DNA of 36,102 nt. Source: an uncultured Actinomycetes bacterium. GTDB taxonomy: Bacteria; Actinomycetota; Acidimicrobiia; Acidimicrobiales; RAAP-2. A program made the translations under genes and the position numbers. The notes under the pieces are model-generated. The model saw only the letters and a program-made list of their open reading frames with translations. It ran no database searches and was not told the origin of the DNA. Position 1 is the first letter of the stretch; the number at the start of each line of letters is the position of its first letter. The stretch lies in the NCBI GenBank assembly GCA_903870905.1, contig CAIQEU010000002.1:1-36102 (forward strand). Direction: 5' to 3'. Positions 1 through 36,102 of this stretch are shown here, piece by piece.

Positions 1-5
1 CCTGA

Positions 6-30
6 TGCCTCACGTCAAATCCTCCGCGAA
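6..30. repeat. IS left terminal inverted repeat
   Basis: Imperfect inverted repeat partner of 1315-1339, with the outermost 9 bp identical. It lies just beyond the transposase stop codon at 15-17, so the gene ends inside the terminal repeat. Confidence 0.75.
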
Positions 31-1268
31 CGCTGATTCGTTGCCTCACCAAGAATCTCCGGATGAGGGTTTGCGTTGAATGACCGGTTCACCTTCACGG
101 GCGGCTTGGTTTTCGGCTTGAAGGCATTGAGGTGCTCCAGCTTGGTGAGCAACGCAGCGATCTGGTCACCGAGGGCTTTCGGGGCAATGGCGCTCGTGAG
201 GGCGTGGATCCGGTGCCTGTCGGTTTCACTCGTTGCCTCGTGGAGGCAGAACCGCATTGCCGGGGTCTTTGGGGTGTCGTGACGCTTGACGATCTTTGAA
301 CCCTCTCGGTGGCGTTCAATCAACTTCGACTGCGCGAGCAGGTGATTGGTGCATCGTTGGTCGAGTTGCCAGATCTCGTTCAGCACCTTGAGTTCCTGGT
401 CGGTGTCGAACCGCAGATAGTCAACGAGTTGACGGACGTGCGTCCAGTTCTTCTGTTCGACGTGGGCTCCGTCGTTCTTGTTGCCTGGGCGTGACCTCGT
501 GAAGGTGATGCGCTTTGACGTGCAGTAGTCGAACAGGTGAGCGTTGATGAACTCTGACCCATTGTCAGAGTCAATCCCGAGAATGGGAAACGGGAACTGG
601 GTGGCAGCGAAGTCGATGGCCTCCATCACCCAGACTGATGCCTTGTTCTTGATGGAGCGGTTGACCGTCCATCCGGTGGCGATATCGGTCATGGTCAAGG
701 TGAAGCAGAACTCGCCTGCGGCGTTGCCACCTTCGTGGCCCACGAGGTCAATCTCGACGAATCCCGGCATGGCCTCATTCCAGTCATGCCACGTGCGAAT
801 GGGAATCTGCGACTTGAGCAACGTTCCCGGTTTCGTGTGGCTGCGTCCCTTCCAGCCGAGTGCTCTCCGCCGGGGAGCCAAGTGGCGGTCAATCGAAGCA
901 GGACTCATCGAGATGAGTGAGGCTTGGTCATCTGCGCTCAGTTGGAGGACACCTTCGTTGCAGAGAGCGGGAACGAACAGCGTGAGCATGGGGGCCAGCC
1001 GTTTGCCAGCTGGATAGCGAGCCACCTCCCAGCAAACGACCAGTGCGTGCAGCACCTCGCCCGAGAACTTGAGCGGTCGAGGCGTTCGATCCCTCACCAC
1101 TTTGGGCTTCGCTGCTGCTCGAAGTTGAGCTCTCGCATGATCTCGATGCCAATCGGTCAAGCGCACGAGGTCATCGAGGATCTTTGACTTCTCGGTCTTT
1201 GAGCCATTGCGATCGGCAAGGGCCAACTTCTTCGTCACCGCTTTTCGCTCACTCATCGACAGGTCCAT
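15..1268 (-). CDS. DDE integrase-type transposase (417 aa)
   Basis: Transposase with an rve (RNase H-like) catalytic core. The N-terminal 130 residues look like a DNA-binding helical region. The core shows D174 (VEIDLVGH), D235 in the SDNGSEF motif and E271 in HVEQKNW, giving the D-x35-E spacing of retroviral-type integrases; D233 is an alternative second aspartate. These residues would coordinate the metal ions for strand transfer. The C-terminal tail is basic. The gene fills its IS and both termini are seen, so it is complete. The start is ATG at 1268; an internal ATG at residue 5 is equally possible, as neither has a clear ribosome binding site. Function is clear; IS family is not. Confidence 0.85.
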   Translation of the reverse strand: MDLSMSERKAVTKKLALADRNGSKTEKSKILDDLVRLTDWHRDHARAQLRAAAKPKVVRDRTPRPLKFSGEVLHALVVCWEVARYPAGKRLAPMLTLFVPALCNEGVLQLSADDQASLISMSPASIDRHLAPRRRALGWKGRSHTKPGTLLKSQIPIRTWHDWNEAMPGFVEIDLVGHEGGNAAGEFCFTLTMTDIATGWTVNRSIKNKASVWVMEAIDFAATQFPFPILGIDSDNGSEFINAHLFDYCTSKRITFTRSRPGNKNDGAHVEQKNWTHVRQLVDYLRFDTDQELKVLNEIWQLDQRCTNHLLAQSKLIERHREGSKIVKRHDTPKTPAMRFCLHEATSETDRHRIHALTSAIAPKALGDQIAALLTKLEHLNAFKPKTKPPVKVNRSFNANPHPEILGEATNQRSRRI

Positions 1269-1314
1269 CGCTCTGGCTTAGGTGCCGCCAATGACTCCAG
1301 CCAAACGCAACCAT

Positions 1315-1339
1315 TTGGCGGAGGTTCTTCCGTGAGGCA
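1315..1339. repeat. IS right terminal inverted repeat
   Basis: Partner of 6-30, about 20 of 25 positions complementary. It lies about 50 nt upstream of the transposase start, where the promoter would be expected. Confidence 0.75.
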
Positions 1340-1407
1340 ATGAAGCGCCTACGCGGAGGTTTCTTGTGAGTCAACTCGAGGAACGAGGGGTGTCCGAGGC
1401 CGTGCAC

Positions 1408-1413
1408 TAATAT
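1408..1413 (+). promoter_or_regulatory. Candidate -10 box of the NERD-helicase gene
   Basis: TAATAT lies 33 nt before the ATG at 1447, in the 107-bp gap between the IS end and the gene. No convincing -35 is seen 16-18 nt upstream. This is a sequence resemblance only. Confidence 0.3.
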
Positions 1414-1446
1414 GGCAGGCTCGTCAGCGCCCGTTGAGGAGAACGC

Positions 1447-3054
1447 ATGGCCAATCCCATCCCCTTCAGACTCACCCGCGACCGGTTCCGCAACAGTGCG
1501 GAGTACCAGGTCTACGAAGCCGTGTGCGATCAGTTGACCGACGATTGGTGGGTCGTGGCCTCTCTCGACTTACGAGCGAGCGCGGAGGGTGGCGAGCGAG
1601 AGCTCGACCTCGTGTTGCTCCATGCCACCGACGGCATCATCATCATCGAGGTCAAGGGCTTCGCATTCGAAGTCCGCGGCGGCAAGTTCTTCTCACCGCA
1701 CGACCAGAGTGGCCAATGGGATCCCCTCGCTCAGATCGAGGCCCAGCGCAGCTACCTCTCCTCAGTCCTCGAACCAATCCTTGAGCAGAAGGTCTTCAGC
1801 ACCATTGCGTGGGGACTCGCGACCCCGAAGCTCATCACGATCGATGGCGCGCTCCCCCAGCACATGGACCGTAAGCAGCTGATCACCGGCGAAGACCTCA
1901 GCGATCTCTTGAGCGTGGTCGATCGCCTCTGTTGCATTCGCTCGCACAACATCCCGCTGGGCCCCGATCGATTGCGCGCCGTGCTCGAGACCCTCTGCCC
2001 CGACGCCGACTTCGACTTCTCCGAACGGGGACTCCGCGACCTCGTGCGTCGCCGCATGGAGCAGCGGCTCATCACCGAGACCAAGGTCCTCGAGAGCTTG
2101 GAGCTCAACCCTCGGGTCATCGTCACCGGTGGCGCAGGTTCCGGCAAGACGCGTCTGGCCGTCGCGTGGACGAGGAATGCTTCCTTCGCCGGAAAGACCA
2201 CCCTCCTCACCTGCTACAACGATCCGCTCGCCTTGTCGCTCGCCAGTGACCTCGAGGGGCTCGAGGGGGTGACCGTCTCGGCATTCCTCCGCCTGTGCCA
2301 AGAGATCGTCGATTCCGAAGAGCCAGACGATCCCGCGGCTCGCGATCGCTACTGGAACGCCGATCTCCCCTCGCAGACGAGGCTCTTCCTCACCACCCCA
2401 CTCCCCCGCTACGACACCATCGTGGTCGACGAAGTCCAAGACTTCCCGAAGCTGTGGTTCGACATCTTGGAGCGCTTGCTCGTGCCAGGGGGACAGATCC
2501 TCTGTGTCGGCGACCCTGCCCAAGACCTCCGAACGGTCTCCTCGGTGCTCGAGGACGCAACGGGGTGGACCAGAGCACTCCTCTCCACGAACAACCGGAA
2601 CTCGCCGCCCATTGCCCAACTGCTCCGACGTCGCCTCGGGGGCGCAGCGGCGCCGAAGGGAGATCCCTTCGCATCACCGGTGCAGTTCGTCACCGTGATG
2701 GATCCAGATGACACCACGAACGCCGTCCGCCGAGCCATTGCAAACCTTCGAGAAGCCGACGAGGAACTGTGGGTGCTCACCATCAGCGCAGCAGCACGAG
2801 ATCGCCTCCGGAGAGATCTCAGCCTCTCGCCGTTCGAAGAACGTGACCGGGGTGTGGTCTGCGAGACGATCTACCGCGTCAAGGGCCTCGATGCCACATC
2901 CATCATCTTCGTCGCCGACACCGAAACCGATGGGGAAACCCGACGCAGACTGCTCTACTCCGGCATCAGCCGAGCGCGAGACGAACTCGTCATCATCGGC
3001 GCTCCAACGATCGCCGAGGTCCTGGGCTTCGCCCACGACGCCGCCGAATCGTAG
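1447..3054 (+). CDS. NERD nuclease domain fused to UvrD/Rep-like superfamily 1 helicase (535 aa)
   Basis: The N-terminal part (about 12-130) is a nuclease-related domain: D54 and the EVK at 68-70 fit the restriction-like (E)-D-ExK site. A superfamily 1 ATPase follows, with Walker A GGAGSGKT (228-235), Walker B DEVQD (328-332), a GDPAQ motif III near 355-359, a motif V-like YRVKGLD near 476-482 and motif VI SGISRARDE (505-513). The protein is shorter than UvrD or PcrA and lacks their full 1B/2B insertions. It is expected to process DNA using ATP; such proteins occur both in repair and in phage-defence loci, and the sequence does not say which. The start ATG has a good site (GAGGAG, 5 nt away). 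The gene directly follows an IS and stands alone. Confidence 0.8.
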   Translation: MANPIPFRLTRDRFRNSAEYQVYEAVCDQLTDDWWVVASLDLRASAEGGERELDLVLLHATDGIIIIEVKGFAFEVRGGKFFSPHDQSGQWDPLAQIEAQRSYLSSVLEPILEQKVFSTIAWGLATPKLITIDGALPQHMDRKQLITGEDLSDLLSVVDRLCCIRSHNIPLGPDRLRAVLETLCPDADFDFSERGLRDLVRRRMEQRLITETKVLESLELNPRVIVTGGAGSGKTRLAVAWTRNASFAGKTTLLTCYNDPLALSLASDLEGLEGVTVSAFLRLCQEIVDSEEPDDPAARDRYWNADLPSQTRLFLTTPLPRYDTIVVDEVQDFPKLWFDILERLLVPGGQILCVGDPAQDLRTVSSVLEDATGWTRALLSTNNRNSPPIAQLLRRRLGGAAAPKGDPFASPVQFVTVMDPDDTTNAVRRAIANLREADEELWVLTISAAARDRLRRDLSLSPFEERDRGVVCETIYRVKGLDATSIIFVADTETDGETRRRLLYSGISRARDELVIIGAPTIAEVLGFAHDAAES

Positions 3055-3057
3055 GAT
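3052..3057 (+). promoter_or_regulatory. TAGGAT -10 box, leaderless start of SnoaL-like gene
   Basis: TAGGAT overlaps the stop of the upstream helicase gene and sits exactly 6 nt before the GTG at 3064. No Shine-Dalgarno sequence precedes that GTG. The same box and spacing recurs at 28564-28569, which supports a leaderless transcript beginning at or next to the start codon. Confidence 0.45.
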
Positions 3058-3063
3058 GACGCC

Positions 3064-3588
3064 GTGAGCACGCCCGGCGACCTCGACACCCTCCTCGCCT
3101 ACGAGGAGATCCGACAACTCGCCGTGCGCTACGCCTACGCCCTCGACACCCGAGACCTCGACACCTTGGTCAACCTCTTCGTCGACGACGTGAACGCCGG
3201 TCCTCATGGCACCGGCCACGAGGCGCTCCGTCGTTCCTTCGCCGCCTCGCTCGCGCCGCTCGGCACCACGATCCTCTCGGTGTCGAACCACGTGATCGAC
3301 CTCGACGGCGACACCGCGAAGGGTGCGGTCTACTGCAGCGCCGAGATTGAGCAGGGTGAGTACTGGCTGCGCCAACGGATTCTGTACAAGGACCGCTATC
3401 GAAAGACCGAGGCCGGATGGCGCTTCGTCGGACGCAACCACTTGCTCTGGTACTCAGCCCCCCTCGGCGTTGACCCCCGAACGCTCCCTGCGGCCAATTG
3501 GCCAGCGTCGAACATCGGGATGGGCACCCTGCCTCACGGCTTCGCCACCTTCACCGCCTTCGAGGCTGAACACCCAGTCGCTGACTGA
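3064..3588 (+). CDS. SnoaL-like / NTF2-fold protein (174 aa)
   Basis: Small alpha+beta barrel protein of the SnoaL_4 or nuclear-transport-factor-2-like type. The N-terminal pattern (YEEIRQLAVRYAYALDTRD, then a hydrophobic LFVDDV) is typical of this fold, followed by strands around SVSNHVIDLDGDTAKGAVYC and QRILYKDRYRKTEAGWRF. Members include cyclases, dehydratases and isomerases acting on small hydrophobic substrates as well as many of unknown role; no reaction can be named. The GTG start lies 9 nt after the helicase stop codon but is preceded by a -10-like box rather than a ribosome site, so it may be transcribed on its own. It converges on the ADP-ribosylglycohydrolase gene with a 5-nt gap. 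Confidence 0.75.
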   Translation: MSTPGDLDTLLAYEEIRQLAVRYAYALDTRDLDTLVNLFVDDVNAGPHGTGHEALRRSFAASLAPLGTTILSVSNHVIDLDGDTAKGAVYCSAEIEQGEYWLRQRILYKDRYRKTEAGWRFVGRNHLLWYSAPLGVDPRTLPAANWPASNIGMGTLPHGFATFTAFEAEHPVAD

Positions 3589-3593
3589 CGAGG

Positions 3594-4544
3594 TCAGGAC
3601 TGCACGATGCGGTGCGCGAGGTCCACGAGACCAGCACCGTCGATCCCTCGTGGCCAGCCGCCCAAGTTCGCTGTCCAGTCAGCACGGATCCCCGAAGCAC
3701 CGGCCACTGCGCCGAGGAGCGCTCCGGTGATCGCTGCGGTCGTGTCGGTGTCGTTGCCGAGCGCCACAGCTTGACGGATCCCTCGCTCGAAGTGGGTTGC
3801 AGGATCGCTGGTCCTCGTTGCAACCACCGAGAACCACGATGCCTGCAGTGAGGACACGACGTACTGGTTCGTCGCGAAGTCCCGAGCGCTTCCGTGCTCA
3901 GCCGCGTCGATGGCCTCGCTGAAGAGATCGGCGACGTCGTCATCGACCATGGAGAGCCCAGATCGGAGGTCGAGAGTTCCGGTCAAGACCGCGTGGCGGA
4001 CCGCCAGCGTCCACAGCACACAGGCCTCCGTACAGCGAGGATCGGGGTGCGTCAGCGCCGACACCGCCCGAGCTGCCTCGGCAGCAGCATCGGCATCGTC
4101 CAGGGTCGCCAACGCGACCACCGCGGTGCGCATGAGGCTTCCGTTCGCAGCCGACGAGCGCGGGTGCGAGGCGGTGAATGACCGAGCACTCCGGGCGAGG
4201 TCATCTGGACCATCTGCCCCAGCGAGCACCGATGCCGTCTGGTTCCCAATGTCGTCCGGCCCGTCCTCGAACCACTCGAGGAATTTCTCTCCAATTGCCT
4301 CAAGAGCGCTCGGTGTTTGGAGATCGGCACCCTCAGCAGCAACCAGCGCGATGGCAATCGCCATCTCGGTGTCGTCGGTCCACTCACCTGCCGGTCGTCC
4401 CGTGAGGCTGCCGGGGAGCATGGTCACGGTATCGGGGTCACACGGACCGTTGAACTCGTAGCCGGCTCCGAGGGCATCGCCGACCGAACATCCAAGGAGC
4501 ACCCCGGCCGATCGATCGAGAACCTCTGCAGTTCGGTGTTCCAT
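3594..4544 (-). CDS. ADP-ribosylglycohydrolase (DraG family, 316 aa)
   Basis: Member of the ADP-ribosyl-hydrolase (DraG/ARH) family, which removes ADP-ribose from modified proteins or small molecules using two Mg ions. The metal-binding signatures are visible: GCSVGDALG (18-26), E54-W-T-D-D-T59, and GNDTDTT (263-269) near the C-terminus. Length fits the family. The reading frame extends to a TTG at 4565, but the ATG at 4544 has GAGGAG 5 nt upstream and is preferred. No ADP-ribosyltransferase gene is seen nearby, so this is not an evident DarT/DarG-type or nitrogenase-control pair. The target is unknown. Confidence 0.85.
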   Translation of the reverse strand: MEHRTAEVLDRSAGVLLGCSVGDALGAGYEFNGPCDPDTVTMLPGSLTGRPAGEWTDDTEMAIAIALVAAEGADLQTPSALEAIGEKFLEWFEDGPDDIGNQTASVLAGADGPDDLARSARSFTASHPRSSAANGSLMRTAVVALATLDDADAAAEAARAVSALTHPDPRCTEACVLWTLAVRHAVLTGTLDLRSGLSMVDDDVADLFSEAIDAAEHGSARDFATNQYVVSSLQASWFSVVATRTSDPATHFERGIRQAVALGNDTDTTAAITGALLGAVAGASGIRADWTANLGGWPRGIDGAGLVDLAHRIVQS

Positions 4545-4611
4545 GTGGCTCCTCTCGTCCGCCAAAGGGTACTGAGGAGGTACGACACCAACGCTCTCGC
4601 CACCTGACCGC

Positions 4612-4617
4612 TACGAT
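4612..4617 (+). promoter_or_regulatory. Candidate -10 box of secreted hydrolase gene
   Basis: TACGAT lies 32 nt before the ATG at 4650 in the divergent gap between two genes. No clear -35 is present, so the call rests on the -10 alone. Confidence 0.3.
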
Positions 4618-4649
4618 TAGGACACACGGTCGTCACCAAAGGGGGGACC

Positions 4650-6950
4650 ATGGGTCGCCAGGTCATTCGTCGCGTTCTCGCACCGCTCGTCGCATCAGGA
4701 CTCATCGCCACATCGGTGATCTCCATTGGTCATGGTGCCGGCGCTGCCGTCACCACCCATGGGTTCGGATCCGTTGACGCCGCCTATCTCACTGGCCCCT
4801 CGGGGGCGACCGCGACGCTCTACAACGCCACGCACCAGTCCATTGGTTCAGGCACCATTGACGACCTCGGTGCATTCGTCGTCCACGACGTCGTTCCCGG
4901 CTCGGGCTACACCTTCTCGGTGACGAGCAACGGTGCAACGACCGTCACCCCAGCCTTCAAGGTCCTCAACCAAACGACGCCTCCGCCGGCCAGCTTCTAC
5001 AAGGGCGTGACCCTCCACGTCGGCCTCAACTACCTGCCGATGCGCGACGGCATCACGCTGGCTGCGACCGTGCGCCTCCCCGCGGGGAAGACGTCACTGT
5101 CCCAAGGCCCGTTCCCCACGCTCATTGAGTACTCCGGCTACGGCACCGCCGCCCCGGGTTCACTCCTCGACGCTGAACTCGGCAAGTACACCGGCAACCG
5201 GGCCCTCCTCCCCGACAGCGCCACCGTCGTCGGCGCAGTCATCGCTCCATCGCTTGGGTTCGCCACGGTGTCGTTGCAGATGCGCGGCTCAGGCTGCTCA
5301 GGTGGCGCCTTCGACCTCTTCGGGCCCTCTGAGCCGACGGACGGCTACGACGCCATCCAGGAGGTTGCCGGACAGAAGTGGGTATCCAACCACAAGGTCG
5401 GCCTCGTGGGCATCTCCTACTCCGGCATCTCCCAGTTCGGCGTCGCCGGTCTCAACCCCCCGGGCTTGGCCGCCATTGCGCCGCTCAGCCCGACCGACGA
5501 CCTCTACTCCACGGGTTCCCCGGGCGGCATTGCCAACACCGGTTTCGCTGCTGGCTGGATTGCCGATCGGGTGCACGATGCCAAGCCGGCATCTGCCACC
5601 ACCGGTCAATCCTGGGCCTGGGCCGAGATTCAAGCGGGCGACACCACCTGCCTCGCCAACCAGCAGTTCCATGGGCAGGCCCAAGACGTCCAGGGCATCT
5701 TGTCCAACAACCTCAACCGCGTCCCCTCCCTCTACGACCCGCGTTCACCGGTCAAGTGGGCCAGCCACATCAAGGTCCCGGTCTTCGTGGTCGGTGCGCT
5801 CCAAGACGAGCAGACCGGACCACAGTGGCCGACGCTCATCACCGCGCTCAAGAGCGATCCCACGGTCTACGCCACGCTGCAGAACGGGACCCACGGTGAC
5901 TCACTCGACCCTGACGTCTCGAACCGTTGGATCGCCTTCAACGACCTCTACGTCGCCAAAGCGGTCCCGAAGGCTCCAGGCCTGATTGCCTCCCTCATCC
6001 TCGGCGGCCTCAGCAGCTCCATTGGTGGGCCCGTCGCCATCCCGGCAATTCCCGGAGTCGGCTCCAAGAACTACGCGGCAGCCCTCGCCGCGTTCAAAGC
6101 CAGCCAGCCTCGGGTCACCGTGAACTTCGACAACGGCAACTCGACTGCGGGGCTCGGCAAGCCTCAGGCTGCCTACTCGGCCAGCTACTCGGCGTTCCCT
6201 CCAACCACCGCGAGCGCCACGTCGCTCTACCTCGGTAACGGCGGAACGCTCTCGAGCACGCCTGCGACCGGAGGGACAACCGAGTTCAACCCTGACCCAG
6301 CTGCTCGACCGGCAGTCACGGGTGCGGCGCCAGACTTCAGCGCCTGGGCCAGTGCCCCGGACTACAACTGGACCCAAGTGGGGACGAACAGCGCTGCTGG
6401 GTTCATCTCGGCACCACTCACATCCAACACCACTGTCGTTGGGGGAGCGAGCCTCAACCTGCAACTCGCCTCATCGACACCAGCTGCTGACCTCCAGGCC
6501 ACCATCTCTGAGGTCCGCCCAGACGGGACCGAGCTCTACGTGACCTCTGGCTTCTTCCGTGCCACCTACGCCGGCACCCTCGTGCCGTCGGCCTCCACGG
6601 TGTTCGCGCCGGCCTACACCTACGCGACGGCCACCGCACTCACGCCGAACCACACCTACGCACTCCGCATCCCGATCGATCCCATCGCCTTCACCTTCCG
6701 TGCCGGCGACCGCATCCGCGTCACCATCGAGGCTCCCGGCGGTGACCGCCCGAGTTGGGCGTTCGCGAACACCCCAGCCGCTGGCGCCACCGACACCATC
6801 ACCTTGGCTGGATCGGCACTCGTGCTCCCGGTCGTCGCCGGTGTGGTGCCGAGCGACAGCGACCCGGTGTGCAACATCTCGGGGACGACGGCGAGTTCGA
6901 ACCGGGGACAACCGTGCCGGACCTACGCCGCTGCTGCGAACGGCGGCTGA
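4650..6950 (+). CDS. Secreted CocE/NonD (X-Pro dipeptidyl-peptidase-type) hydrolase (766 aa)
   Basis: An alpha/beta-hydrolase of the PepX/CocE family, exported by a signal peptide at about 1-33 (basic start, hydrophobic core, AxA-like GAGAA). A beta-rich segment (about 36-110, resembling a carboxypeptidase-regulatory or Fn3-like module) comes before the hydrolase. The nucleophile is Ser256 in GISYSG; Asp386 (GALQDEQ) and His415 (NGTHGD) fit the remaining triad. The C-terminal third (about 570-750) is the jelly-roll X-Pro C-terminal domain, with the usual 'R-V-T-I-E' ending. Substrates in the family include Xaa-Pro peptides, cocaine-type esters and beta-lactam esters, so specificity is open. 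The start has a GGGGGG ribosome site 3 nt upstream. Its stop directly abuts the convergent decarboxylase gene. Confidence 0.85.
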   Translation: MGRQVIRRVLAPLVASGLIATSVISIGHGAGAAVTTHGFGSVDAAYLTGPSGATATLYNATHQSIGSGTIDDLGAFVVHDVVPGSGYTFSVTSNGATTVTPAFKVLNQTTPPPASFYKGVTLHVGLNYLPMRDGITLAATVRLPAGKTSLSQGPFPTLIEYSGYGTAAPGSLLDAELGKYTGNRALLPDSATVVGAVIAPSLGFATVSLQMRGSGCSGGAFDLFGPSEPTDGYDAIQEVAGQKWVSNHKVGLVGISYSGISQFGVAGLNPPGLAAIAPLSPTDDLYSTGSPGGIANTGFAAGWIADRVHDAKPASATTGQSWAWAEIQAGDTTCLANQQFHGQAQDVQGILSNNLNRVPSLYDPRSPVKWASHIKVPVFVVGALQDEQTGPQWPTLITALKSDPTVYATLQNGTHGDSLDPDVSNRWIAFNDLYVAKAVPKAPGLIASLILGGLSSSIGGPVAIPAIPGVGSKNYAAALAAFKASQPRVTVNFDNGNSTAGLGKPQAAYSASYSAFPPTTASATSLYLGNGGTLSSTPATGGTTEFNPDPAARPAVTGAAPDFSAWASAPDYNWTQVGTNSAAGFISAPLTSNTTVVGGASLNLQLASSTPAADLQATISEVRPDGTELYVTSGFFRATYAGTLVPSASTVFAPAYTYATATALTPNHTYALRIPIDPIAFTFRAGDRIRVTIEAPGGDRPSWAFANTPAAGATDTITLAGSALVLPVVAGVVPSDSDPVCNISGTTASSNRGQPCRTYAAAANGG

Positions 6951-8402
6951 TTACCTGCGGATCGCTCGGAGTTCTGCCACCACCGTCTCGACGAGAGCGG
7001 GAACGGCATCGACCTCAACCGTGGGGTTCATGAAGGTGAACTTGAGGGCTGGTTGCCCCTTGATCTCGGTTCGTCCGAGCACCATCTCGCCTCGTGCCAA
7101 CAGACGCTGCTGCACCATTCGGAGTTCGTCTGCGGTCGCGTCCTCCTCGGTGAAGACCACCATCGCCGCATTCGGCGGTGCGAGCACCCGCCAGCCTGGC
7201 TGCGCCGCGACCTGGTCGGCAGCAGCGTTGGCCAGCGCGAGGACGGCATCGAGGTAGGCGGCGAACTGCCGACGACCGAGGGTGCGCAGCGACGCCACCA
7301 CCTTGGCGGCGTCGAAGCGCCGTGAGGTGTCGAGTGATCGGCCGACCAGATTCACCATGCCCTCGAGTTCGTCACCCCGATCGAGGTAGGACGATCGCAC
7401 ACGGAGCAGGTCGAACCGGGCACCATCGGCCACCACGAGGGCACTGGCGTTGAAGGGCTGCCACCACAACTTGTGGAAGTCAATCGTCACCGAATCAGCC
7501 GAAGCGATTCCCCTGAGTCGCTCTGCGTGGACCGGCGACATGATGAACGAGCCAGCGACCGCCGCGTCAACGTGGAACCACGCACCACTGGCCTTCGCTC
7601 GCTCAGCGATCCCGTCGAGGGGATCAATTGCTCCGAGATCCGTCGTGCCCGCGGTCCCGACGATGGCGATCGGCCTGCACCCCCGCTCGTCGAGGTCACG
7701 GAGCGCACGATCGAGGGCCGAGAGGTCCATTGCCCCTGCGGCATCGGTTGGCACAATCTCAACGGCACTTCGACCGAGACCGAGTTGCGCCGCGGCACGC
7801 TGCACGGAGAAGTGGGCCTGATCGGACGAGAGAATCCGCCACGTGGCTGCTTCGGGCGGGAGCCCCGTGGCCCCCACGTCGACCCCAATTGCCGCAGCGG
7901 CAGCAGCGCGGGCCAAGGTGATCCCGAGCACGTTGCTGGCCGTGCCCCCTGAAGTCATCACCCCAGTCCCTGCGGGGCCGAACCCAAGACGGTTCGCGAG
8001 GAACGCACAGAGGTGGAGTTCCACTTCAGTTGCCACCGGTGCTTGATCCCAAGAGTCCATCGATTGGTTGGTGGCCGATACCGCGACATCGGTGGCGATG
8101 GAGGCGAGGAGAGTGGGTGGGTGGAGGTGTGCGACGCAGGCTGGATCAGTGGGAACGACGCCATTGGCCCACACCACCGATCCGAAGATGGCCGCCACCT
8201 CGGCGAAGTCGACGCCGTTCTCGGGACAGATCTCGATGGCGGTGACGAGTGCTTGCAGTTCCGCCGGCAGGAGCGACGAACGGGGGCGGTCGGGAACGTG
8301 CTCGAGCGAGGTGACGACTGCGGCAACGGCCTCGAGGAGTGCTGCCCGACCGTGCTGATCTGGCGTGAAGAACGCCGAATCGGCGTGCTCGGGCTCGGTC
8401 AC
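6951..8402 (-). CDS. ddc: PLP-dependent L-2,4-diaminobutyrate decarboxylase (483 aa)
   Basis: Group II PLP decarboxylase. The N-terminal stretch TNQSMDSWDQAPVATEVE (111-128) is characteristic of the diaminobutyrate decarboxylase branch. The cofactor site includes SGGTASN (151-157), H197 that stacks on PLP, D279 in HVDAA and the Schiff-base lysine K311 in DFHKLWW. The expected reaction is L-2,4-diaminobutyrate to 1,3-diaminopropane plus CO2 in the cytoplasm. The GTG start overlaps the stop of the upstream aminotransferase gene (GTGA at 8399-8402), so the two are translationally coupled, and that enzyme would make the substrate. Aromatic amino acid or glutamate decarboxylase activity is the alternative; the neighbour argues against it. 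Confidence 0.82.
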   Translation of the reverse strand: MTEPEHADSAFFTPDQHGRAALLEAVAAVVTSLEHVPDRPRSSLLPAELQALVTAIEICPENGVDFAEVAAIFGSVVWANGVVPTDPACVAHLHPPTLLASIATDVAVSATNQSMDSWDQAPVATEVELHLCAFLANRLGFGPAGTGVMTSGGTASNVLGITLARAAAAAAIGVDVGATGLPPEAATWRILSSDQAHFSVQRAAAQLGLGRSAVEIVPTDAAGAMDLSALDRALRDLDERGCRPIAIVGTAGTTDLGAIDPLDGIAERAKASGAWFHVDAAVAGSFIMSPVHAERLRGIASADSVTIDFHKLWWQPFNASALVVADGARFDLLRVRSSYLDRGDELEGMVNLVGRSLDTSRRFDAAKVVASLRTLGRRQFAAYLDAVLALANAAADQVAAQPGWRVLAPPNAAMVVFTEEDATADELRMVQQRLLARGEMVLGRTEIKGQPALKFTFMNPTVEVDAVPALVETVVAELRAIRR

Positions 8403-9643
8403 GACCCTGACGTGACGGTCGCGACCGCACGGTGGAGTCGTCCGAGCCCATCGTGGAGGTCATCGAGGTCGATCACGATGGGGGCGAGCACCTTGATCGT
8501 CGCGCCACCGGCTCCGCAGGTTTCGACGATGAGCTGATCGGCGAAGGCCGCGTCGCAGATCGCATCGGCGAGGTCACCGGAACTGACCTCCAGCCCAGAG
8601 AGCATGCCGTTGCCGCGCACGGCCCAGGATCCACCGGAGAACTCCTCGGCAATGGCGCTCAAGTGACTGCGCACAATCACGCCCCGATCCTCAGTCGCCT
8701 TCTCCTGCTCAGCGTCGCTCCAGTAGGTCTCGAGCATGGTCGCCGAGGTGGCGAAGGCGAGGTTGTTGCCCCGGAAGGTCCCCGTGAACTCACCAGGTGT
8801 CCAGCGGTCGAGAGAGCGACGAACGAGGTTCACCGCCATGGGCAGGCCCAGTCCACTGATGGATTTGGACACGCAGATGATGTCAGGGTCGAGCGCGGAG
8901 CCTTCGAAGGCGAAGAACGGGCCAGTGCGCCCAACGCCAGCTTGGACTTCATCAGCGATGACCACGACGTCGTGCACACTCGCCAGCGCTCGGACAGCAC
9001 CGAGGTAGGCGGGGTCGAAGGGTCGAGCGCCACCTTCGCCTTGGGTTGGTTCGAGGATCACGGCGCCAACCTGTTCGCCGTCGATGGTGCTCGAGAGCGC
9101 CTGGTCGAGGAGTTCGAGATCGTGGTCGACCATGTGCTCAACGAAGGGAAGGGCGCGGAACGCACCGAGGTGCGACACCGTCTCGCGACCAGCCATGGAA
9201 GCCGAAATAGAAGCGGCTCGATAGGACATGCCGTGGTAGCCGCCGTCGTAGCCAAGAACCGCTCGCTTGCCCGTCACCCGCTGGGCCAACGTGAGCGCAG
9301 CTTCAACGGCGGTGGCACCGGTCGGCCCAACGGTCTGGACGACCATGTCCAAACTGCGCGGCTCCAAGATGAGGTCGTGCATGGCGTGCAGGAACCGGCG
9401 CTTGTCTTCGGTGAAGGTGTCGAGGCTATGGAGCACCTTGCCGGCCCGGAGGTGCTCGATGGCGACCTCGACGAGCACAGGATTGTTGTGGCCGTACGAC
9501 AGCGCACCGGCACCAGCGAAGAAGTCGAGGTAGGACACCCCGGCTTCATCGGTGATGGTCGATCCGCTCGCCGTCGCGAACAGCGCGGGCCAGCGACGGC
9601 AGTAGTACCGCACTCCAGATTCGAGCGACTCAAAGGGCTGCAC
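8399..9643 (-). CDS. dat: Diaminobutyrate--2-oxoglutarate aminotransferase (414 aa)
   Basis: Class III PLP aminotransferase close to the EctB/Dat group: FESLESGVRYYCRRWP at the N-terminus, DFFAGAGALSYGHNNP and GPTGATAVEAAL are hallmarks of that branch. The PLP residues are D231 (IADEVQAGVGRTG) and K260 (VSKSISG). It should convert L-aspartate 4-semialdehyde plus glutamate to 2,4-diaminobutyrate. The frame opens with a TTG at 9658, but the GTG at 9643 has GAGGAG 5 nt upstream and is chosen. No ectA or ectC is present; instead a diaminobutyrate decarboxylase overlaps by 4 nt, so diaminopropane rather than ectoine is the likely end product. It follows purU after a 128-nt gap on the same strand. 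Confidence 0.85.
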   Translation of the reverse strand: MQPFESLESGVRYYCRRWPALFATASGSTITDEAGVSYLDFFAGAGALSYGHNNPVLVEVAIEHLRAGKVLHSLDTFTEDKRRFLHAMHDLILEPRSLDMVVQTVGPTGATAVEAALTLAQRVTGKRAVLGYDGGYHGMSYRAASISASMAGRETVSHLGAFRALPFVEHMVDHDLELLDQALSSTIDGEQVGAVILEPTQGEGGARPFDPAYLGAVRALASVHDVVVIADEVQAGVGRTGPFFAFEGSALDPDIICVSKSISGLGLPMAVNLVRRSLDRWTPGEFTGTFRGNNLAFATSATMLETYWSDAEQEKATEDRGVIVRSHLSAIAEEFSGGSWAVRGNGMLSGLEVSSGDLADAICDAAFADQLIVETCGAGGATIKVLAPIVIDLDDLHDGLGRLHRAVATVTSGS

Positions 9644-9771
9644 AGGGACTCCTCTCAACCGTGGTCAACAGATGGAGGGACACGTGGTGCGCAGGCTCGG
9701 GGGTCGAGTTCCAAACGCCGCATCCAAGGAAGGGTCACCCTAGACCCTGAGCGCAGCGAGGGCAAGGCGTG

Positions 9772-10623
9772 TCAGCGGAAGATGCACGTCCGGTTTGCAA
9801 CGACGAACACTCGGTGCTCGAGGTGGAGGCCGACGGCTCGGACGAGGACTGCCCGTTCGAGATCCGCACCGAGGCGGATGAGGTCGGACACACGGTCCGC
9901 GTGGGTGACGCGGGTGACGTCTTGTTCGATGATGGGGCCGGCGTCGAGCTCTGCGGTGACGTAGTGCGCGGTGGCACCGATCATCTTCACGCCGCGCTCA
10001 TGCGCCCGTCGGTAGGGGTTGGCGCCGATGAAAGCGGGCAAGAACGAGTGGTGCACGTTGATCATCCGCCCCTCGTACACCCCCACCATGTGCTCCGGCA
10101 GGATCCGCATGTAGCGAGCCAGCACCACGAGATCCGGCGCCATCTCGTCGAGGAGTGCGGCAACGGCTGCTTCTTGGCGTGCTCGGTCCTCCCCAACGGG
10201 AACGTGGAAGAACGGCACGCCAGCCCTCGACGCGAGATCGGCGGCGTCGGTGCGATCCGAGACGATCGCAACGATGTCACAGGACAGCTCGCCGAGGTCG
10301 ATCCGAGCGAGGAGGTCGGAGAGGCAGTGGAGCACCGACGAGCAGAGCACCACGACCCGGGGTCGTGACCCGCCCTCGTAGATCGTGCAGGTGAGGCCCA
10401 TCGAGACCTGGAGGTCATCGAAGCACCCCTGGAGCGCATCGAGGTCGACCCCAGCATCGACCTCGATGCGTGCGGTAAAGGCTCCAACATCGCGGTCGGT
10501 GTGCTGATGGAGTTCGAGGATGTTGCCACCTGAGGCAGCAATCGCCGCGGTCACCGCAGCCACGATCCCGGGGCGGTCTGCTGAGGCGACCGTGCACACG
10601 ACTGGTGCTTGGGAGATGCTCAT
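9772..10623 (-). CDS. purU: Formyltetrahydrofolate deformylase PurU (283 aa)
   Basis: Hydrolyses 10-formyltetrahydrofolate to formate and tetrahydrofolate. An N-terminal ACT domain (about 8-80, CTVASADRPGIVAAV) is followed by a formyltransferase-like domain (about 87-283). The catalytic residues are seen as N189 and H191 in INVHHSFLPAF, and D227 in AELDAGPII. Length and domain order match PurU. The ATG overlaps the stop of the SDR gene upstream (ATGA at 10620-10623), which indicates an operon with it. The enzyme balances one-carbon pools; why it should be coupled to an SDR is not explained by the sequence. Confidence 0.93.
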   Translation of the reverse strand: MSISQAPVVCTVASADRPGIVAAVTAAIAASGGNILELHQHTDRDVGAFTARIEVDAGVDLDALQGCFDDLQVSMGLTCTIYEGGSRPRVVVLCSSVLHCLSDLLARIDLGELSCDIVAIVSDRTDAADLASRAGVPFFHVPVGEDRARQEAAVAALLDEMAPDLVVLARYMRILPEHMVGVYEGRMINVHHSFLPAFIGANPYRRAHERGVKMIGATAHYVTAELDAGPIIEQDVTRVTHADRVSDLIRLGADLERAVLVRAVGLHLEHRVFVVANRTCIFR

Positions 10624-11468
10624 GGGTGAGCCTCCCGCCAGTCCTCGTGGAGACCGTGCACGAGCGCTGCCTTCTGGGCCATGACCGTCTCCCCGTTCGC
10701 AATCCCCTCAGGATGGCCTGCGAGCCACACGGCGACCGCAGCAGGCACCGACGGCGGTGCGCCTTGGTAGCCACCGAGGCCGATCTTCTTCGCATTGATG
10801 ATCTGGCGCTCAGTGTCGATGAACCCAGGGGAGAGGTTGTAGGCGACGACTCCTTGGCCGCCGAGCTCAATGGCCAAGAACGCAGCGAATCGGTGGAACG
10901 CCGACTTCGATGCGGCGTAGGCCAGACCCCACCCCCCGTTGCCAGCCGGGGCAGGGGGATCGACGACGCCAGCGTGAGAGGTGACGTTGATGATGGTCCC
11001 CGATCCTCGAGCGATCATCGACGGCAGGAGTGCCTTGATGAGCACGAACTGGCTGACGACGTTGCCGGTGAGCTTGGAGGTCAATTGCTCCACCGTGAGC
11101 TCATCGATGAGCACCATGGATCCGGGCCCGGTGTCGACGGCGTTGTTCACCAACACATCGACGTGACCGAATTCCGCCAGCGCTGCAGCGGCTGCTCGCT
11201 CGAGTGAGGGGTGATCGAAGAGGTCGGCTTGGAGGACGAGTGCTCGAGCACCGCTCGCTTCGATGTCCGCAGCGGTCTCCTCGAGCGACCCAGGGAGGAC
11301 CTGGCCGCCTCCTGAATCGGAATCGTCGCGCCCAGCACCTCGAGCCACCGTCCGAGCGGTGATCGCGACGTCGTGGCCCGCAGCGGCGAGGGCCAGCGCG
11401 GTGGCCTTGCCGATCCCTCTCGATGCCCCGGTCACGAGTGCGGTTCGGCGTGCAGGTGGCATCGTCAT
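10620..11468 (-). CDS. Short-chain dehydrogenase/reductase (282 aa)
   Basis: NAD(P)-dependent SDR with the Rossmann motif TGASRGIG (13-20), NNA (108-110), catalytic S164, and YAASK (Y184, K188). An extra glycine/serine-rich stretch at about 44-60 after the second strand, and a GNGGW loop at 176-180, lengthen it beyond the usual 250 residues. The open frame reaches back to 11765, but that part lies opposite the amidohydrolase coding region and lacks SDR features; ATG at 11468 or 11462 is the natural start, with a weak GGAAG upstream. It is the first gene of the minus-strand run SDR-purU-dat-ddc and is divergent from the amidohydrolase. Substrate unknown. Confidence 0.82.
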   Translation of the reverse strand: MTMPPARRTALVTGASRGIGKATALALAAAGHDVAITARTVARGAGRDDSDSGGGQVLPGSLEETAADIEASGARALVLQADLFDHPSLERAAAAALAEFGHVDVLVNNAVDTGPGSMVLIDELTVEQLTSKLTGNVVSQFVLIKALLPSMIARGSGTIINVTSHAGVVDPPAPAGNGGWGLAYAASKSAFHRFAAFLAIELGGQGVVAYNLSPGFIDTERQIINAKKIGLGGYQGAPPSVPAAVAVWLAGHPEGIANGETVMAQKAALVHGLHEDWREAHP

Positions 11469-11564
11469 GGTCGCAGTCTTCCAGCCCGAACGAGACCAAT
11501 GCCATCCAACCGAATCGGCACACCCCTCGACTTCGGTGCTAACAAAGTAGAGGAAAGGGGCACC

Positions 11565-12755
11565 ATGGCGACGAACCTCGACCCAACGCTGTTCCTCGAT
11601 GAGCCCGAACCAGCCGAGATCTGGGCCACGATCATCTCTGTTGACGACCACCTCGTTGAGCCCCCGACCATGTTCGAAGGGCGCCTCCCCAAGGCGTTCG
11701 CCGACCGAGCGCCCCGGGTGGTCGAGAACGACCAGGGCTACCAAGTCTGGGAGTTCGATGGGCATCGCTACTCCCAGGTCGGCATGAACGCCGTAGCGGG
11801 GCGTCGGCCCGAGACCGTTGCCCTCGAGCCCTTCCGCTTCGATCAGATGCGACCTGGGTGCTACGACATCGCTGAACGAGTTGCAGATATGGACCTGAAC
11901 GGGGTGTGGGCATCGCTCAACTTCCCCTCACAGATCTCTGGGTTCTGCGGACGCATCTTCTCCGGGTGCAGTGACCCTGCGCTCGGGCACGCGGTGACGA
12001 TGGCCTGGAACGACTGGATGGCCGAGGAGTGGCACGGGGCTGCTCCGACCCGGATCATCCCTCTCGGAATCACCACCTTGTCTGATCCCACGCTCGGCGC
12101 AGCCGAGATCCGACGAAACGCTGCTCGAGGGTTTCGAGCAGTTGCCCTCCCCGAGCGCCCGCACCGCATCGGGCTCCCCTCGATCTTCGACGACTACTGG
12201 ATGCCGATCATCGAGGCCTGTGTCGAGACCGACACCGTGGTGTGCCTGCACGTTGGGTCAACCGGCATGCCCGACCTCCCCGCCGGATCTCCGATGCTGG
12301 CCCTCGGCGCAACGCTGTTCGGGCAGCTCTCACTCACCGCCTGTACCGAGTGGCTCTGGTCGGGATGGGCCGTTCGGTACCCTGCGCTCAAGATCGCCAT
12401 GTCCGAAGGTGGTATTGGCTGGGTGGCCATGCTGCTCGATCGCCTCGACAACATCGTCGATCGCTCGGGCTACAGCCTCGATTGGGATCTCCGTCCCGCA
12501 GAGGTGCTCCAGCGCAACTTTTGGTTCTGCACCCTCGATGACCCTTCGACGATCGACACCCGCCACCGCATTGGCATCGACCACATCATGGTTGAGACCG
12601 ATTACCCCCACGGAGACGGGACCTGGCCCGAGACCCAGCGCGTCTTGAGAGAAGCCTGGGGCCACCTCCCACCAGACGAGATCAGAATGCTGTGCTCGAC
12701 CAACGCCGCCAACCTCTTCCGCCATCCTCTCCCACCGACCGTGTTCCCCGCCTAG
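11565..12755 (+). CDS. Amidohydrolase family 2, TIM-barrel metal-dependent hydrolase (396 aa)
   Basis: Member of the amidohydrolase_2 (ACMSD-like) group, with a metal-binding DxH at D27-x-H29 (SVDDHLVEP) in place of HxH, H229 in CLHVGSTG and D346 in METDYPHGDG. These would hold one divalent metal. Family reactions include decarboxylation and hydrolysis of ring-cleavage products, and many actinobacterial members are unassigned. The ATG at 11565 follows AGGAAAGGGG; a longer upstream frame from 11373 runs opposite the SDR gene and is rejected. A class II aldolase gene begins 18 nt after the stop, so the two are probably co-transcribed and may act in one catabolic route. Confidence 0.82.
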   Translation: MATNLDPTLFLDEPEPAEIWATIISVDDHLVEPPTMFEGRLPKAFADRAPRVVENDQGYQVWEFDGHRYSQVGMNAVAGRRPETVALEPFRFDQMRPGCYDIAERVADMDLNGVWASLNFPSQISGFCGRIFSGCSDPALGHAVTMAWNDWMAEEWHGAAPTRIIPLGITTLSDPTLGAAEIRRNAARGFRAVALPERPHRIGLPSIFDDYWMPIIEACVETDTVVCLHVGSTGMPDLPAGSPMLALGATLFGQLSLTACTEWLWSGWAVRYPALKIAMSEGGIGWVAMLLDRLDNIVDRSGYSLDWDLRPAEVLQRNFWFCTLDDPSTIDTRHRIGIDHIMVETDYPHGDGTWPETQRVLREAWGHLPPDEIRMLCSTNAANLFRHPLPPTVFPA

Positions 12756-12773
12756 CGAAAGCCAGAGGACGTC

Positions 12774-13511
12774 ATGCCCTTCACCCCAACCCGTGAGCAA
12801 CTGCTCCCGCCACTCACGCCAGCCCAAGAACTCGTGCTCCTCGCTCGGGCACTGTGGCACGAGGGCTACGACGATCACATTGCCGGGCACATCACCTACC
12901 GCCAACCGGACGGGACGCTGCTGTGCAACCCATGGTTCATCACCTGGGATGAACTCCGCCCCGAGCACGTGCTCCGCATTGACCTCGACGGCACGGTCCT
13001 TGAGGGTGACTGGCCCATCCCTCCAGGCCTTCCCCTCCACTTAGAACTCCACAAGCTCCGTGACGACGTCGGAGTGGCCGTCCACAACCACTCTCGCTTC
13101 GGCACCATCTGGGCTGACGCCCACCGTATTCCTCCGATCTACGACCAAACCTCAGCGTTGAGCGGTGGTGGCCTCGCCCTCGTGAACGAGTACTCCGGAG
13201 CGGTCAACACCACGTCGAACGCACGCGCCGCTGCAGAGCAGATCGGTGACGCCAACATCGCGCTCCTCGCCAACCACGGCGTCTTCGTGGTGGGCTCGAC
13301 CATCAGGGCAGCGCACCAGCGAGCAGTGGCGCTCGAGCAACGCTGTCGCCACGCCTTCCAGGTCGAAGCCTTGGGCGGTGGCCACGAACTGTCCGGCGCT
13401 CCCATTGAGGTCTTCATGCGTTCTGATGGCAACGGCTACATCGGTTTCTGGGAAGCGGCAGCCCGTGCCGAGCTCCGCCGCGATCCCACACTGCTCGACG
13501 GACCCGCCTAA
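12774..13511 (+). CDS. Class II aldolase/adducin family protein (245 aa)
   Basis: Has the class II aldolase/adducin fold: zinc ligands H104 and H106 in VHNHSRFG and H168 in LLANHGVFV. The position of the catalytic glutamate of fuculose-phosphate aldolase (about 19 residues before H104) appears to be Gly85 in PPGLPLH, so classical aldol cleavage is doubtful; related decarboxylases and adducin-like proteins also depart from it. It follows the amidohydrolase gene by 18 nt and likely shares its transcript. Its stop overlaps the stop of the convergent TauE/SafE gene by 4 nt. Confidence 0.78.
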   Translation: MPFTPTREQLLPPLTPAQELVLLARALWHEGYDDHIAGHITYRQPDGTLLCNPWFITWDELRPEHVLRIDLDGTVLEGDWPIPPGLPLHLELHKLRDDVGVAVHNHSRFGTIWADAHRIPPIYDQTSALSGGGLALVNEYSGAVNTTSNARAAAEQIGDANIALLANHGVFVVGSTIRAAHQRAVALEQRCRHAFQVEALGGGHELSGAPIEVFMRSDGNGYIGFWEAAARAELRRDPTLLDGPA

Positions 13512-14269
13512 CCAGCAACCGCCTTGGCCAAGGCGAGGATTCCCGATACCAAGAGGAGGCCATCGACCATTCGGTCGAAGGCGTGAGCCGGAATCTTCGT
13601 CGCCAGTCGCTGACCAATGGCCCATCCAAAAAGGCCCGGGAGGAAGGTCACCGCGAAGAGCACGACGGGGGTTCGATGCACCGCGCCCACGCCGAACAAG
13701 ATGCCGAGGCCGACCACATTCGAGATCGAGAAGACGACCGAAATCGTGGACCGGAAGCTCTTCGGCGGGAGCTGTCGAGTCCGGAGGTAGGCAACGAGTG
13801 GTGGACCGTTCGTCGCGAGCGACGTGTTGAGGACCCCCGAGCAGGCTCCGGCGACGTAGGAGAGCACCGGACGTGGCGCCGGCGTTCGCTCCACGGTTCG
13901 CGTCGGCAGGAGCATCCAGACGGCAACGGCGCACGTTGAGACGCCGAGGATGGCGCGCAACGTGGCCGGCGACGTGTGCACGAGGAGCACCGCACCAGCC
14001 GGCATTGCGACGACCGCCCCAAGTGAAAGCCGACGGGCCTCGACCCAGACGATGGCGTCGTGGTTCGCCAAGAGGGTCAACAGGCTCGACGACGCCCCGA
14101 GGAAGAACACCGCGACCACTGCCGTGGCTGGTGGCAAGGCGAGGCTGAGGAGCGGGACGGCGAGGAGCGCGAACCCAAATCCGGTGATGGATTGCAACGA
14201 GCCCGCTACGAACACCACGGCGATCGACAGCAGCAGCACGCCACCGTGCACACCAATTCCCGCAGCCAT
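13508..14269 (-). CDS. TauE/SafE-type membrane permease (253 aa)
   Basis: Polytopic membrane protein of the sulfite exporter TauE/SafE family. About seven to eight hydrophobic segments can be read, and SITGFGFALLAVPLL near the N-terminus is the typical first motif. The second half repeats the pattern with GVLNTSLATNGPPLVAYL, including the conserved TNGPP seen in this family. It probably moves a small sulfur-containing or organic anion across the cytoplasmic membrane; the substrate is not evident. A longer frame starts at 14290, but the ATG at 14269 is preceded by GGAGGGG at proper spacing. It is convergent with the aldolase gene (4-nt overlap). Confidence 0.8.
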   Translation of the reverse strand: MAAGIGVHGGVLLLSIAVVFVAGSLQSITGFGFALLAVPLLSLALPPATAVVAVFFLGASSSLLTLLANHDAIVWVEARRLSLGAVVAMPAGAVLLVHTSPATLRAILGVSTCAVAVWMLLPTRTVERTPAPRPVLSYVAGACSGVLNTSLATNGPPLVAYLRTRQLPPKSFRSTISVVFSISNVVGLGILFGVGAVHRTPVVLFAVTFLPGLFGWAIGQRLATKIPAHAFDRMVDGLLLVSGILALAKAVAG

Positions 14270-14322
14270 CGACCCCTCCCCCGCCGCCATTGTTACAGAA
14301 CCGCGACATTCGCCGGAGAGGG

Positions 14323-14351
14323 TAGACGCGAGAAGGCTGACTCGGTAGTAT
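14323..14351 (+). promoter_or_regulatory. Sigma70-like promoter of the secreted peptidase gene
   Basis: TAGACG (14323-14328) and TAGTAT (14346-14351) are separated by 17 nt and match the -35 and -10 consensus at 4 of 6 positions each. Transcription would begin about 35 nt before the ATG at 14392, leaving a leader with a GGGGGG ribosome site. Confidence 0.45.
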
Positions 14352-14391
14352 TCGGAACCACACGGCCCAGTGGGCCACTTATGGGGGGCCT

Positions 14392-17300
14392 ATGCGCACG
14401 TTCCTTCGTTCCACCATCGCTGCGGTTGCCGTCACCGGCGCTGTAGCGACCGTACCAGCCAGCACCGGTGCTGCGACCGCTCCAGCTGGATCACGCCAAG
14501 TGATCGTGCTCATGAAGGGAGTTGAAACCACTGGCCTGCGGTCTGCGAACCTCCGTATCGCTGAGAGCGCATTGACCGGTGCCATCGCCCGAAGTGGCGG
14601 CAGTGTTGCCCAAATCATGACCGCGCCCTCGGCGCTCGTCGTCAATGCCACGTCGAGCACCATCGCTGCACTTGAGGGCAACCCCCTGGTCGCCGGCATC
14701 TACGCCAACGGCATCATCCACGGTCCAACGGTGGCTCACCCGTCGATCACGGTGCACCACGCCGCAGCGAAGACCGGACACGTCGCCCCTGGCCTGTGTG
14801 GCACCTCAAGTGACCCCCAACTCAACCCAGAGGCGCTCTCGGCAATCAACGCCCCGGCGGCATGGGCCACCTCGATCGGAGCTGGCGTGAACGTGGGGTT
14901 CATGGCCGATGGAATCGACACCTCGAACCCTGACCTCCAGCGCAACCCGAGCTTCGCTGCCTCATCTGGTGATGCTGGAGCTCCAGTCATCACGAGTGCC
15001 GTGGACTTCTCCGGTGACGGCACCAACGCGACAACGGGTGGTGGCGAGGCATTCCTCGACGCATCGTCCATCGCCGCACAGGGCAACTCCACCTACGACA
15101 TCTCCAACCAGGGAAGTTCGGTCAACCCCCTCCCGGCAGGTTGCGACATCAAGATTGAAGGTGCAGCCCCGGGCGCAACCGTGACTGCCCTCAAGGTGTT
15201 CGGTCAAACCAACTTGTCGACCAACGTCGGATTCGTTGAGGCCATCAACTACGCCGTGACCCACGGCGTCAAGGTGCTGAACGAATCCTTCGGCTCCAAC
15301 CCCATGCCCTCAACCACCGCCGATCTCATCCGCGCTGCTGACGATGCCGCTGTTGCTGCTGGAGTGACGGTGGTCGTATCGACGGGAGATGCTGGTTACA
15401 ACTCAACCATTGGTTCTCCCGCCGATGACCCCAAGGTCATCGCTGTTGGCGCGACGACGACACTCCGTGGCTACGCCCAGACCACCTACGGCGGCATCAA
15501 CGCACCGGGATCCAACGGCCAGTGGATCAACAACCAAATCTCGTCAATTTCGTCCGGTGGCGTCGCCGAGGACGGTCGCACCGTTGACCTCGTCGCTCCT
15601 GGAGACCTCAACTGGGCGCTCTGCTCAGCGAGTTCGAACTACAGCGATTGTGGTGGAGCGTCGGTGGAGTTGAGTGGCGGAACCTCGGAGTCATCACCAT
15701 TGGTTGCCGGTGCTGCCGCAGACGTGATCGCCGCCTACGCCAAGGCGCACAACGGCACCTACCCGACCCCCGCAGTGGTCAAGGCCATCTTGACCGGGAC
15801 GGCCACGGACCTCGGTGCGCCGGCAACGGGCCAGGGATCTGGACTGCTCAACGTCGCCAAGGCCGTCAACGTCGCCAGCCACTACGCGACGAAACTCAAG
15901 ACCGCTGGTGGAGGCGTGACGGCTTCCACCTCTGGCGTCATCATCAGTGCCGCTCCTGGCAAGTCCGTCTCGCAGAGCGTCACCTTCACCAATTCCACTG
16001 CAAAGGCAGCGAAGCTCACCCTGAGCGGACGCGAACTGGTCTCGAGCGGCGTCGTCGATGGCACGGTCACCTTAGACCCGAGCTCCACCACGACGCAGCC
16101 AACGTTCCCCATTTGGAGTGGGGTCAACGAGATCTACCAAACGGTTCCGATCACGGTGGCGAAGGGAACGGCGTACCTACGGTTCATCACGTCCTACCCC
16201 TACAGAGGGCAGACCTCCCTCCTGCACGTCGCCCTCTTCGACCCGAGTGGCGCCTACGCCGGGTACTCCGATACGCAAGGCCTCGCCAACTCCACGTCCA
16301 ATGAAGTGGCGAACCCAGCGAAGGGTACGTGGACTGCGGTGCTCTTCACCTACGCCAACGCTGGCGGGTCCGGAACCGGCACCTCCGGCGTCGTGCACTA
16401 CGAAGCTGACTCCTTCACGACGGCGAAGGTCGCGATCGGAGCATCGTCGGTGAACGTACCGGCCAATGGCTCGACAAAGGCCACGCTCAAGTTCGTCATG
16501 CCGAGCAGCAGCGGCGACACCTCCCTCGCCGTGGTCGTCAGCACCCCAGGGCAGAAGTTCACGATCCCGGTGACCGAGCGGGTGACGGTTCCCGTCGTGC
16601 AAGGGCTTGGAACCTTCACCGGAACGGTTGCCGGCGGTAACGGCCGAGGTGGTGCTCCAGCGCAGACGAGCACGTACACCTTCGCCGTTCCCGCAGGGGC
16701 GAAGAACCTCCAAGTCTCGATGGAACTCGACCAGAACCGACCAGCAGGTGTGCTCATCGGTAGCCAGTTCGTCGCCACACTCATCGACCCAACCGGTCAG
16801 GTCATCGCCGAGGACACCAACCTCTCGATCGACACCAGTCAGAATGAGAACGTTGCCCCGTGGCTGTCGCTCTTCGCCAATGCCCCGGTGCCCGGCACGT
16901 ACCAGGTGGTCATTCAAGTGGCCAACCCGGTGGGCGGCGGCAACACCTCCACCACGTTGAACGGTCAGGTCACCTTCAACAGCGTGGTCGTGACTGGATC
17001 GCTCCCCTCCAGTGCCGCCACGACCGTGTCGGCAACCTCGGGAACAACGGCGACGATTTCGGTGACCAACAACGGGTACGCACCGCTCATCATCGGGGCA
17101 GACCCCCGTCTGACCACAACGACCACCGCAACCTTGAGCGATGTCAACGGTGCGCCGTCGACCCAGGCGTTCAACAACTACTGGACGTACTTCGTTCCAC
17201 CGTCCACCCAGTCGGTGACCGAGCAGATGACGTCGACGCTCCCCGCCAGCTTCGAGTTCACCGCTGACCTCGGCGACCCGAGCCTGTCGCCGCTCGTGCC

Positions 17301-17775
17301 CACCATTGGCCAGACGAGCACGCAGAACTCCACCGATGCCTCGTTGACCTGGGCGCCCTCAACCGGCGTCGCAACGGGCCTCTACGGTGTCGTGCCGCAA
17401 CCAACAGGCGTCTTCACGACGACGCCTGTCGGATCGGGAACCGCCACGTCGACCTTCACCGCCACCACGAAGGCGCTCGACCCCGCCATCACCACCGATG
17501 CCGGGAACTTCGTCAGCTCCACCTACGGCCTCAACACCGTGGACAAGGTGGGCACCGTGGTGAACCCGGGCGACACGGCGACGATCACCGTCACCATTGC
17601 CCCGACTGCCGCTGTTGGCTCCGTGGTCCACGGCACGCTCGGCATTGAGTCCATCAGCGTCGGAGGCGCCCTCGAGTACGCCTTCGGCATGAGCAACGCT
17701 GGCTACATCGTCCAGAGTGACCCGCAGATCAGCATCCTCGGTTCGGTGCCCTACACCTACACCGTCGGCAGCTGA
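14392..17775 (+). CDS. Secreted subtilase-fold peptidase with sedolisin-like Ser-Glu-Asp residues (1127 aa)
   Basis: A signal peptide (about 1-28) is followed by an I9-like propeptide (about 35-111) and a subtilase-fold domain (about 145-495). The subtilisin Asp position reads A172-D173-G-I-D (not D-T-G), the His motif reads G-E219-A-F-L-D223 instead of HGTHVAG, the oxyanion Asn is D333 (STGDAG), and Ser432 is kept (GGTSESSP). E219, D223, D333 and S432 match the sedolisin (S53) Glu, Asp, oxyanion Asp and Ser. It may thus be a Ser-Glu-Asp peptidase, or a non-peptidase relative. About 630 residues of beta-sandwich and PPC-like segments follow, suggesting surface or matrix attachment; no anchor motif is seen. 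The start has a GGGGGG site. The gene stands alone and ends at a strong hairpin. Confidence 0.8.
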   Translation: MRTFLRSTIAAVAVTGAVATVPASTGAATAPAGSRQVIVLMKGVETTGLRSANLRIAESALTGAIARSGGSVAQIMTAPSALVVNATSSTIAALEGNPLVAGIYANGIIHGPTVAHPSITVHHAAAKTGHVAPGLCGTSSDPQLNPEALSAINAPAAWATSIGAGVNVGFMADGIDTSNPDLQRNPSFAASSGDAGAPVITSAVDFSGDGTNATTGGGEAFLDASSIAAQGNSTYDISNQGSSVNPLPAGCDIKIEGAAPGATVTALKVFGQTNLSTNVGFVEAINYAVTHGVKVLNESFGSNPMPSTTADLIRAADDAAVAAGVTVVVSTGDAGYNSTIGSPADDPKVIAVGATTTLRGYAQTTYGGINAPGSNGQWINNQISSISSGGVAEDGRTVDLVAPGDLNWALCSASSNYSDCGGASVELSGGTSESSPLVAGAAADVIAAYAKAHNGTYPTPAVVKAILTGTATDLGAPATGQGSGLLNVAKAVNVASHYATKLKTAGGGVTASTSGVIISAAPGKSVSQSVTFTNSTAKAAKLTLSGRELVSSGVVDGTVTLDPSSTTTQPTFPIWSGVNEIYQTVPITVAKGTAYLRFITSYPYRGQTSLLHVALFDPSGAYAGYSDTQGLANSTSNEVANPAKGTWTAVLFTYANAGGSGTGTSGVVHYEADSFTTAKVAIGASSVNVPANGSTKATLKFVMPSSSGDTSLAVVVSTPGQKFTIPVTERVTVPVVQGLGTFTGTVAGGNGRGGAPAQTSTYTFAVPAGAKNLQVSMELDQNRPAGVLIGSQFVATLIDPTGQVIAEDTNLSIDTSQNENVAPWLSLFANAPVPGTYQVVIQVANPVGGGNTSTTLNGQVTFNSVVVTGSLPSSAATTVSATSGTTATISVTNNGYAPLIIGADPRLTTTTTATLSDVNGAPSTQAFNNYWTYFVPPSTQSVTEQMTSTLPASFEFTADLGDPSLSPLVPTIGQTSTQNSTDASLTWAPSTGVATGLYGVVPQPTGVFTTTPVGSGTATSTFTATTKALDPAITTDAGNFVSSTYGLNTVDKVGTVVNPGDTATITVTIAPTAAVGSVVHGTLGIESISVGGALEYAFGMSNAGYIVQSDPQISILGSVPYTYTVGS

Positions 17776-17782
17776 ACCGACC

Positions 17783-17824
17783 GACACTGCCCGCCTTGCT
17801 CGCTGGAGTGGGGCGGGCAGTGTC
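17783..17824 (+). terminator. Hairpin terminator after the peptidase gene
   Basis: A perfect 13-bp inverted repeat (GACACTGCCCGCC at 17783-17795 and its complement at 17812-17824) with a 16-nt loop begins 7 nt after the stop codon. No T-run follows, as is common for terminators in GC-rich actinobacteria. Confidence 0.75.
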
Positions 17825-17872
17825 GCGCCCTGAGCCTGCAGCACCACTGCCTCGGGTGCTAGAAGAGTTCTC

Positions 17873-18658
17873 GTGACGCGAGAGTCTGACCACGTGCAGT
17901 GGGTCGCACACGGGGCCGTCGCGATCTGCACCCTCAACCGCCCCGACCGGCGAAATGCCCTGACCCCTTCGGTCTGGGCAGCGCTCGGGAAGCAGATTGC
18001 CGACCTCGACGCCGACCCATCTGTGCGCACCATTGTGCTCACCGGTGCCGGCGACGCGTTCTGTGCCGGATTCGATCTCGATGGACTCTCCAGCGAAGAC
18101 CCTGCAGCGCGAGCAGAGCGCCTCGCCACCCAGAGCACCTTCATCGGCATGCTCCCACCGCACGACACACCCATCATCGGCGCCATCAATGGACCCGCAG
18201 TGACCGGAGGGTTGGAGCTCGCCTTGTCCTGTGATGTCCTCATCGCCAGCCCGAGTGCCCGGTTCGCCGACACGCACGCTCGGGTCGGCGCTGTCCCTGG
18301 CGGCGGCCTGACGATCCTCCTCCCCCGACGCATTGGGCCCGGACGAGCGCGACTCCTCTCCCTGACGGGAACCTTCATCGACGCGGCGACCGCTCTCGAC
18401 TGGGGGCTCATCGATCTCCTCGTCGACGCCGACGCGCTCCTGCCCCGGGCGCTCGAGATCGGTCACCAGATCGCGGCACTGCCCCACGCGCCCATTGCCG
18501 AGATTCGAACGATGTACGACCGCTTCGCCGACCGCAGCGATGCCGCAGCGTTCGCTGAGGAGCAAGCCGCAGCCAGGTCGTGGATGGTTCGCCGGTTCGA
18601 CCAAGCACGCCTCACTCATGAGCGAGACCACATCGTGGCCGATGGGCGATTCTCGTGA
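17873..18658 (+). CDS. Enoyl-CoA hydratase/isomerase family protein (261 aa)
   Basis: Crotonase-fold protein. The CoA and oxyanion motifs are present: RPDRRNAL (23-30), AGFDLDGL near 65-72 and GPAVTGGLELALSCD (107-121). E115 corresponds to Glu144 of rat mitochondrial hydratase, but the second catalytic Glu (Glu164) is His135 in ADTHARVG, exactly 20 residues on. Plain hydration of 2-enoyl-CoA is therefore uncertain; an isomerase or other crotonase reaction is possible. The start is GTG at 17873. The stop overlaps the GTG of the LLM oxidoreductase gene (18655-18658), so it leads a three-gene operon. Confidence 0.85.
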   Translation: MTRESDHVQWVAHGAVAICTLNRPDRRNALTPSVWAALGKQIADLDADPSVRTIVLTGAGDAFCAGFDLDGLSSEDPAARAERLATQSTFIGMLPPHDTPIIGAINGPAVTGGLELALSCDVLIASPSARFADTHARVGAVPGGGLTILLPRRIGPGRARLLSLTGTFIDAATALDWGLIDLLVDADALLPRALEIGHQIAALPHAPIAEIRTMYDRFADRSDAAAFAEEQAAARSWMVRRFDQARLTHERDHIVADGRFS

Positions 18659-19677
18659 AGGTCTACGCCGGAATGGATCCGCGCCTCCCCCTCTCCGAAG
18701 TCGGCGCTGCCGCCCAGCGCATCGAAGCGCTCGGCTACGACGGGCTCCACATCGCTGAAACCGTGCACGATTCGCTGGCGGTCGCGCTCCTCGCCCTCGA
18801 GCACACCACCACCTTGACGGTGCGAACTGCGGTGACGTTGACGTTCGTCCGGAGCCCCATGCTCACCGCACTGTCCGCGTGGGATCTCTCGGCGTTCTCG
18901 GGTGGACGCTTCCAACTCGGTCTCGGCAGCCAGATTCGCCAGAACATCGAAGAGCGATTCTCCATGCCCTGGCCGAACCCCGTCGCCGCCATGGCTGAGC
19001 ACGTCGCCGCCATCAGAGCGTGTTGGACGAGCTTCGCCTCTGGAGCACCGCTTGATGTTCGCGGCGAGTACGTCACGCTCACCCGTCTCCAGGACTACTT
19101 TCGGCCCGAAGCGAGCGACGTGGTGGCCCCACCGATCTGGCTCGGTGGCGTGAACGCCAAGATGACCGAACTGGCAGGTGCCGTTGCCGAAGGCTTCGTC
19201 ACCCACCCAACGAATTCCTCCCCGCGATTCTTGGCCGAGCGGTGCCTCCCTGCCCTCCACCGTGGGCTCGCCAGCGCGGGTCGGACCAGGTCAGACCTCG
19301 AGCTCGTCGCCGGAACCCAGGTCATCACCGGCGCGACGCCCGAAGCGATGCTGCACGAGAAGGAGCGCCAGCGGCGACTCTTCGCCTTCTTGTACTCAAC
19401 CCCTGCCTACGCGGCAACCCTCGAGCTCTACGGCTGGGACGACCTCGGCAGTCGCCTTCGGACCATGGTGCAGCGCAACGACTTCAGCAACCTCGCCACC
19501 ACGGTGACCGACGACGTCCTCGACACGATCATTCCGGTGTGCTCCATTGACGCCCTCCCCGACATTCTCCTCGAGCGCTACGGATCACTCTGCGATGGGA
19601 TCCTCCTCTCCGTCCCCACCGATCCCACGATCGACGCCCACCTCCGATCCGCAATCACCCGTCTGCACGAAGGATGA
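18655..19677 (+). CDS. LLM-class F420-dependent oxidoreductase, MSMEG_2256-like (340 aa)
   Basis: Luciferase-like TIM-barrel oxidoreductase, expected to use reduced F420 as hydride donor. Features include YDGLHIAETVHD near the N-terminus, the LTFVRSPMLTALSAWDLSAFSGGRFQ segment with the conserved DLSAFSGGRF, GLGSQ, and PPIWLGGVNAKM in the middle. It resembles the F420-type family typified by M. smegmatis MSMEG_2256 (assignment from memory). F420 enzymes of this kind act on lipids, steroids or xenobiotics in actinobacteria; the substrate is unknown. It is coupled to both neighbours by 4-nt overlaps (GTGA upstream, ATGA downstream), so the crotonase, this enzyme and the SDR probably act in one pathway. 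Confidence 0.85.
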   Translation: MKVYAGMDPRLPLSEVGAAAQRIEALGYDGLHIAETVHDSLAVALLALEHTTTLTVRTAVTLTFVRSPMLTALSAWDLSAFSGGRFQLGLGSQIRQNIEERFSMPWPNPVAAMAEHVAAIRACWTSFASGAPLDVRGEYVTLTRLQDYFRPEASDVVAPPIWLGGVNAKMTELAGAVAEGFVTHPTNSSPRFLAERCLPALHRGLASAGRTRSDLELVAGTQVITGATPEAMLHEKERQRRLFAFLYSTPAYAATLELYGWDDLGSRLRTMVQRNDFSNLATTVTDDVLDTIIPVCSIDALPDILLERYGSLCDGILLSVPTDPTIDAHLRSAITRLHEG

Positions 19678-20450
19678 CGATGCTGCTCAACGGCAAGGTC
19701 ATCATCGTCACCGGTGCGGGACGAGGCATTGGGGCAGCAACCGCTCGCATCCTGGCCGCAGAGGGTGCATCGGTGGTCGTGAGCGACCTCGACGGTTCGG
19801 CAGCAGCCACGGTGGCCGCATCCATCACCGACGTCGGTGGCACGGCGTCTGCTGTGCAGTGTGATGTCGGTGACACGACATCGGTCGCGCACCTCATCGC
19901 CTCCTCCGTCGATCACTTCGGTGCATTGGACGGCGTGGATCACAACGCCGCGTGGACCAGCTTTCGTCGAGACGTCGACGCTCGAGACGTCGACCTCGAG
20001 ACGTGGAACGAGGTCATGAACATCAACGCGACCGGTGCACTCCGGCTCGCCCAAGCCGCCCTCCCGCACTTCCAGGCGAGCGGGAGTGGTGCGTTCGTCT
20101 TCATCTCCTCAGGATCAGCCGCAATTGGCGAACACACCCGAGTCAGCTACGGCGTCTCGAAGGCCGCGATCGAGCAACTCTCCCGCCACCTCGCCACTCG
20201 CTACGGACGCGACGGCATCCGATCCAATTGCGTCGCCCCTGGCTTCATCATGACCGAGACGGCCGCTGCGGTAATTGACGACGACGCCCGTGCCCGGCTC
20301 ACGGGTGGCAATCCTCTCGGGCGCCTCGGGACTCCGGCCGACATTGGCCATGCCGTTGCCTTCTTGTTGTCAGACCGGGCGTCGTTCATCACCGGCCAGG
20401 TCCTCCGGGTCGACGGCGGCCTCCTCGTCGCCCCACGGCTCAACCACTGA
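19674..20450 (+). CDS. Short-chain dehydrogenase/reductase (258 aa)
   Basis: Classical SDR: cofactor motif TGAGRGIG (13-20), D38-L-D at the end of the second strand suggesting NAD preference, HNA (90-92) in place of NNA, catalytic S145/S146, Y159 and K163 in YGVSK, and the PGFIMTET loop after the last catalytic helix. It would oxidise a hydroxyl or reduce a ketone, as expected of the last steps of a beta-oxidation-like or ring-degradation route. The ATG overlaps the LLM gene stop (ATGA at 19674-19677). The gene ends the operon and converges on the membrane protein gene at 20474. Confidence 0.88.
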   Translation: MTMLLNGKVIIVTGAGRGIGAATARILAAEGASVVVSDLDGSAAATVAASITDVGGTASAVQCDVGDTTSVAHLIASSVDHFGALDGVDHNAAWTSFRRDVDARDVDLETWNEVMNINATGALRLAQAALPHFQASGSGAFVFISSGSAAIGEHTRVSYGVSKAAIEQLSRHLATRYGRDGIRSNCVAPGFIMTETAAAVIDDDARARLTGGNPLGRLGTPADIGHAVAFLLSDRASFITGQVLRVDGGLLVAPRLNH

Positions 20451-20473
20451 GGCAAGCCCGGGCCACCTGCAGT

Positions 20474-21868
20474 TCAGTAGGTGATCGCTCGCGGCGCGAG
20501 GTTGACGTACTGAGGATCGATCTCAATGACTTGGCGCTCCCAGCCTGGCGTCTGTGGCGTTCCCGCACCGCTGTTGGAGGTTCCTTGGAGAATCCAGACC
20601 GGCAAGAGCCAGGTGGACCCATCAGCGAGGGTGTTGACGGCGTACTGCTCAACCGCGTGGTCGACGACCACGGTGTAGACCGGAGGGGTTGCCACCGCAG
20701 GTGGGCTGTCCGATGGTGCCGTGGTCTCGGTCGTCGCCGGTGGCGTGGTGGCTGGAGTTGGCGCTGCTCCGAGTGGAGCACCTGCTCCGACACCTGAGGG
20801 CGGAACTGCGGTCGTGCCGCTCGTCTCGGTGGTCGTTTGGGTGCTCGGTGCGGTCGTGGTGGTGACCCCCTCCTGCGCTGCTTGGGCTGCGGCTTGGGCC
20901 GTGATCGTGGCGACGGCGTCATCAGCAGAGATTGTGGGGTACGCAACGGAGCGGCCCACGTTGACAACAGTGCCACTGGCCGAGAGGATGACCCCGTTCG
21001 GGCCGACGTCGACGTAGTCAACGAGGTCCGTCGTCAACCCTCCCGCAAGGATCGGGAACTGCACCGAGACGTCACTTGAGCCATCGGTTGTCACGGGTGT
21101 CCCGATCTGGAGGCCGCTGCTGGCCAACGCCCCACCATTCGCAGCGTCGAGAACCGCTCGGGCTGCGGTGATGGCGTCCTGGTCGCTCGGAGCAGGTCCT
21201 GCGTCGCTCGTCGATGCACCCGCAGCGTCGCCTCCGACCGCCGGTGTGGTGACCACTGGTGGCGTCGACGCGGTGTAGCTCCACGAAATGGTGCCGCCTT
21301 GATCAGACGCTTGGATGTTGGCAGCGTTGGGGTCACCCATGATGAAGTTCGCACTCTGGGTGATCCCTGGGATCGAGACCTGGTCCTGTTGGGTGATCGA
21401 ACCAGAGAGGCCGACGCTCGGGGCGATTGCGGCGATCACCGATGAAGGACTGTTCGAACCCGAGGTGAGCTCTACTGCCGGCGCCCCGCCACCGGTGGCG
21501 GTGAAGTCCTGCCCCTTCGTGATATCGAACGAACCCCAGATGACCATGTCGCCGGCCATGGCGTGTGCGGCCGGGGCGTAGCTTGCCGCGGCACCCACGG
21601 TCCGACTGCTCAAGGCGAGAACGGGCAGCGCGGGACCGGTTGCCTCGAGGGCGAGAATTCCAGCCATCACCGCAGCAGCGGAGGTCACGCTGGCACCGAT
21701 CGCCACCAGTCGGTACCGGGCATGGGTGAAGCGTGACGTTGGCGGTGTCATGGCCGTTCGAGCGAAGCGGGCGAGGCGATCGCTCGATACGGGCGCCAGT
21801 ACTGCTGCGGGGTCTGCAGCACGCAGCCGATCGAGGGCGTCGGCGTGGTCGAAGGTTGGCTCAGTCAT
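20474..21868 (-). CDS. One-pass membrane protein paired with ECF sigma factor, probable anti-sigma role (464 aa)
   Basis: Not recognised by family. The short N-terminus (about 1-50) would be cytoplasmic, with a single hydrophobic helix at about 53-75 (VAIGASVTSAAAVMAGILAL). The remaining 390 residues would be outside: two beta-rich stretches, a Thr/Pro-rich linker (about 335-400) and a conserved-looking tail with STWLLPVWILQG. The gene starts right after the ECF sigma gene (stop TGA and start ATG overlap, TGATG; AGGAG lies upstream), so a role as its anti-sigma or sensor is inferred from context. No His-x3-Cys-x2-Cys zinc motif of typical anti-sigma proteins is present. A GTG one codon earlier is an alternative start. 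Confidence 0.6.
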   Translation of the reverse strand: MTEPTFDHADALDRLRAADPAAVLAPVSSDRLARFARTAMTPPTSRFTHARYRLVAIGASVTSAAAVMAGILALEATGPALPVLALSSRTVGAAASYAPAAHAMAGDMVIWGSFDITKGQDFTATGGGAPAVELTSGSNSPSSVIAAIAPSVGLSGSITQQDQVSIPGITQSANFIMGDPNAANIQASDQGGTISWSYTASTPPVVTTPAVGGDAAGASTSDAGPAPSDQDAITAARAVLDAANGGALASSGLQIGTPVTTDGSSDVSVQFPILAGGLTTDLVDYVDVGPNGVILSASGTVVNVGRSVAYPTISADDAVATITAQAAAQAAQEGVTTTTAPSTQTTTETSGTTAVPPSGVGAGAPLGAAPTPATTPPATTETTAPSDSPPAVATPPVYTVVVDHAVEQYAVNTLADGSTWLLPVWILQGTSNSGAGTPQTPGWERQVIEIDPQYVNLAPRAITY

Positions 21869-22401
21869 CACATGGCTCCTGTCACGTCGACGGGAAAACT
21901 TTCAGGGTCTGCCGCGTGGAGGTGCGCAGCGAAGTGCTGCTTGGCCCTCGACAGGCGGATCGACGCGGCGTTCGTCGAGATCCCAAGGACGGTGGCGCAC
22001 TCGGTGGGGTCGCAACCCTCGAACGTTGCCAACAGGAGGATCTCTCGATCCGTTGGTGTGAGCTCCGCGAGCGCAGCACGGACCGTCAGATCCCCAATCG
22101 CCTCGAGTTCCGCGCTCGGACTCGGACCCGGCGGGCGAAGTCGACTGGTGATCGCCGCTCGTCGGCCACTTCGACGTCGGGTGTTGGCCAAGACATTGCG
22201 GGCGATGCCGAAGAGGAAGAGGAGTTCAGCATCAGCGGGAAGGTCGTCGAAGCGACGCCACGCCACCGCCAAGACCTCAGCGAGGAGATCATCCACTGAG
22301 ACCGCATCGGCGTCGTGGTGTCGACGCTGGAAGTACCGAGAGAGGACATCGCCGTGGGCGAGCACGAGCTGCGTGAAGCGTTCCTCCCGGTTCGTCGTCA
22401 T
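21868..22401 (-). CDS. ECF-type RNA polymerase sigma factor (177 aa)
   Basis: Sigma-70 family factor with region 2 (about 9-76, containing VDDLLAEVLAVAWRRFDDLP and FLFGIARNVLAN) and region 4 (about 106-160, with LTPTDREILLLATFEGCDPTECATVLG followed by the helix-turn-helix ISTNAASIRLSRAK). There is no region 1.1 or 3, as in ECF factors. It would direct RNA polymerase to a small regulon, perhaps including its own promoter. The frame reaches back to 22602, but the ATG at 22401 has GAGGAG 7 nt upstream and begins exactly where family similarity begins. The next gene overlaps and is a likely regulator of this factor. Confidence 0.87.
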   Translation of the reverse strand: MTTNREERFTQLVLAHGDVLSRYFQRRHHDADAVSVDDLLAEVLAVAWRRFDDLPADAELLFLFGIARNVLANTRRRSGRRAAITSRLRPPGPSPSAELEAIGDLTVRAALAELTPTDREILLLATFEGCDPTECATVLGISTNAASIRLSRAKQHFAAHLHAADPESFPVDVTGAM

Positions 22402-22421
22402 CGCAGCACTCCTCGCCCGGT

Positions 22422-22437
22422 CGTGACACTCGTCACG
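22422..22437. promoter_or_regulatory. Palindrome in the sigma-factor / GT-C divergent promoter region
   Basis: CGTGAC, 4 nt, GTCACG form a perfect inverted repeat 21 nt upstream of the sigma factor ATG, within the 103-bp gap separating two divergent genes. It is a candidate operator. What binds is unknown. Confidence 0.35.
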
Positions 22438-22504
22438 GTGTACGTGTCGCCACCTTGCCATAACTTTCGCGGCCTCAGTCGGTGGCAACGCACGGGGGGA
22501 TCGG

Positions 22505-24262
22505 ATGCGTAGCATCGGTGAGGTGACTGCTGCCATCGCCTCCATCCGCTCGCTGACCTGGCGGCAGTGGCTCGTCGGCATCGTCGCCTTGGCGATCGTC
22601 ATCGCCCCGCTTCCTCGCCTCTACGGCGCAACGGCAACGTCGATGGAAGAGGGGTCGATTCTCGAGTACGCCACGTTGACCCTCCACGGATCAGTGCCCA
22701 CGAAGGACTACTGGACGGAGTACGGACCGCTCAACGTCTACGTGCCGACGGTGGCGTTCGCGGTCACCGGGCCCTCGGTTCCCGTGGAGCGCACCGTCGG
22801 CCTGCTCTACCGAGCGGTGCTGATCCTGGCACAGTTCAGCCTGCTCCGTCGGTTCTCTCGACGAGGGGCGTGGATCGGCGCCCTCCTCAGCTGGTTTGCC
22901 ATCGCTCCCTTCGGGCTCATGGCCTACAGCTTGATCGGTGGGTTGGGGTGCACCCTCGCGGGCCTCGCGCTGTTGACCTCTGCCCTCGACCGTGACCCAC
23001 CATCGACACGAGCGCTGATCGCTGCGGGGATCGCGTACGGCGTTGGCCTCGGCTTCCGCCCCGACCTCGTCCTCGTCGCCGTGCTCCCAGCATCCATCCT
23101 TCTCTGGCGACGGCGGAGCACGCTCCGGCCGTTACTCGTGAGCGCGGGTGCCACGATCGCCGTCCCCTACGGCATCTTGCTCGGAACCGCTGGGTTCTCC
23201 AACGTGGTGCGGTGCCTCCTCATCGATCCCCTCATCCACCTTCGAGCTGGACGGGCGCTTCCGGTCCCGCCCTCGTTCACCCTCGTTGGCGAGTACTTCA
23301 CCCGAGTCACCTCATACTCCGACGCACTTGCGGGCCACAACTGGCTCGGCGCCCAGGCCTCGGTCCAGATCGCCGAGTTCTTCTGGGTCATGATGGCAAT
23401 CGGCGTGGTGTTGATCCTCTCCATCATTGGCCCACTCCGTTCTCGAGATCGGCGATGGGTTGCTCTTGCGATTGCTGCGCTGCTCCTCGCAAGTGATTTC
23501 CTCCAGCGCACCGACCTCTCCCATATGCGCCAAGTCGGTTGCGTGTGGCTCGCAGTCGCCCCAACCGCAACGATGGTGATCCTCCGCAAGCGATTCACCC
23601 AGCGAGAGGTGACCATCAGCTGGGCAACGGTGGGTCTCTCGCTCATCGTCTTCCTCGTGGCGCCCGTCCAAGTCGTGCTCGGGTTCACCAACCTGTTCCA
23701 CGCTGCACCCCACCAGCGGGACAACCGCACCGTGGTCGTCAGCCACGAAGGGCGAACCGTTCCGACGGGGAGTTGGATCGAAGCGGCGTTCATGCACCAA
23801 ATCGTCAATGAGGTGAGCCACCACTCGCATGCCGGTGAATCGTTCTTCGAAGGCCCCGTCGACCTGCGGTTCACCAACTACAACGAGCCGATCCTCTACT
23901 GGATGGAACCACAACTCCGCCCATCGACCTACTACCTCGAAATGAACCCCGGCATCTCGAACACCGCAACATCCGGCCTCGCCGCAGAGGTCGGCAACGC
24001 CGATGTCATCGTCCTCTCAAAGCGCTACGTGGCCTTCACCGAACCCAATGCGTCGACGCACCCTGGATCGAACGCTCCGAACATCGTGATCGCCCAACAC
24101 TTCTGCTTCCAGATCTCGAACCCTTACTACGTGCTCCTCACCAAGGTCCACGGTCGCGAGCTCGACCCGCAGAGGATGCCCAAGCACGATGTGCTCCGGG
24201 TTGGCAACCACCTCGAAGCACGCTGCAGCGCGCTGCAGCCCCTGACGAGTTCCAGCCACTAA
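22505..24262 (+). CDS. Polytopic GT-C-type membrane protein, putative glycosyltransferase (585 aa)
   Basis: About ten to twelve hydrophobic helices through residue 400, then a hydrophilic C-terminal part (about 405-585), probably extracytoplasmic. The first outer loop carries acidic residues E48-E49 (SMEEGSIL) and the DYWTEYGPLN motif (68-77), as in GT-C enzymes such as ArnT and PMT-like transferases that use polyprenyl-phosphate sugars. The acceptor is unknown. Start: ATG at 22505 after a GGGGGG stretch. It is divergent from the ECF sigma gene and may be part of its regulon. A second membrane protein of similar plan lies at 30395-32440. Confidence 0.65.
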   Translation: MRSIGEVTAAIASIRSLTWRQWLVGIVALAIVIAPLPRLYGATATSMEEGSILEYATLTLHGSVPTKDYWTEYGPLNVYVPTVAFAVTGPSVPVERTVGLLYRAVLILAQFSLLRRFSRRGAWIGALLSWFAIAPFGLMAYSLIGGLGCTLAGLALLTSALDRDPPSTRALIAAGIAYGVGLGFRPDLVLVAVLPASILLWRRRSTLRPLLVSAGATIAVPYGILLGTAGFSNVVRCLLIDPLIHLRAGRALPVPPSFTLVGEYFTRVTSYSDALAGHNWLGAQASVQIAEFFWVMMAIGVVLILSIIGPLRSRDRRWVALAIAALLLASDFLQRTDLSHMRQVGCVWLAVAPTATMVILRKRFTQREVTISWATVGLSLIVFLVAPVQVVLGFTNLFHAAPHQRDNRTVVVSHEGRTVPTGSWIEAAFMHQIVNEVSHHSHAGESFFEGPVDLRFTNYNEPILYWMEPQLRPSTYYLEMNPGISNTATSGLAAEVGNADVIVLSKRYVAFTEPNASTHPGSNAPNIVIAQHFCFQISNPYYVLLTKVHGRELDPQRMPKHDVLRVGNHLEARCSALQPLTSSSH

Positions 24263-24467
24263 CGCCGCTCCGCGATCTCGAGGGGCCTCGGGGGCAGCAG
24301 CATTGGCCATGCCCGGCGTCAATTCTCTCCTTCTCGATACCGAGACCTGCGCTCCTTCATACCTTGGCAGCCCATGTTGGACGTGCGCCGGGAGCGTCTC
24401 GGCGGGAAGCGAAGGTCCCCATGCCCCCACCCCCGACACGGTGCGGAATGAGACCTTCGACATCGCG

Positions 24468-24850
24468 ATGACCGGGGCAGCTTCGTTGATACGACAGCAG
24501 CCGCTAGTGCAGCGGCAACCCACACTGCACTCCACGTCGCTGCGGCTGCGCTTGCCGACCAGCAACCTCCGACCGGCCAACCTGATCCTGCGGCCATGGC
24601 TCATCGACCCGGCGAGACCCTCCAGACCGGCACTGACCTCTCGAGCGCAACCGCTGTGGCAACGGCCGCTGAAGTCTGGGCAACGGTGCTCCGCGCCGAG
24701 ATGGACTCCTCGGGGAGTGCCACCGACCAAGTCCACATGGCCAAGGCGGATGGGTCACCCGTGACGGTTGCGCTGAACTCGAGTTTCGCCGTCATCGGCA
24801 TCGAAAGGAGATTCGGCGCTCGTCCTGCCGATGGACGCCCGAACGGCATA
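24468..24850 (+). pseudogene. Decayed PepSY-like secreted-protein gene
   Basis: In the 725-bp gap between two genes one frame (codons from 24494) reads like the small secreted actinobacterial proteins with a GETL-TG ... KADG-x-VTV ... F-V-GIE pattern: an Ala/Thr-rich signal-like stretch, QPDPAAMAHRPGETL, then HMAKADGSPVTVALNSSF. There is no start codon in that frame before 24596, after the signal-like part; an ATG at 24468 is in a different frame, which suggests a frameshift near 24490. The usual PGA before the second half is replaced by VWA. I read this as a degraded gene; a short real gene from ATG 24596 is possible but would lack export. Nothing else is seen in 24263-24987. Confidence 0.45.
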
Positions 24851-24987
24851 CCGCCCGCTGACCTCCCGCACATCGGCACCCCTTCACTTAGAGCAGCGAC
24901 CACCAGCCACCGAGTACCACTGTCGCTCTCGACAGGACTAGCCAACCACGCCATGGTCGGCCAGTTGCACGTCCGTCGTGGCGTGCT

Positions 24988-25995
24988 CTACCCCTCGGCT
25001 CCCAAGCGTCCTGCGGTGGTCTGCACGGTGCTCGAACGTTGACCAGATCGGCTGCTCGCCACCTTTGCTGCGACGTGTGCTCCAAGGGTGGTGGCGCGGT
25101 AGCGCGCAGGGCGATCCGCGGTGCATTGGGGAAGACAGGCCACCACCGAATCAGGGTTGCCATCTTGGAAGAGCGCGATTGATCGACGTGGCCGCCCGCC
25201 AGCGAGCGGCGCAGGAGCCACGCGGTGAATCGTGGACGGCCATTGGTCGTTCGTCCACAGCGCCATTGCATCGCCCACGTTCACGATCAACGCACCCGCT
25301 GCTGGCTCGAGGTCACTCCAACGGCCCTCTGGCGTGAGCACCTGGAGTCCAGGCCCCGGGTCGGCGAGGAGCACGGTGCAGATGCCGTAATCGGTGTGGG
25401 CGCCGAGGGCCATCTGCGCATCGCTCAACCCACCATCCTCGACGCGTCGTTCGTAGAAATTTGCCCGCATGGTCACGTTGGCGTGATCGATGTGGCGAGA
25501 GAAGAACGACTCGTCGAGCCCGAGCGCAACTGCTGCGATGGCGAGGATCTCTTCTGAGAGCGCTCGTGCCGCGAGGTAGTACGACCACAGGGCAGAGCGG
25601 AGTGCGCCATCAGTCGGCCACCAGTTCCGAGCGAAGGCGGGATCGCCAGGATTCGCACCGGCGCGATCTTCAGCACCACAGACGAACCCCTCAACGAGAT
25701 CTGCCGGAGTGACCTGGTCCACCGTTGCCGCAAACCCCTCGCTCCGCCGTCGCGTCCAGCCTCGATAGGTCCCGTCTGGGGGAACCGTCACCGACTTCTC
25801 TCGTTCGGGCCGAGCGAAGAACGCCTCCATCGCATCGAGCGCTCGAGTCAGCGTCACGTCATCAATCCCGTGGCCGACAACTTGGAGGAAGCCACTCGTG
25901 AATGCAGCGTCGAGCTGTCGGGCGACTTCGTGACGATCTTCACGCGATCCGTAGAACCACGGACGAAGATCCACCACGGGGGCGATGGCCTCCAC
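24988..25995 (-). CDS. Fe(II)/2-oxoglutarate dioxygenase, isopenicillin N synthase-like (335 aa)
   Basis: Non-heme iron oxygenase of the IPNS-like family. An N-terminal DIOX_N-type region (about 4-115; GFLQVVGHGID) leads to the double-stranded beta-helix domain with H200-x-D202 (GAHTDYG), H257 (STIHRV) and the cosubstrate-binding R270-x-S272. All iron and 2-oxoglutarate ligands are present. The family hydroxylates or desaturates small molecules and some hormones; the substrate here is unknown. The start is GTG at 25995, with no strong ribosome site, 7 nt after the stop of the collagen-like gene. This spacing implies co-transcription, so modification of the collagen-like protein or a linked metabolite can be considered. 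The C-terminal tail is basic and low in complexity. Confidence 0.85.
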   Translation of the reverse strand: MEAIAPVVDLRPWFYGSREDRHEVARQLDAAFTSGFLQVVGHGIDDVTLTRALDAMEAFFARPEREKSVTVPPDGTYRGWTRRRSEGFAATVDQVTPADLVEGFVCGAEDRAGANPGDPAFARNWWPTDGALRSALWSYYLAARALSEEILAIAAVALGLDESFFSRHIDHANVTMRANFYERRVEDGGLSDAQMALGAHTDYGICTVLLADPGPGLQVLTPEGRWSDLEPAAGALIVNVGDAMALWTNDQWPSTIHRVAPAPLAGGRPRRSIALFQDGNPDSVVACLPQCTADRPARYRATTLGAHVAAKVASSRSGQRSSTVQTTAGRLGAEG

Positions 25996-26002
25996 GGCGT
26001 CG

Positions 26003-28363
26003 CTACTGGGTCGCGGTGATCACGACGTAGGCGCTCGTCGCCACCGGAGCCGTGGTGTTCGTGTCGTAGACCGTGATCGCAGCGGTTGCACCACCTGCAC
26101 CAACTTGGAGGTAGTAGAGGTTGCGCGTTCCGATGACCACCTTCGTGGCAGATCCAGCAGGATTCGTGATACCCGTTCCGGTAATGGAGTAGTCGATCCC
26201 CGCTTGGACCGAGGGTGTCGGTCCAGCAGCGACGAGGTCCGCAGAGCCGTTATCGGTGAACTCGATGAGGTAGTTCCCCTGTGCGAGCGTGACCGAGGCA
26301 GTCCCCTTCTCGGCGTTGAATGCCTTCCCTCCAGCGAGGTTCGTAATGCCCGAGTAGGAGCCGGGGGTCAGCACGACGGTGACGACGTGTGGCCCACCTC
26401 CCTGGGGACCTTGAGGGCCTGTTGCACCTTGAGGACCTTGGAGACCCGTAGCCCCGGCCGCACCTTGGGGCCCCGAGGGGCCTTGGGCTCCGGCCGAGCC
26501 AGAATTCCCTTGGGTACCTTGGGGACCCTGGAATCCAATGATGCCTTGGGGGCCTTGGGCTCCTGGGAAACCCGAAGCGCCTTGAGGGCCTTGCGTACCA
26601 CTTGCACCTTGGGGTCCCGAAGGACCGTTGGCACCAGCAAAACCTTGGGGACCTTGGGGACCGGTGTAGCCCTGAGCGCCAGTTGGACCAGCCGAACCGG
26701 CCGCACCTTGAGGTCCTGCCGGTCCGGTGTAGCCCTGAGCTCCTGCGGGGCCGGCGCTTCCTGCGATGCCCTGAGGGCCTTGGGGACCACTTGCTCCTTG
26801 AGGACCAGCAACACCGCTGTAGCCCTGGGCGCCCGAAGGCCCTGCCGAACCGTTGGAACCAGCGGTGCCTTGGGGGCCTTGCGTCCCGATGCCGGCAGTT
26901 CCTTGGTAGCCCTGGGGGCCTTGGGCTCCAGAGGACCCGGCGGCCCCCGACGTTCCCTGCGGGCCTTGAGGGCCACCACCAGCCACGCCTTGGTAGCCCT
27001 GGGGGCCTTGGGCTCCAGAGGACCCGGCGGCCCCCGACGTTCCCTGCGGGCCTTGAGGGCCACCACCAGCCACGCCTTGGTAGCCCTGGGGGCCAGAGGC
27101 GCCTTGGGGGCCTTGAGGGCCAGTGACTGACAGTCCCTGCGCACCTTGGGCACCTTGGGCTCCAGAGCTACCCTGAGGACCAGCGGCTCCTTGGACACCT
27201 TGGTAGCCCTGTGGTCCACCGAAGGCACCTTGTGGACCTTGGGGACCGGTGACCCCTTGCGCTCCCTGGATACCCTCTTGACCGGTTGCACCCTGAGCAC
27301 CTTGGGCGCCGGTTCGACCCTGCGTTCCTTGGTAGCCCATTGCGCCTTGGAATCCAAGGCTTCCCGCCACACCTTGGGAGCCCTGCCCACCAGCGGCGCC
27401 GTCAGCGCCTTGTGGACCCTGGGGGCCGGCCGAACCTGAAGATCCTTGCGACCCTTGCGTTCCAGCACCCTGGAAGCCTTGTGGGCCTTGAAGACCGCTA
27501 CTCCCAGTGGGACCGGCCGATCCCTGAGGACCGGGAGAACCTGCCCCCGTCGCACCTTGAGGACCTTGGGGACCCGTTGACCCGGAGGCGCCACTCGCCC
27601 CTTGCGCACCCTGTGCTCCCTGCACACCTTGAGAACCTTGGGGGCCGACCCCACCGGCTCCACCTTGAAGTCCTTGGGCACCTTGAGGGCCGTTCGCTGG
27701 CCCTTGAGGGCCTTGCGACCCTTGGGGGCCTTGGACACCGGGGGTGCCCGCAGCGCCTTGTGACCCGCTCTGGCCCGTTACTCCCTGGAACCCTTGCGAC
27801 CCCTGAGCACCCTGGAAACCTGATGGTCCAGAACTCCCCGATTGCCCCTGGGTGCCTTGATGTCCCTGCGCACCTTGGAAACCTTGGGCTCCTTGCGCAC
27901 CGGCAGGACCCGAGGATCCGGTCCGACCTTGGTAGCCCTGCGATCCTTGAGCACCAGCCGGACCGTTCGAACCCACGGCGCCCTGAGGTCCTTGTGGACC
28001 GATCCCACCTTGGGGACCAATCGCCCCTGGAACTCCCTGCACCCCTTGGGCACCATTCGGACCTGTCTGCCCGGGAGCACCTTGGGGCCCTTGAACCCCT
28101 CCGGTTCCTGCCGTTCCTTGGGGGCCTTGTGCACCCTGGGGTCCTCGCGCCGCAGTGTTGTTGGCGAGATTCCACACCACGAGCGTCATTCCCGCTGCGC
28201 ACGAGTGGCGGTAGGGCGCCACGTTAGAAATTGAACCGCTCTTCAAGCAGCCATACAGCGACGTGGGGGCGGCGGCGCCGACCTCTTGGGCCGATGAAAC
28301 GCCGACGGTGACGCCGAGCAGCATCACCGTCGTGACGGATGGCAACTTCTTCGAAACGTGCAT
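26003..28363 (-). CDS. Secreted collagen-like protein (786 aa)
   Basis: A signal peptide (about 1-32) precedes a small domain with C39 and C55 ([10 protein letters not shown] ... [12 protein letters not shown]), the usual N-cap of actinobacterial collagen-like proteins. Residues 74-658 are Gly-X-Y repeats dominated by G-P-Q and G-A-Q, broken at intervals by GGG, GSPG or GAG irregularities. The C-terminal 128 residues (from H659) form a separate beta-rich domain that could act as trimerisation or adhesion head. It should form an extracellular triple helix. Pro is common in X but rare in Y, where Gln prevails. The ATG has GGGGGAG just upstream. The dioxygenase gene follows by 7 nt. Long antisense frames over this gene are composition artefacts. 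Confidence 0.93.
26901..27094. repeat. 87-bp tandem duplication inside the collagen-like gene
   Basis: An 87-bp unit starts at 26901, 26988 and, as a partial copy of about 20 bp, at 27075. The two full copies appear identical at DNA level and encode a 29-residue block ([15 protein letters not shown] and following). Other triplets in the gene vary at codon level, so this is a recent in-frame duplication that changes the helix length. Confidence 0.9.
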
Positions 28364-28383
28364 TTCTCCCCCGGTCCACCTCC

Positions 28384-28389
28384 ATGCTA
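28384..28389 (-). promoter_or_regulatory. Candidate -10 box of the collagen-like gene
   Basis: On the minus strand this reads TAGCAT, 20 nt before the ATG at 28363, which would leave a leader of about 14 nt holding the GGGGGAG ribosome site. A clear -35 is not seen. Confidence 0.35.
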
Positions 28390-28421
28390 GGTGCAGTCAC
28401 GACGAGAAAACCTTGCAACCA

Positions 28422-28444
28422 CGTGCGGCCTGAGGAGCCGCACG
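28422..28444. promoter_or_regulatory. Perfect inverted repeat between collagen-like and TetR genes
   Basis: CGTGCGGC (28422-28429) and its complement (28437-28444) flank a 7-nt spacer in the 212-bp divergent intergenic region. It is a candidate operator for the adjacent TetR-type protein and lies about 35 nt upstream of the collagen -10 box. An RNA hairpin is an alternative. Confidence 0.4.
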
Positions 28445-28563
28445 GTCGTCCGGGACCGGGAATGTCGGTGCCGTTCGTCGACGATGACACCAACCATTCG
28501 CCTGAGGACCCTCTTTGCCATGGCGTCTGCTGTCGTCTCGGGAGGGTGGAGATCCTGCCCGCG

Positions 28564-28569
28564 TAGGAT
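28564..28569 (+). promoter_or_regulatory. TAGGAT -10 box, leaderless start of TetR gene
   Basis: TAGGAT lies exactly 6 nt before the ATG at 28576, the same box and spacing as at 3052-3057. No ribosome site is present, so the message probably begins at the start codon. Confidence 0.5.
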
Positions 28570-28575
28570 GGACCC

Positions 28576-29739
28576 ATGCCGTTCGAGCCTGCGACTACTC
28601 GGCGCGCCCATCTTGGGCGCACCGCGATCACCGCTCGACTCGAGCAGGCCATTGCCGAATTGACCGCTACTGAAGGTTTCGACGCCGTCAATCCTCGGGC
28701 GATTGCCCTCCGAGCTGGAACGTCCATTCGGCCTTCCTACGATCGCTACGGCGATCGGTCGACGATCGCCCTCGCACTCTGGGAATCCATTGGTCAAGAC
28801 GCGTGCACGGCACTGGTCATCGACGTCGCCCAAGCACTGGTTGACGGCGACCCCGAGACTGCAGCCAACTGGATCATCACGCGACGAACGAACACCGTGG
28901 CTCGTGCTTGTCTTCGAGAGCTCCTCCTCCTCACGGCGTTTGATTCGGAACTCCGGACGTTCATCCACGAGCACCTCGTGGCGAGAATCCGCGGTGCCGA
29001 TCCGGCAACGAGCGTTCGGTGGATCGCTGCGCTCACCGTTGCAATTGGACTCGTGACGAGTGCCACCGACCTCACCGGCCCCTACGAGCTCAACCAACCC
29101 CTCGCGTCGGTGGCGACGGCACTCACCATGGACGTGGTCCCAGAACTACTCCCCGATGTCGTCGCAGACTTCATGGAGCTCCAGCCGATTTCGACCGGTG
29201 ACCACACCGTGGATGCTGCACTCAACGCAGCGTTGGTCGCGATTGCCCATGATGGCTACCGGGCAACCACCATGGACCGAATCTGCGAACGAGCAGGCTT
29301 GAGCGAGGGGGCGATCTTCGGAAGATACGCCACCAAACTCGACCTCGTCATCGACATCGTCGAACGTCGCCAGCGAGAAGCAATGGCCACCAGTGCTGCG
29401 TTCACCGTGGATTTGACGGTCGCCGTTGGCCCTTCGGTCACCGAGGCGGTGCTGTGGCGCGAGCACTTCCGACCTGAGCACCGGCCAGCGTGCTGCTTCG
29501 CCATGGAGGTCGAACGACTCGCCCTCCATGAACCGCGCCTCGAGAGTCGGCTGCGTGCCGCTCGGGCGATGTTCGCCGCGGACTACCTCGAGACGCTCGA
29601 AGGACTCCCGCTCGCCGAAGCTAAGGGCAGCGTAGATTTCGGCATCTGCCTCGGAAATGGGCTGCAGGTGATGGCAGTGCTCCACCCAGATGCCTTCACC
29701 CTCCCCTTCAACCTCGTGACCGCTGGACTCCACCGCTAG
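28576..29739 (+). CDS. Tandem TetR-type transcriptional regulator with two DNA-binding domains (387 aa)
   Basis: Two TetR_N-like helix-turn-helix regions lie in one chain. The first (about 15-72) has GFDAVNPRAIALRAGTSIRPSYDRYGDR; the second (about 212-265) is more canonical, with GYRATTMDRICERAGLSEGAIFGRYATK. Each is followed by a helical ligand-type segment (about 73-200 and 270-387), so the protein looks like two TetR proteins joined end to end, about twice the usual length. It is likely a repressor that might bind as a single chain or as a dimer with four HTHs. It is divergent from the collagen-like gene, which makes that gene and a VOC gene downstream plausible targets. The ATG start is preceded by a -10 box at leaderless spacing. 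Confidence 0.8.
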   Translation: MPFEPATTRRAHLGRTAITARLEQAIAELTATEGFDAVNPRAIALRAGTSIRPSYDRYGDRSTIALALWESIGQDACTALVIDVAQALVDGDPETAANWIITRRTNTVARACLRELLLLTAFDSELRTFIHEHLVARIRGADPATSVRWIAALTVAIGLVTSATDLTGPYELNQPLASVATALTMDVVPELLPDVVADFMELQPISTGDHTVDAALNAALVAIAHDGYRATTMDRICERAGLSEGAIFGRYATKLDLVIDIVERRQREAMATSAAFTVDLTVAVGPSVTEAVLWREHFRPEHRPACCFAMEVERLALHEPRLESRLRAARAMFAADYLETLEGLPLAEAKGSVDFGICLGNGLQVMAVLHPDAFTLPFNLVTAGLHR

Positions 29740-29801
29740 CGCACGACGTCACGACACCGGAACGCTCTCCGCTTTGCACGCCCAACTCCATGGAGGCCCG
29801 A

Positions 29802-30224
29802 ATGGCTCGCGTCAACACCTACCTCAACTTCCCCGGCAACGCCGAAGAGGCGCTCACGCACTACCGAGAGCTCTTCGGTACCGAGTTCGTTGGGGACATC
29901 ATGCGATTTCGCGATATGGGTGTCCCGGGCCTCACCGAAGCGGAGGCGAACGGCATCATGCACATGGAAGTGGCGATTGCTGGCGGTCACGTCCTGATGG
30001 CCACCGACTTGCTCGAATCGTTGGGGCAGATCCAACGCATCGGCAACAACACGACCATCATGGTCGAGGTCGATTCACGAGAGGAAGTGGACCGACTCTT
30101 CGCAGGGCTCGCGAGCGGCGTTGAGGAGAGTGCTCCGGCCGATCAGACCTGGGGGCAGTACTGGTCGGTCTGTCTCGACCGATTTGGGATCAGGTGGATG
30201 ATCGCCACCCCACTTGGAGCGTGA
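29802..30224 (+). CDS. VOC family protein, PhnB/glyoxalase-like (140 aa)
   Basis: A small vicinal-oxygen-chelate protein: the opening VNTYLNFPGNAEEALTHYRELFGTEF is the PhnB-type motif, followed by HMEVAIAGGHVLMATD, the N-N-T strand and the C-terminal WGQYWSVCLDRFGIRWMI. Metal ligands of glyoxalase I are not fully conserved in PhnB relatives, and their activity is generally unknown. The ATG at 29802 has GGAGG 6 nt upstream and is preferred to the ATG at 29790. It sits 62 nt after the TetR gene on the same strand. Confidence 0.85.
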   Translation: MARVNTYLNFPGNAEEALTHYRELFGTEFVGDIMRFRDMGVPGLTEAEANGIMHMEVAIAGGHVLMATDLLESLGQIQRIGNNTTIMVEVDSREEVDRLFAGLASGVEESAPADQTWGQYWSVCLDRFGIRWMIATPLGA

Positions 30225-30394
30225 CGACGGCTGAGTGACCGTCGACGAAGAGGCATCGTCGCTCCGAGAACCCGATGGGACGGGACTCCCGGGCCGCCCG
30301 AAGGCCCGAGATGGCGTCCGTTATGCTCGAGAGGTGTTCGGCAGTTCTCGGCGTGGCCGACAGCAGATGCCATCGAGAACCGCGGAGGCCGGGA

Positions 30395-32440
30395 ATGGTC
30401 GGAGTGCTCTCTCCTGAACCGAAGGTGATGGCTCCGGAGACGACGACGGATCGTCGGCAGTTCACTCGGGCGCTGCTGGTCACGAATGCGGCCCTCCTCA
30501 TTCCCGCCCTATGGCTCGCATTCGGCGACTGGCGAAGCCACCTCACGCTGTTCCCCCTGACCCCGCAGGGGAACCTCTACGACCTCCAAGCCAGAGCGAT
30601 GCTGGCTGGCCGTCTGAACGTGCCGACCAATTCGCTCGGCATCGAGGGATTCCTCCACGACGGCAAGACCTCCACCTACTTCGGCATCTTCCCGTCGATC
30701 CTCCGGATGCCAGTCTTGGTGTTCACCCACCACTTCGATGGGCGCCTCACCGCAGTCTCGATCTTCCTCGCGTGGTTGGTGACCTGCGCCGCGATTGGCG
30801 CCATGGTGGTGCAGCTTCGAACGATCCTCCGGCGTGACCTTCGAGCGAGTCGCCTCGAACGCATCGCCACCTGTGCGCTGGCCGCTGCGATGTCCTTGGG
30901 GACCATCTTCCCGAGCTTGTTGGCGACGCCCCGGGTGTACGAAGAGGACATTGCGTGGTCGATCGCCCTCGGCATCCTCTTCTTCGTCGGCGTCCTGTCG
31001 TTCTTGGTCAGACCGGGAAGGGCTCGATTCGCCGTTGTCTCCCTCATCACACTCGCTGCCGCTACGAACCGGGGCTCAACTGGCGACGCGTGGATCCTCG
31101 CCATCTTCGCCTTGGCGGTGTTCTTCCGTTGCTCTCGTCACGGCGCAACGTGGCGTCGTTCTGCGAACTGGTTCTTCGCGCTCGGAGCCTTCAGCGCCAT
31201 CGTGGTGCTCGCCCTCTCCTACGCCAAGTTCGGAACCCTCACAGGATTCGACGAGCGGTACCAGGTGTGGACCTCCGTCTACCCACACCGCAAGGCTTTC
31301 CTCGACGCCAACGGTGGTACTCCATTCGGTCTGCAGTTCCTCCCCACCACGTTGCTCACCTACTTCGCGCCGTTCGCGGCGTCACTGAAGGGCCTCTTCC
31401 CCTACGTGCACCTTCCGTCACATCCCGTGCAGGCCGTCGGTCACGTCACGTTCGATCAAATTTGGCCGACCGCCTCGTTGACCGCCACGACGCCGTTGCT
31501 CGTCATCTTGAGCGTTGTTGGGACTGTGGTGGTGCTGGCCAAGCCATCGACGACCATGGAGCGAGTTCTCCGGATTCTGGTGGGAGCGTCGATCGTCGCC
31601 ACAGGCCCCGTCCTCATCTTCGGGTACATCTGCCCGCGCTACCTCGGCGACTTCGTTCCCTGGCTCGTGCTGGCAGGCGGAATCGGTTTCTTCTTCCTCC
31701 TTGAGCGCGCCCAGAGGTTCCGGTCGTGGTTCTTCGGCGTCGTCATCGTCTGCTCGCTCCTCGCGGTAGTCATGAACCTCGCCCTCGCAGCAGGCATGCA
31801 ACCGTCGTGGACGAGTACCCAGGCCGAGAACTTCACTCGAGCACAACTCCAGCTGAGTCCCGGAGCGCTCGCTCATGAGATCTCTCGCTCGGCATCCCTC
31901 CCGATCGACGCGCCACCGGGGCACATCGTCATCGTTGGGGCGTGCCAGGGCGTCTACCGAACCCTCGGACCTCAAGCGGACATCCCTTTGTCCAACCTCG
32001 AACACAACAGTTGGTTCGCCCTCGCCCCGACCGTCGGCGCGGAGGCCACCTTGTCGCTCCACATCACCCGCACTCCCACTCGAGCCGATGCCGAAGTTGC
32101 CCTCATGACTCGTGGGAGAATGCGGCTCGTGCTCCGCCCGATCCGCACCGGAGTTGTCCGATTGGTCGTGGAGCATCCAGTTGCTCAGCTGCCAGATGTC
32201 CGGCACCGATCGCACGCAATCGTCGCCGTGGCCGGCACCACTGGGACGATCGAGGTGTCGATCGATCCATACCTCGAACGCACCTCGATCGCGGGATTCA
32301 ACAACGTCCTGCCCACCTCGTTCGCTGGCCCCGGGGTCACTACCTACCCGGCGGTCACCTCATCGTGGGTCACCGTGGCCACCAATCGGCCCATGACCAC
32401 CAGCCCACTCTGCCGAGAGCTGCTCGACACGCTCGGCTGA
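30395..32440 (+). CDS. Large polytopic membrane protein, putative GT-C glycosyltransferase (681 aa)
   Basis: An N-terminal helix (about 26-43) is followed by a loop with D63 (GNLYDLQARAML) and YFGIFPSILRMP (95-106), then about nine more hydrophobic helices to residue 500. A hydrophilic, beta-rich outer C-terminal domain (about 510-681) follows. The architecture matches GT-C membrane glycosyltransferases that take lipid-linked sugars outside the membrane. No donor or acceptor can be named. The open frame begins at 30275, but the ATG at 30395 has GGAGG 6 nt upstream and is the natural start. Confidence 0.65.
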   Translation: MVGVLSPEPKVMAPETTTDRRQFTRALLVTNAALLIPALWLAFGDWRSHLTLFPLTPQGNLYDLQARAMLAGRLNVPTNSLGIEGFLHDGKTSTYFGIFPSILRMPVLVFTHHFDGRLTAVSIFLAWLVTCAAIGAMVVQLRTILRRDLRASRLERIATCALAAAMSLGTIFPSLLATPRVYEEDIAWSIALGILFFVGVLSFLVRPGRARFAVVSLITLAAATNRGSTGDAWILAIFALAVFFRCSRHGATWRRSANWFFALGAFSAIVVLALSYAKFGTLTGFDERYQVWTSVYPHRKAFLDANGGTPFGLQFLPTTLLTYFAPFAASLKGLFPYVHLPSHPVQAVGHVTFDQIWPTASLTATTPLLVILSVVGTVVVLAKPSTTMERVLRILVGASIVATGPVLIFGYICPRYLGDFVPWLVLAGGIGFFFLLERAQRFRSWFFGVVIVCSLLAVVMNLALAAGMQPSWTSTQAENFTRAQLQLSPGALAHEISRSASLPIDAPPGHIVIVGACQGVYRTLGPQADIPLSNLEHNSWFALAPTVGAEATLSLHITRTPTRADAEVALMTRGRMRLVLRPIRTGVVRLVVEHPVAQLPDVRHRSHAIVAVAGTTGTIEVSIDPYLERTSIAGFNNVLPTSFAGPGVTTYPAVTSSWVTVATNRPMTTSPLCRELLDTLG

Positions 32441-32524
32441 GGGATGAGGCTCGTTCTTGGCGTGCCGAAGGAGCAGGCACTGTGGCGAATTCTTTCCCGG
32501 TCTTCATTCACGGCCCTCCGGTCC

Positions 32525-32550
32525 AATTGGTATCGTTTCTGATACCATTT
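32525..32550. promoter_or_regulatory. Palindromic operator overlapping the XRE gene -10 box
   Basis: AATTGGTATC (32525-32534) and GATACCATTT (32541-32550) form a 10-bp inverted repeat with one mismatch and a 6-nt spacer. The inner arm holds TACCAT (32543-32548), a TANNNT -10 box 6 nt before the ATG at 32555. A repressor bound here would block the promoter, as expected for antitoxin autoregulation. Confidence 0.6.
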
Positions 32551-32554
32551 GACC

Positions 32555-32875
32555 ATGGAGATCAGTGCGGCACTTCGCGAGGCACGAGTTCGTGCTGGGT
32601 TGAGCGCAAGAGAGCTCGCTCGTCGAGCTGGGACGTCGCATGCGACGCTCCTCGCCTACGAGTCCGGTCGAATTGATCCAGGAACAAAGGTTGCGGAGCG
32701 GATCCTGCATGCCGCTGGTTTCCACCTCCGCTGCACGCTCGATCCGAGCGTGCACACCGCGAGCGGAAGGCCTGCCGGTGAAGAACTCGAAGACATCCTC
32801 AACCTCGCAGAGCACCTTCCGCATCAGCCTCGTTCTCGCCGCCTGAACGCACCAGTCTTCCCAACGCTGCGATGA
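32555..32875 (+). CDS. XRE-family DNA-binding protein, probable antitoxin (106 aa)
   Basis: The N-terminal lambda-repressor-like helix-turn-helix spans about residues 1-60: LREARVRAGLSARELARRAGTSHATLLAYESGR is a clean HTH_3 motif. The C-terminal 40 residues are charged and would be free to hold a partner. The ATG lacks a ribosome site but follows a -10 box by 6 nt, so translation may be leaderless; a TTG at 32549 is in frame but less likely. The gene overlaps the nucleotidyltransferase gene (ATGA at 32872-32875), the arrangement of an antitoxin preceding its toxin, and a palindrome covers the promoter. Confidence 0.8.
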   Translation: MEISAALREARVRAGLSARELARRAGTSHATLLAYESGRIDPGTKVAERILHAAGFHLRCTLDPSVHTASGRPAGEELEDILNLAEHLPHQPRSRRLNAPVFPTLR

Positions 32876-33417
32876 CCACACTCCTTCAGATGGTGCACCA
32901 ACTCGACCGTTCCTTGGAGCACAGCGGCGTCGCCCACGCGTTTGGCGGAGCATTGGCGCTCGCCTTCTGCACCGGAGAACCGAGGGCCACCGCCGACGTG
33001 GACCTCAACATCTTCCTCCGACCAGCGTCCGTCGATGAAGCTCTCGGGGCTCTTCCCAATGGTGTCCGCTGGGACCCCCAAGACCATGCGCTTCTCGCAC
33101 GCGACGGTCAAGCTCGTCTCTGGTGGGAGCACACGCCAATTGATATTTTCTTGAGTACCACCGAGTTCCACGACAGTGCCGCTGCCCGCATCCGTCATCA
33201 CAATCTTGCTGGGAGACTCCTCCCGTTCTTGGCATGCGACGATCTCGCGGTCTTCAAAGTGTTCTTCAATCGCCGCAAGGATTGGGCCGACCTTGAGGCG
33301 ATGGTCCTCGCTCGCTCCTTTGACATCGAGCGCGTGCTCGGCGTGTTAGCTCGATACCTCGGGCCCGAAGATCCTCGGATTGAAGCGTTGATTGCCTTCG
33401 TGGCATCAAGCGACTGA
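32872..33417 (+). CDS. Nucleotidyltransferase-fold protein, probable AbiEii-like toxin (181 aa)
   Basis: A polymerase-beta-like nucleotidyltransferase: G25-G26 (FGGALAL) and D42-x-D44 (ATADVDLNIF) form the helix-turn and metal-binding pair, and CDDLAVFKVFFNRRKDWADLEAM carries the later basic/acidic motif (FK...KDWxD). Such proteins can transfer nucleotides to tRNA or protein and act as toxins in AbiE/MenAT modules. It is translationally coupled to the XRE protein. It is shorter than AbiEii at 33813-34733 and not evidently a close copy of it. Its stop is followed by about 160 nt of apparently noncoding sequence up to the tRNA fragment. Confidence 0.75.
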   Translation: MTTLLQMVHQLDRSLEHSGVAHAFGGALALAFCTGEPRATADVDLNIFLRPASVDEALGALPNGVRWDPQDHALLARDGQARLWWEHTPIDIFLSTTEFHDSAAARIRHHNLAGRLLPFLACDDLAVFKVFFNRRKDWADLEAMVLARSFDIERVLGVLARYLGPEDPRIEALIAFVASSD

Positions 33418-33577
33418 GGTCTCCCAACGGGAACTGCGCCCCTGAGCAAAATCGCCCCAGATGAAGTCGGAGGAGGCGCGATGTTCGACGGTCCCAACTT
33501 TCATCACACCACATGCGTTCCAGCGGCAAACGAGGCTCTGGGGGTTCAACTGTCCACGATGACGCGGAACATCACAA

Positions 33578-33622
33578 TGGTGCGGGCGGAGGGATTCGAA
33601 CCCCCAACCTTCTGATCCGTAG
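33578..33622 (-). other. 3' half of tRNA-Arg(ACG): probable attachment site (attL/attR)
   Basis: Read on the minus strand, this is the anticodon loop CTACGGA, the 3' anticodon strand, variable loop, T-arm with TTCGAAT, the 3' acceptor strand, discriminator A and CCA. The 5' half is absent: the sequence next to the loop does not pair with the anticodon stem. Such 3' halves arise when a tyrosine-recombinase element integrates into a tRNA gene. The fragment points left, so the element should extend to the right toward an intact tRNA-Arg outside the window. Confidence 0.7.
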
Positions 33623-33637
33623 GCGGCTCAAGCCATA

Positions 33638-33711
33638 TTTCAGGAGATTCACCCGGTTCAGAAAACTCGCTGAGCAGGGGAAATACATTTCACGCGTTTC
33701 AGGAAATCCAC
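33638..33711. repeat. 15-bp direct repeats beside the tRNA scar
   Basis: TTTCAGGAGATTCAC (33638-33652) and TTTCAGGAAATCCAC (33697-33711) agree at 13 of 15 positions with a 59-bp period. Their position just inside the presumed element end resembles integrase arm-type sites; this is inference. Confidence 0.4.
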
Positions 33712-33721
33712 GCTTTTCACT

Positions 33722-33745
33722 CCGGTTGCTATCCCGGTTGCTATC
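33722..33745. repeat. 12-bp tandem repeat
   Basis: CCGGTTGCTATC occurs twice in direct succession (33722-33733, 33734-33745), in the same noncoding element end. Confidence 0.6.
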
Positions 33746-33812
33746 CCCGAGCCGTCATGGATTTCGCTGCCGACGAGTTGATTCATGACCGCCGACGGTC
33801 GTTCCTCAAACG

Positions 33813-34733
33813 TCACGAATGGTTCCCCAACCGCCGCAGATCGAACGTTCCACCTGCATCGATCACTCGCACGAGATCACCGACTTCCTCAAGCGCCTGT
33901 TCCAGTGAGATCGTGAGACCTTCATCACGGGTCATGTTCTCCCATTCCACTCCCCACCCAGGTTCGGGGGTCATTGCTGGTGGCCACGGATGGAGACCCC
34001 GAAGTTGAAAGATCTCAATGCAGGCGCGTCGAGTCGGCTCGGCGCTTCCTTCGCACAAGGTTCTGAGCAGCATGAGATCGGCGAGATCTCGCACACGAGC
34101 ATTCTCTCGATCGTCAAAGCGCTCAGAACAGGCATGAAGTTTCTGAGCAATTTGATAGCGCAAGGGGAGAAAAGCTACGGACGGAGGAACGGAGAGGTTG
34201 ACGCGCGAGAGGTCGAACGCCAATGCGACACGCTCCGGGCTCGCCGCCGACTCACCCTCAGCCGTGGAGATCTCCAAGGGAATCGTGATGAACGCCTTTC
34301 CTCGGTAGCTGACCTTCACGTCGACACGTACGGGCTTGGGTGAAACCGTCGCACGGGCAATTTCCATTGGCTCGCTGACAATCGCCGTGAAGCCGCTCCA
34401 GCCCCGCTCCAGAGCGTCGCTCGCGAGGGCAAGGCAGACTCCGATATCGCCTCGGAAGCTGGCGTCGAGATCAAGCGAGGATCGAGCAGCGAATCCAAAG
34501 CGCATCTCCATCGCAGTGCCACCCTTGATGACGAACCGATCTCGACCGAGTTCATCCGTCAAACCATCGAGAGCTGAGGCGATCGCGACCGCTCCAATGA
34601 GTCGGCGGAGACGACCAGCCGTCGACGGTGAACCAGAACGGGGAGTGGTCCGGCCCTCTGGATTCTCGCGGGACCACGTATCGATCAGTGAGGCGAGGTC
34701 CTTCTCTCGGCGGGGTGCTTCCGGCGAGTCCAC
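33813..34733 (-). CDS. abiEii: AbiEii/AbiGii-family nucleotidyltransferase toxin (306 aa)
   Basis: Toxin component of a type IV-like AbiE system. The nucleotidyltransferase motif is complete: K70-G-G-T-A (FVIKGGTAMEMRFG) and D88-x-D90 (SSLDLDASF), then the later motif RYQIAQKLHACSERF ... RVRDLADLMLL with its lysine and aspartates. Members bind nucleotides and impair growth when the antitoxin is missing, and some protect against phage. The GTG start lies 2 nt after the antitoxin stop, with AGGG upstream. The first 40 residues are a polar extension. The pair lies just right of the tRNA scar, probably as island cargo. Confidence 0.9.
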   Translation of the reverse strand: MDSPEAPRREKDLASLIDTWSRENPEGRTTPRSGSPSTAGRLRRLIGAVAIASALDGLTDELGRDRFVIKGGTAMEMRFGFAARSSLDLDASFRGDIGVCLALASDALERGWSGFTAIVSEPMEIARATVSPKPVRVDVKVSYRGKAFITIPLEISTAEGESAASPERVALAFDLSRVNLSVPPSVAFLPLRYQIAQKLHACSERFDDRENARVRDLADLMLLRTLCEGSAEPTRRACIEIFQLRGLHPWPPAMTPEPGWGVEWENMTRDEGLTISLEQALEEVGDLVRVIDAGGTFDLRRLGNHS

Positions 34734-34735
34734 GG

Positions 34736-35323
34736 TCAGCCCTCGCTCGCTCCGACAGCAGCGACGGTACTGCGGTCTTCGAGCGCAATGAAGAGGCGCG
34801 CTTCAACCAACGGCGCGAGGAGTTGACGCGATCTCGAGTTCATCAGCGCTTGTTCGATGAGGGACTTCTCGACCCCTGCTCGAATGGCCTGTGCGATGGC
34901 GACGTTGGGGCGAACGACCGGGATCCCATCGATCTCATCGATGTCTCTCGGGCGGAGTGCTTCGGAGACGACGTGAACATTGGCGCCACCCTTTCGGCGG
35001 ACCCGGTGTGCTGGACGCACCACCACGGTGATTCGTCTGGGGTTCACGTCGGCGAGTGACCACAGCGAGAGGGCACTCTCGCCACCAATGGCGTCCCCGT
35101 CTGCCCAAAGGAGCGCTTCATAGAGTTCATCGTTGACACCTCGAGGGAGTGCCAGGACTCGGTAGAGGCCCTGTGCACGTTGTTCTACCCTCCCTGCGCG
35201 CAACAACTGGTGCACGTAGGCCGGACGGATTCCAGCCTCTGCGAGATCTCTCGGACGAACGAATCCGTGCTGCGTTGCGGCCAGCGCCACCAAGCGGTCG
35301 TAGGTTCCCAGAACTTCACTCAT
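34736..35323 (-). CDS. abiEi: AbiEi-type antitoxin, winged-helix regulator (195 aa)
   Basis: The N-terminal winged-helix domain (about 6-60) reads LAATQHGFVRPRDLAEAGIRPAYVHQLLRAGRVEQRAQGLYRV, the standard AbiEi antitoxin pattern. A C-terminal domain with GGESALSLW and GIPVVRPNVAIAQAI follows. It neutralises AbiEii and should repress its own operon. The frame runs back to an ATG at 35359; the ATG at 35323 is preferred because homologous sequence starts there and a -10 box lies 7 nt upstream. Neither has a ribosome site. Confidence 0.88.
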   Translation of the reverse strand: MSEVLGTYDRLVALAATQHGFVRPRDLAEAGIRPAYVHQLLRAGRVEQRAQGLYRVLALPRGVNDELYEALLWADGDAIGGESALSLWSLADVNPRRITVVVRPAHRVRRKGGANVHVVSEALRPRDIDEIDGIPVVRPNVAIAQAIRAGVEKSLIEQALMNSRSRQLLAPLVEARLFIALEDRSTVAAVGASEG

Positions 35324-35330
35324 TGGAGAA

Positions 35331-35359
35331 ACTCTACCAAGAAAGAGCAAGTCTCTCAT
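35331..35359 (-). promoter_or_regulatory. Candidate promoter of the abiEi-abiEii operon
   Basis: On the minus strand ATGAGA (35354-35359) and TAGAGT (35331-35336) are 17 nt apart. TAGAGT is 7 nt before the ATG at 35323, which again fits leaderless transcription. Each box matches the consensus at 4 of 6 positions. TGGAGAAA occurs at 35324-35331 and 35377-35384, a possible repressor-site repeat. Confidence 0.4.
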
Positions 35360-35455
35360 CTACACGGGAAATTCTGTGGAGAAAGTTGTCCATAATCATC
35401 ACTGGCGACCTCCTACGGGTTGACGTCCCCTGAAGTGGTGGCATTTGGGGGGTCC

Positions 35456-35497
35456 GCGAAGTAATGAGAAGCCGCTGCGCCGTCTCGCCTACTTCGC
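35456..35497 (-). terminator. Possible hairpin at the end of the Fn3 gene
   Basis: GCGAAGTA (35456-35463) and its complement TACTTCGC (35490-35497) pair, with an inner GAGA/TCTC. The stem overlaps the stop codon of the minus-strand Fn3 gene. There is no T-run, so the terminator role is tentative. Confidence 0.35.
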
Positions 35498-36102
35498 AGT
35501 CGCCGAGACCTCAACCGAGGCGGTACTCTTCCCCGCTGCGTTGACGGCCCGGATAACGAAGTAGTACTTCGTCCCCTTCGTCAGCGAGCGTGCCGAGTAG
35601 GTGAGCGAGGTGACCAGATTGGCGTTCATTGGCTTTGCTGACTCAAGTCCGGCGCGCGTGCCCTCGTAGATCCAGTAGCCGGTGATGGTGCTGCCACCGT
35701 TGGACTCGGGCAGCTTCCAGATGAGAGTCACCTTCTTGGTGCCGGGGGTCGCCGTAGGGCTCCTCGGCGCGCTGGAGAGGGTTCGAGGGGTCAGGCTGAC
35801 CGGGCTCGACGACGATCCTGCTCCCAGGCTGCTGATCGCAGTCACGGTGAGCGAGTAGGCCATCCCGTTAGTCAGGCCACTCAGCGTGGCTGAGTTCGTT
35901 GAGGCGTCATAGAGCGCGGTCGAAGTGTTCGAGCCGCTGGTGGCGACGAGCTTGTAGAAAAAGATGGGTGCGTCACCAGCACTCGGGGTTGTCCATGCAA
36001 GCGACACTGAGCCATTGGCTGCTGACGAGGAGGAGATGGTCGGGGTTCCCGGCAGCACTGCAGTCGGGGTCAAACTGGCCGGGCTGGAGGGAGATCCCGC
36101 CC
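35489..36102 (-). CDS. Fibronectin type III repeat protein, C-terminal part (5' end beyond window)
   Basis: The frame is open to the right edge with no stop, so the visible 204 residues or so are the C-terminus of a larger protein. Two Fn3 modules can be read: one with VSLAWTTPSAGDAP ... YKLVATSGS ... YSLTVTAISSLGAGSSSS, and a last one with KVTLIWKLPESNGGSTITGYWIYEG ... KYYFVIRAVNAAGKSTAS. The linker SSSPVSLTP recurs at the edge as SSPASLTP, which confirms that the repeat array continues. It is probably secreted or surface-exposed, but neither a signal nor an anchor is in view. It lies in the presumed tRNA-linked island, upstream of abiEi on the same strand. Confidence 0.8.
   Translation of the reverse strand, partial: AGSPSSPASLTPTAVLPGTPTISSSSAANGSVSLAWTTPSAGDAPIFFYKLVATSGSNTSTALYDASTNSATLSGLTNGMAYSLTVTAISSLGAGSSSSPVSLTPRTLSSAPRSPTATPGTKKVTLIWKLPESNGGSTITGYWIYEGTRAGLESAKPMNANLVTSLTYSARSLTKGTKYYFVIRAVNAAGKSTASVEVSATAK

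Follow-up and report, generated by a model that had tools for sequence, protein, structure and literature searches.

In the 36,102-nucleotide stretch of DNA analysed here (the window), the open reading frame at 14392..17775 on the forward strand, the longest of its region, most probably encodes an active Ser-Glu-Asp endopeptidase, which by its chain and propeptide is a subtilase (clan SB) and which would work by the sedolisin mechanism at low pH. From the sequence we infer its activity, its acid optimum, its action as an endo- rather than an exopeptidase and its role in nutrition. The same combination is kept in about two dozen other actinobacterial relatives, which argues that we are probably dealing with a real, unrecognised type of acid protease that bears on the origin of sedolisins. 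By the usual teaching, catalytic residues and propeptides set S8 and S53 apart as two families. The family described here combines S53 residues with an S8 propeptide and chain; it would have survived as an intermediate or else represent a second run of the same conversion.

The predicted protease and its active site

The only Pfam domain found in the window protein is Peptidase_S8 (PF00082; residues 163-478, 99 bits, profile positions 1-282 of 288). Together with the alignments and a structure model biased to the S8 fold, this match supports the sequence-only reading, in which the gene product was taken for a secreted peptidase of the subtilase fold with a sedolisin-type Ser-Glu-Asp site. The residues named in that reading are all at their places, namely A172 in GFMADGID, E219 and D223 in GGGEAFLDASS, D333 in STGDAG and S432 in GGTSESSP. 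The features of the gene and the protein are collected in Table 1.

Table 1. Features of the protease gene and of the encoded protein, with their positions in the window
Feature	Position	Strand	Basis
Complete gene, predicted secreted Ser-Glu-Asp subtilase, 1127 aa	14392..17775	+	ORF call; ATG start; full-length homologues 35-49% identical
Sec-type signal peptide, about residues 1-29 (MRTFLRSTIAAVAVTGAVATVPASTGAATA)	14392..14478	+	Sequence reading; predicted cleavage site
I9-type propeptide, about residues 35-110	14494..14721	+	PF05922 in 5/8 family members, PF09286 in 0/8
Catalytic domain, residues 130-500, subtilisin fold	14779..15891	+	PF00082, 99 bits; AlphaFold2 model; VIA match to 2z2x
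Ala172-Asp173, place of the lost S8 catalytic Asp	14905..14910	+	Alignments; 173 is Asp/Glu in 22/24
Glu219, proposed general base; place of the S8 His and of the S53 Glu	15046..15048	+	Family, S8 and S53 alignments; hhalign
Asp223, proposed partner acid, S53-type, on the same helix as Glu219	15058..15060	+	Alignments; hhalign; predicted helix
N297-E298-S299, "CHO" tripeptide of the catalytic core, N-x-S type	15280..15288	+	S299 invariant; framework of PMC11593635
Asp333, oxyanion-hole position (Asn in S8, Asp in S53)	15388..15390	+	Alignments
Ser432, nucleophile, within GGTSES	15685..15687	+	Alignments
Conserved cysteines C136, C251, C411, C420	14797..15651	+	Family alignment
C-terminal region, about 627 aa	15892..17772	+	Family members: weak hits (fn3_5, PPC, Ig-like), mostly below cut-offs

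To establish which residues correspond to each other, the protein was compared with two sets of enzymes. The first comprised 49 phage-borne S8 enzymes from viral contigs, all of which (49/49 in each column) have Asp opposite position 172, His opposite 219, Asn opposite 333 and Ser opposite 432. The second was drawn from Actinomycetota and comprised 19 S8 and 10 S53 proteins; the S53 controls were picked by the PF09286 activation domain or by sedolisin motifs, and one of them was verified against the PDB, where it matched sedolisin (1GA1/1GA6) at 7e-55. In these same-phylum sets, the residue facing E219 is His in 19/19 S8 proteins and Glu in 10/10 S53 proteins, that facing D223 is Val in 18/19 and Asp in 10/10, and that facing D333 is Asn in 19/19 and Asp in 10/10, while S432 faces Ser in S8 and in all ten S53 proteins. 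Just as in these alignments, unguided hhalign of the family against S53 placed GGEAFLD on YGEETLD. The results clearly showed the changes that had been named in the sequence-only reading as separating S53 from S8 (His to Glu, an Asp four residues on, the oxyanion Asn to Asp, with Ser kept), and that Ala172 occupies the place of the S8 Asp. Thus, the protein lacks the Asp-His-Ser triad of S8, with A172 in place of the Asp and E219 in place of the His, and Asp replaces the S8 oxyanion Asn in 25/25 family members. What it has instead is the set of S53 residues: Glu at the position of the S8 His, Asp four residues further on and Asp at the oxyanion position.

In the published description of the serine-carboxyl core, the acid and base segments of S8 give way to a helical "BaseAcid" pentapeptide, E-x-x-x-D, and the oxyanion Asn is changed to Asp (xxGD), together with TS, and with N-x-S or S-x-S elsewhere (PMC11593635). 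The counterparts in the window protein are EAFLD, STGD, TS and NES, so that by its sequence the protein fits this published core.

AlphaFold2 run on the window protein and one relative gave a pLDDT of 31. When the alignment was deepened with the 49 S8 enzymes from viral contigs, which biases the model to the S8 fold, pLDDT rose to 75.9 and pTM to 0.84. The resulting model is a subtilisin fold that superimposes on Tk-subtilisin 2z2x (VIA Z 34.6, rmsd 2.3, 279 residues aligned), a match to be read with the S8-rich alignment behind it. In Foldseek and VIA searches with the model, subtilisins were the best among the matches listed, and no S53 chain was among them. In this S8-biased model a predicted helix, 218-228, carries both E219 and D223, one helical turn apart; confidence is low around D333 and between about 357 and 395.

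Taken together, these features suggest how the enzyme may work. After Sec export, the I9-type propeptide would be removed. Ser432, the nucleophile, would have Glu219 as its general base/acid, and Glu219 in turn would be held by Asp223, one helical turn further on; Asp333 would sit in the oxyanion hole where S8 has its Asn. Since a Glu/Asp/Asp site of this kind would require protonated carboxylates, activity would be expected at acidic rather than neutral or alkaline pH. Most likely, the role of such an enzyme would be extracellular protein digestion at low pH. The conserved cysteines (C136 in 23/24 members, C251 and C411 in 25/25 each, C420 in 24/24) probably form two disulfides, with a putative pairing. 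The C-terminal region of about 627 aa probably folds into several beta-sandwich (Fn3/PPC-like) domains, as the weak matches in family members suggest; no membrane anchor was seen in this region of the window protein.

The protease gene is a solitary one, flanked by a divergent TauE-like exporter gene on one side and by an enoyl-CoA hydratase gene on the other. No functional link to the adjoining genes (TauE-like exporter, aldolase, enoyl-CoA hydratase) is suggested, and a promoter and terminator scan found nothing. Elsewhere in the window, about 8 kb from the protease gene, a 786-aa ORF on the reverse strand (26003-28363) has a very strong Pfam Collagen match (2.4e-73, in three stretches), which predicts a collagen-like triple-helix protein in a bacterium. 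An AbiEii nucleotidyl transferase (a type IV toxin-antitoxin/abortive infection toxin) is encoded at 33813-34733 on the reverse strand, and two long ORFs on the forward strand, 22505-24262 (585 aa) and 30275-32440 (721 aa), have no Pfam match at 1e-5.

A sparse family in Actinomycetota

Relatives were gathered from Actinomycetota genomes by whole-genome searches, with the protein as a query and then with a catalytic-domain profile. A wide gap separates the family from everything else: intact members are found at E <1e-90 and score at least 329 bits, while ordinary S8 enzymes appear at about 1e-26 and weaker, and anything else scores at most about 110 bits. Thus delimited, the family comprises 25 sequences; they come from three classes and at least eight families of Actinomycetota and are 38-74% identical in the catalytic domain. 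These include one relative on a GTDB contig from a palsa metagenome, found by short patterns, and a copy on a megaplasmid of Streptantibioticus cattleyicolor. This latter member (L033) lies on pSCAT at NC_016113.1 828763-831708, where the record has no annotated gene. Sequence searches of viral contigs and phages found no relatives.

The spread of the family is patchy. Within the window's own taxonomic family the gene is present in 5/61 genomes, and in 0/4 congeners. One relative genome (G1025) bears six or seven copies (contigs C26, C51, C56, C58 and C61; loci L105, L109 and L111-L115), two of them in tandem; a frame break divides one copy (L114/L115). By its sequences, this pattern points to recent expansion and decay. 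As judged from the sequences sampled in Actinomycetota, the family is sparse but coherent, and automatic annotation would label its members "S8 family peptidase".

The alignment of the 25 members clearly showed that the catalytic positions do not vary freely among homologues: E219 and D223 are conserved in 24/24 each, D333 in 25/25 and S432 in 24/25, the sole loss of Ser432 being in the frame-broken copy L114. Since 43 of the 351 columns of the alignment are invariant, the probability that four columns named beforehand would all be invariant by chance is about 2e-4; this conservation is not due to chance. Position 172 is Ala, Pro or Gly and in 0/24 cases Asp. The neighbouring position 173 is Val in one intact member (L050). 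In kumamolisin, Glu32 is an extra acid that supports the triad; the acid at 173 sits one residue off that place, and this shift, like the Val of L050, speaks against our preferred explanation.

The same conservation bears on whether the protein is a catalyst at all. The canonical Asp and His of S8 are gone from the family, and inactive subtilases with lost triads, such as CspC, exist, so the S8 triad might have decayed, with the acidic residues kept for structure or binding and not for catalysis. We regard such a pseudo-protease as highly unlikely: across at least eight families there is no variation in the Glu/Asp pair, the oxyanion residue, the GTS turn or the nucleophile, and what has replaced the S8 residues matches exactly a mechanism known to work. 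Besides, a decaying enzyme would lose its serine, which here happened solely in the frame-broken copy. The dead enzyme that the sequence-only reading had left as an alternative is thereby made unlikely, and an active Ser-Glu-Asp protease remains our preferred reading.

As for the acid activity of the family enzymes, it is perhaps indicated by composition. Lys and Arg together make up 4.2% of the catalytic domain in the family, 4.1% in S53 and 7.0% in same-phylum S8 (p 9e-8 versus S8), a difference confounded by lineage. In archaea, S53 has been correlated with acidophily (PMC6411800). In our samples, S53 genes are present in 14/17 genomes of family carriers, 5/59 of the phylum sample and 22/34 of related non-carriers; the window's own genome has two true S53 sedolisins with PF09286 (L040, C78:13637-14041, and L042, C39:165992-166384). 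Indirect support for acid activity would come from this low Lys/Arg content, which is like that of S53 and clearly below that of S8, and from the abundance of S53 in the carrier lineages. We considered the co-occurrence with S53 as a sign of an acid niche of the gene itself and rejected it, since carriers and related non-carriers are similar (14/17 versus 22/34, p 0.33), thus indicating a property of the lineages and not of the protease gene.

Origin of the sedolisin-type site

The propeptide had been described from the sequence as I9-like and unlike that of S53. At the family level this holds, with I9 (PF05922) found in 5/8 members examined, one of them above the Pfam cut-off (L031, 27.1 versus 21.2 bits), and PF09286, the S53 activation domain, in 0/8 (E up to 1); I9 fell below Pfam detection in the window protein itself. 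The segment DVTxG...GxDxxTGxG, a sequence motif that marks the S53 calcium site, occurs in 9/10 S53 controls; every complete family domain lacks it and ends, much as in S8, with QGxGLLN. Pfam applies PF00082 to S53 as well as to S8, and in the family this profile covers the domain over its whole length, whereas S53 domains are matched in their middle only. With the family profile as a query against the PDB, subtilisins were best (E 7e-23), and no S53 chain was among the 60 matches listed.

The excess of similarity to S53 was localized by masking. Before masking, hhalign scored the family against S53 at 112, while S8 groups reached 31-88 against S53, and the family against S8 scored 173-275. 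When the motif regions were masked, the score against S53 dropped to 61-64, which is what ordinary S8 groups reach; against S8 it stayed at 168-249. Everything specifically S53-like is confined to the active-site motifs, because masking removes the excess score; outside these motifs, judging by these profiles, the family is no closer to S53 than S8 is. This pattern would fit an S8 enzyme with a converted site.

These data speak to the idea that the family is a divergent true S53 sedolisin that has merely swapped its propeptide. All of its active-site residues are of the S53 type, and in the unmasked comparison it is the group most similar to S53. Against this stand the subtilisin matches in the PDB, the whole-length match to PF00082, the missing calcium-site motif and the fall of the S53 score to an ordinary level on masking, so that we consider such a swap extremely unlikely. 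The family is not to be filed as S53 because it lacks PF09286 and the calcium motif and its relatives in the PDB profile search are subtilisins; on sequence grounds, it belongs neither in S53 nor under the triad definition of S8.

For a subtilase with a converted site, two origins are compatible with our preferred explanation, and phylogenetic trees were built with the catalytic columns removed. A first quick tree, in which the Glu columns of S53 were misaligned, placed the family inside S8. An anchored tree placed it outside S8, with S8 forming one side of a branch (support 94/91; segment ends partly anchored, two S53 serines misassigned), and so did the best-anchored tree with a support of 68/52. 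Nesting of the family within either of two S8 groups was not rejected by the AU test (p 0.42 and 0.34).

One origin would be that of a relict of the transition from S8 to S53, which shares the Glu-Asp site with S53 by a single origin and has kept the S8 propeptide and C-terminal part. The two careful trees, which put the family outside the sampled diversity of S8, favour it; the support varies with the alignment, however, one tree nests the family in S8 as the AU test also allows, and the surplus similarity to S53 disappears once the motifs are masked. We hold this origin for possible, with a likelihood somewhat short of one half. The other would be convergence, in which the sedolisin-type site arose independently inside S8. 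This agrees with the S8-like character of the family outside the motifs, in sequence, propeptide and the C-terminal part of the catalytic domain, and with the AU result, but the careful trees mildly favour a position outside S8, and three matching changes along with similar flanking motifs (SGD.G, GGTS..PL) must then arise twice. We give convergence nearly an even chance. Stated in full, it would make the family a third lineage of clan SB, in which the whole sedolisin mechanism, with Glu-xxx-Asp on one helix and the Asp oxyanion residue, was built a second time, independently, from ordinary subtilases with an I9 propeptide; we propose this tentatively, as a little less than an even prospect. 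If true, it would provide a natural second experiment in turning a neutral or alkaline His-type protease into an acid Glu-type one.

With either origin, the order of the steps from His to Glu catalysis becomes testable with real enzymes, and it appears that the propeptide and the calcium site need not change along with the active site. In practical terms, acid proteases are probably hidden among the proteins filed as "S8 family peptidase", and the family may be a new source of acid-active enzymes of the subtilisin type.

Comparison with known systems

Classical D-H-S and ED-S families are named after Siezen et al. 2007 in PMC9549277, and the title of the 2007 article, as cited there, announces further subfamilies with different catalytic residues. 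Our searches, which covered published papers, found no description of the present family. Siezen, Renckens and Boekhorst reportedly described in 2007 a sedolisin-like subset outside classical S53, with Glu and Ser of the sedolisin kind and with the Asp said to be on a beta strand and not on the Glu helix. Such a description would speak against placing our family in the subset, since here Asp223, which never varies, shares the helix of the Glu, and the acid on the strand (173) is less conserved.

With the sedolisins of MEROPS S53 (sedolisin 1GA6, kumamolisin 1GT9), the family has in common the Glu base, the Asp four residues on in the same helix, the oxyanion Asp, the Ser in GTS, the N/S-x-S tripeptide and the low Lys/Arg content. 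In contrast to them, it has an I9-type propeptide, an S8 sequence profile and a long C-terminal region of beta-sandwich type, and it has neither PF09286 nor the DVTxG...GxD calcium motif after the serine. With the subtilases of MEROPS S8A, it shares the whole-length PF00082 match, the subtilisin fold of the model, the I9-type propeptide and the QGxGLLN domain end; it differs from them in the changes of Asp to Ala, His to Glu and oxyanion Asn to Asp, and in the invariant Asp223. Five traits have been given to tell sedolisins from subtilisins (PMC6278154): the Ser is homologous, Glu replaces His, the Asp is non-homologous, the oxyanion hole contains an Asp, and the calcium site lies elsewhere. 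Of these, the family has the first four and, as judged by the motif, lacks the calcium site.
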